From IMG/VR virus record IMGVR_UViG_3300021182_000017, positions 1-47,657 of that record: 47,657 bases of DNA. One strand, written 5' to 3'. Shown here piece after piece: positions 1 to 47,657 of this stretch (positions are counted from its first letter, which is position 1; every line of letters starts with the position of its first letter). The notes under the pieces were generated by a model. The model did no database searches. It saw nothing but the letters and a program-made list of their open reading frames with translations, and was not told where the DNA came from. A program made the position numbers and the translations under genes. Origin of the DNA: a virus.

Positions 1-415
1 CCCGAGCGCGAGTAAAGATAGCGTTTTAGTCTAGAACGTAACATATCGTCCTCACTTTAATACGAGTACGCGCGTATAATACGCTTTAGTGTAGATGGAC
101 GCATAATAGCCCGCCTTGAAATTAGTGGATGGGATGGGTACTACGCGCCGGATAGCGAGCGCGTGAGCGCGAGTATGCGCCCGAGCACGAGCGCGAGTAC
201 GAGTACGAGCGCGAGTACGAGCACGAGCCCGAGCGCGAGTACGAGTACGAGCCCGAGCTCGAGCTCGAGTACGAGTGCGAGCCCGGGTGCGAGCCCGAGC
301 CCGAGCGCGAGTACGAGTACAAGACCGAGCGCGAGTACGAGCGCGAGTACGAGCCCGAGCGCGAGTAAAGATAGCGTTTTAGTCTAGAACGTAACATAGC
401 GTCTTCACTTTAATA
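1..415. repeat. Left-end hexamer array flanked by 62-bp direct repeats
   Basis: Bases 1-62 and 354-415 are the same sequence with two mismatches; both copies run from the end of a hexamer array into an AAAGATAGCG...TCACTTTAATA tail. Between them, about 149-366 is a degenerate array of 6-base units, GAG followed by TAC, CGC, CAC, CCC, CTC or TGC. A leader starting GGTACTACGCGCCGG (137-160) precedes the array and recurs at the right end (47285-47308). The second 62-bp copy contains the 3' end of the gene at 405. At 72-84 there is a perfect inverted repeat, GCGTAT-A-ATACGC. Several frames stay open across the array, giving Ser-rich low-complexity translations, but none has a ribosome binding site, so no gene is called. 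The array is probably where the contig was cut. Confidence 0.85.
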
Positions 416-668
416 TGGTGAAGCTCTCAATAGCGGACATTTGCACGTACATGTCGTTGGGTAGGGCTTGGGCATCTTTCCACGCCTTATCAGTGAATGC
501 CCCGGTCTCGAACACAATAGCGGCCTTGGTTAGCTTCACACAAGTGGTATTCACGCCTTCCAATTCGCCGGTATAAATGTAATTGGCACAGAACAGGGTC
601 ACGCGTTGGCCTAGCAATGCTTCTAAGCCTTCACCGGCTACTTCAATAACGTTGGCGAGCTTTTTCAT
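405..668 (-). CDS. Small conserved phage protein, LSm/SH3-like beta-barrel candidate
   Basis: The 87-residue protein has a compact, all-beta-looking pattern: LLGQRVTLFCANYIYTGELEG near residues 18-38, then a conserved-looking CVKLTKAAIVFETGAF segment and a closing YVQMSAIESF strand. From memory this resembles a small protein common in tailed phages with an Sm-like beta-barrel appearance, so RNA or protein binding is plausible but not proven. The Shine-Dalgarno AGAAAGGAA lies in a small hairpin (674-688, GTTCC/GGAAC), which could modulate initiation. The stop codon lies inside the 62-bp terminal repeat. It follows the gene at 688 by 19 bases and is probably co-transcribed with it. Confidence 0.75.
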   Translation of the reverse strand: MKKLANVIEVAGEGLEALLGQRVTLFCANYIYTGELEGVNTTCVKLTKAAIVFETGAFTDKAWKDAQALPNDMYVQMSAIESFTILK

Positions 669-673
669 GGTGT

Positions 674-688
674 GTTCCTTTCTGGAAC
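674..688 (-). promoter_or_regulatory. Hairpin enclosing a Shine-Dalgarno
   Basis: GTTCC and GGAAC flank the purine-rich ribosome binding site of the 405-668 gene. The stem is only five base pairs, so any effect on translation would be mild. Confidence 0.4.
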
Positions 689-1002
689 TAGGGGGTGTTT
701 ATAGAGTGATACGCGTACACTAGGGCTTGGGCATCGAACCTGGCCCTAGCTGTAGACGATAGATCTTTAAATTGAGGGGTAAGGCGCATATGTGATGCGA
801 TACGGGAAAGGGATTGGGCGTTGCGTTGCAACCATGGCAAGTAGTGGGCTGACTTCTTGAAATCCTCCCACACAACGCATAGGTATGATGCACGATTCGC
901 GCATGCTTGTTGGTAGTAAAGGTAGGGTTCGGGGGAACAATTACGCAAGGCCCCGGCCATCCTACGCTTCGTCATACGTTTCGGGGGGATTGGTGTGGGC
1001 AT
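688..1002 (-). CDS. Hypothetical basic protein, 104 aa
   Basis: Not recognised. The protein is 104 residues, basic at the N-terminus (PPKRMTKRRM), with aromatic and cysteine-containing middle segments (YLYYQQACANRASYLCVVWEDF) and a largely helical-looking C-terminal half. Its ATG start at 1002 gives a reading frame that ends 19 bases before the LSm-like gene, so the two look like one leftward operon. No membrane segment or catalytic motif is visible. Its place in the leftward arm, beside the divergent control region, suggests an early infection role, such as a host-interaction protein, but that is inference from position only. Confidence 0.7.
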   Translation of the reverse strand: MPTPIPPKRMTKRRMAGALRNCSPEPYLYYQQACANRASYLCVVWEDFKKSAHYLPWLQRNAQSLSRIASHMRLTPQFKDLSSTARARFDAQALVYAYHSINTP

Positions 1003-1460
1003 GGTAATACCTTAGAGACTTAGGGTATAGTAGAGTCAATTCTAACACACTATTGATGTAAGGCCGTATACGACATAGCCTTACGGGCAATCTACGGATC
1101 TACATCTTGTAAAGTTTATGCAGGTGGGTCGTGTAGAAGTTATAAGTCCAGATAAATACAGTTGTTATACTATTATCTACATCTCTACAGTAAGATCTCT
1201 AAGAAGAAGAGGTAGTAGTAGTATAATATATATATGGTAAAATGTAGTGGTCCAGGGAAGAGCGAAAACTTAATTGGCAGAGAAATAAAAGTCGCATACC
1301 CTAATGGGGTAAGGAGTTACGAGTCTATGCATGGGGTTTTTAAAAGTGCCCGATTTTCGTTGTAAGTCCTTGTGCCGCACCATCTACATTTGGGTAGGCG
1401 GGCAGGGTATGACATTGGCATGTGGTGGGTTTACGTCGATCTCATGTGTGGACATGCAAA
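1003..1460. other. Intergenic region, AT-rich, no confident gene
   Basis: About 460 bases separate two leftward genes. The region holds AT-rich promoter-like stretches, including TATAAT at 1222-1227 on the plus strand without a clear -35. It also holds a 7-bp inverted repeat GTAAGGC/GCCTTAC at 1058-1084, a short hairpin TACCC/GGGTA at 1297-1311, and one GGTATGAC box near 1406 that recurs in the main control region. Two very small frames exist, plus 1234-1365 (43 codons) and a 34-codon minus frame with a CxxC. Neither has a usable ribosome binding site. Confidence 0.6.
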
Positions 1461-1499
1461 ATCCGTATAGTCATACCTGGGTGGTATAACCATACGGAT
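1461..1499 (-). terminator. Strong intrinsic terminator-like hairpin
   Basis: ATCCGTAT...ATACGGAT forms the base of a 17-position stem (15 paired, two mismatches) capped by a TGGGT loop. On the minus strand it is followed by TTTTG. It lies just downstream of the stop of the leftward 1518-1982 gene, as expected for its terminator. The upper stem is built from a TCATACC/GGTATAA pair, related to the GTCATACC box of the control region, so a dual operator role is possible. Confidence 0.7.
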
Positions 1500-1517
1500 G
1501 TTGCGATCAACACAATG

Positions 1518-1982
1518 TTAGGCTGCGACAGGCTCGAGGGTATTACTCTCGACAACAACGGTATCTTGGATACGTATGAGGTCGAGGCTCTCACGCATGA
1601 GCGTATCAGCATTGTCGAGCACTTTCAGAGCCTTGCGCACATCGGCTAAAACTGCGGCATGGCCACGATCGGCTAGAAAGTTAGTAGTGCGTACCACACC
1701 GATGGGCGCGGCAGACGTTACAGGCCAGTCAATGCCAGCACCGTGTGCATACGTGCGCAAAACGGTTTTGCACCCGGAAATTGCGCCTAGAACGTCACCA
1801 AGCCGTACTGGCGGCTCGCTATTGGGTTTGGCTGTCTTACGGTCTAGCGTCTCTGCGCGGTTGAGCGCAGCGCACGCGTTAGCCGCAAACGTGTCGCCGG
1901 TGTCAGTGGTACGCCACACCTGCACGGCGTGTGCTTGGGTTTTGATTTGACGTACTTTGACCGAGATTGAGGTAGGAAGCAT
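1518..1982 (-). CDS. Hypothetical early-region protein, 154 aa
   Basis: Not recognised. The 154-residue protein has a basic N-terminal segment (ISVKVRQIKTQAHAVQVWRTTDTGDTF), a central alanine-rich helical stretch and a C-terminal helix-like region (AAVLADVRKALKVLDNADTLMRESLDLI). The start is fixed by a strong Shine-Dalgarno, GAGGAG, seven bases before ATG. A perfect 8-bp hairpin (1995-2013) abuts that ribosome binding site. It is the first leftward gene beyond the divergent control region and has its own terminator, so it may be a discrete, strongly expressed early transcript. Its function cannot be inferred from sequence. Confidence 0.75.
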   Translation of the reverse strand: MLPTSISVKVRQIKTQAHAVQVWRTTDTGDTFAANACAALNRAETLDRKTAKPNSEPPVRLGDVLGAISGCKTVLRTYAHGAGIDWPVTSAAPIGVVRTTNFLADRGHAAVLADVRKALKVLDNADTLMRESLDLIRIQDTVVVESNTLEPVAA

Positions 1983-1994
1983 GATAGACTCCTC

Positions 1995-2013
1995 TTACAC
2001 GTTGCACGTGTAA
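1995..2013 (-). promoter_or_regulatory. Perfect 8-bp hairpin upstream of a ribosome binding site
   Basis: TTACACGT-TGC-ACGTGTAA is a perfect inverted repeat. In the minus-strand transcript it ends two bases before GAGGAG of the 154-aa gene. A stem so close to the Shine-Dalgarno could protect the 5' end or tune ribosome access; a protein operator is an alternative. Confidence 0.55.
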
Positions 2014-2022
2014 ACGGTTCGA

Positions 2023-2135
2023 CCCTGCCAAGGCTGTATGCGCAAGTGGCAGGGGCTGGTTTTGTTCACTCTCCCAGCGGGTGACGCTGTAGGAGGGTGA
2101 TACGACCAGCCAGACGTGTGAGGTCTGACTGGTAT
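2023..2135. ncRNA. Stacked stem-loops with mutually exclusive pairing (candidate structured leader)
   Basis: CCCTGCCA (2023-2030) pairs with TGGCAGGG (2047-2054). GGCTGGT (2054-2060) pairs with ACCAGCC (2105-2111), enclosing an 8-bp stem (2067-2074 with 2092-2099) and a CAGCG/CGCTG stem with a GGTGA loop. ACCAGCC is also part of ACCAGCCAGAC (2105-2115), which can pair with GTCTGACTGGT (2123-2133) with one mismatch. The two folds exclude each other, as in attenuators and riboswitches. Which strand is transcribed is unknown. Confidence 0.45.
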
Positions 2136-2459
2136 ATTGTTCTGGTGGGTGTGACTCATCGGGCCGGGAGAAGCCGGCTGCGACTATCTAGGGCCCAGAC
2201 GTCTAGTACCCTATAAGGTATGACACATTACTGTGCCGTTTAATGCGGCGCCACACCCTCACCCATACAATTAGGGCTGTCTTGCCACCTAGCGGGCGAT
2301 CCTAGACACTTTTACAGTGAATAGGTCCGTAGGTAGGGGATGCGCTATTTCCTGCCCTAGAACGGCACAGGATCCGCAACCTTCAGGTATATAGTTGTCA
2401 AGCTATGTCATACCCTGCCATTGTCACGTTGGGCCTATGCCCTGCCGCCGACTTTATGA

Positions 2460-2475
2460 GGTATGACATCATACC
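2460..2475. promoter_or_regulatory. Perfect palindrome of the GGTATGA box (operator-like)
   Basis: GGTATGA-CA-TCATACC is a perfect 7+7 inverted repeat with a 2-bp spacer. Single half-sites recur in the same intergenic region and near 1406 and 1471. This is the pattern expected for a dimeric DNA-binding regulator; a candidate regulator is the ribbon-helix-helix protein at 30778, but that link is a guess. Confidence 0.5.
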
Positions 2476-2616
2476 CTAGATTGTCACACATCGTGTCGTG
2501 ATATAGTATCGCGCGAGCCTTATACATACATATCGTTTCAATCGTTACATATGGTAGGGGGTGACGGGGCAGGGTTAATAGCATGGGGTGGGTGGGGATA
2601 AATATGTAGCTGACCC

Positions 2617-2702
2617 CTCCCGGCCGCACCAAAAATCAAACTTTTGTCATACCTTATGATCCGACTCTCCCGGCCGCACTAAAAATCTAACTTTTATCAT
2701 GC
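2617..2702 (+). promoter_or_regulatory. Two direct repeats upstream of the first late gene
   Basis: CTCCCGGCCGCAC, then A-rich, then AACTTTT, TCAT and CC occurs twice, about 48 bases apart, with a few substitutions. The AACTTTT core resembles the conserved spacer of the promoter-like sites elsewhere in this genome. They may be tandem promoters or activator sites for the packaging genes. Confidence 0.45.
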
Positions 2703-2720
2703 CCATACTCTCTCCACCTT

Positions 2721-3236
2721 ATGCTTGCATTTGTTAACTTTCAATCCATGCTGCTCCACGTGCCGAAGCCTAGACTTATTAAGTTGGGAGAGGACGACCG
2801 TGACGAGTCAGCCCTGTCTCGTGTAGCTGAGAAGTTCCGTGTAGTTCTATTCGGTGCCGGCAAAACCCTATACGCTCCACCTGATCAACCAGCGTTACAA
2901 GTTCTACTGCAGTATCGTAACCTATACGAATTGACAATGTCTGACATACAGCACACAGTGCAGGAGCACAAGCGCGTGAGCGCGTCAGATTTTAACCGTG
3001 CGTCCTCCTTGCTAGATAAGATGTGGCATGTGATACTTGAATGCATGCGTGAATACAATCGCGCTACTAACGCCCGTGCCCGTCTTCTGCAGGCTGAGCG
3101 CTTCCAGGCTATGCGGTACTCACCTCAACTTCACACCGTGCCCAACCCTGCGTTCGACACATCATACAATAAACCTGACAATCATTTAGAAATATCTGAA
3201 CCTATAATACTAGACCCTACCGACTCGGACACATAG
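2721..3236 (+). CDS. Hypothetical protein at the head of the late region, 171 aa
   Basis: Not recognised. The protein is 171 residues, mostly helical-looking in the middle (SDIQHTVQEHKRVSASDFNRASSLLDKMWHVILECMREYNRATNARARLLQAE), with an acidic, proline-containing tail. It lies two genes upstream of TerL, so a packaging-associated or small-terminase-like role is possible. The start is uncertain: no Shine-Dalgarno precedes the first ATG, an alternative ATG lies nine codons downstream, and a promoter-like sequence overlaps both. The stop is nine bases before the next gene. Confidence 0.65.
   Translation: MLAFVNFQSMLLHVPKPRLIKLGEDDRDESALSRVAEKFRVVLFGAGKTLYAPPDQPALQVLLQYRNLYELTMSDIQHTVQEHKRVSASDFNRASSLLDKMWHVILECMREYNRATNARARLLQAERFQAMRYSPQLHTVPNPAFDTSYNKPDNHLEISEPIILDPTDSDT
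2725..2752 (+). promoter_or_regulatory. Candidate late promoter, family member A
   Basis: TTGCAT, a 16-base spacer containing GTTAACTTT, then CATGCT. It matches the site at 17619 closely in the spacer. It overlaps the annotated start of the 2721 gene, so it may be an internal promoter or the true start of that gene may lie differently. Confidence 0.4.
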
Positions 3237-3245
3237 GACACCACG

Positions 3246-3599
3246 ATGGCCACTGCGGTTAAAGTTACTACGCTAGACGTTCTGCGCACTACCCTGCCCG
3301 CGCAGTCGTACGTGGCCATCCTAAACCAAATAGTGCTGACCGGAACTATGCCAATACTAGACGCGCACGGGCGCCCGACTGACCAAGCCACCCCCGTCAC
3401 TCCGCAGATGCGGTACGACGCTCTCAAGTATATGACCGACAAACTCATACCCCAGGCAAAGGCAACCGATGTCCAATCCACCCCTGATCTCGAGACCATC
3501 GCCTCCCGCGGACAAGTCATCCGCTCAATGTCCGTCAAAGACCTCCTCGCCCTCAGAGACGCAGCGAAAGCCCGCATCGCGCAAGAAGGCCTCACCTAA
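3246..3599 (+). CDS. Possible small terminase subunit, 117 aa
   Basis: The 117-residue protein is predicted mainly helical: an N-terminal segment (LDVLRTTLPAQSYVAILNQIV), a middle segment resembling a small-terminase oligomerisation region (TPQMRYDALKYMTDKLIPQAK), and a C-terminal helix (VKDLLALRDAAKARIAQEG). Its size and position two genes before TerL fit a TerS, which selects the packaging site and assembles as a ring. No specific terminase motif is visible, so the call rests on context. Its 3' third overlaps the next frame by 131 bases if that gene starts at its only upstream ATG. Confidence 0.5.
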   Translation: MATAVKVTTLDVLRTTLPAQSYVAILNQIVLTGTMPILDAHGRPTDQATPVTPQMRYDALKYMTDKLIPQAKATDVQSTPDLETIASRGQVIRSMSVKDLLALRDAAKARIAQEGLT

Positions 3600-3873
3600 A
3601 GGTAAGGCTAAAACCAAAACCTTTAAGATTGAAGGCCAAGGTACTACCTATGCTGTTAAGGTGTATTGGGTAGACGCGGCGGAAGATTGCAGTGGTGAAT
3701 GGAAAGACTTCACCGACTCTGACGTTGCCCCAGTTGTCACATGTTCCCTAGGATGGGTAACGTCTCGTGATAAGAAGCATATCGTAGTCGCCCATACTAT
3801 TAACCAGTATGGCCACACATCCGGGCGTATCACTATCCCCACTCAGTTCATACAAAAGATAGAACGTATATAA
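3469..3873 (+). CDS. Small conserved phage protein upstream of TerL, 134 aa (start uncertain)
   Basis: The convincing part is residues 45-134: a lysine-rich linker, then KVYWVDAAEDCSGEWKDF, CSLGWVTSRDKKHIVVAHT and SGRITIPTQFIQKIERI. From memory this resembles a small beta-rich protein often found near terminase genes in phages. The only ATG, at 3469, lies deep within the previous gene and yields a low-complexity Ser/Pro N-terminus. No start codon lies at the gene boundary, and GTG appears only at 3660. Either the genes overlap by 131 bases, a rare start is used, or ribosomes shift +1 near the preceding stop (CTCACCTAAAG). It ends one base before TerL. Confidence 0.6.
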   Translation: MSNPPLISRPSPPADKSSAQCPSKTSSPSETQRKPASRKKASPKGKAKTKTFKIEGQGTTYAVKVYWVDAAEDCSGEWKDFTDSDVAPVVTCSLGWVTSRDKKHIVVAHTINQYGHTSGRITIPTQFIQKIERI

Positions 3874-3874
3874 C

Positions 3875-5476
3875 ATGGCCGCCCCATCCGTCCTAGACCA
3901 GTTAGAGTATGAGTTAGCGCGGCGCGAATTAGCCCGCCGATCGCTGCTACATTTCATACAACTATTCCACCAGACGTATCAGGCCGGATGGTTCCATACC
4001 AAGTTGTGCGAACTTCTCGATGACTTCGTAGACGCGGTAGAACGCAAGAAGTCGCCGCGTCTTATTATCACTTGCCCACCTCGCCGCGGCAAGTCTGAGA
4101 TAGTGTCGCGTAAACTACCACCGTATGCGTTAGGCAAACATCCTGAGTGGGAGTGGATTACTGCGACGTACGGCCAAGACCTAAGTGATGGGTTCGGGCG
4201 CGAGGTGCGCGAACTTCTAAACAACCCCGTCTATCAAGACTTATTTAATGTTGACCTAGATCCCCGTTCCAACGCGGCCGACTTTGTTAAGACCCGTAGT
4301 GGCGGCATGTACAAGGCCACATCTATTGGTGGTGGATTGACTGGTATGGGCGCTCACATTCTTTGTATCGACGACTTCTGTAAGGACCGACAAGATGCAG
4401 ACTCAAAACTTATCCGAGATCGCGCAGGAGATTGGTATAACTCTGTTGCTCGTACTCGTCTCCATCCTGGTGGTGGGGTTATTATTACCGCGACTCGTTG
4501 GCACGTTGATGATCTTATCGGCCGAGTACTTAGAGATCATTCTCATGAAAAGTGGATCGTATACGAGTTCCCCGAGATTGCCGAGCAAGATGAGCAGTTT
4601 CGTAAGAAAGGCGAGCCGCTGCATCCAGAGCGTTATCCGCTTTCTGAATCAGAGAGTATCAAGAAGTCCCTGCCTCCCAGAGACTGGTGCGCTATGTTCC
4701 AGTGCAAGCCGTACGTGGAGGAAGGTGGATTCTTCAAAGCTGAACACTTCAGAACTTACACCACCTTGCCTGACACAGATTTGCGATGGCTTATCGCCGC
4801 GGACTACGCAGTATCAACCAAGTCAAGTGCCGACAAATCCGCTATTGTCGCGCTTGGAGTCGATCACAGGGGAAACGTTTACGTCCACCCTACCGTCCAC
4901 CACGGTAGATTCGAGTCGTTGGATTCGGTTGCGAAGACCATCTCATTGGCCAAAACTCTCGAAGCCAGGACTCTTGCCACCGAGCGAGGGCCAATCCAGT
5001 CAACTCTTGAACCCATCTTCCGCTCCGTAATGTCTAAGCAGAAATGGTATGTATCCATATCACGGCACACTCGCACCGCGGCAAAACATATTCATGCCCA
5101 CGCCTTTAGGGCTAGGATGGAGGCAGGTCAAGTATTCTTTCCATCTGGGGCCTTCCTAGATCATACCCTCAAGCCTCAACTCCTGCAGTTCATGCCTGAG
5201 TCAGATGGCGAGGACGATCTGGTAGACGCACTGGCTAATGGATTCTTAGCGCTTGACTCTGAAGTCATCGCCCCACCGCCTCCTCGCGAACCAGATGGTC
5301 CAGACGAGACGCGCGACAGTAAGGGGCGTAAGATATGGACGGCTGATTATATGGAGTCACGTATGCAAGACTTATCCTCGCGTCCTACTCCATTCACACG
5401 TCTTAATGGCAGTAACTATAAGATGTTAAGGAAGGAGGTAGAACCCAAGTGGCCGAAGCCCAATGGCAAACGATAG
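3875..5476 (+). CDS. terL: Terminase large subunit (TerL)
   Basis: This is the ATP-driven DNA packaging motor and headful nuclease. The 533 residues show an N-terminal ATPase with an atypical Walker A PPRRGKS (68-74), Walker B ILCIDD (162-167) and a motif III-like TATRWH (205-210). A C-terminal RNase H-fold nuclease follows, with an acidic strand LRWLIAADYAVS (Asp310), and a late DDLVDALANGF segment supplies another acidic cluster. The length is normal for podovirus TerL. The start is the first ATG, one base after the previous stop. The protein docks on the portal encoded at 13089, which here is separated from it by tailspike and lysis genes. Confidence 0.95.
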   Translation: MAAPSVLDQLEYELARRELARRSLLHFIQLFHQTYQAGWFHTKLCELLDDFVDAVERKKSPRLIITCPPRRGKSEIVSRKLPPYALGKHPEWEWITATYGQDLSDGFGREVRELLNNPVYQDLFNVDLDPRSNAADFVKTRSGGMYKATSIGGGLTGMGAHILCIDDFCKDRQDADSKLIRDRAGDWYNSVARTRLHPGGGVIITATRWHVDDLIGRVLRDHSHEKWIVYEFPEIAEQDEQFRKKGEPLHPERYPLSESESIKKSLPPRDWCAMFQCKPYVEEGGFFKAEHFRTYTTLPDTDLRWLIAADYAVSTKSSADKSAIVALGVDHRGNVYVHPTVHHGRFESLDSVAKTISLAKTLEARTLATERGPIQSTLEPIFRSVMSKQKWYVSISRHTRTAAKHIHAHAFRARMEAGQVFFPSGAFLDHTLKPQLLQFMPESDGEDDLVDALANGFLALDSEVIAPPPPREPDGPDETRDSKGRKIWTADYMESRMQDLSSRPTPFTRLNGSNYKMLRKEVEPKWPKPNGKR

Positions 5477-5676
5477 AGTTACCTGAAGGATGCAAGCCGG
5501 TGCATAATAAAGCCGGGGTGTTCCTACTCCTTACTCCTGCCCAGAAGAAACAGTATAGTATGTGGAAGTTATACCAGAAGTACGATAACTCCTTTTGGCT
5601 GTACTTTGGGGGCGGCATCAAGCGTAAGGCTGAGGATGTATTACCTGGGTATCAGGTGCTACGTCTAGTTTATTAG
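5449..5676 (+). CDS. Hypothetical protein overlapping the TerL end, 75 aa
   Basis: Not recognised. It starts at GTG with a strong AAGGAGGT ribosome binding site located within the last codons of terL, giving a 28-base overlap. This indicates translational coupling. The 75-residue product is compact and aromatic-rich (PAQKKQYSMWKLYQKYDNSFWLYFGGG), with no membrane segment or catalytic motif. It closes the packaging transcript; a new promoter-like site begins eight bases after its stop. Confidence 0.7.
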   Translation: MAEAQWQTIELPEGCKPVHNKAGVFLLLTPAQKKQYSMWKLYQKYDNSFWLYFGGGIKRKAEDVLPGYQVLRLVY

Positions 5677-5683
5677 TAAGTGC

Positions 5684-5711
5684 TTGCAAACGTTCGGAGT
5701 CACATAGCATT
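5684..5711 (+). promoter_or_regulatory. Candidate promoter, family member B
   Basis: TTGCAA, a 16-base spacer (beginning ACGTT, diverging from the family core afterwards), then AGCATT. It lies in the gap between the 75-aa gene and the 205-aa protein gene. The -35 is good and the -10 poor. Confidence 0.45.
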
Positions 5712-5730
5712 ACGGTGCCACGCATTGTAA

Positions 5731-5761
5731 GCGGGGCGACAACAACGCGGGTTCGCCCCGC
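5731..5761 (+). promoter_or_regulatory. GC-rich 8-bp leader hairpin
   Basis: GCGGGGCG and CGCCCCGC form a perfect stem with a 15-base loop, ending seven bases before the AAGGAGG ribosome binding site of the next gene. There is no T tract, so it looks like an mRNA-stabilising leader structure rather than a terminator. Confidence 0.55.
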
Positions 5762-5779
5762 CCAACTAAGGAGGCCGCT

Positions 5780-6397
5780 ATGGCTCTTAATACTAGCGTG
5801 GGCACTAATCCAGTGACCCTCGTTCTTTCACTCGGTATCTGGTCTGCTGGCGCGACTGACGCCGCAGTCTTCAACCGTCGTATCCGTTCCTTCACCACCG
5901 ACCAGCGGCTCACCGCTATCTCGACTGGCGCGGCCACTCTGTATGGTGTGAACCATCCTGGCCGTATCAACCAGCCCCAACGCGTCTTCCGCTTCCGCGG
6001 CGATGGCGTTACGGTATCGTTCACTCTAGCTACTGCGCCTACTGGCGTTACGTATCCTACTACGGCTGATGCAGCGTTGACTGAGGCCAACTACTTGCAG
6101 GCTATCGCCCTCGTGTTGCCTGAAGAGCGTGGCATGGAAGTTGATTCGACTCTCCTCATCCGTCGCGGCAACGTCACTGCTCCCGGCGCTGGTGAATGGC
6201 ATATCAATGGTACGGCCGTTGTGGTTGGTACTGCTCCTACCGCTGGCCAGTTCCTCGAAGTCATTATCCCCGATCCCACTAAGATCGTCCAACACAATGG
6301 TGGGGCGTTGACTGCTAGCCGTAAGATCGTATTTAAGGCCACCGATTTCTTGGTCGCTGGCGTCGCGGCTGTTAATATCGAACCCGCTAAGCGGTAA
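5780..6397 (+). CDS. Unknown, probably abundant virion-associated protein, 205 aa
   Basis: Not recognised. The 205-residue protein is rich in Thr, Val, Ala and Gly and looks all-beta, with clustered strand patterns (RVFRFRGDGVTVSFTLATAPTG; GEWHINGTAVVVG). It has no signal peptide or membrane segment. A dedicated promoter-like site, a stable leader hairpin and a near-ideal AAGGAGG point to high expression, as for a capsid decoration or tail-associated protein. It directly precedes the tailspike gene by ten bases, so an adaptor or assembly partner for the spike is another option. The function is inferred only from expression signals and context. Confidence 0.7.
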   Translation: MALNTSVGTNPVTLVLSLGIWSAGATDAAVFNRRIRSFTTDQRLTAISTGAATLYGVNHPGRINQPQRVFRFRGDGVTVSFTLATAPTGVTYPTTADAALTEANYLQAIALVLPEERGMEVDSTLLIRRGNVTAPGAGEWHINGTAVVVGTAPTAGQFLEVIIPDPTKIVQHNGGALTASRKIVFKATDFLVAGVAAVNIEPAKR

Positions 6398-6407
6398 TAG
6401 GTAACTC

Positions 6408-9400
6408 GTGCGAGCTGTTTATCAGCCAAAGCACGGCCTAGCGGCGTATCGTTTTGTTGTGTCAGATTCCGGGAAGTTCCGGCTGGCACAACCAGGCGAT
6501 ACGCCCGATGGTATTGTATCGTCTATATCTGACGGGGATAGATTTAATGTAGAGACTACCGGGGAAGCGAAGTTGTCAAAGGCTTCGCTATCTCCTGGTA
6601 CGTCGTATGGAGTTGGAACTGATGGGGTATTAGATAGTGGCGCATCTCCTACATACGCCAAAGCTACAGCAACTGATACGGTATTATTACAGCAAGGCCC
6701 AGGTACCGCAAACGGCGGTAGCGGAGCTGGTGGCGGAGCTGGCGGAACTACAGTAATTACTACTGATGACATAACTGATATGTCAGCATTTGGGCGTGCA
6801 TTCGTTAAACGTATTAACGCCCCTGACGCTAAAACTCAATTAGAATTGAAGGGATTAAAGACTGATATCCCTAATAATACTGCGACATTACACGCCGGAT
6901 TATCGGCAGATCACACGTATAATCTGCCTGATCAAGATGGTACAGTTGCATTATTAGAACGCGAACAGACGTTTACGAAACGTCAACATATTCAAGGGTT
7001 TGTCCCTACAGGTGTCAACCCTGATACGGTATCGATTGGTGGCGGTGAGATATATGCTGGATATGGTGTTAGGTCATTCGGTGGTCCTGTTGTTCCTAGC
7101 GCCATAGGTGGCGATAGTAGACCGGGTACTTTTGTATTGCAACCTCCGCCAACCGGATGGCCTACTGGCGGTATGCACATGGTGTGGGCGGATATCAATG
7201 GTAATCTTAAAGCGCATTTAGGTATCAATGATTCAGCTATGACTAGCGTCGACTTCTCATGCGACGTAGTCGACGATGGGATGTACTTGTATACGAAACA
7301 GGCGGGTACGCCTAGTTTACTAACGCATTTTGGGCAATACGAGAATGTGCGTGGAGTTGCCGCTCCTACTGCTAGCAGTGGTGAAGTTAATATCGGCGGC
7401 GGCAAGGTGGAGGCTGGAACCGAAGTACGTGTCGGTACGACTGGCAACGCAAATGATCCGACTATAACTCCGACTGCAGTCGTGACGCCTCAACTTCAGT
7501 TGGCGGATACTACTGGCGTACATTTCACTGCAACATTACCTTCGTCCGTTTCGTACATTTCCGTGTTATCTGACCGATGGTTCAGTTACACCGCCGCTAA
7601 CGTACCGCCGGATACTAATCTATTCGATAGAAATATGGTAGGGTTTGGCGCAGGCATCGGGGCGTTTGGTAACAAGATTCAACTTCATCGCACGTTAGGT
7701 GGTTCAAGTAGTTGGTCGAACATCGTGTCAGCGGCGACGGATTCTCGCACGAACACCGTACCAGATAAAGACGGTACGTTTGCGATGACTTCGGATGTGC
7801 ATAACATGCCGACCGGAGGCACAGCAGGACAGGCCCTCGAGAAGATCGACGGTACTGATTACAATACTCAGTGGGTAACGTTACCAACAGTACACAACAT
7901 GCCAACTGGTGGCACGACTGGCCAGGCATTAACTAAGATAGATGGTACTGATTATAACACTCAATGGTCAACGATAGTAAACCATGATCCGCCGACTGGT
8001 GGAACTGCGGGACAAGTTTTAGCGAAGATAGATGGCACCGACTATAACTGGCAATGGGTAAATCAGTCTGGTGGCAGTATATCTGGGGGCAATACAGACT
8101 ATCTAGTACGGTGGTTAAGTGCCACAACTATCGGGTACGGGGTTTCGCAGGACAATGGATTACGCTTTAAAGTAGCGGGGACAGACCCCGGATTAAACAC
8201 GACAACCGGAACTGTAACCATCGCTGGTGGAGCCGTACGCGCGTACAATGGTCTATCGATAAACGGCGCTGACACGGTGACGGGCGCAAGTCATACCAGC
8301 ATAGACTTCGCTGGTGGATACGCGCGCTTTATTGGTTGGGGTCCAGACGCTTCTACATTAGGCAAGATCCAGTTTACATTGTCGCAATCTGGTGCATCAG
8401 CAGCGAAATCGGTGATGACAGTAGAGTCTGAGAATGTATATGTTAATGGTATAGTCCCCGCAGTAATGCCGGCGTCGACTCAAGTTCGTATCGGCGGCGG
8501 TGAAGTAGTCGCAGGGCTTGGCCACGTTGTCAACGGAGCAGTTACTACGGCGGCGGCTAATCTTGGGTTTGTCGATTATTCAACGAGTGGATTACGTCTC
8601 GCGTCGTTCGGTCCTGACGCATCTACTAAAGGCGTATTCAGCTTAGTGCTGGCTACCGGGTCAGCTACTCCGACTACCATAGTTCCATATAGCGTCACAA
8701 ATACCGGCTCTAACGTATTCGCAGGGTCAGACGCTGGAAGTGTTGCTGCGAGTAAAGTGTCGATCGGCGGTGGCGTACTGCGTACCGCAGGAGCTGCGTA
8801 CATAGATGGGACGGACCCCGGTGCTCCAACGTCCGCGCGAGTAACAATAGGTGGCGGCGTCCTACGCACGGGCGGGCTGTTCTATGCTGGCGGTAAGGCT
8901 AGTTTCTACGCCAGCACCGCGGCAGGCTCTTCGATCAACATCGCTCCGGGAGTTGCCCCCACAACTAAATATGATGGCGACATATGGGCTACCGCTACTG
9001 GCGGTCTATTCCATCAGGTAAATGGAGCCACAATACAATATACCGTATGTAGCGCAGCGATGGTTCCGGTTGTTCAGTCTGCGACCGCCGCATTAGCTAG
9101 GGTGGCAATGGGTCCGTGGAATGATGTCGGGGTATTGGGGATGATAAATGCTATGGATCCGACATACGGGGCAAAGTTCGATGGGACAACAGATGACACA
9201 TTAGCAATACAATCAGTACTAACTGCCGGGGCCGGCCAAGTTGTTGTGTTTCCAAGTGGTCGCACGGGCGTTATAACTAGCCCGATATTTGTTCCGTCTA
9301 ATACGATCATAATGGCATACGGGTGCACGATATTTTGTAAGTCCACTATGGACTTATCCAAGTGCGCATTCGTGTTCTCGGATGCTACATTTACCGTTGG

Positions 9401-10427
9401 TATCCACGACACTAAATGCTTTGGTTTAACAATAGACGGGAACCGCGCTAATCGGGCAACAGGGTCGCGCGGAGGCGCCTTATTCTACATATCCGGATCA
9501 TACCGTATTTTATTACAAGACTGCCTGGCCATCAATAGTCATCAAGAAGGGTTCCAGGTTTCTGGTGACACTGGGTGGGCTGGCGGCCTTTCTAAGAACT
9601 GCAAGACTATTAACTGTAAATCGGACACGGCATATCGTAATGGATTGAGTATATCCGGGACCGAGAACTTTGTCGATATCAACGGGGAATACCACCATAC
9701 GGCAGGTGCCGCCCCGCAGGCCGGTGTTGATATCGAGCCCAATGGCGCCACGTCTAAGAATCTTAACTTCCAGTTTATAGGCACATGCGCCCATGATAAT
9801 ACCGCTAACGGCCTACAGGTTACAGCATCAAGTGCTGGAAAGAACACCGGAACCATATCGGGTGTCTCCGCATCAAATAACGGCACCTATGGTGTCACCA
9901 GCGATGCTCCCATCGATCAGGTGCGGCTAAGTAATATTGTCGGATACAGTAACACCACCGCATTGGTCGGAGGGGGTTATGCCGTTGACGATAGTATAAT
10001 GACATCACGTATCTTACAGACGGTACGGGTCCGCGTAGCAGGGCCGCAGACTATTTCAGCGAGTGTGTTTACAGATGTAACTTCGGCTACGATTTCAGTG
10101 ACGCCCAGATATGCGAACAGTACGATACGCCTACATGTTCGCTGCGTGTACGAGTCTGTTACGATTGCCGCGCAAACTGATCTCGAAGCGCATATTCGCT
10201 TGGTAAACGTGGCTGCCCCAACCGTTGCATTGGATCTAGTCTATACCAGAAATAGTGGAGCGTCGGGGACCATTCGGTTGTCCGGGTCCGCCGTTCTAAA
10301 CTATGACCATATATATGGAAGCCTCACTCCTGTAAGTTATAAAGTACAAGCTGCGTATTTCACCGGTGGGAGTGGGATATCTATCAGCCAAGTGGAGCTT
10401 ATCGCAGAAGAAATAGCTATCGGATAA
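6408..10427 (+). CDS. Tailspike with pectate-lyase-fold beta-helix (receptor-binding depolymerase candidate)
   Basis: The 1339-residue fibre starts at GTG after AGGTAA. It has a low-complexity Gly-rich linker near residue 105, then a shaft with two repeat families. Six copies of an [VI]xIGGGxxxxG motif lie near residues 210, 328, 603, 694, 784 and 813. Three tandem ~28-residue units PTGGTxGQxLxKIDGTDYNxQW lie at about 464-551. Around 915 the classic entry GAKFDGTTDDTLAIQ opens a pectate-lyase_3-type beta-helix to about 1190. A beta-sandwich-like C-terminal domain follows. Such spikes bind and often cleave surface polysaccharide; catalytic residues cannot be assigned by eye. Confidence 0.9.
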   Translation: MRAVYQPKHGLAAYRFVVSDSGKFRLAQPGDTPDGIVSSISDGDRFNVETTGEAKLSKASLSPGTSYGVGTDGVLDSGASPTYAKATATDTVLLQQGPGTANGGSGAGGGAGGTTVITTDDITDMSAFGRAFVKRINAPDAKTQLELKGLKTDIPNNTATLHAGLSADHTYNLPDQDGTVALLEREQTFTKRQHIQGFVPTGVNPDTVSIGGGEIYAGYGVRSFGGPVVPSAIGGDSRPGTFVLQPPPTGWPTGGMHMVWADINGNLKAHLGINDSAMTSVDFSCDVVDDGMYLYTKQAGTPSLLTHFGQYENVRGVAAPTASSGEVNIGGGKVEAGTEVRVGTTGNANDPTITPTAVVTPQLQLADTTGVHFTATLPSSVSYISVLSDRWFSYTAANVPPDTNLFDRNMVGFGAGIGAFGNKIQLHRTLGGSSSWSNIVSAATDSRTNTVPDKDGTFAMTSDVHNMPTGGTAGQALEKIDGTDYNTQWVTLPTVHNMPTGGTTGQALTKIDGTDYNTQWSTIVNHDPPTGGTAGQVLAKIDGTDYNWQWVNQSGGSISGGNTDYLVRWLSATTIGYGVSQDNGLRFKVAGTDPGLNTTTGTVTIAGGAVRAYNGLSINGADTVTGASHTSIDFAGGYARFIGWGPDASTLGKIQFTLSQSGASAAKSVMTVESENVYVNGIVPAVMPASTQVRIGGGEVVAGLGHVVNGAVTTAAANLGFVDYSTSGLRLASFGPDASTKGVFSLVLATGSATPTTIVPYSVTNTGSNVFAGSDAGSVAASKVSIGGGVLRTAGAAYIDGTDPGAPTSARVTIGGGVLRTGGLFYAGGKASFYASTAAGSSINIAPGVAPTTKYDGDIWATATGGLFHQVNGATIQYTVCSAAMVPVVQSATAALARVAMGPWNDVGVLGMINAMDPTYGAKFDGTTDDTLAIQSVLTAGAGQVVVFPSGRTGVITSPIFVPSNTIIMAYGCTIFCKSTMDLSKCAFVFSDATFTVGIHDTKCFGLTIDGNRANRATGSRGGALFYISGSYRILLQDCLAINSHQEGFQVSGDTGWAGGLSKNCKTINCKSDTAYRNGLSISGTENFVDINGEYHHTAGAAPQAGVDIEPNGATSKNLNFQFIGTCAHDNTANGLQVTASSAGKNTGTISGVSASNNGTYGVTSDAPIDQVRLSNIVGYSNTTALVGGGYAVDDSIMTSRILQTVRVRVAGPQTISASVFTDVTSATISVTPRYANSTIRLHVRCVYESVTIAAQTDLEAHIRLVNVAAPTVALDLVYTRNSGASGTIRLSGSAVLNYDHIYGSLTPVSYKVQAAYFTGGSGISISQVELIAEEIAIG

Positions 10428-10447
10428 CCCCAAAACCCGGAAATTTT

Positions 10448-10696
10448 ATGGAAACTCTTCTCCCCGACAGTTTAAAGCTATACGGCCCCGGTGTCCTAAT
10501 CATCGTCGGGCTTATCTGGCAGACGTCGAAACGGGAAGAGCGGATGTCACGGGATCTAGCCGTCCAGCATACTTCGCTGGTAAAGATGGCGGCATACACA
10601 AACCCGGCCAATGGTTATAGTCGGTCAGTATCATTTAAGTATAACGGAACTAACTGGGTTGAGTTTAGCAGAACCACCGCAGATATCCCGAACTGA
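10448..10696 (+). CDS. Small membrane protein with fibre-like C-terminal tail, 82 aa
   Basis: One hydrophobic segment (YGPGVLIIVGLIW, residues 12-24) is followed by a charged stretch (KREERMSRDL) typical of small holin-like or spanin-like phage proteins. The C-terminal third (SFKYNGTNWVEFSRTTADIPN) resembles a closing motif seen on some phage fibre and spike proteins, which is unexpected in a membrane protein. It lies between the tailspike and a second small membrane protein. It could be a holin-related protein with an acquired tail, or a small spike-associated membrane protein. The fusion reading is inference. Confidence 0.65.
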   Translation: METLLPDSLKLYGPGVLIIVGLIWQTSKREERMSRDLAVQHTSLVKMAAYTNPANGYSRSVSFKYNGTNWVEFSRTTADIPN

Positions 10697-10703
10697 GGCT
10701 AGC

Positions 10704-10940
10704 ATGACGAACCACAAGCAGACTGAACCACTTCTGGCCCCGACGCAGATCATGCGGATATCGTTAGGATATGTCATAGCAATATGCGTAGCCGCCTTCG
10801 CCATAGGGGGGTCGGTAACGGCTCTCGTGGCCAAAATGTCTAGCATTGAGGCTAAGGTAGATAACCTTACCGCCATAGTTAAGCAGCATATGGGCGTGCA
10901 GATAGCGGATACGTCGATGCCGGCTAAAGAAACACCTTGA
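10704..10940 (+). CDS. Holin-like small membrane protein, 78 aa
   Basis: The ATG at 10704 follows GAGGC and avoids a long upstream extension inside the previous gene. Residues about 20-45 (RISLGYVIAICVAAFAIGGSVTALVA) form one strong transmembrane helix. They are followed by a short coiled-coil-like helix (SSIEAKVDNLTAIVKQHMG). This single-helix design, together with adjacent lipoprotein and membrane genes, fits a holin that sets lysis timing by permeabilising the inner membrane. An inner-membrane spanin is an alternative. It ends seven bases before the lipoprotein gene. Confidence 0.65.
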   Translation: MTNHKQTEPLLAPTQIMRISLGYVIAICVAAFAIGGSVTALVAKMSSIEAKVDNLTAIVKQHMGVQIADTSMPAKETP

Positions 10941-10947
10941 GGTTACC

Positions 10948-11382
10948 ATGAAACGCCTAGTCCCGTTAACCCTTTTAGTCCTGATCGGATGTGCTAGCGC
11001 GGTGCGCCCACATTCCAGCGTCGATGACGGACCCCACACTGTCACCGACGAACTCGCCAGTCTCGGAGACTGGATGCTGTGGGCAGGAGCGATCACCGTT
11101 ATCCTTGGAAGTGCCTGTCGGGCCTACTTCGGAAAGGCCGCTACCCTCGCCGTACTCGCCATCGAGATCGGCGCAATCACCGTCGCCTTTGGCATCGCCT
11201 CCCTCTACGTCGCAGCGCATCCGTGGATTCTTCCAGCGACAAGTGGAGTTGCCGGGGTGGCAATGGCTTACCGCTATCGTGTTGAGCTTCGGAAGTGGTT
11301 TGGTATTGGGGCGACGACTGAGTCGACCCCTCCGGTTTTAACTACTAGTATAACAGCGTCGAACGCTGTTAATCGAGGATAA
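10948..11382 (+). CDS. Lipoprotein-signal membrane protein of the lysis cluster, 144 aa
   Basis: The N-terminus MKRLVPLTLLVLIGCAS is a lipoprotein signal with a lipobox (LIGC), predicting lipidation at Cys15. Three hydrophobic stretches follow (WMLWAGAITVILGSA; LAVLAIEIGAITVAFGIASLYVA; ILPATSGVAGVAMAY), so the protein is more membrane-embedded than a classic outer-membrane spanin. The C-terminus is Thr/Ser-rich. Its place behind a holin-like gene suggests a spanin or holin-associated role. The next gene starts one base after its stop. Confidence 0.6.
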   Translation: MKRLVPLTLLVLIGCASAVRPHSSVDDGPHTVTDELASLGDWMLWAGAITVILGSACRAYFGKAATLAVLAIEIGAITVAFGIASLYVAAHPWILPATSGVAGVAMAYRYRVELRKWFGIGATTESTPPVLTTSITASNAVNRG

Positions 11383-11383
11383 T

Positions 11384-12274
11384 ATGTTAGGTCTTGGACT
11401 TGGTCGTAGGCTGTTAAGTGTAAATGGTAGCGGGGTTACCCCGTCACTAGGAGTACTAGATTTTCTATCCGTATCGCCGCTAGCCGCCTACTCGATGCGT
11501 CGCATGCGCGCCCCCTATACTGGGTCATTACTTAGGGTTAGACGATCCTCTGATAACGCAGAGCAAGATATTCATGCGACGATAACCGGAGACCTAAACA
11601 CAACTGAGTTACTAGGATTCTGCGGGGCTAATGACGGTTTTGTAACTACATGGCACGATCAGACCGGGCATGGGCATCATTTCGTGCAACCCACCGCCGC
11701 AACTCAACCTCGCATAGTAGCGTCAGGCGCGCTAGAGTCAGAGAACAGTATCCCCGCGCTTCGGTTCGATTATATCGCTGGGTCTTTCAGGGAAATGGAC
11801 TCGGTGGATTCTGGATGGTTGCCAATAGGCGGCGCAAACCGAACATTAAACTTATTATATCGACCACTTGATGCGATTACTGACATGGGATTTGTCGGCT
11901 GGGGATCTGGCGGACTTCCACTTGGGCAGTTCGTCATGTATCGATTCGCCACATATGAGCCGTTAATGAGCCAATTTGCCGGAGACGTGGCTGGGACCAC
12001 TGGCTACGACGAGCTACGAAAGATAATAACAATCACCTATAATAATCCGACTGTTAAGTTAATTAAAAACGGGGTTGATGTAACATCTGGAGATAATCTT
12101 AGAACGCTAGCAACTCTAGATAGCCCGTTGATTTTAGGACGTGCAGCGATCACTGGCAACTCCATTCTTGCGCACGTTCAAGAGCTTACGGTGTTCCCGT
12201 CTAGTTTATCAGACGCTGATAGGAATATATTGGAACGAAGTCAGGGCGCATATTTTGGTATATCGGTATCATAG
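11384..12274 (+). CDS. Carbohydrate-binding receptor protein with arabinofuranosidase-B-like N-terminal motif
   Basis: The 296-residue protein carries AAYSMRRMRAPYTGSLLRVRRSSDNAEQDI (about 34-63). This is the signature seen at the start of the alpha-L-arabinofuranosidase B catalytic-fold family and of related phage proteins of this beta-sandwich type. It is followed by WHDQTGHGHHFVQPTAATQPRIV, a concanavalin-like pattern. Catalytic competence is unclear; many phage versions probably act as lectins. Sited between lysis-type genes and a Cys-rich small gene, it is probably a second tail-attached receptor-binding or sugar-processing protein that complements the 1339-aa spike. Confidence 0.7.
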   Translation: MLGLGLGRRLLSVNGSGVTPSLGVLDFLSVSPLAAYSMRRMRAPYTGSLLRVRRSSDNAEQDIHATITGDLNTTELLGFCGANDGFVTTWHDQTGHGHHFVQPTAATQPRIVASGALESENSIPALRFDYIAGSFREMDSVDSGWLPIGGANRTLNLLYRPLDAITDMGFVGWGSGGLPLGQFVMYRFATYEPLMSQFAGDVAGTTGYDELRKIITITYNNPTVKLIKNGVDVTSGDNLRTLATLDSPLILGRAAITGNSILAHVQELTVFPSSLSDADRNILERSQGAYFGISVS

Positions 12275-12282
12275 GAATAACC

Positions 12283-12549
12283 ATGGCATATATCATCTAT
12301 AATAACCTTGCTGACGCGCAATTAGACTCTCACAACAAGATGAAAACTCTTGGCCATTGGGGTTGTTGCCAGATCAATAAATGTACAGCCAACTGCCCAA
12401 AAACAGACAATGTCACTGCGTATTGGTGGGAAATACTGACCGGAACGCAGGGGCGTTATGCGGTAAATATCGGTAGCGATACTGCGCCAAATGGGCGAAC
12501 TCCCGTTGATCAACTGCCTAATGGCTTTCTTCCATCCTATACAGCTTAG
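12283..12549 (+). CDS. Cysteine-rich hypothetical protein, 88 aa
   Basis: Not recognised. AGGAATAACC before ATG supports the start. The 88 residues include a cysteine cluster (HWGCCQINKCTANCPKT, about 26-42) that could bind a metal or form disulfides, and an aromatic YWWEILTG segment. There is no signal peptide. It follows the carbohydrate-binding protein by eight bases and may be its assembly partner, chaperone or tip protein. That link is positional only. Confidence 0.65.
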   Translation: MAYIIYNNLADAQLDSHNKMKTLGHWGCCQINKCTANCPKTDNVTAYWWEILTGTQGRYAVNIGSDTAPNGRTPVDQLPNGFLPSYTA

Positions 12550-12558
12550 AGGTTTATC

Positions 12559-12633
12559 ATGGCATCAACAACACCGTCGCCTGGAGTTCCTACGTTACTT
12601 GGTACACCCGCGCGTAACAAATGCTTTCAATAG
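12559..12633 (+). CDS. Possible 24-aa peptide
   Basis: ATG nine bases after an AGAGG opens a 24-codon frame, MASTTPSPGV...KCFQ, ending in TAG. The product is Thr/Pro-rich with no recognisable feature. Its last codons coincide with the promoter-like site that follows, so it may be a vestigial gene end rather than a working gene. Confidence 0.3.
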   Translation: MASTTPSPGVPTLLGTPARNKCFQ

Positions 12634-12652
12634 TTAACTTATCCCCTACCAT
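12625..12652 (+). promoter_or_regulatory. Candidate promoter, family member C
   Basis: TTTCAA, a 16-base spacer containing AGTTAACTTA, then TACCAT. It lies in the gap before the 134-aa protein and the portal gene, so it would drive the head-assembly block. Confidence 0.5.
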
Positions 12653-12675
12653 CCCTAACCGCAAAGGATTATACA

Positions 12676-13080
12676 ATGGCTAAAGAAGTTACCGCACCAC
12701 GTATTGGACGTTACGCGATTACCATTCCGGCCAACACCGGGACGGGTTCACGCGTAAAAGACTTGCTCGTCGCGGCAGGCATGCCGCTACCGGGTATAAC
12801 TCCGCGTTCGGGCACTGATGGGGCCTTCACGCTCGGTATAGCGATACTGGGTACCCAGCCAGCTTCGACCACTGCTCGCGCAGCGTTTGATATTGCCTCA
12901 CCGCGGTATGACGCTACTGGGCAGCCGGCAGCGATAACTGGTACGGACTTCACTTTGCACGGTGAGCGCGCTGCGGCTGGCGTCGATTACTACGAACCAG
13001 CAGATGGTGATCTGGATTCGTACGTCCGTTCAACTGATGGTAATACCGTAGCTGCCCTCGCAATCGTCTACCTGCTCTGA
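12676..13080 (+). CDS. Hypothetical virion-type protein upstream of portal, 134 aa
   Basis: Not recognised. The 134-residue protein looks all-beta and Ala/Thr/Gly-rich (RIGRYAITIPANTGTGSRVKDLL; TDGAFTLGIAILGT; NTVAALAIVYLL). It resembles small head-decoration or fibre-like proteins in composition. AAAGGA precedes the start and the stop is eight bases before portal. It would be the first gene of the transcript starting at the promoter-like site in the preceding gap. A structural role is inferred from context and strand-rich composition; no homolog can be named. Confidence 0.65.
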   Translation: MAKEVTAPRIGRYAITIPANTGTGSRVKDLLVAAGMPLPGITPRSGTDGAFTLGIAILGTQPASTTARAAFDIASPRYDATGQPAAITGTDFTLHGERAAAGVDYYEPADGDLDSYVRSTDGNTVAALAIVYLL

Positions 13081-13088
13081 GGTAACTC

Positions 13089-15311
13089 ATGGTCCCCGAT
13101 AGTACTGCCCAGGCCACTCCAATGGCCCCGGATAATTCGCAAGCGCCTCCGATCGAGACGCTTGACAAGACGACAGTAAATGTAGGGGGTACAGACGATA
13201 ACGGCGAGATGGCCTTGGTAGCGAAGTTTACTTCACTCACCCAGGCCCCTCAGTTTCTAATAAACAACTTTCGTGAGATGGAACTCGACCGTAAGTACGT
13301 GTCCGAAGATTCCATGCTGCTCAAGACGCAGGATACTGTAGCAGTAAATCACTGTTTGCGTTTGCAGCAAACTAGCATAGCCAATATTGGGCTTACCGAT
13401 CCTCAGCCTGAAGTTCAGCCCACCCGCAAAGTCGGTGGCATTGTAGATCCTCAAGATGATTTGTTTGCTCAAACGGCTGAGATATGGTTGCAACATTGTT
13501 TAAAGCAGATGAACTTCGCCCCCATATTTGATGGCGCGATTCAAGACGCGATGACCAATCCCTGGTCAATACTCAAGATAAATCTAAGCACTGACTATTA
13601 TAAAGATCCTATCGGTCGTCCGCGGTTTGCCGACCAGCAGGATAACGTTGCGCGTTTATTGCAGTTGAAGTCTGAGTTTGCCGCCAATTCGTTTAGCGAA
13701 AACGACCCTCTCTATAAAGAGATGACTGATCTAGACAATACTATACGTGTATGGATGGCGCAGCGCCTAGCTGAAGAAGTTAAAAAAGCTAATGTTCCGA
13801 TGGTGCCTGTTATGGATCCGATGACTGGACAGATGACTATCCAGCCTGATCCACAAGACCCGCGCCAACAGAAGGCTAAAGCCATAATCGACGGGGCTGA
13901 AATTGACTTGCTCGGCGAGAGTGAAATCCCGTACCAGATGAACTTTGAGATCAACCAGATTCTACCGGAAGACTTCCGCTGGGCCTGGACTGATATCACT
14001 CGCACTGAAGATATCTTAACTTCGTCGTGGTTAGCGCACCGTATTTACATGCGGCCGGACGATATAAGTGCCAAGTTTAATATCAAGAAACAAGATATTA
14101 ACGGCGCCAAGTTGTACGATGAACGCGGGCTATACACCCAGCGTAATTATCTGGATGAAGAGCCTAGTCGTCGTAATCCTGACTTAGAAGCGATGCAGCG
14201 TAACGACCGCATGGCGGTATGGGAATTGTGGGATCGTCGCTCTAGCCGGCGATACGTATGGGTACACGGCATGAAGAAGTTTGTGGCCAACGATGTTCCA
14301 CAAGCCGTCGGCCGTCAGTGGTATCCGTTCTTCTTTATCTGGTTTAACCGTGTTACTGGCCAAGTGCTACCTCTCAGCGACGTTAAATTACTACGTCCTT
14401 TGCAAGACGAAATCAACATGCTCCGGTCGCATGACCGTGAAGCGCGCCGCGCGGCGTATCCTATATTGTTCATTCCTAAGAATACGATGACAGAAGCCGA
14501 GAAGGATCTGTACCGTAACAGGTATCCGTTCTCTGTAATTGAATTGGAACGCGCGGATGAGATAGCTAAGTATATCCACGAGACTCAGCCGATTCCATAT
14601 AATGGCGGCATGTTCCAGCAAGGTCTGGGCATGGCGATGATGGATATGCAACTTGTCGCTGGTATTCCTATGGCTGCGCAAGGGGCTACTGGTACTGGTG
14701 ATACCGCTACTCAGGACGCTATCGCAGCCAAGAGTGCCGAAACCGGAACTAACCGCCGACGCATTCAGGCCGCTAGATGCTTGACTGATATCCTATGGTA
14801 TATGCTAGAAGTTAGCCTCAAGACGTTCCCGTCAGAGTACGTCGCCCAGGTGTGCGGCCCGCAATCTATCTGGCCGTCTATGACTTCAGAAGAGTTATAT
14901 ACTAAGCTGAGCATAGAAGTTAAGGGTGGGCTGAACGGTAAGCCGGATGCAGCCAAGCAGTTGGATCTTTACAAGAACTTCGCGATGATCGCGCAGTCGA
15001 TGATGTTGCCTATCGGTCCAGCCGGTGGCGTTGAAATCTTACGCGCACTACTCGATGTGATGGACATACGTAAGCCAGTTGAGAAGTTCTTAGGCATGCC
15101 ACCCCAAATGGTTATGGGTATGCAGCAGGGCGGGCCTCCGGGAATGCCGCAGCAAACCCCAGGTGCCCCGCCGCCAGCCCCCAACGAAGGTGCTGGTCCT
15201 ATGGGTGGCGCGCCGACTATGGAGAATAGGGATATTGCAACGCGAGGCGCTGCAGCCGTGCCCAACTCTCCGATGAATCGCTTACCCCCTGGGCCGCCTG
15301 CCCAAGCGTAA
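13089..15311 (+). CDS. Portal protein (head-tail connector)
   Basis: The 740-residue protein has typical podovirus portal features. There is an acidic and aromatic N-terminal part, and a central wing (RRYVWVHGMKKFV; WYPFFFIWFNRVTGQVLPLSDVKLLRPLQDEINMLRSHDREARR) with a long stem-like helix. A crown region has GGMFQQGLGMAMMDMQLVAGIP and many Thr/Ala-rich helices. The C-terminus is Pro/Gly/Met-rich (about 690-740). Portals form the 12-fold ring at one capsid vertex that binds TerL during packaging and the tail tubular proteins afterwards. It is longer than T7's ~536 residues. Scaffold and capsid genes follow directly. Confidence 0.9.
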   Translation: MVPDSTAQATPMAPDNSQAPPIETLDKTTVNVGGTDDNGEMALVAKFTSLTQAPQFLINNFREMELDRKYVSEDSMLLKTQDTVAVNHCLRLQQTSIANIGLTDPQPEVQPTRKVGGIVDPQDDLFAQTAEIWLQHCLKQMNFAPIFDGAIQDAMTNPWSILKINLSTDYYKDPIGRPRFADQQDNVARLLQLKSEFAANSFSENDPLYKEMTDLDNTIRVWMAQRLAEEVKKANVPMVPVMDPMTGQMTIQPDPQDPRQQKAKAIIDGAEIDLLGESEIPYQMNFEINQILPEDFRWAWTDITRTEDILTSSWLAHRIYMRPDDISAKFNIKKQDINGAKLYDERGLYTQRNYLDEEPSRRNPDLEAMQRNDRMAVWELWDRRSSRRYVWVHGMKKFVANDVPQAVGRQWYPFFFIWFNRVTGQVLPLSDVKLLRPLQDEINMLRSHDREARRAAYPILFIPKNTMTEAEKDLYRNRYPFSVIELERADEIAKYIHETQPIPYNGGMFQQGLGMAMMDMQLVAGIPMAAQGATGTGDTATQDAIAAKSAETGTNRRRIQAARCLTDILWYMLEVSLKTFPSEYVAQVCGPQSIWPSMTSEELYTKLSIEVKGGLNGKPDAAKQLDLYKNFAMIAQSMMLPIGPAGGVEILRALLDVMDIRKPVEKFLGMPPQMVMGMQQGGPPGMPQQTPGAPPPAPNEGAGPMGGAPTMENRDIATRGAAAVPNSPMNRLPPGPPAQA

Positions 15312-15356
15312 GTAAACACTAACTAACCTATTGACAAACATCCCCAGGAGGATAAC

Positions 15357-16397
15357 ATGTCAAGTGATCAAGATACCCCTAATCCCGTAACCCCAGATGT
15401 CCAGGGTGCCGAAACTACGGCCGCACCCGCCGTTCAGGAACAGAAGGATTACAAAGAGGATTTGGTTAAAGAACTGATGAGTGAGGCGAAAGCCGAGCCC
15501 ACAGTCACCGAACCGGTAAAACCTACTGAAGAGCCGAAGGCCGAGGAACCTGCGAAGGAACCAGAAACCCCAGCTAAAGAAGAGGTTAAGAAGGTCGAGG
15601 AGTCCGAACCCGCGGCAACGCAGGATGAGGAAGACCCCGAACTCACTGGTCCTGGTCCTGATGCCCCGCATGGCCAGAAAGTGGCGTGGGGGAAACTGAA
15701 AGCGCAGAATAAGCAGTTGAGAGAAGAAGGCCAGTTTGGTCATATTCTCGCACAAGTAGGAGCATCAGCCGGCATTAGCCCGGATGATATGGCTAACTGG
15801 GTGGGCCTTCGCGCCCGCATCAACAGTGGCGATCCTGCCGCGGTGAATGACCTGATGCGCATGGTAGGGTATAATCCCCAGCCCATGCAACCTTCGACTC
15901 CCGCACAGAAGCCTGTAGATCAGGCTGAAGTCGTTTACAATGATATGTTCGCAGACTCAGTGAAGTCTATGGACATGACAGAGGAAGCGGCCAGAGCCAA
16001 GGCTAAAGTGATAGCTGAGCGATACCATCCGGCACAAGCGCCGCAACAGGTACAGCAACAGCAACCTGCTAGATTCGTGGATCCAGTTGAACGAGTAGCT
16101 AGCCAAGAGTTGGATCGTATTGATGTAGAGATGTCGACGAAGGTTTCCAAATGGGCTGAGATCCGTAAGGAAGTATTTGAGACCATCGCTACTAAATACC
16201 AGGGCGCTCCACCCATACGGTGGGTACCGATCTTCAATGAAGTGGCTCGCGAAGTACAAGCAAAGTATACCAAACCCGTTGCACCACCTAAAGTGAAAGC
16301 AACCGAAACCTTGAGGCCCAGCACTATTTCGACCGCCAGTGCTTCGACAAACTACAAGGCTGATCTAGTAAACGATTTAATGGCGGGGCGATTATAA
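15357..16397 (+). CDS. Capsid assembly scaffold protein
   Basis: The 346-residue protein begins with a long, highly charged Glu/Lys/Pro region (about 25-95: VKPTEEPKAEEPAKEPETPAKEE and similar). A helical middle with ADDM/PDDM-like segments and a Gln/Pro-rich section near 218-232 follow. The end repeats an early motif: NYKADLVNDLMAGRL closely mirrors DYKEDLVKELMSEAK near residue 32. Scaffolds of this composition direct procapsid assembly and are removed before packaging. GGAGGATAAC fixes the start. It sits between portal and major capsid, the standard position. Confidence 0.9.
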   Translation: MSSDQDTPNPVTPDVQGAETTAAPAVQEQKDYKEDLVKELMSEAKAEPTVTEPVKPTEEPKAEEPAKEPETPAKEEVKKVEESEPAATQDEEDPELTGPGPDAPHGQKVAWGKLKAQNKQLREEGQFGHILAQVGASAGISPDDMANWVGLRARINSGDPAAVNDLMRMVGYNPQPMQPSTPAQKPVDQAEVVYNDMFADSVKSMDMTEEAARAKAKVIAERYHPAQAPQQVQQQQPARFVDPVERVASQELDRIDVEMSTKVSKWAEIRKEVFETIATKYQGAPPIRWVPIFNEVAREVQAKYTKPVAPPKVKATETLRPSTISTASASTNYKADLVNDLMAGRL

Positions 16398-16430
16398 CCC
16401 AAGGCGCATTTCGCGCAGGAGGATGCCTAA

Positions 16431-17546
16431 ATGGCTTCTAGTTTTACTCCCGAAGGTTTACAACGGATCGCGTATAGCGTCTATAATGGCGTATACAACC
16501 GTCGTGACCCCTATGTCATCGACCGTAAGGCCATGCCTTTCTGGTCATTCCTTGCCCGTAACGAAGACACCGCTCCTTTGGCTGGTGCCAATGGCGTGAT
16601 TGTCAAATACAAAACTGATATCGGTTTGGATATTCAGGGCTGGGAGCGTAAAGATCCGCTCGCATTCTCTGAAGGCAACATCGAACTGCAGACTCAGTTC
16701 CCCTGGTCGAACATCCATATGGGCCAGGAAATTGTGCATGATGATCTGGAAGCTATGGGCTATGTGGTTCTCCCGAACCAACCCCGCGGCAAGAACTTCG
16801 CCAAACCCGATAGTGAGTCTGAAGCCTATCGCATGGTGAACTATCTGGAAGAGACCGTCGAAGCGATGATGGACAAGTTCGATGTTCAGCTCGACCTGAC
16901 CATGCACCGTGACAACTCGGCTGACGCCAAACTGCCTCAAGGCCTCGACGCGTACATCCCGAACGGCGCGGCTACTGGTTACGTTTCCACTGGTTCGTTG
17001 GGCGGTCTGACCCGCGCTAGTGCTCCTGAAGTTCAACATTATTGTTTCGTTGGCGCTACCTACTCGTCCGGTGGCACTTTGGCTGGTGCGTTGACTACTG
17101 CCCGTCGTGAAGCTAACTTGCGCGCTCGCGGTCGTACCGGCGGCGGCGTCGACTTCATCTTGTCTGGCGCTGGCGCTATTGATCGTTATGTATCGTATGC
17201 TCGTGCCAACAACATATTCTTCCAGACCCCGATTGGTGATGGCAAGCGTGGCGTTGACATCGGTATCCCGGATACTGGCCTGCACTTTGAAGGTATTCCT
17301 ATTGTTCACGACCCGACGTTTGAAGCTCTTGATTCGCTGGATGCTCCTTCGCTGCCTTGGACCCGCCGTATGTACTTGCTCAACAGCAAGACCTGGAAGA
17401 TGGCGTACGCCCCCGGCAAGAAGAAATTCTTCAGCGCCCCGATGGATGACGGTGATCAGCGTATCACCCGGTTGTCGCTCGACTCGAAGGCGGTTCTGCT
17501 GCCTATCGTGACGAACGCCAACGCGATCGTCAACATCGCGTCTTGA
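16431..17546 (+). CDS. Major capsid protein
   Basis: The 371-residue HK97-fold-type coat protein is the building block of the icosahedral head. Supporting features are the position after scaffold, an exceptionally strong AGGAGG ribosome binding site, a preference for translationally favoured codons, and a podovirus-like sequence. That sequence has an N-terminal arm (ASSFTPEGLQRIAYSVYNGVYNRRDPYVID), a long spine-helix region (ESEAYRMVNYLEETVEAMMDKFDVQLDLTMHRD) and A-domain strands (GVDFILSGAGAIDRYVSYARAN; GLHFEGIPIVHDPTF). A strong terminator follows it, so its transcript is insulated from the tail genes. Confidence 0.9.
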   Translation: MASSFTPEGLQRIAYSVYNGVYNRRDPYVIDRKAMPFWSFLARNEDTAPLAGANGVIVKYKTDIGLDIQGWERKDPLAFSEGNIELQTQFPWSNIHMGQEIVHDDLEAMGYVVLPNQPRGKNFAKPDSESEAYRMVNYLEETVEAMMDKFDVQLDLTMHRDNSADAKLPQGLDAYIPNGAATGYVSTGSLGGLTRASAPEVQHYCFVGATYSSGGTLAGALTTARREANLRARGRTGGGVDFILSGAGAIDRYVSYARANNIFFQTPIGDGKRGVDIGIPDTGLHFEGIPIVHDPTFEALDSLDAPSLPWTRRMYLLNSKTWKMAYAPGKKKFFSAPMDDGDQRITRLSLDSKAVLLPIVTNANAIVNIAS

Positions 17547-17557
17547 TTCGCCCTAAA

Positions 17558-17612
17558 AACCTGACTCCTGGCAGGTTCTACCCCGACGTAACTGTGCGTC
17601 GGGGTAGTTTTT
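17558..17612 (+). terminator. Intrinsic terminator after the capsid gene
   Basis: A perfect 11-bp stem (CTACCCCGACG with CGTCGGGGTAG, 8-base loop) is followed directly by TTTTT. A smaller hairpin, AACCTG/CAGGTT, precedes it. The promoter-like site begins only seven bases further on, so this is a classic end of one late unit and start of the next. Confidence 0.9.
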
Positions 17613-17618
17613 ATAGGC

Positions 17619-17646
17619 TTGCAAATGTTAACTTTGAGAGCATACT
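17619..17646 (+). promoter_or_regulatory. Candidate promoter, best family member (D)
   Basis: TTGCAA, a 16-base spacer holding GTTAACTTT, then CATACT. It resembles a host sigma70 promoter with a conserved, phage-specific spacer block. Its position between a strong terminator and an AGGAGG-led gene makes it the most convincing of the five. Confidence 0.7.
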
Positions 17647-17670
17647 AGGGCGCCCCAGGAGGCCACTGCT

Positions 17671-18372
17671 ATGAAAATACCTAACTCAACTATTGAGGCT
17701 AAAGCGGAGAACGGTGCGGCATTCGTTAAGATCGAGCCGGCGTACTACGCTCAGTTCTATCGTCGCGTGTGGGGCATCCGCCTCACTGCGGAGAATCTTA
17801 AAGTTACTACATTAGGCGAGGATGCGCATGCTAGTGCTCGATACCACGATATTGAGAGCCTTGATGCCGAAAAGCGTCATCTATGTGCTAGATTTGGTGT
17901 TGAGATGTTTGACATGGTTTTCCCAGGCGGTGAAGAGGATTTGCGCGCGGCCGTAAAGAAAGAGATCGACAAGGAGGTTGCCCGTGCTCAACGTGTTCGC
18001 GCAACTTCTGCGGTCCCTCACCAGTCGTATATGGACTTTGGTTTATCGGACCTGGACAATCCTCCAGCTCCGAATTCGATCGACACCGAAGCAGTCCGCA
18101 AAGATAAGACGGACGCGATTGATAAATATAATCGTGAGAATAAGCGTCTCGCAATTGCGCTACAAACTGCTGGTTTCCCTAATCGTAACTCGTGTATTGG
18201 GGTTGAAATTATGCGTCTCTGCGAAGCGGGCATTTCACCGGAAATCGCGGTGAAACTAGCTGAAGGTGTATCTAAGACTGAAGCGGAAACGGTAGTCAAA
18301 GATGAGATACCGTACGGTAAACCACTGGGCGAGGTAACTGATGAGTCTATCGCTACAGCCAACGCTGGGTGA
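17671..18372 (+). CDS. Hypothetical protein between capsid and tail tube, 233 aa
   Basis: Not recognised at the fold level. The 233-residue protein begins with a beta-rich segment (IPNSTIEAKAENGAAFVKIEPAYYAQFYRRVWGIRLTAENLKV), followed by long charged helices (EEDLRAAVKKEIDKEVARAQRVRA; KTDAIDKYNRENKRLAIALQTAG). A CCAGGAGG-type ribosome binding site and the promoter just upstream suggest substantial expression. Its position between the capsid and tail tubular A genes is often filled by a head-tail connector, completion or head-assembly protein. Its stop is 32 bases inside the next gene, implying translational coupling. Confidence 0.65.
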   Translation: MKIPNSTIEAKAENGAAFVKIEPAYYAQFYRRVWGIRLTAENLKVTTLGEDAHASARYHDIESLDAEKRHLCARFGVEMFDMVFPGGEEDLRAAVKKEIDKEVARAQRVRATSAVPHQSYMDFGLSDLDNPPAPNSIDTEAVRKDKTDAIDKYNRENKRLAIALQTAGFPNRNSCIGVEIMRLCEAGISPEIAVKLAEGVSKTEAETVVKDEIPYGKPLGEVTDESIATANAG

Positions 18373-19054
18373 AGTTCGTAAGTCTGTGATGCTCCGGGCT
18401 GGCGTAGGCCAGCCTGGTCCATCTAATGCTTTGATACAAGCACAGACCGACGAATACATAAACCAGTCTCAACTTGAATTGTACTACGAAGCCGAGTGGG
18501 TTCGTAAGAGTGTCACGGCTACCTTTAATTTCATTGCTGGGGTAGCAGACTATAACGTACCGGATGATTGTGATATCGGCAACGTCAATAGATTATATAT
18601 CGAGAACAACAAGGGCAGTTTCTACGAACCGAAGTACGACTTTCTAGTAGACTTCCTTAACACGTACAAGACCCCAAATATGCCTCGGTTCTGGACTATC
18701 CAGGACGGAGTCATTAGATTCCTGCCCGCACCAGATGGTACTACCTGGATTAAGTTTCACTTTGATTATTACCTTGACGCCACTCCATTAGTCAATGACG
18801 CGGATCGTGCATCGGTAGATGGTGAAGCACTAATACAGCGCGCCACTATTAAGCTGCAAACGCAACTAGGTATTGGCGGTGATGTTAGTCTGGCGATGTC
18901 CCAGCATTTGAAATACTTAGATCGCGTGCGAGTCAATCAGGGTCCGCCTCAAGCGTTCCCGATGGCTCCGCGTAAAGTGGACGGCCCAGCATACTGGGAT
19001 CGTGCTCGTAGCATACCTTACACCCCTGAGTGGAATCCACCCGGAAGTTGGTAA
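18341..19054 (+). CDS. Tail tubular protein A (adaptor)
   Basis: The 237-residue protein shows the T7 gp11-like pattern. Its N-terminal helix-rich segment LGEVRKSVMLRAGV...TDEYINQSQLELYYEAEW is followed by a beta domain (TATFNFIAGVADYNVPDDCDIGNVNRLYIEN; PRFWTIQDGVIRFLPAP; IKFHFDYYLDATPL). It attaches beneath the portal and joins the nozzle protein encoded next. GAGGTAACTG sets the start inside the previous gene. Size and position agree with podovirus adaptors. Confidence 0.85.
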   Translation: MSLSLQPTLGEVRKSVMLRAGVGQPGPSNALIQAQTDEYINQSQLELYYEAEWVRKSVTATFNFIAGVADYNVPDDCDIGNVNRLYIENNKGSFYEPKYDFLVDFLNTYKTPNMPRFWTIQDGVIRFLPAPDGTTWIKFHFDYYLDATPLVNDADRASVDGEALIQRATIKLQTQLGIGGDVSLAMSQHLKYLDRVRVNQGPPQAFPMAPRKVDGPAYWDRARSIPYTPEWNPPGSW

Positions 19055-20700
19055 TGAGTAAACGTCGCGGCGGTTCTAAGACGATAACCGGTTTTAAGGG
19101 CCTTGATCTGAGGCGCTTACCAGAAGCCGTGCCGCCTGAAGCAATGCGTGAAGCTGCAAATATTGATCTTACTACTGGTGGCGGATTCAAATCTCGTGAT
19201 CAATTACGCGCGTACGCGCAGGTAGATCCGGCTAGTATCGGCTTATATGTCACCGCCAATAAACTGCGGTGCGCGTTACCGTATAGACTTAGTACTCCTA
19301 TTCCACTTCCTCCGGCGGGAATGGCGTATGATCTTATTGGGTCTTCTACGACTGCTGTGCCGGCGACGAATCTCAATTATAGCGTTACCTCGGCCTCCGC
19401 GTGGGATAACCAGTCGTATCTTGTCTTGGGACGAGATACCGTACCGGGTTTTCCGACGAAGGGTCGTACATATGAACATCACTTCCTCGACCAGGGCACG
19501 ATAACTTTCAGCGGCACGGCCACGCATAACTCGGCCACCGTGACGCTAACTGTCGCCCCGACCACTGCACCTGTCGCCAATAGCACGGTGTGGTTTCAAG
19601 GCGTGGCAGCCGCGTATACCTGTGCTGTATCCGGCACTACGATGACACTCAGCGCGCCGTGGGCGGGCAGTAGCGGTACGGTTATCGGATCTATCTTAAC
19701 ACCTAAAGCCACAATAGTAACATTACCATTTGTACCCGGCCAGGCGGCTATCGCCGCGACGCAGAAGATATGGGCCGGCGAGCGTTTCAATGGCGATACG
19801 TGGTTTAGTTCTTCGGTTAATGGTCCGCGCGACTGGACGAACGAGGCTGATGCAGGATTCCTGCCCACCAGTCAGTACAGCGGCGGCAGCCAGACCTTGC
19901 AAGGGTATGGCATATTTGACGGCGCACTCGTAGTATTCTTTGAGAGTATGGTTCAGAAGTGGACCGTATCCGCGGATCCCTCACAACATAAATTGGGCGG
20001 CGTAGTCGGCGGCGCTGGAACACAGCAGCCCGGATCTATCGCCAACATAATGGGCGACGTATTCTATTATTCGCTCGGCGGCTTCCGCAGTCTTAAAGCT
20101 GTAGTTACTACTGGCCAGCTTAAAGAAGGCGACGTTGGCGCGCCAATACAGCCTATAACAAACACTATTGATTTCACTGATCTGCCGCGTCCCGCGTCGA
20201 TTTGGTCTGCTTCAAGAGCACAGTACTTGTGTGCTATTGGCACTACGATGTACGTTTTCACGTACTCACCAGTCAGTGAAGTATTTGGCTGGACTACCTA
20301 TACCTTACCGAATACTCTCAACGCTATGGTTGAGTTGGAAGGTAATCTATACATCCGGTTTACCGGTGATAATACTATATACCTATTCGACCCAGCGTAC
20401 GAGAACGAGAATGGATTCAGTTGGAAGGCGCGTTTCGCGTACTACGACGGTGAAGACCATACTATTCCGAAGTACTGGCGCATTATGGATTACGCAGTAC
20501 GTAATACCGGAACGGTATCGTATCTTCCTGAACCGAATGATGAGTCAATGATAGTCAATGCGACTATCATATCAGACGCGGATCGGCCTAGTCGTACGTA
20601 TCCATTGCTCACTGCTAACCATTTAGCCGCTAAGTTCTCAGGCACTAAACCGTTTAGACTCGATCGCTTTACTTACCGCTTTGACATAGGAAATCTGTAA
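19054..20700 (+). CDS. Tail tubular protein B (nozzle)
   Basis: The start is the ATG overlapping the previous stop (TAATG), giving 548 residues; the frame is open slightly upstream but lacks a ribosome binding site there. The N-terminus MSKRRGGSKTITGFKGLDLRRLPEAVPPEAMREAANID...GGFKSRDQL resembles tail tubular B proteins, which begin with the same call to genome-ejection nozzle assembly. Beta-propeller-like strands follow (KIWAGERFNGDTWFSSSVNGPRDWTN; LYIRFTGDNTIYLFDPAYENENG). It is shorter than T7 gp12 (about 790 aa) and probably lacks some knob domains. Confidence 0.85.
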   Translation: MSKRRGGSKTITGFKGLDLRRLPEAVPPEAMREAANIDLTTGGGFKSRDQLRAYAQVDPASIGLYVTANKLRCALPYRLSTPIPLPPAGMAYDLIGSSTTAVPATNLNYSVTSASAWDNQSYLVLGRDTVPGFPTKGRTYEHHFLDQGTITFSGTATHNSATVTLTVAPTTAPVANSTVWFQGVAAAYTCAVSGTTMTLSAPWAGSSGTVIGSILTPKATIVTLPFVPGQAAIAATQKIWAGERFNGDTWFSSSVNGPRDWTNEADAGFLPTSQYSGGSQTLQGYGIFDGALVVFFESMVQKWTVSADPSQHKLGGVVGGAGTQQPGSIANIMGDVFYYSLGGFRSLKAVVTTGQLKEGDVGAPIQPITNTIDFTDLPRPASIWSASRAQYLCAIGTTMYVFTYSPVSEVFGWTTYTLPNTLNAMVELEGNLYIRFTGDNTIYLFDPAYENENGFSWKARFAYYDGEDHTIPKYWRIMDYAVRNTGTVSYLPEPNDESMIVNATIISDADRPSRTYPLLTANHLAAKFSGTKPFRLDRFTYRFDIGNL

Positions 20701-20701
20701 C

Positions 20702-22090
20702 ATGGCATACCCAACATTTCTAGCGCGTATAGTAAACTATCTGCAAGCAGCTAACGCTGGCCAACCATTCCCTAACGCCAGTCTCGATGGCGAGATGGAT
20801 AACACTGTGGCGGTGGTTAACGCCATAAATAGTTGGATGCGTGGCGTGACCGACTCGGATGGCCGACTGATCAATCTAGCCGCGGCTACTGCACAGGCCC
20901 TTGCGGGCGCGCAACGTTTTGTGGCTACGGCTAGTCAGACCGCGTTCGTTACTACTATTACTTATGACTCTGCTTTTACCAATCTAAACGTTGAAGTTGT
21001 ATCGAACGGTGTTGTTATCGATCCTAATCTGGTAACGCCAGCCAACGCTACCGGCTTCTTGCAAGTAACTATTCCTGCCCAACCTGTTGGCGCAGTTGTA
21101 GTAGTTATGGCCTACTCTTCCGGCGCCGGGCTTCTTACCAGACTTCAATCGACAGCCAATAGTCAAGGGGCGTCGTTGGTTGGTATTGAAGATTCCGGCG
21201 CCCTTTATGTGTCGACAAACTCTGAGACAGCGTTTGCCGAAGTGATGACTAAGTTAAACTTACTCATCACGAATATCGGCACTATATCGAACTACCTGAA
21301 GAAGGATGGTTCGGTTGCTATGACCGGTGCGCTAGCGATGGGCGCGCAGAAGATAACTGGATTGGCTGATGGTACTAACAATACCGACGCGGTTACAGTA
21401 GAACAATTGGTTTCAGCCACCGCATCGCTAACTGATTTGTATACTCAGTTCGTAAAAGTAGACGGTACTATTCCTATGTCTGGCTCGTTGGCGATGGGCG
21501 GCAATAAGATAACCGGAATGGCAAATGGTGTGGCGTCGACTGACGCCGCCACGGTCGGCCAAATATCTAATGCCAACTCTCCTGCCGGTGTTATCGTAGC
21601 TTACGGCGGCATATCTGCCCCGAGTGGTTGGGTACTTTGCGATGGTTCAACATACGACGGCACTAATGCTACGTATGCTGCACTATATGCAGCGATACAG
21701 AATCGCTTTGGTGGCTCCGGCGCTAGCGCATTCAAAGTTCCTGACCATCGCGGCCTTACCTCGGTAGGCGCGGGCTCGTCGCAGACGTACACGGATGCCA
21801 TTAGTAGTACTAGCAAGACTACAACTGCCCGTAATATTAACGATAAGTTTGGCGAAGAAACGCACATGCTTATCGTCGACGAATTAGCTGCGCACACCCA
21901 TAAGGTGGCTAACGGTAACGGGGCAACATTATCTACCATAGCCGCCTCTAACTCAGTGGCCGGCTATATCAACGGTTTCTCGTCGTACGAACTGGGCACG
22001 GTACAGCAGATCATAGCTAATACTGGGTTGAATACTCCGCATAATAATATCCAGCCGACCATCGCTCTAACCTATATAATTAAACTGTAA
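20702..22090 (+). CDS. Tail fibre with phage tail-collar domain
   Basis: The 462-residue fibre has an N-terminal virion-attachment region (about 1-150). Two shaft repeats follow, of the form MTGALAMGxxKITGLADGTNxxDAVTVEQ (about 205-235 and 258-288). The C-terminus is a tail-collar/receptor-binding domain: IVAYGGISAPSGWVLCDGSTYDG, then KVPDHRGLTSVGAG, ending in NNIQPTIALTYIIKL. It is one of at least three candidate receptor-binding proteins in this genome, with the beta-helix spike and the arabinofuranosidase-like protein. Its place straight after the nozzle gene suits the main fibre. Confidence 0.85.
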   Translation: MAYPTFLARIVNYLQAANAGQPFPNASLDGEMDNTVAVVNAINSWMRGVTDSDGRLINLAAATAQALAGAQRFVATASQTAFVTTITYDSAFTNLNVEVVSNGVVIDPNLVTPANATGFLQVTIPAQPVGAVVVVMAYSSGAGLLTRLQSTANSQGASLVGIEDSGALYVSTNSETAFAEVMTKLNLLITNIGTISNYLKKDGSVAMTGALAMGAQKITGLADGTNNTDAVTVEQLVSATASLTDLYTQFVKVDGTIPMSGSLAMGGNKITGMANGVASTDAATVGQISNANSPAGVIVAYGGISAPSGWVLCDGSTYDGTNATYAALYAAIQNRFGGSGASAFKVPDHRGLTSVGAGSSQTYTDAISSTSKTTTARNINDKFGEETHMLIVDELAAHTHKVANGNGATLSTIAASNSVAGYINGFSSYELGTVQQIIANTGLNTPHNNIQPTIALTYIIKL

Positions 22091-22098
22091 GGAACACC

Positions 22099-22749
22099 AT
22101 GGCTGATCTATCTCAACAGGACTGGATGGGCCAACAGTACCAGCGGCTAGCTGGGTACGGAGTTAATACAGGCCAAATATCCGACGCCCAGAAGCAGCAG
22201 TTAGGTACTGGTTACCAGAACTATCTGACTCAGCAACAGGGTGGGCGCCAGGCCGACAGCTTCCTTAACGCACGCGAAAGTTGGTATCCGCAGTTGCAGA
22301 AGTCATACATGGAGGCCGCGCAACCGGGCATAGATACGCAGTACAAACTAGGGCAGACGCAGACTGCATTAGGCGACATTAGCCGCGGCACGTATCGTGG
22401 ATCGCAAGGTATCCATAACCAAGCCGGACTAGCGCAGAACTACCAGACGCAGTTGGGCCAGATGCAACAGAACGCGGCAGGAATGGCCAACCAGCAGAAG
22501 TCACAAGACTTACAGCAGGCGTATCAGCAACGTATGGGGTATACTCAGAACCCGTACACTAACTATGCTCAGGGTTCACAGATGCAGAATATAGGCGCTC
22601 AACAGCAGGGTAACGCCGCGTTGAATAGTGTTAACCAGCAACAGATGGGCATTAACCAGAGCCAGCAAGATATGTGGAGTCAGCTCTACGGCGGCTGGGC
22701 TAACACTGGTGCTAACGCTGTCAAGACCGGCGCCATGGGAGGTGCGTAA
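22099..22749 (+). CDS. Gln-rich internal virion protein, 216 aa
   Basis: The 216-residue protein is unusually rich in Gln, Gly, Ala and Met, with repeating helical heptad-like patterns (QQDMWSQLYGGW; GQMQQNAAGMANQQKSQDLQQAYQQRMG). This composition and the position before two similar proteins and a giant internal protein fit the ejected core proteins of T7-like virions, which form a channel across the envelope. No enzyme motif is visible. An exact match to T7 gp14 or gp15 cannot be claimed. Confidence 0.75.
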   Translation: MADLSQQDWMGQQYQRLAGYGVNTGQISDAQKQQLGTGYQNYLTQQQGGRQADSFLNARESWYPQLQKSYMEAAQPGIDTQYKLGQTQTALGDISRGTYRGSQGIHNQAGLAQNYQTQLGQMQQNAAGMANQQKSQDLQQAYQQRMGYTQNPYTNYAQGSQMQNIGAQQQGNAALNSVNQQQMGINQSQQDMWSQLYGGWANTGANAVKTGAMGGA

Positions 22750-22750
22750 C

Positions 22751-23629
22751 ATGGACTACCAACAGTACGGTATGGGTGCGGCGGCTTTGGCAGCTCCTGG
22801 TATTGGCGCGCCTATCGCGTCAATGGGGTTAAGTGCTGCCGGTATCCGCAAACGCGGAGCGGCCGAAGACGAAGCGTTGCAGCAGCAGCAGAACGCCACA
22901 TGGAATTACATGGGGCAATCCAACTTAGCTAATCAACAGATGGGGCAGGCCGGCGCAGCGTTCCAAAAGGGGTATGGCCAGGCTCAACTGGGCGCGGCGC
23001 AGGACCGTACGGTCTCGGCACAGATGGCTCCGGCAGCCGTACAGTCAGACTACGCCAGGGCGATGGCTGGTGCGCAAGGCGCGATGCAAGGTGGCCAAGC
23101 CGACATACCACAGATGGCGCAGTTGAGGTCGGCTGCGGCGAAAGCATACGCAGGTAATGCGGCGAATACGGCGGGGGCTCGTGCGATGCAAGCACAAATG
23201 CCCGGTGCGTATACGCAGGCGCTTAACCAGCAGGCTATGCGCGAAGGCCAGATAGGCCAGAACCAGAACTTACAGATGGCTGACATCGGCCAGAACGCCC
23301 AGCAAATGCAGGGCTTGAATCAGCTTCAAGTAGCCCAGAACCAGGCCGACTATGCCAACAAGATGGGCCAGGCACAGACTGCGATGATGAAGGCCAAACA
23401 GGTGGGTAGCGAACAGATGTTATACGGTCAGCTAATTCATAGTGGTGTCGACATGGCCGTAAGCGGCGCGGGGGCGGCGAACCAGTATGGCTTGCAACAG
23501 CAACAAATGTCGCAGAATCAGGCGATGCAGCAACAGATGCAAGACTACTATAAGCAGCAAGGCAACCAACGTAACGACGCTCGTTACACCAACGATTTCA
23601 GCCGCAACGCGGAATGGGGTGCAGCATGA
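22751..23629 (+). CDS. Ala/Gln/Met-rich internal virion protein, 292 aa
   Basis: The ATG at 22751 follows GGAGGTGCGTAAC just after the previous stop. The 292-residue product has a hydrophobic, glycine-rich N-terminus (GMGAAALAAPGIGAPIASMGLSAAGI), which could insert into membrane. A very long helical region rich in Gln, Ala and Met follows. It is probably the second ejected internal virion protein. It overlaps the next gene by four bases (ATGA), so translation is coupled. Confidence 0.8.
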   Translation: MDYQQYGMGAAALAAPGIGAPIASMGLSAAGIRKRGAAEDEALQQQQNATWNYMGQSNLANQQMGQAGAAFQKGYGQAQLGAAQDRTVSAQMAPAAVQSDYARAMAGAQGAMQGGQADIPQMAQLRSAAAKAYAGNAANTAGARAMQAQMPGAYTQALNQQAMREGQIGQNQNLQMADIGQNAQQMQGLNQLQVAQNQADYANKMGQAQTAMMKAKQVGSEQMLYGQLIHSGVDMAVSGAGAANQYGLQQQQMSQNQAMQQQMQDYYKQQGNQRNDARYTNDFSRNAEWGAA

Positions 23630-24453
23630 ACGCCGAAGCTATTATGACGCCAGGCGGGTTGGCCGCAGGATTTCAGGGCCTGGCCAATGCTGCGATGAAC
23701 GTCCCGGTGCAGATGCAGCAGAATCGCATGCATCAGCAACAGTTGGATATGGATCGCATGCACATGCAGAATCAGTTTGAACAACAGAAGATGCAAAACG
23801 CATTTCAGCAACAACAGTTTAGCGCCCAACAGCAGCACCAGCAATTTCAAGAAGGACTTGAAACACAGCACTACGGATTAGCGGAGCAGCAAGCGCAAGA
23901 TCGCCACGCGGCAGACGCGTTCCGTATGGATGAGAACCAGATGAAGCAGATCGAACAGTATGGATTGGGCGCGGCTCAACCTACTGGACCTTCATCGTTT
24001 CAGGATATCGCCCGTGATCCTGGCCAGGCGTTTATCAATAAGCCAGCTATGGGTGGCGACGCATTTAGTAATTACTCTCCCAAACAAATGGCCGCTGGAT
24101 CTCAGCACGAGATGGGCCAGCAGATGCAGCATGCCAAGATTCGTGAAGAGAATGCATTGGCTAGTCGTTACGAGCACATGGCTAAGACTGAGAAGTTGCA
24201 GAGTGATCCTATATGGCATGCGCGTACGGCGCTTAATAACCTGTTGGGCAAGAAGATGCAGCTTAATAACGTTGCTACTCCGTACGATAATCAGGAACAA
24301 TTGCTGGGCGAGACTAATGCACAGATTCAATCACTTTTACAGCAGTATCCGCAGCTCCAGCAAGAGATGCAAGGTTCGTACGCTCCGCAGGGTCAAACCC
24401 TACCACAGCCTACTGGCCGTCCAGCATTAAACATTCAATTCCCCGCACCATAA
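23626..24453 (+). CDS. Met/Gln-rich internal virion protein, 275 aa
   Basis: The start is the ATG in the ATGA overlap, giving 275 residues. After a short variable N-terminus, residues 25-90 are an extended Gln/Met/His-rich helix (QMQQNRMHQQQLDMDRMHMQNQFEQQKMQNAF). The C-terminal half is mixed and ends in a Pro-rich tail. The strong amphipathic helical character and the neighbours suggest an internal virion or ejection-associated protein. No catalytic motif is visible. The next gene starts nine bases after its stop. Confidence 0.8.
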   Translation: MNAEAIMTPGGLAAGFQGLANAAMNVPVQMQQNRMHQQQLDMDRMHMQNQFEQQKMQNAFQQQQFSAQQQHQQFQEGLETQHYGLAEQQAQDRHAADAFRMDENQMKQIEQYGLGAAQPTGPSSFQDIARDPGQAFINKPAMGGDAFSNYSPKQMAAGSQHEMGQQMQHAKIREENALASRYEHMAKTEKLQSDPIWHARTALNNLLGKKMQLNNVATPYDNQEQLLGETNAQIQSLLQQYPQLQQEMQGSYAPQGQTLPQPTGRPALNIQFPAP

Positions 24454-24462
24454 AGATACTTT

Positions 24463-27400
24463 ATGCCTAACGTCTTCGACGTTACCGACGACTCAGCGCC
24501 GATAACCGGAACTACTGTAGCTCCGATAGTAGACCCTAGTGCTACCCCAGCAGCGCCACAGACTGCGCTTAAAGGACTGCCACAGGGAATGCCTATGGCT
24601 ACAGCGTTCGGTGCGGCGCAGAAGAAGTCAGCCCTTGACGCGAAGATGGGTTGGTACGGCGGGCTATATAAACAGTTGGTAGATAACAAGTACGCGGCAT
24701 CCCCAAACGAAGCCGCGCAATTAGTATACGATTCGGCTAGAGCGCAAGGGTTACCACATGAGATAGCGCAACTTCATGCTAGTCGATTATCCGTGGCAGC
24801 CAGTCAGCCAGATATTCAAGCGTATCAGGCAGATCCTACCGGAACTCGTGCGCTAGAAACTAGGCGCAGATACGGCTCTAATATAATTGGCGGATTGCGC
24901 GACTTTGCCGGTGAGGCTGAAAGCAGTACGGCGCAGGCCCTGGCTGGCGTATCGGGAGTACTTGGCGCTACGAATGCGCAGAAGCATTTCGCTGATATAG
25001 CACAACAGAACGCGTACGAGCAAGAAGGCCAACAGACTATACCCGGCGCTAGATTTGTAGGCGGCATGGTTCCATACGTTCTCGCGCCCGAAGCTGCAGC
25101 AGCCCCGGCCGCTGGTGTACTTATGGGCGGACAATCAGCGCAGCAAGCGTTCGATGCAGGGCATGGACGAGGCGCGGCAACGATAGCTGGAGTAGTAGGC
25201 GGAGCTACCGGAGCAGTACTACCGGGTGTTACTGGGCAGTTTACTGGCAGAATAGCAGCACCGTTAGCGCGTCCGGGCACGGTGATGGGCCAGGCCGCAG
25301 AAGGTGTCGGCGCTGGCGCAGGATTGGCTGGATCTCAGGTAGCTAGCGGATTGTCGATTGGTGACACCGAGATGGCGCAGCAAGGTGTTGACAGTGGCCC
25401 AGAACAGATGGGCGCTATGGGAGTTCTTACTCCTCTGATGGCTGCATTCCGTAGAGGTGCCCCGCCCAAACCTGTGTCAGTAGCTAAGACCCACGCGGGC
25501 GATACAGTACATGTAGAAGAAGCACCGTTACCGCCGCAGATGGCCCCGCCTCCTCCGATGGACGCGGCGCCGCAGCAGCCTATTGTAGCGCCTACTAAAG
25601 AAGGTGGCGGTACTATCGCGGCTACAGGTCAGCCAGTAGTGGATCCTAAGATAGCTCCAGTTGATCGCCCAGGCATCGCGGCGCACGAAACGGCAGAGCG
25701 CGCTACGATGGATCAGTTAGCGGCTCAAGGTGCCCCAGTTGAAGAGCAGTATAACAAAGGACATGACGCGGGAAACACTGCTGAGGATACGGTAGTAGCC
25801 GCGCAGGGCATGGATCCTAAGTCGCATCAAGCCCGTGTCGCTGGCGACATGGCACAGATCGAAAAGCAAGGCGTCGAACCAGCAGGTATGGACGAGCGTC
25901 CAGCTATGGTCAACGCTAAAGAAGGTAGCAAAACTTTAGCCCAAGGAGAATCAGATGTTCCCCAACCAAATGTCACAGGCGTTCAAGCCCCGGACCAAAG
26001 GGTCAACGCCACAACGCGTACAAGCGAAAGCGAAGGCCAAACAGGCCGCGGACGCGAAGTCGCCCAAGGGCAAGATGCCACCGCAAGCCGCGAACAAGTA
26101 CGCCCCGCAGCCGAAGGGCCAACCATTCCCAACAACGAAGGCCAGCCAAGCCCAGTGCTAGGTGAGGACGAACCGGTAATGGCCGGTCGTATGTGGAATC
26201 CTTCAACTAAGAAATGGGAGGCCCCCTCGAAACTCGCGCATCTAAAACCGGAGACGCGCAAGTGGGTAGAGTCGCAGTCGCCTGAAGTACGTAAGGCTAT
26301 TCAACCGGATGTTGAGCACCTTCGCGCTAACCCCGATCCGGTCGGCGAACTAGGCAACTTGAAGATGAGCGCGGATAGCGCGGTGCGTAAAGCCGTTAAG
26401 GCTAAGGCCGTAGAAGCGCCCGTAGCCGTAGCGCCGCCAGAAGAGATTGAAGTAACCCCTGGTATGAAGCGCGCGGCGAAGAAAGAAATTGTCGAACGTG
26501 TAGACGCGGGCGAAGATAAACTTAAAGTTATTAAAGAAGTAGCCGATAAACTAGGCGTTCCTGCAGACAAACTAATAGTCATGTCGCCCAGGGAACGTCA
26601 GGTTTTATCGCGCTCGCGTAAAGCTAAAGTTACTCCTGCGGCCGAAGCGCCGACTAAAGATATACCACCTCGGCTATCTGAGTTGAGTAAAGACCTGGAA
26701 CGTACCGACCTATCAGATAAAGATCGTAAGAGTATTGACGATGAGATAGGCCGCCTTACTGGCGAAGGCATAGAACCTCGCGAGCATAAAGCCGGGCCAT
26801 TGAACGCAGATATGTATAGCGGCATCCCAGTTGATCCGGGCAAGTTGAAGAAAGCGTATAACTGGTTTATGTACGGCGGCGTACCTAAAGAGATGCGGCG
26901 CGTAGTAGAAGAGCACGGCGCACGCGGTAATGCGCTAGCGAGTCAATACACTAAAGTAGTTAACGATCTTAAAGACGCGCTTAAATCGCCCGGCGATAAA
27001 GACTTAGCACAGAAGTACTGGGCTGATCCTAGTACTCCTATTCCTGCCGATAAGGAATATGTAGCACAGGCTGTAGACAACATACGTCCAGAGTTCCGCG
27101 AACTGTCTAAACAGATTAAGGAACTACCTGGTATTTCGGATGAACTGGCCGCGTCTATAGACGAGAACATGGGCACGTACATGCGCCGCCGCTTCGCGTC
27201 AAATGAACCGACGCTAGGCGCCGCCCACCAGAAATGGGTGGATCAGAATCCTCGCGTAGTCGACGCTGCTATGGCTGAGTTGAAAGATAGCGGTCTATCA
27301 GAGGCAGACGCGCGCAATACTATATCTGACATGTTAAACGTATGGCAAACTAAAGGGGCTGGTGCTGGACCCGGTGGACCTAAAGATTCTAACGATCCAA

Positions 27401-29415
27401 GCATATTGAAGCAGCGCCTAGAACTAGGCCCGGCGGTTCGTCGTCTTAAAGGCGAGATGGTTAATCCTGTCGCCAACGCCGCAGATACCGCGGCCAAGAT
27501 GATATCGCTTATAGCCCAGCGGCACTTACAGACGGATATTGTTGACAAGTTCAATGGTACATTGATACACGAGAACGTGCCCGAAGGCGCGACCGGCATG
27601 GTCAAGACTACCATGCATGATGGTAAAGAATACTACACTACTCCTGAGATCAAGAAGTTCCTAGAGTCTCCTACTAGCACGCTTAACTACGAGACGTGGG
27701 GGCGGGTGCTACCAACGATAGGCCGCATCGCTAAGATGTCGGCGTTTGAGTTTAGCACTACTGCGTCTACGTTCTCGCAGGTATTTGGAAACATTCTGGT
27801 CGCTATGAAGAGCGGGCATCTAGTTGATCTAGCCCATCCGTTCGAGGGGCTCAACAAACTTAAAGCTATCACCAAGTGGAGTGGTAAAGACTCTACTGAT
27901 TATCGCGCTGAACTGATCCGCAATAAAGTATTTGGTTCTGACTCGGGCGACCTTAACCAGCTCGCGCATATGGCGCGGATGGCGGACAAGTCTAGCGTAT
28001 TGCAGTGGCTAGACCACATGGTCAAAGCCCCGCGTAAAATCGTAGGTTACGCCGACACGTTGACTAAGGTTAATGCGTACGAGATGGAGAAGCAACGCAT
28101 CCAGCGCACGAACCCGGAACTATCGGCAGAAGAAGTCGGTAAGATGGCGGGCGAGCGTGTGGCGGATGAGTACACTACATTCTCGCGCCAGGCCCAGGCC
28201 ACCAAGCTCGCTGCAGCCAATCCATTCGCGGGCTTCTCTGGCTTCGTCAGCGAACAGCCGCGCAACTTCTCCAACGCCGCGCGTAATGCTGTACTCGACG
28301 CTAAGAAAGATCCAGTTGGTAGTGGGCTAAAGATGCTCGGACTGGCTAGCGCGATATTCGCTACGTCAGCATTGCAAGCATATTCTAAGTGGTCCAACAA
28401 CGTGACCGATCAGGAAGACGAATCCTTCCGCGCACTAAACAAGTTTAGCAAGTACGACAAGCTGATGTATTCGCGTGACGACAAGGGCAAGTTGACAGCA
28501 GTATGTCTGGGGCGTTACGATCCTTTGAATATGTTCCAGTCAGCTATGTCTGCCGCCATGGATAGCCGTGCTGAGCCAGATGAGAGACTCATAGAAGCCC
28601 TATCTGCTATAGCCAGTCCGTATGTCGGAGGCGGCCCGGCTAAACGTGTAGTTACTGATGCGATGAAACCTGGACTATACCCAGGTGAACGCATCGGTAA
28701 AGCCGCATGGGCACTTGCTCCTAGCGCGATACGCCATGGAATAAACGCCGTGGCTGCGGATACGCCAGAAGACCGCAAGCGCGAAACTATTGCGGCCCTC
28801 ACCGGTTATGCCCCAATAGGCGCCAAGCCGGAAATGAACTTAACCTTTGCGGCTAAAGACATTAACGATGAAGCGTCTAAGGCCGTTGGGTACGTACATC
28901 GCCAAGCCTTTAAAGCTGGGGGCATGACTCCTGAACTACAGAAACAGTTGAACGACATAGAAGATAAGCGTCGTACTGATATGATACAGTTGTCGAATGA
29001 CGCCCGCAATACGGGCGTATCACAGGATGAGATTACTCGTACGTTAGGCGAACAGGCTGGCATACATAAGTTAGCAGACGTAGGCGAAACTATGCTGGGT
29101 AATGAGGCTAAAGATACCCCACCTGAAGTTGGCGTAGCCCTAAGTAAGTTAACAGACTTACGGCGTAAAGGTGCGCCGGAACTAGATGTTGGCCTAACGT
29201 TTAACGCGTTGAAGGGCCAAGATAAGGCTACGTTCTTAGAGGATAACGAATACGCTGTACGTAAAGGCGTACGTCAAGCGGCCCTATACAACGTAGCCCA
29301 GAAACTATTATCCCTAGCTAGTAGACAGCCTCCTGAAAAGCAAGCGGCGCTAGTAGCTAGGGCCAATCAGATAGTCGAACGAATCAAAGTTTTGCAAGGT
29401 ACTCCGGCAAAGTGA
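24463..29415 (+). CDS. Giant internal virion / DNA-ejection protein, 1650 aa
   Basis: This 1650-residue protein corresponds in size and place to the large T7-like core protein (gp16-like role). A Gly/Ala-rich hydrophobic region (about 190-300) could be membrane-active. A segment GIAAHETAERATMDQLAAQG near 405, followed by YNKGHDAGNTAED, resembles a HExxE-type putative metal-binding module found in some phage proteins. A low-complexity charged linker (about 480-570) hosts an overlapping frame. The last ~1000 residues are long helices with conserved-looking patches (YWADPSTPIPADKEY; FSTTASTFSQVFGNILVAMKSG). No lytic transglycosylase motif is evident. It ends the rightward arm, overlapping the convergent gene by 32 bases. 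Confidence 0.8.
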   Translation: MPNVFDVTDDSAPITGTTVAPIVDPSATPAAPQTALKGLPQGMPMATAFGAAQKKSALDAKMGWYGGLYKQLVDNKYAASPNEAAQLVYDSARAQGLPHEIAQLHASRLSVAASQPDIQAYQADPTGTRALETRRRYGSNIIGGLRDFAGEAESSTAQALAGVSGVLGATNAQKHFADIAQQNAYEQEGQQTIPGARFVGGMVPYVLAPEAAAAPAAGVLMGGQSAQQAFDAGHGRGAATIAGVVGGATGAVLPGVTGQFTGRIAAPLARPGTVMGQAAEGVGAGAGLAGSQVASGLSIGDTEMAQQGVDSGPEQMGAMGVLTPLMAAFRRGAPPKPVSVAKTHAGDTVHVEEAPLPPQMAPPPPMDAAPQQPIVAPTKEGGGTIAATGQPVVDPKIAPVDRPGIAAHETAERATMDQLAAQGAPVEEQYNKGHDAGNTAEDTVVAAQGMDPKSHQARVAGDMAQIEKQGVEPAGMDERPAMVNAKEGSKTLAQGESDVPQPNVTGVQAPDQRVNATTRTSESEGQTGRGREVAQGQDATASREQVRPAAEGPTIPNNEGQPSPVLGEDEPVMAGRMWNPSTKKWEAPSKLAHLKPETRKWVESQSPEVRKAIQPDVEHLRANPDPVGELGNLKMSADSAVRKAVKAKAVEAPVAVAPPEEIEVTPGMKRAAKKEIVERVDAGEDKLKVIKEVADKLGVPADKLIVMSPRERQVLSRSRKAKVTPAAEAPTKDIPPRLSELSKDLERTDLSDKDRKSIDDEIGRLTGEGIEPREHKAGPLNADMYSGIPVDPGKLKKAYNWFMYGGVPKEMRRVVEEHGARGNALASQYTKVVNDLKDALKSPGDKDLAQKYWADPSTPIPADKEYVAQAVDNIRPEFRELSKQIKELPGISDELAASIDENMGTYMRRRFASNEPTLGAAHQKWVDQNPRVVDAAMAELKDSGLSEADARNTISDMLNVWQTKGAGAGPGGPKDSNDPSILKQRLELGPAVRRLKGEMVNPVANAADTAAKMISLIAQRHLQTDIVDKFNGTLIHENVPEGATGMVKTTMHDGKEYYTTPEIKKFLESPTSTLNYETWGRVLPTIGRIAKMSAFEFSTTASTFSQVFGNILVAMKSGHLVDLAHPFEGLNKLKAITKWSGKDSTDYRAELIRNKVFGSDSGDLNQLAHMARMADKSSVLQWLDHMVKAPRKIVGYADTLTKVNAYEMEKQRIQRTNPELSAEEVGKMAGERVADEYTTFSRQAQATKLAAANPFAGFSGFVSEQPRNFSNAARNAVLDAKKDPVGSGLKMLGLASAIFATSALQAYSKWSNNVTDQEDESFRALNKFSKYDKLMYSRDDKGKLTAVCLGRYDPLNMFQSAMSAAMDSRAEPDERLIEALSAIASPYVGGGPAKRVVTDAMKPGLYPGERIGKAAWALAPSAIRHGINAVAADTPEDRKRETIAALTGYAPIGAKPEMNLTFAAKDINDEASKAVGYVHRQAFKAGGMTPELQKQLNDIEDKRRTDMIQLSNDARNTGVSQDEITRTLGEQAGIHKLADVGETMLGNEAKDTPPEVGVALSKLTDLRRKGAPELDVGLTFNALKGQDKATFLEDNEYAVRKGVRQAALYNVAQKLLSLASRQPPEKQAALVARANQIVERIKVLQGTPAK
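25955..26161 (+). CDS. Possible overprinted gene inside the giant virion protein gene, 68 aa
   Basis: In the +1 frame of the host gene, AAGGAG lies six bases before ATG. The frame reads 68 residues, strongly basic and Lys/Pro/Gln/Ala-rich (MFPNQMSQAFKPRTKG; AKAKAKQAADAKSPKGKMPPQ). Its codons end mostly in G or C and look like a natural gene, while the main frame here is a low-complexity linker with relaxed constraint. The product would be a small basic, perhaps DNA-binding or virion-packaged, protein. It could also be chance. Confidence 0.4.
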   Translation: MFPNQMSQAFKPRTKGSTPQRVQAKAKAKQAADAKSPKGKMPPQAANKYAPQPKGQPFPTTKASQAQC

Positions 29416-29812
29416 CCCAATCGCTGGGGGTCTTACGGTAGAACCATATCATCGCTTCGCATTCGCGTAGGTCCTTCTGCTTCTGTTGGCATCCGGCCAT
29501 TGCGTGACGAGTCTTTAAGTCGTACCCCTTAGTCCATTTAGACGAGGGGGCGACTAATATCTGAGCAAAGGTACATCCTAATTCTAGGTACACGCATTGT
29601 GTGACGTTCCAGATAGTCCACTTACGTTTGTTGTAGGCGATGGCTTTATTACCGTCTGGCGTGTAGTCTACTGGTGAGGCGATCTCAAATAGGATAGTCT
29701 TGTAATCGTCCAGATCACACAGCCACCCCGCCGCAGCTTTAAGCACTATATTACCTGTATCATTAACAGCGTAATGCTTCTTGAAATCGCAGTCAATAGC
29801 TAAGATACTCAT
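29384..29812 (-). CDS. RuvC-like Holliday-junction resolvase candidate, 142 aa
   Basis: The N-terminus MSILAIDCDFKKHYAVNDTG is the first acidic beta-strand of an RNase H/RuvC fold (Asp7, Asp9). It is followed by a second strand KTILFEIASP with Glu near residue 43. The C-terminal helix KDLRECEAMIWFYR provides the usual late acidic residues. The 142-residue size suits phage resolvases, which trim branched DNA before packaging. CxxC-like cysteines are absent. Its start overlaps the upstream micro-gene by four bases (ATGA). It is the last gene of the leftward arm. Confidence 0.6.
   Translation of the reverse strand: MSILAIDCDFKKHYAVNDTGNIVLKAAAGWLCDLDDYKTILFEIASPVDYTPDGNKAIAYNKRKWTIWNVTQCVYLELGCTFAQILVAPSSKWTKGYDLKTRHAMAGCQQKQKDLRECEAMIWFYRKTPSDWVTLPEYLAKL
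29414..29432. terminator. Weak hairpin at the convergent gene junction
   Basis: GACCC and GGGTC flank a nine-base loop, where the rightward and leftward arms meet. There is no clear T tract, so it is at best a weak bidirectional terminator. Confidence 0.3.
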
Positions 29813-29901
29813 GGGTTACTCGGTGAACGTGGGGGATTGCGGTCCTCGAATATCATCCAGGTCACGAAGAATATTACTAGCATTACTATAGGCGTCGTCA
29901 T
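29809..29901 (-). CDS. 30-aa single-span membrane micro-protein
   Basis: An ATG with GAGGA upstream opens a 30-codon frame: MTTPIVMLVIFFVTWMIFED followed by a polar Pro/Ser/Asn tail. Residues 4-18 form one hydrophobic helix. Both ends are ATGA overlaps, with the 66-aa gene before it and the resolvase after it, so the frame is stitched into a coupled chain. That makes chance unlikely. A role at the inner membrane is inferred; nothing indicates a specific function. Confidence 0.6.
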   Translation of the reverse strand: MTTPIVMLVIFFVTWMIFEDRNPPRSPSNP

Positions 29902-30098
29902 TGTTTCCTCACTGGTAGCAGCGTGAAGTCAAACTTATCGCAACGTATAGGACACACCGAGGTACGAGAGTACACTACTGTCTTACGCCGGTTAACGTAA
30001 CATGTAAACACAAACCATTCTACTCTACGTGACAAATCCCACGACTGCCGTATCGGCGTGGGATCCTCTTCAGAATGGCGAAGCGCGACGTTAGACAT
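29898..30098 (-). CDS. Hypothetical protein, 66 aa
   Basis: Not recognised. The 66-residue protein begins at an ATG overlapping the metallophosphoesterase stop (TAATG), with AAGGTGA as ribosome binding site. Two late cysteines and charged segments (RRVEWFVFTCYVNRRKTVVYSRTSVCPIRCDKFDF) suggest a small beta-rich, possibly metal-binding domain (CYV...CPIRC). It belongs to the coupled chain with the phosphoesterase and the membrane micro-protein. Confidence 0.6.
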   Translation of the reverse strand: MSNVALRHSEEDPTPIRQSWDLSRRVEWFVFTCYVNRRKTVVYSRTSVCPIRCDKFDFTLLPVRKQ

Positions 30099-30796
30099 TA
30101 GCTCACCTTACCTGTCCATCGGCCCCGTCTATTCGTCCACATAGGTGTATGAATAGCGAGGCCATCAATGATAACCCCGCAGCCAAGAACAGGACGAGCA
30201 AGATCGAGATGGTTGTAGGCGAATGCCAGACTGTCGCTATCAATAAGACACCCAACAGTAATACCAAACAGCCTGCCGCGAGGACTGTTAAGCCAAACGG
30301 TATCTGCTTCAGAGTGGTAGTGACCTTGTACGATGCACGCTCCCCCGACACGGGCCAGTGCGCTCCGCACATTCTTGCCGAATTGATGGCGGAATAGGAC
30401 GGGGATCTTATCTCCGACGTATTCAACGATCTCATCGTGCCACGTCCAGTGCGGGGAGTCATAGATTTCTTGATAACTTTTAAGTACTGCTCGTGGTAGT
30501 CCGTGCTCGATGGCTCGACGATAGTAGAGAGATCCGTGATTGGACTCACAGAATCGTATGGCAGGGAACTCAGATCGTAGAGTCGACAAGTAATTTCGGG
30601 CAGCGGTTAGTTCGTCACCGGGTGACCGCAGATCAGGGTTAGGCGTATGAAACGATATTGCATGTCCATCAGCTTCGTCTCCTATGCATATGGTTTGCTT
30701 GGTTTTGTATTTGTCTCGCACAGCGCATAGGAATGCTAGCGCATCCTTATGCGTGTGAGGTGCATGAAGGTCGCTAATTACGAGTGTTGGTCGCAT
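30098..30796 (-). CDS. Calcineurin-like metallophosphoesterase
   Basis: The 232-residue enzyme has the dinuclear-metal phosphoesterase signatures in order: ISDLHAPH (Asp9, His11), GDEAD (39-43), SNHG (85-88) and GHYH (158-161). The third motif has Gly where GNHD/E usually has an acid, so specificity may differ from typical nucleases of the family. Substrates could be nucleic acid ends, cyclic nucleotides or nucleotides. It lies between the RHH and Cas4-like genes upstream and the resolvase downstream, which favours a DNA-metabolism role. It starts 19 bases inside the upstream RHH gene, with AGGATG as ribosome binding site. Confidence 0.85.
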   Translation of the reverse strand: MRPTLVISDLHAPHTHKDALAFLCAVRDKYKTKQTICIGDEADGHAISFHTPNPDLRSPGDELTAARNYLSTLRSEFPAIRFCESNHGSLYYRRAIEHGLPRAVLKSYQEIYDSPHWTWHDEIVEYVGDKIPVLFRHQFGKNVRSALARVGGACIVQGHYHSEADTVWLNSPRGRLFGITVGCLIDSDSLAFAYNHLDLARPVLGCGVIIDGLAIHTPMWTNRRGRWTGKVS

Positions 30797-30966
30797 GACA
30801 CATCCTCTACTTGTTCACGCGTACTGACTACGTCTTCCTGTGCTATCATGCGTTCTAGCGCAGCGCGTATTAGTTTGCTATGATCGTGCGCTGGGTAACG
30901 CAACTTCAACGATACCAGCGTCTCTTCGTCTTTGTCAGTAAGATATATTGTTATGCGCTTAGCCAT
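30778..30966 (-). CDS. Ribbon-helix-helix DNA-binding protein (CopG/Arc type)
   Basis: The 62-residue protein starts MAKRITIYLTDKDEETLVSLKLRYPAHDHSKLIRAALERMI. This is a textbook ribbon-helix-helix: a short beta-strand (KRITIYLT), helix 1 (DEETLVSLKLRY), a turn, and helix 2 (SKLIRAALERMIA). Such proteins bind operator DNA as dimers or tetramers and repress transcription. The acidic Cys-containing tail is unassigned. It could be the regulator acting on the GTCATACC palindromes of the control region, but no evidence links them. It is a member of a tightly packed leftward operon. Confidence 0.75.
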   Translation of the reverse strand: MAKRITIYLTDKDEETLVSLKLRYPAHDHSKLIRAALERMIAQEDVVSTREQVEDVSCDQHS

Positions 30967-30969
30967 GTA

Positions 30970-31194
30970 TTATTCGCATGAGTGCGAAGAGTCGCACGTC
31001 TCGACGGTGGGCGGAGTGCCCTCGTCGGCCATAACCATTTCTTTAAGACGTAACAGCGCGGCGCGCATAGCAGCGGTAAAGTCCTCGCGCTTTTCAGGTG
31101 GTACGTCAATCCACTGTACCCCCGTATTCATGGCGGCGTAATGGGTTTGAACCATCTCGGCCGCGCAATGTTCAAAGTTAGGCATCTCGCTCAT
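30970..31194 (-). CDS. Hypothetical protein, 74 aa
   Basis: Not recognised. The 74-residue protein has a helical middle (EKREDFTAAMRAALLRLKEMVM) and an acidic, Cys-containing C-terminus (TCDSSHSCE). It starts in an ATGA overlap with the Cas4-like nuclease and ends three bases before the RHH gene. It may assist either neighbour; there is no catalytic motif. Confidence 0.65.
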   Translation of the reverse strand: MSEMPNFEHCAAEMVQTHYAAMNTGVQWIDVPPEKREDFTAAMRAALLRLKEMVMADEGTPPTVETCDSSHSCE

Positions 31195-32006
31195 AATGAA
31201 AACCTCGGTAAGTTAGGTATGGTTGTACTATCTTCGTCCAACACTCCGGGCGCTGGAACGTATACGTCTCTGCACTGTTCGATGTAAGGGCAGAACTCTT
31301 CCCGGCAATGCGCACCCAGATGTGGCACGCAACGTTTCGGCAACTCGTTAGATCGTAAGTATTGTATGTACTGTTCAGTGTGCGACACTAGATCCTGCAT
31401 GGCAGTAGCCGTGTAGTCTATATCGCACATAACTGTCCAGCCGGCCTTGGCTGAATCAACATATAGTAGGTGCCCACTCTGCGCCCGTTTACCAGACAGT
31501 ATGTAGTACGATACCATCTGGTACACATGCGCTGGCTTCGGTCTACTATACATTGGTTTACGGCTAGTGGTCTTCAAGTCTACTATAACGTTATGGTCTC
31601 GGCTGAGGAAATCGATGTGCCCGCTGAGGAAGGGAAGATCCCATTCGGTTTCAGCGAGCCAGTCGCTTCCAACCGTGCTGAGTCGTATTGCAGCTCTTTC
31701 AGCGACGCGTTCAACCATTTCTCGGCAAACGGATGCATCTCCTCCGTGGAGTTTACTAGCTGAATTAACCTGCTCAATAGTTGGAGGTTCTGCTCTTTCA
31801 GGGAAGGTGGCATCTAGTAACTCCTGGGTTCGCCAGTGGCATAAGGTTCCGAAGTCTGCGTACTTAGAGTCAGAACCCTGCTCTATACGTTCTATATCGC
31901 CGTAGAATACGGCACGATCCATAGCCGCACGATAGTCGCATGAGAAGTAAGAACCTAGGACACTTGCCCTAGGTTTCCATTCCCGCGCTTCAGACGGTAT
32001 TGGCAC
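31191..32006 (-). CDS. PD-(D/E)XK nuclease with Cas4/RecB-type iron-sulfur cysteines
   Basis: The 271-residue enzyme starts at GTG. Cys23 at the N-terminus and Cys234, Cys239 and Cys245 at the C-terminus match the four-cysteine iron-sulfur cluster of Cas4/AddB-like nucleases. The core has GTLCH (53-57), GHIDFL (Asp132), DLKTTS (Asp143, Lys145) and Gln163 in the QMVSYY helix, completing the PD-(D/E)XK set. It should be a single-strand exonuclease acting in recombination or replication-end processing. No CRISPR array or other cas gene is present, so this is the standalone phage version. Confidence 0.85.
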   Translation of the reverse strand: MPIPSEAREWKPRASVLGSYFSCDYRAAMDRAVFYGDIERIEQGSDSKYADFGTLCHWRTQELLDATFPERAEPPTIEQVNSASKLHGGDASVCREMVERVAERAAIRLSTVGSDWLAETEWDLPFLSGHIDFLSRDHNVIVDLKTTSRKPMYSRPKPAHVYQMVSYYILSGKRAQSGHLLYVDSAKAGWTVMCDIDYTATAMQDLVSHTEQYIQYLRSNELPKRCVPHLGAHCREEFCPYIEQCRDVYVPAPGVLDEDSTTIPNLPRFSL

Positions 32007-32133
32007 GTGGCCCCCACGCTTCTCGTATCTTAGTCATTCGTAGTTCGTATAGCCCAGCGATAAGTTGTTTAAGGTTGTCTGACTGCGGGTCCTCCATTGA
32101 GTCAAGGTATGGAATGAGATATAGTATAGACAT
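31990..32133 (-). CDS. Hypothetical short protein, 47 aa
   Basis: The ATG at 32133 is favoured over an upstream extension, which would run through a terminator-like hairpin. The 47-residue product is MSILYLIPYLDSMEDPQSDN, then a helical segment (LKQLIAGLYELRMTKIREAW). It overlaps the GTG start of the nuclease by 17 bases, suggesting coupling. It is not recognised; it may be a small partner of the nuclease or merely a leader peptide. Confidence 0.55.
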   Translation of the reverse strand: MSILYLIPYLDSMEDPQSDNLKQLIAGLYELRMTKIREAWGPRANTV

Positions 32134-32140
32134 GGCGGCC

Positions 32141-32167
32141 TTAAAATAAAGCCCCGTAACGTGGGGC
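32141..32167 (-). terminator. Intrinsic terminator after the 295-aa gene (17-bp repeat copy 1)
   Basis: On the minus strand GCCCC and GGGGC form a hairpin followed by TTTATTTT. The exact 17-base hairpin GCCCCGTAACGTGGGGC recurs before the tRNA at 44508-44524. A perfect palindrome CCTATGCATAGG lies just upstream. The 172-base gap between the 295-aa gene and the 47-aa gene holds nothing else I can call. Confidence 0.65.
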
Positions 32168-32306
32168 AGACGCCTATGCATAGGTTGTCGGCTATTTACG
32201 GCCGAGCGTCAGAGCACTGTATCCCGCTCCCCGTATCCTAATAGACCCTAGGCGGTGCTACTATGGGTAACTACTCCACTCTTCAGCGTGTAGCACACTG
32301 GGGGTG

Positions 32307-33194
32307 TTACGCCCTGATTCCTTTGGCCTTGACTAGCAAGGCTTTAATGTCATCAGTTATTGGATGGTCGACGGCCGCGAGCCAGGAATTAACCTTTTCG
32401 ACATTCTCCTGTGGGATACCCGCGCGCCACGTTTTAAACACCGCAAGCATCTCGCCTCCCGCTGCGTTAACTGCCGCGTCGATTGAGAAGTAATGTTCAA
32501 GCCACGTAAAGCCAGCCTTACTAGACTTATTGACTGACGTTACACGCATCACCATGGGGAACTGCGATAACGCACCAGTAGCTGGGTCGGCTAGGCGCAG
32601 CATTCCGCGCAATCCTTCTACCCAACTATCGTAACTCGGAGGACTCTGGACGATGATAATATCGCCAAGCGTTTTACTCCACACCATAACTTGCAGGGTC
32701 GGGCGTATATGCCCAATGCCCGACGCGGTTTGGTCAAATGCGGCCTTGGCGTCTTTCTTGGTGTACTGATAGTTCTTACACGCGGCTTCAATCAATATCG
32801 CACCGGCCTGATCGTGTGCCGATGCAGCGATAGACCATAATGGTTTACCTTCTTCGTTAAGATCACGATGGTCGTAGTCAGTTGCCCACGCAGTTACTTC
32901 AGTACGCAAACCAATGAAGACGCCTTCGATAGGCATCTTACCTTGCGGCATGCGATTAGCAATTTCAGGTGGAACATTCTTAGCCGGAGACATCGTACCG
33001 CCTTGGGCACCACCGGCTACTAAGAGCAAAGGAAACGCGGCTTCTTGTTGACGATCAGCAGCTTCAATTACTGCCAGCAATCCAGCAGATGGAATGCTTA
33101 GCGCGTTGGTAGCGGCGGGTTCCTTCGGCACGCTAGGAGGGGTCACCTCCGGTTTGGTTTCTTTCGCGCGCTTCGCGACATCGGAGAGTGACAT
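32307..33194 (-). CDS. Hypothetical protein in the replication block, 295 aa
   Basis: Not recognised. After a Pro/Lys-rich N-terminus (about 1-30) the 295-residue protein has a mixed fold (GAGLLAVIEAADRQQEAAFPLLLVAGGAQGG; PIEGVFIGLRTEVTAWATDYDHRD; TLQVMVWSKTLGDIIIVQSPPSYDSW). The start has GAGGAAAAAC. Its place directly after the helicase and before the nuclease terminator suggests a replication or recombination accessory, for example a single-stranded DNA-binding or annealing protein. It lacks the acidic tail of T7-type ssDNA-binding proteins, so that idea is weak. Confidence 0.65.
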   Translation of the reverse strand: MSLSDVAKRAKETKPEVTPPSVPKEPAATNALSIPSAGLLAVIEAADRQQEAAFPLLLVAGGAQGGTMSPAKNVPPEIANRMPQGKMPIEGVFIGLRTEVTAWATDYDHRDLNEEGKPLWSIAASAHDQAGAILIEAACKNYQYTKKDAKAAFDQTASGIGHIRPTLQVMVWSKTLGDIIIVQSPPSYDSWVEGLRGMLRLADPATGALSQFPMVMRVTSVNKSSKAGFTWLEHYFSIDAAVNAAGGEMLAVFKTWRAGIPQENVEKVNSWLAAVDHPITDDIKALLVKAKGIRA

Positions 33195-33218
33195 AGTTTT
33201 TCCTCGTTGATATGCCAG

Positions 33219-34823
33219 CTAAGCCGCTGGCGGGGGTGTGGTAGGTAAGGTATGATCTTCATCGCTGTTGCAAGCAGATTCGATGATACTGCGTGTAACT
33301 TCTTGGTACTCTTGTGCTTCGCGGTCGAATGTTTCACCGGCTCTTATCCGTTCTACAACTGCAAGTTGCAGTTTGTTTGCGACTAGGTCGATGTGATGCG
33401 TCTCGTACTTCTGCCCACGCCGACATGTGCGGGCGAGAGATTGCGCGTAAACATCCGGGCGCCAGCAGTGGTCTAGGGAGACTGAGTACCGGCTAATATC
33501 TTGTAGGCCATCAACGCCAATCCCTGTTGCGACAACCTGCCCAACGAATACCCTGGATTGTCCGCTCCTGAATAAATCTCTCGCAGCAACTCTGTCATTC
33601 GGCCCGTGACTACCGTCAATTCGTGTGAAAGTAATCTTTGCTTCTCTGAGAGCTTCGCATACTGCGTCAAGAGTTTCATGATAGTGGGCGTAAACGACGC
33701 AGGGTTCGTTGTCTCCTTCGAGTTGTTCGATAAGCCAGACGGCTTTATCTTTTCCGCCTCCTCGACACAAGGCGTGGGCGACTTCTTGCGCGTGCGGGAG
33801 TTCGCCCGTTTCGGCGTGGATGCGCAAGGCTTCGTGCGACGCGTCTTCATGTAGTGGTCTCCATGGTTCGTTCAATCGGAGGGTGTGTATTGACTGGTCC
33901 GGTATCGTCAGACTCGCACGGACTGCCTCGGACGCAGTCGACAACATAACAACGTACCGGGTTAGATGCGCAAAAAGTCTTTCTTTTGCGACACCAATAG
34001 GCCGTGCGATTTCCGTCACTGTCCTGGCGCCAATCTTCTTGCGTACTAGACATTTGAAGTGTTCTCCTGCGCTCCACTTGCTCGCAAATCCTGCTGCGCC
34101 TGGTATAGCAAGATCCAGCATAGAGAGAGTTTTCTCCACACCTCCGTGTAGGAAGGTTCCGGTAAGGCACAATCCGACATCGAATGAAATACGACATAAA
34201 TGCGCCGCTTTAGTTCGTCTAGCTCCTGATGAACCAAGTAGATGGGCTTCGTCATATATTATCACTCCTCCGCTCGGTTCGGCGGCTAATTTGTGTAGCG
34301 AGTCCATACTTATTAACTTGATATCCCATCCGGGCATATTCGTCGTAGTTAAATACGGCTTCCAAGAACTCATCGCATTTAATGGACACACTACCCACAA
34401 CCGCAATGACTTCAACGTTGTCTGATACGACTTTACTGCACATAGCGCCGCCAAGGTTTTTCCGAGTCCGCACCCAAGCGCGAGGACCCCGCCTGCAACT
34501 GTGAGCCGCCGAATAGCTTCGACCTGGTAAGGATCGAGGAACTTACCAGCGAACTCCGTACAGATGTCAGAATTGATTCGCTCCTCGTCAATTCCCTTCG
34601 ACCAAAGTTCGGCTCGTTCGGATGGGACATTGAGGCTACGCAGTTCGTTGAGTACATGATCCTTGCTCGTTTCGTCGGTCGGTAATAATCCAGCGACTCG
34701 TCGTCCACTTAGTATAGCATTGAGTGTATGTGTCAGTGCAGATGCTTTGCGATCTGACGACGACACCGCTTGCAGGCTAGCGCCGGACATCTCGCGAATA
34801 GTGTACGTCAGGTGGCACGACAT
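33219..34823 (-). CDS. SNF2/SF2-type helicase
   Basis: The 534-residue enzyme has motif I LGCGLGKT (116-123), motif II YDEAH (190-194) and motif III-like LTGTFLHGG (220-228). A second RecA-like half has YAHYHETLDAV, then GSHGPNDR, and a motif VI QSLARTCRRGQ typical of SNF2-like helicases. It should translocate on DNA with ATP, in replication, recombination or late remodelling. The start overlaps the zinc-ribbon stop (TAATG), with GAAAGG as ribosome binding site. A Pro-rich C-terminus closes it. Confidence 0.9.
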   Translation of the reverse strand: MSCHLTYTIREMSGASLQAVSSSDRKASALTHTLNAILSGRRVAGLLPTDETSKDHVLNELRSLNVPSERAELWSKGIDEERINSDICTEFAGKFLDPYQVEAIRRLTVAGGVLALGCGLGKTLAALCAVKSYQTTLKSLRLWVVCPLNAMSSWKPYLTTTNMPGWDIKLISMDSLHKLAAEPSGGVIIYDEAHLLGSSGARRTKAAHLCRISFDVGLCLTGTFLHGGVEKTLSMLDLAIPGAAGFASKWSAGEHFKCLVRKKIGARTVTEIARPIGVAKERLFAHLTRYVVMLSTASEAVRASLTIPDQSIHTLRLNEPWRPLHEDASHEALRIHAETGELPHAQEVAHALCRGGGKDKAVWLIEQLEGDNEPCVVYAHYHETLDAVCEALREAKITFTRIDGSHGPNDRVAARDLFRSGQSRVFVGQVVATGIGVDGLQDISRYSVSLDHCWRPDVYAQSLARTCRRGQKYETHHIDLVANKLQLAVVERIRAGETFDREAQEYQEVTRSIIESACNSDEDHTLPTTPPPAA

Positions 34824-34993
34824 TACTGCCTTTCATCGTGACGTATAAACGTCCTATTATTTATGGGCGTGTCTAACGACACGTCCTCGCTCATACAGAG
34901 TGGACAGTATGGCACTGAGTTGTTAGGATTCTCTTCGTCGTATTCGACGTAGATATTACCTTCGTGTCCACACAGATGACAACTTCCGTTCAT
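34823..34993 (-). CDS. Zinc-ribbon protein, 56 aa
   Basis: Starting at the ATG of 34993, preceded by AAGGAA, the 56 residues are MNGSCHLCGHEGNIYVEYDEENPNNSVPYCPLCMSEDVSLD and a charged tail. Two CxxC knuckles (Cys5/Cys8 and Cys30/Cys33) define a zinc ribbon. A longer frame upstream belongs to another gene and is not part of it. It overlaps the 53-aa gene by four bases and the helicase by one, so the three are coupled. It could mediate nucleic acid or protein binding. Confidence 0.7.
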   Translation of the reverse strand: MNGSCHLCGHEGNIYVEYDEENPNNSVPYCPLCMSEDVSLDTPINNRTFIRHDERQ

Positions 34994-35151
34994 GTACTGA
35001 GTTCCTTCTCGAGTGAGTAGTGGTGTGGATCGTAACTTGTGTGTACTAGAATCCCGTGCTTGTCTAGTAGCTTTAGTAGTCTTTCGACTTCTATGCATAG
35101 TTCTTCCCATAGTTCTCGGTCAAAGTCTGGCGGACATGCGGGGCGTGTCAT
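34990..35151 (-). CDS. Hypothetical small gene, 53 aa
   Basis: Read from ATG at 35151, preceded by GAGGTGA, it gives 53 residues: MTRPACPPDFDRELWEELCI then EVERLLKLLDKHGILVHTSYDPHHYSLEKELST. Its start overlaps the stop of the 145-aa gene and its stop overlaps the zinc-ribbon start, both as ATGA. That double coupling makes it a solid gene despite its size. The helical middle and acidic Trp-containing segment have no recognisable function. Confidence 0.7.
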   Translation of the reverse strand: MTRPACPPDFDRELWEELCIEVERLLKLLDKHGILVHTSYDPHHYSLEKELST

Positions 35152-35585
35152 GACTTCACCTCGTCCCGCGCCGCTGCGATATTAGACAGCGCAATTTTAA
35201 TGCCTGTAGGATAATAATCATCTACCACACCAAGAACGGCGTTTATCTGGTCGCTGTCTTCGACACATTCGGCCATTGGCCCACGAGAGTGTAGTATCGC
35301 GTCACGCATCTCGTCTATGCGAGTAAACGTATCTTGTAACAGACCGCGTATTAGAACCTTATCGCTGGTCAGGTCGGCAAGCTGGCGCTCTAGGTCGGCG
35401 CGTAACCTATCATTTTCCGCCAATAGAGATTGGTCAGCGTTCAGCCAAGCCGCCTCTACCGCCAGCTTCTGATCCTTAGCCTCTTGTGGTGAGCAAACCG
35501 CCGTTTCATTATCGACAACGGGGGTTGTGGTTGGTGTGTTAGCGACAACCGGAACACTGCTGTGTTCTTGGCTGGCTATGGTCAT
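35148..35585 (-). CDS. Hypothetical coiled-coil protein, 145 aa
   Basis: Not recognised. The N-terminal 35 residues are Thr/Pro/Val-rich linker. Residues about 38-105 form a predicted coiled coil (KLAVEAAWLNADQSLLAENDRLRADLERQLADLTSDKVLIRGLLQDTF), then a mixed C-terminus (GVVDDYYPTGIKIALSNIAAARDEVKS). The start overlaps the polymerase stop (ATGA), so it is produced together with the polymerase. An accessory or clamp-like role is speculative. Confidence 0.65.
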   Translation of the reverse strand: MTIASQEHSSVPVVANTPTTTPVVDNETAVCSPQEAKDQKLAVEAAWLNADQSLLAENDRLRADLERQLADLTSDKVLIRGLLQDTFTRIDEMRDAILHSRGPMAECVEDSDQINAVLGVVDDYYPTGIKIALSNIAAARDEVKS

Positions 35586-37669
35586 GGCAGATGCTCCAAG
35601 TCTAGGTTATCCCATTTAGTCGGGGTTTCGTAAAGTGATTGTGATACGGTTATCTCCGATGGATCTATTATTACTGCCCAATCATAGCCCAACGTATTGC
35701 CGGGTCCGAATACCGTAAGCAGGTCTGCTTTTGCCCGCAGTACTGCCGCTGTATTTTTGGGCACAACAAGCATGATTTCGTCGTGCACACTGAGTTGATA
35801 TATGTAACCAAGTTGTCGAAGGCGAAGTTGTCCTCTACACAAGGCGTTTCTGGCGGCGGATTGGGTAACATTTTCAATCATCACAGTCTTGGTTAGAGGA
35901 CGATATCCTTTTACGCTATGGATACAATGCAGGCAGTAGCCACCGAGCGAAGTTTCTTTAAAACATAAATCGCGCCACGTAACAGTGGGCTGCGGCCAAA
36001 GTCCACAAGTGGCGCGAATTGTTTTAACCCCCGGCCCATACTTACTGCCGTCATACACAAGGCCCAGATGAGAAATATCAGGGGGACACGCGGACTGTTC
36101 GGTAAAGTTGTCGAGGGCAACCTGTCCGTCCAATCCTCGAACCGCTGAAACCACGGCCTGTTCGATCCAACTTGCGGTGCGGGAGAACTCGGGGTGGAGT
36201 CGATGAAACTGTTCACGTGTGTGGTAAGCGACTGCCACAATCGTATCTGGTGCTCCTGTTCTTCGCTGTATTGATCTGATGTATCGGTCAGCGGGGACGC
36301 GCCATCCGTTTGACTCGCAGATTGATTCGAGATCCGCCATTGTGACATTGAAACTTGGGTCTGCAAGTCCTCTTCCGAGTTCATCGATCCATCGGGCGAG
36401 ACCCATCCCATACCCCAGACCGAGTACGGCTGCCTTCGCGAGTTGTCGAGCTGCTGTATTCTCTGTCTTTGAACATCGTTGTCCTGTTGCTGCAAACCAG
36501 AAAGCGGCGTACGGATCTGTGAGAACATCTCGCCCAAACATGCGCGCGACATGGTCGCAGTTTGTGAGCCACCCCTCGATACGGTACTCGACGTTGGCGA
36601 GATCGGCTCGCACGAAGCAGTATTCTGAAGGTAGTCGGAAGAGAGTTCTAACCGCTTTAGCCAACGCTTTGTCGCGCTTCGGAAGATTGTGTATATTGAT
36701 GCCTTTCGACCCGCCAACTTGTGGCGATGAAAAGCGCCCAGTGTGTGCTCGAAAATAACCGAGCTCGACATCGATGACACTCGCTCCAATGAACTTACCC
36801 ACGCTTCGCTTATGCGACAGTGTCTTGCTAGTTCGTTCGACCGCTTTAAGCGCCGAAGTTGCCGCTGGGTTTTCGCGTAGTTTTTCACGGTTTATCTTTT
36901 TGAAGGAGATCGACTTGGTGTCGAACCCAAGGTTTTCGAGGAGCGCTTTCTTGACGGCTTGCGGTTTGACTGATCTGACTGCAGACATGCCCACATCACC
37001 GTCCCACCCAAAGGCATCATTATCCCCGAGGCCCACAGCAGACGCAGCATGGGCCGTAGCCGTGGCAGACAAGTCTTGTACGGATTGTACGACTCGTTCC
37101 GTATCAACCAGGAAAAATAGTTCTCGTGCGTCATTGCACATCTCCGCTATCTTTATCTCTTCGGGGCACAGACGGGGTAAACACTTACGGGTGAGATTAC
37201 GACACAGCGTAACGTCACCGATACAATATGCAGCTAGTTCTTCGGGGGTGTGACGCCCCTCGTTCAAATCTATTTCTATCTTAGTGCCACCTAAGTCTAA
37301 TGTTCTAGCAAGGTTGAATAATGAATACCCACCGGGCTGGCCGGGGTACGCGGCACATGCCAGTTCAAGAGAGCATAGTTTGTGTTTGGGGTAGGGTAGA
37401 TTCGTTTTATATCGCCACACTCTGAGATCAAACGCAGCGTTATGCGCGGCGACGGTCCATTCATCTGATTCCGCGATGGTGCGTAGATAATTAAGAACTT
37501 CGGGATTTTCCAGGTCTCTCGCTGTAAAGTATACTGGATCATCGTCGTTCTCCGCCGCCGCTAGCCCTTTAACACTTGTAGCGTTAAGGTAGTTTCGCAA
37601 CGTCATTTTCTTTAGGGATAGGTCTGTGGTGTTGTAAGTGGTTTCAAAATCGACATAGAGATAGTTCAT
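35582..37669 (-). CDS. DNA polymerase, family A, with 3'-5' exonuclease
   Basis: The 695-residue replicative enzyme shows proofreading motifs ExoI VDFET (Asp7, Glu9), ExoII NAAFD (Asp81) and ExoIII YCIGD (Asp152). The polymerase domain has TGRFSSP (310-316), motif A RADLANVEYR (Asp356, Glu361), motif B RQLAKAAVLGLGYG (Arg408, Lys412, Tyr420) and motif C VHDE (628-631). Motif B has AVLGLGYG where F..YG is usual. The length is near T7 polymerase (704). It overlaps the upstream ATPase gene by four bases, so the two are coupled. Confidence 0.95.
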   Translation of the reverse strand: MNYLYVDFETTYNTTDLSLKKMTLRNYLNATSVKGLAAAENDDDPVYFTARDLENPEVLNYLRTIAESDEWTVAAHNAAFDLRVWRYKTNLPYPKHKLCSLELACAAYPGQPGGYSLFNLARTLDLGGTKIEIDLNEGRHTPEELAAYCIGDVTLCRNLTRKCLPRLCPEEIKIAEMCNDARELFFLVDTERVVQSVQDLSATATAHAASAVGLGDNDAFGWDGDVGMSAVRSVKPQAVKKALLENLGFDTKSISFKKINREKLRENPAATSALKAVERTSKTLSHKRSVGKFIGASVIDVELGYFRAHTGRFSSPQVGGSKGINIHNLPKRDKALAKAVRTLFRLPSEYCFVRADLANVEYRIEGWLTNCDHVARMFGRDVLTDPYAAFWFAATGQRCSKTENTAARQLAKAAVLGLGYGMGLARWIDELGRGLADPSFNVTMADLESICESNGWRVPADRYIRSIQRRTGAPDTIVAVAYHTREQFHRLHPEFSRTASWIEQAVVSAVRGLDGQVALDNFTEQSACPPDISHLGLVYDGSKYGPGVKTIRATCGLWPQPTVTWRDLCFKETSLGGYCLHCIHSVKGYRPLTKTVMIENVTQSAARNALCRGQLRLRQLGYIYQLSVHDEIMLVVPKNTAAVLRAKADLLTVFGPGNTLGYDWAVIIDPSEITVSQSLYETPTKWDNLDLEHLP

Positions 37670-40002
37670 ATGCCTTGAGGTTGTTGTATGGTTTGTGGTT
37701 CGGCTTCTATCTTAACCATTATCCTTGAATACGTAGCTTCATCGTCGGCATCGGTTCGGGTTATCTTATACCCTGTCCCCGGTATAGTCCATGACCCGCC
37801 GGCTGGAATGCGAGATCGCACGTCCGCTAGTAGCACACGGATCAGCGTACGATCAGTAACATGCACACGTAGACCGGTTAGGGCTTCTAATAATACGCCG
37901 GCTCTATTAGTTCCAAACGCTTCTTTGCGCGCCCGAACTATTGCGGCGGCAGTGAGCCATCGAGCGCCATGCAGCGTATGCCCATGTGGTTCGGCAAGAT
38001 GCATTAACTGCCCTATATCCATATCTGTCAGGTTGTCGAAGAACGTAGGCAAAGTAATATCAATCTGCACACCTTCGCGTAACTGCGTCAACAAACCAGA
38101 CGCTTCGGCCTGTGCGCTATGATACGTAAGCCGACCTTGCATAGCTTGCACGGCTTCTTTAATCGTGGTGTCCGCGTCTAATCCTGTTCGGGTTTTGTAG
38201 ATAAAGTCTGCTATAGCCACGTGCCATGGGTAACGCCATGCCTTACTATTCTTAGCGACGGAGCGTAAGTGCTCTACAATACCAGAAGTCTGTAGCACAT
38301 GCAGCGCGGCTAGGCGTATCTCAAGGCTAGCTAAACCTGACGTAAGTCGAGTACCTGCATCGCCCTCACGCGCTTCGGTGGAAAGCTGCGAGAAGAAACA
38401 TGGGATAACACGGTTAACAATATCCGGCGGGAAGTCGCCCGCTTTGCACGAGGCTGTCAATGAATACCGTAGGGAAACGCCGGGTGCGTTTTCGCCAGCT
38501 AATCCTATCGTCAGCCGGCCACCCGTCATCGCTGACTGTAGGTTTCGGTTGCTTAGGATATGGCCGTCTTTCGCGGTCGGAGTCCATTCGTCTATGCATG
38601 CTGTTCCGTACCTTATAAGTTGTTGGGCACAAGCGCGTTGATCTGGTGCGGATCCCCCAGTCATCATCGATATAGGTTGCGTAATTCCCGGTACGATAGC
38701 GCGAGTGATCGCAAGTGCAGCCGTCGTCTTTCCCTGGTTAGACGAAAGTTCGATCTCCGGCGAGTCAGGGAAGCATAATATCGTGGGTTTTTCGGACTGG
38801 AGCGCAAGGAATGTGTCTGACAGGAAGGACGCCAATACGACAGCGTCGATAATGGCACGATACGCATGCCGATGTGCAGGGGTCGGAAGCCACGCTTCAT
38901 CCAAGTTCGGAAAGTAATGCGCCCATACGTCTGCTGGATAGTTCCCAACAGAATATCTTTCAGGCACGCTGTTCGCAAACTGAGTTCTGTCACCGGAGAA
39001 AGATGCCGAATTAAATATATTCCATGCATAGGTTATTACGTCCTCATCATCGCCTTGGTATTCACTGATGCGCCCATCCTTCGCTATCCATACACCATCG
39101 AGGCAAAGCCCAGTAGGGGCGAAGCCGCCGGACGATACGATTGGAACAAGCGTAGACCACAGGCCAGCCAATACGAAGCCTGGCAGACTTGTGATAGGAC
39201 GGCGCGGCAAGAAACTATTAGGAGTCATGCGATGCGCAAGACTGCTCCACGCAAGTCGAAGTGGCGACTGTAGTTTAGAGCGCGAATCGCCAGGTATGCC
39301 CAGCATATTAGCGAGCGCAGAAGTAACTCCGCATTGCTCACTAAGAAGATTGCGGCCCTCCATCGTGTCTAGGTAGGTGGCTACACCGTTGTATGTTACG
39401 ACGAATCGCGGTACGCCAGTCGTATGCTCGACACGGGCAAACTTTAGTATGTGTAGAAGAGTTGCCGCGCGCATCCACGGGGCTGGCACAAACTCATCAC
39501 GTTCAACGTACGGCAGAGCACGATATAGCGCACGCCAAGGTAAGAACGCAAACGTAACTGGCCAGCCGCATACGCGATGCGCGTTATCCAGTGCAGATAT
39601 CCACTCTTCTTTTGTCTCGTCTGGGTCAAGCGGGCATTGGGCGTATAAACAACACGCAGTGGAGGCTAAACCGTAATGCGCGTCATACCCGGCAGATGCG
39701 AGCACGCAACGTACCCACGCCCAATGGAAGTCGGCAGTTTCAGTATCGTGGTTCGTACGTATAAGTTCAAACGTTGGGCATAGAGCGATGAACTGACTCA
39801 TGACATCTGTGATAAGAATACTGCTAGTTCTATTGGCATTCCATGAGTCAGCAACCTGTGCAGCTATCTTATCTAGTTCATCCTGTAGTGCCTCATCTTC
39901 GTGGGCTACCCAATGGGCTGACATATGCGCAATTCGCGTCAAGTCATTACCGGAACTGGCGATAGAGCGTTGAAGGGCTACGTGTTCTGCGGTTTCAGGC
40001 AT
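37666..40002 (-). CDS. Phage P-loop ATPase, SF3/DUF927-like replicative helicase candidate
   Basis: The 778-residue protein has a large N-terminal region of unknown fold (1-400). An ATPase core follows: ELSSNQGKTTAALAI (418-432), Walker B-like ACIDEW (468-473) and a sensor-type TASCKAGDFPPDIVNRVI (516-533). The order fits phage replicative helicases of the SF3/DUF927 type. The Walker A lacks the leading Gly (Glu418 in its place). No primase motif is evident in the N-terminal part. It is cotranslated with the polymerase and preceded by a leftward promoter-like site, consistent with opening the replication module. Confidence 0.65.
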   Translation of the reverse strand: MPETAEHVALQRSIASSGNDLTRIAHMSAHWVAHEDEALQDELDKIAAQVADSWNANRTSSILITDVMSQFIALCPTFELIRTNHDTETADFHWAWVRCVLASAGYDAHYGLASTACCLYAQCPLDPDETKEEWISALDNAHRVCGWPVTFAFLPWRALYRALPYVERDEFVPAPWMRAATLLHILKFARVEHTTGVPRFVVTYNGVATYLDTMEGRNLLSEQCGVTSALANMLGIPGDSRSKLQSPLRLAWSSLAHRMTPNSFLPRRPITSLPGFVLAGLWSTLVPIVSSGGFAPTGLCLDGVWIAKDGRISEYQGDDEDVITYAWNIFNSASFSGDRTQFANSVPERYSVGNYPADVWAHYFPNLDEAWLPTPAHRHAYRAIIDAVVLASFLSDTFLALQSEKPTILCFPDSPEIELSSNQGKTTAALAITRAIVPGITQPISMMTGGSAPDQRACAQQLIRYGTACIDEWTPTAKDGHILSNRNLQSAMTGGRLTIGLAGENAPGVSLRYSLTASCKAGDFPPDIVNRVIPCFFSQLSTEAREGDAGTRLTSGLASLEIRLAALHVLQTSGIVEHLRSVAKNSKAWRYPWHVAIADFIYKTRTGLDADTTIKEAVQAMQGRLTYHSAQAEASGLLTQLREGVQIDITLPTFFDNLTDMDIGQLMHLAEPHGHTLHGARWLTAAAIVRARKEAFGTNRAGVLLEALTGLRVHVTDRTLIRVLLADVRSRIPAGGSWTIPGTGYKITRTDADDEATYSRIMVKIEAEPQTIQQPQGI

Positions 40003-40042
40003 TTGTGGCTTCTATATTTAAGGGTATAACTCGGGGAACGCG

Positions 40043-40070
40043 ACGCTACGTCGAAAGTTAGACTTTGCAA
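40043..40070 (-). promoter_or_regulatory. Candidate leftward promoter, family member E
   Basis: On the minus strand: TTGCAA, a 16-base spacer with TAACTTT, then TAGCGT. It fits the family seen at 17619 and lies in the 77-base gap upstream of the replication ATPase. Its TTGCAA half is duplicated. Confidence 0.55.
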
Positions 40071-40101
40071 GCTACTCGTTCATTTGCAAGCTACTCGTTC
40101 A
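40064..40101. repeat. 19-bp tandem duplication
   Basis: TTTGCAAGCTACTCGTTCA occurs twice in immediate tandem. The copies span the last codons of the 88-aa gene and the -35 half of the following leftward promoter-like site. Exact identity suggests a recent slippage event. Confidence 0.9.
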
Positions 40102-40346
40102 AACATATCGAACCGCAATGCTTTAACATTACCATGTCTAACAAGCCACATAACAACTTGGCGCGCCTGTGACGCGTCAACCCCGGTGGCAGTAGATACT
40201 TCAGCCACAGAGAACATTGGGTCAGTTCTAGTAGCTAGCCAATCCTTTATTTTGCTGGCATATCCTGGTCTAGGAATCTTCTCTGTGTTGAACTTACCGG
40301 CGTCGCGCCACGACATCTGGCCGCGTTGAATAGCGCAGTACGACAT
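40080..40346 (-). CDS. Winged-helix-like DNA-binding protein, 88 aa
   Basis: The ATG at 40346 follows GGAGGTAAT, the strongest ribosome binding site here, and gives 88 residues. The C-terminal two thirds look like a winged helix: IKDWLATRTDPMFSVAEVSTATGVDASQARQVVMWLVRHGNVKAL. A recognition-type helix (SQARQVVMWLVRHG) follows AEVSTATGV. It may bind replication origins or promoters. It precedes the replication ATPase and directly follows another wHTH-like gene. Its last codons are tandemly duplicated in the downstream DNA. Confidence 0.7.
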   Translation of the reverse strand: MSYCAIQRGQMSWRDAGKFNTEKIPRPGYASKIKDWLATRTDPMFSVAEVSTATGVDASQARQVVMWLVRHGNVKALRFDMFERVACK

Positions 40347-40347
40347 A

Positions 40348-40662
40348 TTACCTCCATAAGTGTGGATGAAGACGGAACACACGAACGTTGCGATACCGCA
40401 ACTCTTTCGTTTCTTGTATATCTTGGAAGTACGCTTTGTTATAGCGTCTTACGGTTTGTGACACCTTCTCTGGCGTCATCTGTATGGCCTTGCCTACTTC
40501 TACAGATGTCGACCAGACTTCAAAGGGTTTTGTTTTAAGATGCGCTAACACCATATCACGACGCGAGATAAGATCATCGTTATCCGCGTCACGTTCAGCG
40601 ACCTGGAACTCCCAGTTATCTGAGGGTTCAGCGGGCCGCGCGTTTTGTGTTTTTGGCTTCAT
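40348..40662 (-). CDS. Winged-helix-like DNA-binding protein, 104 aa
   Basis: The 104-residue protein has a polar N-terminus and a helix-turn-helix pattern: LISRRDMVLAHLKTKPFEVWSTSVEVGKAIQMTPEKVSQTVRRYNKAYF. EVGKAIQMTPEKVSQTVRRY is the recognition-type helix pair. It resembles its neighbour at 40080 in architecture, and they could be distant paralogs acting as a pair. Its start lies 35 bases inside the Cys-rich gene upstream. A role in origin or operator binding is inferred. Confidence 0.65.
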   Translation of the reverse strand: MKPKTQNARPAEPSDNWEFQVAERDADNDDLISRRDMVLAHLKTKPFEVWSTSVEVGKAIQMTPEKVSQTVRRYNKAYFQDIQETKELRYRNVRVFRLHPHLWR

Positions 40663-40837
40663 ATCGTTCCGTTTCTACCCGGTCTATGGGTATGTAGTGT
40701 TCGCAAAAATCCCATAGATCGCATGGGCACCCGAAGAAGTATACACTATGCTCGTCTACTGCCTGCGTATGCACACTACGCAGACACTTCAACCGCTTCG
40801 GACACCGATGCTCCTGGCACAGTGCTAGGTCTCGCAT
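40628..40837 (-). CDS. Cysteine-rich small protein, 69 aa
   Basis: AGGAG six bases before ATG supports the start, inside the end of the 256-aa gene. The 69 residues hold five or more cysteines in a zinc-finger-like spread (LCQEHRCPKRLKC; FFGCPCDLWDFCEHY), followed by a basic tail. It overlaps the genes on both sides, which suggests coupling. It may be a zinc-binding regulator. The 62-base overlap with the preceding gene makes it slightly less certain than its neighbours. Confidence 0.6.
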   Translation of the reverse strand: MRDLALCQEHRCPKRLKCLRSVHTQAVDEHSVYFFGCPCDLWDFCEHYIPIDRVETERYEAKNTKRAAR

Positions 40838-41546
40838 ATCGTTCTCCTGTGGCTTTAGCCTGTTTGGCTAGATGAGCAACCACGCCCAAGGCGTAGACTT
40901 TATCGCGGTAGTTTACAAAGCCGGGAGTCAACTCATTCGGCGGAGTGTGTGGGCCTTCATCTTGCATAGTGGCGTCAGTGAATCTAAAGCCTATGTACGA
41001 CGCGCCACAATTTCCGGCGTATTTAACGTTAAGATCACACAACACGCCGGGTAAACGTTCTATATCTTCTAGTTTATTTGTAGTTGCAAGTGGTGCACTG
41101 GCCCAAGGATGGTCACGGCCAACGCGCACTACTGCGCTGTATACACTCTCGTATTTTACTCGACAATGCAATCGGCCTCGTATTAGCTGGTAAGTTCTAT
41201 ACGTTTGGTCTTGATTCCATGGATACGGTGACTGTGAAATGCGCCGCACTAGTAGTATGCCTGGAGTCGACGCATTAAATTTATACTCATGAACTTTACG
41301 GGGGCCACCATTTATATCGTTATCGTTTAAAGCCCATAAAGTTAGCATCTGGCCTCGTACACATATCTTACCATTGTACTCGTTAGATGTGCCACCTCGG
41401 CTGTTGATGATAGTTACTTGATCCCCCTCGCTAGTCTCCCACACGTCGCCCACCACAGGGGTAGGAAGTATATCGGATGAACTGCGGCGTAGCGCGTCTA
41501 ACCTATCAAATTCAGTCATAGCTGAAGTAATCGAAGTAGTTGGCAT
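40776..41546 (-). CDS. Hypothetical protein downstream of the amidotransferase, 256 aa
   Basis: Not recognised. The 256-residue protein is beta-rich with repeated small-barrel-like strands (GDVWETSEGDQVTIINSRGGTSNEYNGKICVRGQMLTLWALN; GILLVRRISQSPYPW). A C-terminal region follows with GFVNYRDKVYALGVVAHLAKQAKATGERYA. AGGAGTGAG sets the start. It follows the amidotransferase by three bases and so could be the third gene of that cassette, for example a target-binding or acceptor protein. No catalytic motif is seen. Confidence 0.65.
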   Translation of the reverse strand: MPTTSITSAMTEFDRLDALRRSSSDILPTPVVGDVWETSEGDQVTIINSRGGTSNEYNGKICVRGQMLTLWALNDNDINGGPRKVHEYKFNASTPGILLVRRISQSPYPWNQDQTYRTYQLIRGRLHCRVKYESVYSAVVRVGRDHPWASAPLATTNKLEDIERLPGVLCDLNVKYAGNCGASYIGFRFTDATMQDEGPHTPPNELTPGFVNYRDKVYALGVVAHLAKQAKATGERYARPSTVPGASVSEAVEVSA

Positions 41547-41549
41547 ATC

Positions 41550-42596
41550 TCACTCCTGTTGTGTGTTCAAGGCGGCGTTGACTACCGCAGTGTCAGAAGA
41601 TTCAAGATCCTCGAAACGCACTACTTTAGTATCGTCGAAGTCAATGGTTTCAGTCGGTGGGTCGAACTTCAGCGGGATAGGTGAGGTACTAAACTTAATG
41701 GACGGGTCAGGTATCCCAAAGTACGCCCACGCTTCCGGGGGATTGATGTCAGCTTCACCGGGCTTAGGCGTCATCTTCTTCAACACTTTCCATTCAACAA
41801 AACCTTCAGTGATAAACCCGCCGCTAACTTCATCGTAGTGGTACAACATAACGCCACGATTATTGCGCACTGGACGAATCCAACGTCCTGAGTTCTTATG
41901 CCACATGATATTAGTGAACATAGTTCCAGTAGGTGCGCAATACTTAGAGCCATCATCTACTTGACGGTACGACTTGGTGTAGTAGTCATCTTCGTAGTCG
42001 TACTTTACATACTCATTGTCGCCATCCATTGGGGCGTACTTTATAGGTTTGTATACACGAAACGTATAGTTAGAGTACCATATACCTTCTTCCCATACAC
42101 CGGCGGTGCCGTTTAATATCTTAACCACACCGTCAGCACGCATGCAACATAACTTATTGCCCGCTCCTATCCTAGTCTCTATTAGACTTAATATCGTCTC
42201 GTTATCTTCCCAACCACTAGGCAAGGCAGATAGCACATCTTCGACGAAGTACGAAGTATCAGACCTAGGATCAGACTCAATGGATCGTGTGCCTTGTATC
42301 ATTCCATTATGCATGACAGCGACAGTGCGGTCAGTAGTAAGGAATGGATGAGTCATAGATGGGGATAGTTCACCATGCGACTTGATGCGGAAGTGAATGG
42401 CGATAGGAACATCGTCAGGCGTGGACTCCCACACCTTTAAGAACGACTCTAGCGTCATATACCCTTTGCCGGTGAACAATGAGCCATCTTTGGCATACAT
42501 TATTCCAGCACCATCGGGGTTAATCTTCCAGCACTGCGACAACGTAGCGACGGATGGTCGGGCCACACCTTGTGGTACGTATACGATGATGCACAT
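41550..42596 (-). CDS. Class II (Ntn-type) glutamine amidotransferase
   Basis: The 348-residue enzyme starts MCIIVYVPQG, so removal of Met1 exposes the nucleophile Cys2, as in Ntn glutaminases. Supporting family features are NPDGAGIMY (26-34), IHFRIKSHGELSPSMTHPF (68-86, matching R...G...N.HP), VMHNGMI (94-100) and SDTSYF (112-117). It would release ammonia from glutamine for amide formation. It shares one base with the amidoligase stop and start (TAATG), with GAGGAG ahead of it. The C-terminal 220 residues, Tyr/Asp-rich in the middle, are an unknown extension. Confidence 0.85.
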   Translation of the reverse strand: MCIIVYVPQGVARPSVATLSQCWKINPDGAGIMYAKDGSLFTGKGYMTLESFLKVWESTPDDVPIAIHFRIKSHGELSPSMTHPFLTTDRTVAVMHNGMIQGTRSIESDPRSDTSYFVEDVLSALPSGWEDNETILSLIETRIGAGNKLCCMRADGVVKILNGTAGVWEEGIWYSNYTFRVYKPIKYAPMDGDNEYVKYDYEDDYYTKSYRQVDDGSKYCAPTGTMFTNIMWHKNSGRWIRPVRNNRGVMLYHYDEVSGGFITEGFVEWKVLKKMTPKPGEADINPPEAWAYFGIPDPSIKFSTSPIPLKFDPPTETIDFDDTKVVRFEDLESSDTAVVNAALNTQQE

Positions 42597-44374
42597 TAGA
42601 ATGTCTCCTCGGTAGCGGTTACTACATCATCCTCAGACTCAGTGAGATATCCCATAGTATTAGCACGTAGTAGCATATTGAACACGTACGTACCTACAAA
42701 TACTCGGCATCCGGCTGGATGTACGCGGCAGCGCAAGAACGCCAGCATTACCTGACAATCATTAGTGATAGGCGGTATGTGTTGGTCTCCGCCAATAAAC
42801 ACCCAAGTAGGAATTAGGCCGGGGTCAAGGTCATATCGTGTTCCTTGCACGTGATCGAGAACACTACTATCGATATGAGATGCTAGCCGCCGTTCTTCGG
42901 AGGCATTATTATACGATGCGCCAGATAGTGCCATTACCCCATTCTTTTGCGCTAACCTCGCTGTTTCTACATGTTCGGGAGCGTAGCAATATATAGTGCC
43001 ACGATGTGTGAATGCTCCTGGTAGTTGGGCAATCAAGTCTTTGTCTGGAGTCTTACATGACTTGTTGGCATTAAATGCGGCATCCATGCGTTGCAACTCG
43101 GGATAGTCTAGTGTAGCGAGGAACTTACGGTACTCAGTGCATTTAGGCACAAAGTTAGGAGATTTAGCCCAATCGTGCAACGAGCGTATGAATTGGGTAG
43201 CAGCAATGAAATGCGTCACGGTGTTGTCGCCGGCAAACCCTCGACATTCTACCGTATTCTTAGTCCAATTTAAGAAGCGATATCTATCACTTGTGCAACG
43301 CTCTTTGTCTTGTTCTAGCGCTTGCAAGACAGTAGGATCTGAATCTGTCTTTGACCATTGATTAAACCTGTCCGTAGTTCGCTTAGTAATATGCAGCAAG
43401 TAACGAGACATTAGACCTTTCGTGGTTATCATCTTCTCCATATTCATTGCTTGTTGTGGAGTTATAACATTACGGCTCATATGAACATGCAATCCGGCAT
43501 TGAGTGACGTAGCACTTGTGTCAATAAACTCATTAGCGTCATCATAGAACTTCTCGAATATACCACGATTTGACTTGATATATCCATTAGACAGCGGCAT
43601 AGTGACAAACTCGAGGCCATTCTGCAATGATCCATCAGTTTCAGCGTGCATCAACCCTTCTGGCAATGGCTCTAACAGCTTGCGTACAATAGGTTGAAAC
43701 TGATCGTAGTTGTAGTTACGTACTATTTCAAACTCAATCTCCGCGCCAGTATACCGTCCATCGTCTGGCTCGTCGCGAGCGATAAAGAACTTTGGGGTTG
43801 GTTTGAGTTTGCTGCGGTTAATGCGGAACCTAGCGCATGATGGGCATATACGATTGCCGTTAGATTGGGCAACCATGGGACGGCCACAACTAGAACACGT
43901 GGTATGCCACGACTCAATGCAGTTAGGGCATAATGGTTGGGCATGGCCAATTATACGCGGCGCGGCTAGTATGACGTTACCGTTATCGTCTAACAAGTCG
44001 GTAGGCATATGCATAACATCATTATGATGCCTACTACCACACCTACCGCATACAGTTGTAATAGCCTCGGCTTCTGCATTGGTGTATGCGCGAGTAACGC
44101 CGTCAGGACCGGTTAGATATACTGGATGCAGTATTAGTGTGTCAATATCAGCCCGATATTCAGTCGCACATGACATAGCAGTGTATGCATGGTAGTCGCA
44201 CACATACTGCGTGCCTAATTCTTCGCAGAATGTGTTAATAACACGAAGGCGAGGCGAGGATAAGTGATGGTCATCGCCACACAATGCGCAACGCCAGTTA
44301 GGCGGCGCGTTCTGTGGGCGTGGTATAGTGGTCGTTGGCATAACAGCCTCCAACGTAGAAATATCGTCGGGCAT
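42596..44374 (-). CDS. Amidoligase-family enzyme with N-terminal zinc knuckles
   Basis: The 592 residues begin with zinc-knuckle-like cysteines (CALC 29-32, CGRC 109-112, CPNC 149-152, CSSC 160-163, CPSC 177-180). A glutamine-synthetase-fold amidoligase core follows: GAEIEFE (210-216), AETDGSLQNGLEFVTMP (244-260), SLNAGLHVHMS (290-300), YRFLNWTKNTVECRGF (365-380). These are the acidic metal-binding strand, DGS turn and HVH/ECR signatures of that family, which joins carboxyl and amino groups with ATP. Residues about 430-592 are an extra domain. The start has AGGAGG, embedded in a hairpin. Coupling to the amidotransferase suggests ammonia-fed or linked chemistry. Confidence 0.85.
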   Translation of the reverse strand: MPDDISTLEAVMPTTTIPRPQNAPPNWRCALCGDDHHLSSPRLRVINTFCEELGTQYVCDYHAYTAMSCATEYRADIDTLILHPVYLTGPDGVTRAYTNAEAEAITTVCGRCGSRHHNDVMHMPTDLLDDNGNVILAAPRIIGHAQPLCPNCIESWHTTCSSCGRPMVAQSNGNRICPSCARFRINRSKLKPTPKFFIARDEPDDGRYTGAEIEFEIVRNYNYDQFQPIVRKLLEPLPEGLMHAETDGSLQNGLEFVTMPLSNGYIKSNRGIFEKFYDDANEFIDTSATSLNAGLHVHMSRNVITPQQAMNMEKMITTKGLMSRYLLHITKRTTDRFNQWSKTDSDPTVLQALEQDKERCTSDRYRFLNWTKNTVECRGFAGDNTVTHFIAATQFIRSLHDWAKSPNFVPKCTEYRKFLATLDYPELQRMDAAFNANKSCKTPDKDLIAQLPGAFTHRGTIYCYAPEHVETARLAQKNGVMALSGASYNNASEERRLASHIDSSVLDHVQGTRYDLDPGLIPTWVFIGGDQHIPPITNDCQVMLAFLRCRVHPAGCRVFVGTYVFNMLLRANTMGYLTESEDDVVTATEETF

Positions 44375-44415
44375 GATACCTCCTGACGAGTACTAGACTT
44401 AAGAAATGCCCGACG
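44365..44415 (-). promoter_or_regulatory. Perfect 10-bp stem enclosing the amidoligase start codon
   Basis: In the transcript, CGTCGGGCAT (44415-44406) pairs with ATGCCCGACG (44374-44365). The second strand begins with the AUG itself. The 31-base loop carries the AGGAGG. The stem begins only 11 bases past the tRNA 3' end, so it would sit at the new 5' end after tRNA processing. Confidence 0.75.
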
Positions 44416-44426
44416 GCGTCGAGCTA

Positions 44427-44503
44427 TGGTGACCGCCCAAGGAGTCGAACCTTGAACCTGTACGGTAGAATCGTACTGCTCTATCCAGTTGAGCTAGGCG
44501 GAC
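44427..44503 (-). tRNA. tRNA-Arg (anticodon UCU)
   Basis: The 77-base cloverleaf is complete. The acceptor GTCCGCC pairs with GGCGGTC except for a T-T mismatch at the second pair. The D arm is GCTC/GAGC, the anticodon stem GTACG/CGTAC with loop ATTCTAC (anticodon TCT), and the T arm CAAGG-TTCGACT-CCTTG. A discriminator A and encoded CCA complete it. It would read AGA and AGG codons. It lies inside the leftward transcript, between the 28-aa frame and the amidoligase. Confidence 0.95.
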
Positions 44504-44580
44504 AAAGGCCCCGTAACGTGGGGCAAGGCGGGCGGATACGGCGCATCCAGCAACCTCGGAAGTTGATCAGTATTAGCCAT
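44494..44580 (-). CDS. Possible 28-aa peptide ending in the tRNA gene
   Basis: A strong AAGGAG, seven bases before ATG, opens a 28-codon frame: MANTDQLPRLLDAPYPPALP then HVTGPLSA. The frame runs through the 17-bp hairpin and stops with a TAG inside the tRNA acceptor/D-arm boundary. The good ribosome binding site argues for translation. The overlap with a tRNA argues that it is a truncated remnant or a leader peptide. The same hairpin is read in the same frame (LPHVTG) upstream of 32133. Confidence 0.35.
   Translation of the reverse strand: MANTDQLPRLLDAPYPPALPHVTGPLSA
44508..44524 (-). terminator. GC-rich hairpin before the tRNA (17-bp repeat copy 2)
   Basis: GCCCC/GGGGC stem, identical over 17 bases to the terminator at 32151-32167. 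Here only CTTTG follows, then the tRNA begins four bases later. It may be a partial terminator or a processing signal. Confidence 0.5.
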
Positions 44581-44619
44581 ATACTAACTCCTTCCAAACG
44601 TCGTATCCTTTCGGCTATA

Positions 44620-44868
44620 TTAGCCGACGTAGCTTTCCAACGCGTCGTCGATGGCGTCAACGCCACCACTCTTCGCGATTTCCAGCCACTCTTCTACCTT
44701 AATGGCCCCAACGGCGCTATCGTTCGCACGAATAGCTTTGACTACAGATTCGTAGCCTTTATTGCCGGTGAACAAACTACCATCTTCTCGCTTGTAGATA
44801 GCGAGAAACTGGTCAGATGCGATGCTCTGACTGACTTTGTTCTGGGCGATGATTACGAGACGGGCCAT
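44620..44868 (-). CDS. Small protein sharing a DGSLFTG motif with the amidotransferase, 82 aa
   Basis: The ATG at 44868 follows AGGAG; an upstream in-frame start lacks one. The 82 residues include FLAIYKREDGSLFTGNKGYES (21-41), which lines up with MYAKDGSLFTGKGYMTLES in the amidotransferase N-terminal domain. An acidic helical C-terminus follows. It has no Cys2 nucleophile and is too short for an enzyme, so it may be a partial paralog or a regulator of that domain. It lies upstream of the tRNA-amidoligase-amidotransferase stretch. Confidence 0.65.
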   Translation of the reverse strand: MARLVIIAQNKVSQSIASDQFLAIYKREDGSLFTGNKGYESVVKAIRANDSAVGAIKVEEWLEIAKSGGVDAIDDALESYVG

Positions 44869-44880
44869 ATAGGCTCCTGG

Positions 44881-44975
44881 ACGTAGCAATGAGCTACGTT
44901 ACAGTGGTTGTATTACCACAGGCCTGCGATACATTGTAAGGCAAGGCTAACGCCACATAGTGTTAATATGTGGTG
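44881..44975. promoter_or_regulatory. Three hairpins in an intergenic leader
   Basis: ACGTAGC/GCTACGT (44881-44899, five-base loop) abuts the ribosome binding site of the 82-aa gene. GTGGT/ACCAC spans 44904-44919. CGCCACATA pairs with TATGTGGTG (44951-44975, one G-T) around a seven-base loop. No gene fits here. The gap is probably a structured leader or processing region. Confidence 0.5.
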
Positions 44976-45010
44976 TACGACTGTCCTACTGTATTATCAC
45001 TACTTAGGTA

Positions 45011-45259
45011 TCATTGCACCTCCGCAAATGCTGCGCCGTTAAGTTTTATTGCTTCAGCAATTTGGTGGGCGCATGCATCGGCCATGACGTATGTAATGTC
45101 ACTACATGGCTTAGTGCGGTACAATACTGCATCACTCTTGTCTGTGACCCATGCCTCCCACCATATTTCAACCTTGTCTGTCTGTATATTGTGTATGGTG
45201 TTGCGCGTCACTACTATACGTAGTGTGTCGGCAAGTTGGGAGATTTGTGATATGGCCAT
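45011..45259 (-). CDS. Hypothetical protein, 82 aa
   Basis: Not recognised. TAGGGGCATACC precedes the ATG. The 82 residues form an alternating beta/helix pattern (ADTLRIVVTRNTIHNIQTDKVEIWWEAWVTDKSDAVLYRTKPCSDITYVMADACAHQIAEAIKL), like a small alpha/beta domain. It is in the leftward operon between the 377-aa and 82-aa genes. No catalytic or DNA-binding motif is evident. Confidence 0.65.
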   Translation of the reverse strand: MAISQISQLADTLRIVVTRNTIHNIQTDKVEIWWEAWVTDKSDAVLYRTKPCSDITYVMADACAHQIAEAIKLNGAAFAEVQ

Positions 45260-45298
45260 GGTATGCCCCTAATAGGTTAAACTGTATGATACTGCGCG

Positions 45299-46432
45299 TC
45301 ACGCCATCCACAACACTCGACCTTCCGGACTACGTGCGGCAGCGATGAACGCAACTATTGCGGCTTTGAAGTGTGCGAATTTCTCTGGTGAAACAGCGCG
45401 GCATGTGTGTTGTCGTATGTTTTGCAGGTCATTTCCAGAATGCAATGCGCCGTCAGCACCGAAGAATACGCCGTAAGATGCATCATTGAAGTGCAATATA
45501 GGAGTATCAGTTGGATAGTTGTTGTCGTTAGTACATCGCGTAATCTCGTACATGCCCCAATCTGGGAGATACGGCGCTTCATCGGTATCGCAGTCTATGT
45601 AACGGCCATCGCGTATATTTAGATACGACATGAAGTTGAAGCCAGTTATTTCAGCTAACACATCTACTAATTCAACATTAAATTGGTGGCAGCGTAGTTT
45701 ACTCACAATGCGCTGTATACGTGCAGGTAAGGCGGAAAGCGGGGGCATACCGGGAGGTGTGTCCATACTATTACTAGCAGTGCCAGCGATAAGACTATTA
45801 GACTCAGCATACGCCCTATCCAGTACTTCCGTTGATAACGTAAGCAATTCGCGTCTACGGCTTAGCGGATAGCTACGGTACAGGTGATTACCTATACTAG
45901 GAACGTGATGGCGCGTGAAATCGTGTCGTACCGATTCAAAATACTCGTTTGTATTAGGCTCGGCGCCTGCGCGAATTGAGGGATGTGTGATGCCAAGGAA
46001 ACAGGGTGGAGTGGTGAACGGCATGGTGTCTTGACTTTCAGATGGTTGTTGGTTGGGGGGTTCTACTGATACTGTTGTGGCTCTGGGTCTGCGTACATAG
46101 TCTATGTGTATATTACTAGCATGTTCGCGGTGGAAGTCCTCTAGCGACATAATACCCACGTTATTATTAAGCGTCACTGAATTTACCGGGCGATACTCGT
46201 ATAACTCGCACATTTGTTGTCTACGGAGTGCCTCGGCGTCGCACAGCATCCTATCTATTGCGTCGCTAGCGCCAGGTGGTGGACTGGTGGGCTCTTCATA
46301 GTGCTCTTGGTTACGCCTATATTGCTCTTGCCTATTACGTACTGCCTCTTGTATTTGGCAGTTATACTCAGCAAATGACATGGTGCTAGCGGAGTAGCGC
46401 GGATGCATTGGATCGTTTGGATGTCGTGGCAT
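45299..46432 (-). CDS. Hypothetical protein, 377 aa
   Basis: The ATG at 46432 (AGGA ahead) is preferred over a GTG start 18 codons upstream. The 377 residues have a charged Gln/Arg/Glu-rich helix early (QEAVRNRQEQYRRNQEHYEEP), a Pro-rich linker, then a C-terminal domain. That domain includes YLPDWGMYEITRCTNDNNYPTDTPILHFNDASYGVFFGADGALHSGNDLQNIRQH. FFGADGALHSGND resembles the DGSLFTG loop of the amidotransferase and the 82-aa protein. It is otherwise not recognised; it may be an early-region protein with a shared beta-hairpin module. Confidence 0.65.
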   Translation of the reverse strand: MPRHPNDPMHPRYSASTMSFAEYNCQIQEAVRNRQEQYRRNQEHYEEPTSPPPGASDAIDRMLCDAEALRRQQMCELYEYRPVNSVTLNNNVGIMSLEDFHREHASNIHIDYVRRPRATTVSVEPPNQQPSESQDTMPFTTPPCFLGITHPSIRAGAEPNTNEYFESVRHDFTRHHVPSIGNHLYRSYPLSRRRELLTLSTEVLDRAYAESNSLIAGTASNSMDTPPGMPPLSALPARIQRIVSKLRCHQFNVELVDVLAEITGFNFMSYLNIRDGRYIDCDTDEAPYLPDWGMYEITRCTNDNNYPTDTPILHFNDASYGVFFGADGALHSGNDLQNIRQHTCRAVSPEKFAHFKAAIVAFIAAARSPEGRVLWMA

Positions 46433-46534
46433 GTCAGGATCCTGTATGTTTAATACTGTATTACGGGCTGCATTACGCCGCAGCACGTCTGCCGCGAGCG
46501 TTTCGGCCTACATGGCCTCGTCAGATGCAGAATG

Positions 46535-47104
46535 TTATGACTCTAGTACATCATCTGCGCATGCCGCAATCCGCCTTAACTTATCTTTATACTTGTGGCA
46601 CTCTTTGCGTAACGCTACTAACTCTTCAGATTCGCCGACAGGGCGGAATGTGCTTAGTCTAGCATTAAGCGCGCGTACTTGTTCGGTCAAGTCTTTGTTC
46701 TTCTCACGCAATGCAGCGTGCGCCATATTCATCGCGTGTAAGCCCCGATCCTTCCTATCTACCGCGTCTTTAAGGTCTCTTATTTCCTCGTGCAACGCCC
46801 CTATTTTACTGGTCAAGTTGGCTATTTTGCGCTCCGCCGCAAATGCGTCTGGGAATGCTGCGTTCCTATCTTGCAGGGAAGTAGCCAGTGTGTCGCGCTC
46901 TTTTGACACTTCTGCCACCTTGGCATTTAACTGTTTAACCTCATACTTTAACAATAGTATGACAGTCTCTAGATGCAGCAACTTAAATGGATCTATTAGC
47001 TCGGTATATTTTGGAGCGCTAGGCGGGTCTGGTGCGCAATGCTTGCACATGTGACAGTCTGTCGTTAGGCTTGGGCATACGGCTAGATTGCAGCGGTTTG
47101 GCAT
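46535..47104 (-). CDS. Coiled-coil protein with N-terminal cysteine cluster, 189 aa
   Basis: The 189 residues begin MPNRCNLAVCPSLTTDCHMCKHCAPDPP, with five or six cysteines in CxxC-like spacing that could bind zinc. A long coiled coil follows (about 45-165: LLLKYEVKQLNAKVAEVSKERDTLATS; RKIANLTSKIGALHEEIRDLKDAVDRKD; REKNKDLTEQVRALNARL). AAAGG supports the start. Such a zinc-plus-coil design suits an oligomeric scaffold or regulator. The position near the circle junction places it early in the leftward transcript. Confidence 0.7.
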   Translation of the reverse strand: MPNRCNLAVCPSLTTDCHMCKHCAPDPPSAPKYTELIDPFKLLHLETVILLLKYEVKQLNAKVAEVSKERDTLATSLQDRNAAFPDAFAAERKIANLTSKIGALHEEIRDLKDAVDRKDRGLHAMNMAHAALREKNKDLTEQVRALNARLSTFRPVGESEELVALRKECHKYKDKLRRIAACADDVLES

Positions 47105-47115
47105 AGGATGCCTTT

Positions 47116-47262
47116 CTACGCCACAAAGGCGTCGTCAGGGAGGATAGAGTCTATGGCATGGTCAAATGATGTAGGATCGACCAGAAATAGGTCTGCTACG
47201 TCATGTGGCTCATAGTCTGACTCGAAAGGAGTGACGGGTATGGGCATGATAAGGTGTGACAT
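47116..47262 (-). CDS. Short acidic protein next to the right-end array, 48 aa
   Basis: An ATG at 47262, six bases after AGGAG, gives 48 residues, MSHLIMPIPVTPFESDYEPHD then an acidic C-terminal part (SFDHAIDSILPDDAFVA). A longer frame through the hexamer array is an artefact of low complexity. The gene begins 23 bases before the right-end array leader, so the leftward operon reaches the repeat. It is not recognised. Confidence 0.65.
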   Translation of the reverse strand: MSHLIMPIPVTPFESDYEPHDVADLFLVDPTSFDHAIDSILPDDAFVA

Positions 47263-47284
47263 ACGATGCTCCTGTGTGGTGATA

Positions 47285-47380
47285 GGTACTACGCGCCGGA
47301 TAGCGAGCACGAGCACGAGCACGAGCGCGAGCCCGGGTACGAGCGCGAGTACGAGTACGAATACGCGTACGCGCGCGAGC
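47285..47380. repeat. Right-end hexamer array related to the left end
   Basis: The leader starting GGTACTACGCGCCGG is 24 bases identical to 137-160. It is followed by GAG-YNC hexamers (CAC, CAC, CAC, CGC, CCC, ...) up to about 47372. Joined to base 1, it would rebuild a complete array-plus-62-bp unit, which supports circular closure. Confidence 0.8.
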
Positions 47381-47569
47381 CCGCGGCCGCCATGCGCCCG
47401 AACTCGTCCCCGCCCTTGGCGACCGCGACGTCGGTCGTCGTCGTGCGGCGCGCCCACGGGTTGAGTGCGTAATCGTACGGTCGATCTAAACTTACGAACT
47501 CCGCAGCGTCCTGGTATATACTGCTTGAAACCTGGGATGCCCGAATGAATCTTAGAATAGGTGGCGCCG
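47381..47569. other. GC-rich non-phage segment
   Basis: From about 47381 base composition jumps to about three-quarters G+C (47381-47462) and then falls. A minus-strand frame (ALNPWARRTTTTDVAVAKGGDEFGRMAA) is open here, but runs into the hexamer array and has no clear start. It may be the end of a bacterial gene divergent from the ABC gene. No phage feature is seen. Confidence 0.5.
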
Positions 47570-47657
47570 ATGGCAATTCTCGTCGAGTTTCGCGGTGTAA
47601 GTTATCGGGTCGGCGATCGTGAGATTCTCCACGAAATCGACCTGTGCGTCGAAGAGG
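47570..47657 (+). CDS. ABC transporter ATP-binding protein, N-terminal fragment
   Basis: The 29 visible residues, MAILVEFRGVSYRVGDREIL then HEIDLCVEE, are the first beta-sheet of an ABC ATPase: a V.F..V.....G...L..I.L.V..G pattern that normally runs into the Walker A loop. The rest is cut by the window edge. Such transporters are bacterial housekeeping genes, out of place beside a lytic phage. Together with the composition shift, this indicates DNA from a bacterial chromosome. The substrate cannot be told. Confidence 0.7.
   Translation, partial: MAILVEFRGVSYRVGDREILHEIDLCVEE

Follow-up and report, generated by a model that had tools for sequence, protein, structure and literature searches.

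An amidoligase gene (AL) and a gene for a class II glutamine amidotransferase-like glutaminase (GAT) lie in tandem in the virus contig studied here, and their products probably make up a two-subunit, glutamine-dependent enzyme that forms amides. The contig, IMG/VR record IMGVR_UViG_3300021182_000017, was analysed over its whole length of 47,657 bases (hereafter, the window). Its phage signs are matches to terminase, portal and head proteins, and further matches were to a family A polymerase, an SNF2 helicase and a metallophosphoesterase.

Gene layout, catalytic domains and zinc region

The coordinates, strand, protein lengths (592 and 348 aa) and one-base TAATG overlap that a sequence-only reading of this DNA had reported for the two genes proved exact (Table 1). 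This overlap, together with a GAGGAG motif situated within the 3′ end of the AL gene, predicts translational coupling of AL and GAT. A 256-aa ORF starts three bases past GAT, has its own ribosome-binding-like site and is probably part of the same transcript; its relatives were sought by Pfam, PHROG and homologue searches, and none was detected.

Table 1. Features of the AL/GAT locus, with positions in the window and residue numbers of the respective protein
Feature	Position	Strand or location	Basis
tRNA-Arg (tct) gene	44427-44503	52 bases upstream of AL	tRNA scan
AGGAGG ribosome-binding-like site of AL	44379-44384	-	sequence
Amidoligase (AL), 592 aa	42596-44374	-	ORF; PHROG; leave-out HMM; Foldseek
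Possible zinc module 1 of AL, C29-C32 / C59-H62 (residues 29-62)	44189-44290	-	sequence; low model confidence
Putative zinc module 2 of AL, C109-C112 / C149-C152	43919-44050	-	sequence
Putative zinc module 3 of AL, beside the core, C160-C163 / C177-C180	43835-43897	-	sequence; family conservation
AL catalytic core, residues 207-424	43103-43756	-	HMM span; conservation across 38 representatives
AL C-terminal extension, residues 440-592	42599-43057	-	unaligned with relatives; mostly low-confidence
GAGGAG ribosome-binding-like site for GAT, within the 3′ end of AL	42605-42610	-	sequence
TAATG stop-start overlap, one base common to AL and GAT	42594-42598	-	sequence
Class II glutamine amidotransferase-like glutaminase (GAT), 348 aa	41550-42596	-	ORF; leave-out HMM; phrog_25883; Foldseek
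GAT Ntn domain, residues 1-185	42042-42596	-	pLDDT mostly >90; conservation; GlmS alignment
GAT C-terminal tail, residues 186-348	41553-42041	-	unconserved; mostly low-confidence
256-aa ORF directly downstream of GAT	40776-41546	-	ORF

The sequence-only reading took AL for an amidoligase and its partner for an Ntn glutaminase with Cys2, and it proposed Pfam profiles and structure prediction as checks. Direct scanning with Pfam gave no match of PF12224 to AL at E ≤ 1, and GAT matched GATase_6 with an E value of 0.025 (15 bits, under the cut-off of 27); both results fall below the cut-offs because the two proteins are very divergent. Strong matches were obtained, nevertheless, with leave-out HMMs made from the ligase cores and the glutaminase domains of 38 non-redundant relatives, the window excluded. 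With these, AL had an E value of 6e-32 (103 bits; next best of 100 window ORFs, 0.98; best of 400 shuffled proteins, 3), and GAT one of 2.4e-47 (1.4 and 0.31, respectively, for the same controls). Additionally, AL matched the PHROG families phrog_2443 (amidoligase, 1.6e-7) and phrog_16683 (unnamed, 1.6e-15), GAT matched phrog_25883 (5e-18), and 40 of the 43 aligned members of the AL family did match PF12224.

All the amidoligase motifs cited in that reading are present in AL: GAEIEFE (residues 210-216), ETDGSL (245-250), GLEFVTMP (253-260), GLHVHMS (294-300) and NTVECRGF (373-380). The conserved residues of the core are G210xE212xE214, D247GS, E255, P260 and G294xH296xH298, followed in its second half by R332, R364Y, N369 and T374xE376xR378. 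The complete catalytic and metal-binding set (ExE, D, E, HxH and ExR) occurs in AL and does not vary among the representatives whose sequences extend to the column concerned. AlphaFold2 models, based on alignments of 40-43 sequences, had a whole-chain pTM of 0.56-0.60 for AL and GAT; pLDDT in the AL core was mostly 80-95, with a dip near residues 341-360. In a Foldseek search the AL model was similar to YbdK (2.6e-6) and to glutamine synthetases (2e-4 to 1e-2, probability about 1), more weakly to Dop, and also to phage amidoligases; whole-chain TM-scores were low, and the zinc and tail regions are poorly modelled. Sequence and predicted structure thus agree in placing AL securely in the class of glutamine-synthetase-like carboxylate-amine ligases, with its predicted catalytic residues intact. 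A tree of ligase cores set AL by itself on a long branch, at an uncertain position, and searches of viral contigs with the window AL and the window GAT, each used singly, found no close relatives.

The residues expected in the active site of GAT are C2, after the initiator Met, H68xR70, H83P84, H96N97G98 and D113. Among the 38 representatives C2, R70, N97 and G98 are invariant and D113 is kept in 37, and the protein aligns to GlmS over HTRWATHG...HNG. Its model was matched by Foldseek to GFAT/GlmS (8e-8), EgtC (4e-5) and PurF, and a profile search returned GlmS (7e-10) and PurF (2e-7), EgtC not being among the matches at E ≤ 1. These results support a class II Ntn glutaminase fold with an intact active site for GAT, as proposed from the sequence; by profile, GAT is nearer to the glutaminases of ammonia-channelling synthases than to EgtC.

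Ahead of its core, AL contains CxxC pairs at residues 29, 109, 149, 160 and 177 and a CxxH at residue 59. The five pairs had been described as zinc-knuckle-like; their number stands, whereas the type does not, as they are arranged as CxxC...CxxC and CxxC...CxxH and not as the zinc knuckle (CCHC, C-x2-C-x4-H-x4-C), which is ruled out. The modules are better regarded as C4-ribbon or LIM-like, and the Cys/His pairs would form up to three of them, each with four ligands, if they bind zinc in the pairing given in Table 1. In its relatives, the Cys-rich region is likewise LIM- or zinc-ribbon-like, with a LIM match just under the cut-off in one case (L014). RING2-type matches, the sole result of a PDB sequence search with AL alone, were confined to the zinc region and were read as an effect of its cysteine richness.

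Conservation is distributed unevenly over this region. Of 43 aligned homologues, at least 90% keep the four cysteines of module 3, and among the 144 family members with enough sequence there, 125 have a C4 ribbon ahead of the core; the number of CxxC motifs among relatives goes from 2 to 19 (19 in L058, and 18 in L081, L085 and L097). Zinc on the ligase had been taken as a sign of a specific macromolecular target, but the module beside the core is nearly family-wide and zinc alone is therefore no argument for such a target. The ribbon beside the core appears to be part of the enzyme architecture, and only the variable upstream modules are candidates for targeting.

Occurrence of the pair and its separation from a larger cassette

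We examined 99 viral and mobile loci, which were collected by a ligase-pattern search, a separate glutaminase-pattern search of viral contigs and the inclusion of named records. AL is followed by GAT on one strand in 95 of them, nearly always directly adjacent, although the set includes many near-duplicates and reduces to 22 ligase clusters at 40% identity. Widely spaced pairs occur in L006 (1.1 kb) and in L016 and L096 (about 0.6 kb), and the commonest junction is the one-base overlap, found in 45 pairs including that of the window. Three of the four exceptions (L029, L091 and L092) start at a contig end; the fourth is the partial record of Bifidobacterium phage BP742P1, with a GAT and no AL. 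A second set of 80 loci, from bacterial genomes searched with the ligase, was of Firmicutes, mostly Oscillospiraceae and other Clostridia. AL is followed by an adjacent GAT in 76 of these, with the same one-base overlap in 34 pairs; in L157, L171 and L189 the contig stops shortly downstream, and L181, which lies away from a contig end, has no detectable GAT. The linkage between amidoligase and glutamine amidotransferase genes invoked in the sequence-only reading is therefore strongly conserved in both sets, but phages are not the only carriers of the pair: mobile elements of Oscillospiraceae and their relatives commonly have it too.

Pfam scans of the flanking genes revealed no third constant partner in the phage or Clostridia loci. 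Neighbours in phages were replication, resolvase and integration genes, and those in Clostridia were resolvases and some relaxase or primase genes. The lack of a constant third gene and these resolvase- and integration-type neighbours mark AL/GAT as a mobile, self-contained two-gene module. Fusions of the two proteins were absent among 78 GAT and 86 AL matches (loci from L113 on). The complete, 130-kb genome of Clostridioides phage AR1086-1 codes for a ligase that lacks zinc ribbons and has no accompanying glutaminase; this joint absence hints at a functional link between ribbons and GAT, and a ligase without GAT means that the ligase domain has no strict need of this partner. PADLOC defence models did not match the window proteins or their relatives, and membership in an anti-phage defence system was dropped.

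In published accounts a phage amidoligase and a glutamine amidotransferase are filed under a "peptidoglycan modification" cassette, together with a gamma-glutamyl cyclotransferase (GGCT), a second ligase and an ATP-grasp enzyme (PMC5498523; PMC11945000; PMC3890496); for phiEco32, LUZ24 and RIO-1 the cassette goes back to Iyer 2009 and Hardies 2013, as cited in PMC5498523. As in the window, an amidoligase gene sits beside one for a class II GAT in this cassette, with replication genes around them. The cassette, however, comprises five or more enzymes, including GGCT, the ATP-grasp enzyme and the PF14395 ligase, in contrast to the two-gene pair. Its GATs are of 510-676 aa, against 348 aa in the window, and the ligases of phiEco32 and LUZ24 have no CxxC and reach 31 and 21 bits with the family profile, against five CxxC and 103 bits for AL. 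Profile scans with positive controls found neither GGCT nor PF14395 in the window; PF14395 did match in LUZ24 and phiEco32. Among 26 related phage records, GGCT was present in 3 and absent in 23, and PF14395 was absent in all; GGCT does occur in phiEco32. No ATP-grasp match appeared among the window proteins scanned or among the listed neighbour families of relatives. In StenR_269 there is a multi-gene arrangement with GGCT, and its ligase has no zinc ribbons ahead of the core. Membership of the window pair in the phiEco32-type cassette was rejected, as the other cassette genes are absent and the ligases are of another type. By this comparison AL/GAT is a distinct zinc-ribbon two-gene module, separate from the larger cassette, and this separation is new here.

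Candidate reactions of the pair

An amide synthase that depends on glutamine is the simplest explanation for the pair, because the GAT profile resembles those of ammonia-channelling synthases and GAT is translated in tandem with an ATP-dependent ligase. A physical complex, the transfer of ammonia, zinc binding, the timing of action and the kind of target are what we infer for it. GAT, with Cys2 as its nucleophile, would convert glutamine into glutamate and ammonia, while AL would use ATP-Mg to activate a carboxylate as an acyl phosphate, which the ammonia supplied by GAT could then capture to give a carboxamide. Translational coupling would supply the two subunits in a matched ratio. The ribbon beside the core probably has a structural role, or might shape the entry to the active site, and docking of a partner or of a macromolecular substrate may fall to the variable ribbons further upstream. 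Since the pair sits among replication genes, action of the enzyme early in infection is probable, and its likeliest broad purpose would be the modification of some host or phage molecule in a way that benefits the element. Against an amide synthase counts that we found no published biochemistry for the zinc-ribbon AL/GAT family. Pure hydrolases such as EgtC are found among proteins of class II GAT-like fold as well, which counts against it too. The same holds for the ligases of AR1086-1 and L181, neither with a detectable GAT, for the GAT of BP742P1 with no AL in its partial record, and for a whole-chain pTM of no more than 0.60 in the models.

A hydrolytic role for GAT would fit a pair like EgtA/EgtC, in which an amine first receives glutamate, or another amino acid, from the ligase and later loses it again through the Ntn protein, which would be a gamma-glutamyl amidohydrolase and not an ammonia donor. 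EgtA is described as gamma-glutamylcysteine ligase-like, and EgtC as an amidohydrolase of class II GAT-like type by which glutamate is taken off (PMC9103826). The Foldseek match of GAT to EgtC, the Pfam GATase_4 matches of some GAT relatives and the sporadic GGCT in related phages and phiEco32 point this way. However, the sequence profile of GAT leads to GlmS and PurF rather than EgtC, GGCT is missing from the window and most of the related records, and the synthesis and removal of equal amounts, strictly coupled, would be wasteful; we regard such a pair as a serious rival, if an unlikely one. We regard as equally improbable a modification of peptidoglycan that blocks superinfection, for which AL/GAT would be a minimal version of the phiEco32/LUZ24/RIO-1 cassette. 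The published proposal does cover homologous enzymes (PMC5498523; PMC11945000; PMC10580990), and bacteria are known to amidate the glutamate of their peptidoglycan, by MurT/GatD (PMC3267633), but GGCT and the PF14395 ligase are missing, ATP-grasp enzymes are not among the listed neighbour families, the low-scoring ligases of phiEco32 and LUZ24 lack zinc ribbons, and the parts of the literature examined contain no experimental test of a cell-wall target.

Modification of proteins is possible, if doubtful: the zinc arrays would recognise a host protein, and the complex would amidate its carboxylate side chains or ligate to them. LIM/RING-like C4 modules that vary as much as these do (2 to 19 CxxC) are expected for different docking partners, and protein-modifying phage ligases have been proposed for another ATP-grasp clade (PMC4431377). 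A near-universal ribbon beside the core suits a structural role equally well, though, and neither a target nor an adapter or fused recognition domain was found. A wider version, in which phages and mobile elements have in common a self-sufficient zinc-ribbon, glutamine-dependent amidation system that amidates or tags carboxylates of a specific host macromolecule chosen by the variable arrays, is tentative and, in our view, somewhat more doubtful still. A reaction linked to tRNA, such as amidation of a misacylated tRNA, is very improbable. The tRNA-Arg gene close ahead of AL and tRNAs near the pair in L008 and L009 would suit it, but at most of the other viral loci scanned no tRNA lies close to it, and a tRNA-linked function was rejected for this reason.

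The pair is widespread in phages and in the mobile DNA of gut bacteria, with strongly conserved order and junction. As the two genes stand alone as a unit, without the wall-modification genes usually filed together with them, a direct biochemical test of the amide synthase is feasible. If the pair does amidate a host protein or metabolite, it would represent a new reaction of phage takeover or of mobile-element maintenance.

Comparison with other known systems

The pairing of AL and GAT has already been noted in the OM43 phages and in mycobacteriophage Marvin (PMC10580990). In the OM43 phages MEP401 and MEP402, a PF12224 AL comes immediately before GAT, the two genes overlapping slightly and lying near replication genes (PMC10580990). 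Both proteins are homologous to those of the window, with 22% identity for AL, but the OM43 ligases have two CxxC pairs against five in the window, and the long C-terminal tails of the window AL and GAT are unmatched in them. Marvin (cluster S) has the two genes in the same order, gp105 and gp106, with CxxC pairs ahead of the ligase core and GAT catalytic residues identical to those of the window GAT, although its genes are separated by a gap of 79 bases and its AL is about 23% identical to that of the window. Gp105 is the ligase; its GenBank label is "glutamine amidotransferase domain protein".

The genes annotated as "amidoligase family protein" on mobile elements of Oscillospiraceae and relatives belong to the same module, with 6-7 CxxC and often the one-base overlap. 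Unlike the window pair, these copies are in bacterial genomes, commonly near resolvases, and some genomes have several. MurT/GatD and EgtA/EgtC likewise combine a ligase with a glutaminase-type partner. In MurT/GatD, however, the ligase is Mur ligase-like and the GAT partner is of class I. EgtC acts as a hydrolase and not as an ammonia donor (PMC9103826). From these comparisons, the window pair is a new, deeply diverged example of the AL/GAT pairing already described.

Surroundings of the amidoligase–glutaminase pair

A tRNA-Arg gene (tct) is situated immediately upstream of the ligase gene. A tRNA gene of the same anticodon precedes a glutaminase (GAT) gene in phage StenR_269, and phage phiEco32 also has a tRNA-Arg; at most pair loci, a search for tRNA genes found none. 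Directly behind the pair there is a 256-aa ORF for which no relatives were found in any library searched, and which is possibly a third, lineage-specific member of the operon. Further downstream, a 100-aa ORF ends in a perfect 19-base tandem duplication (TTTGCAAGCTACTCGTTCA).

GC-rich tandem repeats with CGAGCA-type units lie close to both contig ends and give low-complexity peptides in overlapping ORFs; they are possibly a terminal repeat or an assembly artefact.

Features of the window and of related loci (L numbers)
Feature	Position	Strand	Remark
tRNA-Arg (tct)	window 44427-44503	-	52 bases upstream of ligase gene
tRNA-Arg (tct), StenR_269	L008 5724-5800		
256-aa ORF	window 40776-41546	-	
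19-base duplication	window 40064-40101		
CGAGCA-type repeats	window 161-367; 47304-47371		
1339-aa protein	window 6408-10427	+	pectate-lyase-like match, weak
296-aa protein	window 11384-12274	+	arabinofuranosidase/laminin-G-like matches
Metallophosphoesterase	window 30098-30796	-	phrog_221, 4e-50
Long-array ligases	L058 1241-2926; L085 2987-4822; L097 2497-4122; L081		
Ligase, AR1086-1	L113 3743-4855		
Marvin gp105	L004 6560-7921		

Variation among ligase relatives

The ligases of L058, L081, L085 and L097 have 18-19 CxxC pairs (38-42 Cys) ahead of the core, their predicted zinc-ribbon arrays thus being unusually long. The same-family ligase of Clostridioides phage AR1086-1 lacks zinc ribbons, no glutaminase was found across the whole 130-kb genome, and the ligase gene is followed by one for an RlaP-type (RNA repair) nucleotidyltransferase. 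The 106-kb record of Acinetobacter phage vB_AciJM_313 (L115, PX050566) contains three ligase paralogues of this family, one of them followed by a glutaminase gene and two close to the ends of the record, perhaps as a terminal repeat, and the bacterial genome of Pseudoflavonifractor phocaeensis An858 contains three pairs, each on a separate contig (L125, L126 and L134).

Other window genes and comparison with known phages

The 1339-aa and 296-aa proteins are possibly virion proteins that bind or degrade polysaccharide.

In mycobacteriophage Marvin (cluster S), gp105 is the amidoligase and gp106 the amidotransferase; the GenBank label of gp105, "glutamine amidotransferase domain protein", is repeated in many cluster S phages. 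As in the window, metallophosphoesterases are reported from the OM43 phage group with the same pair (PMC10580990).
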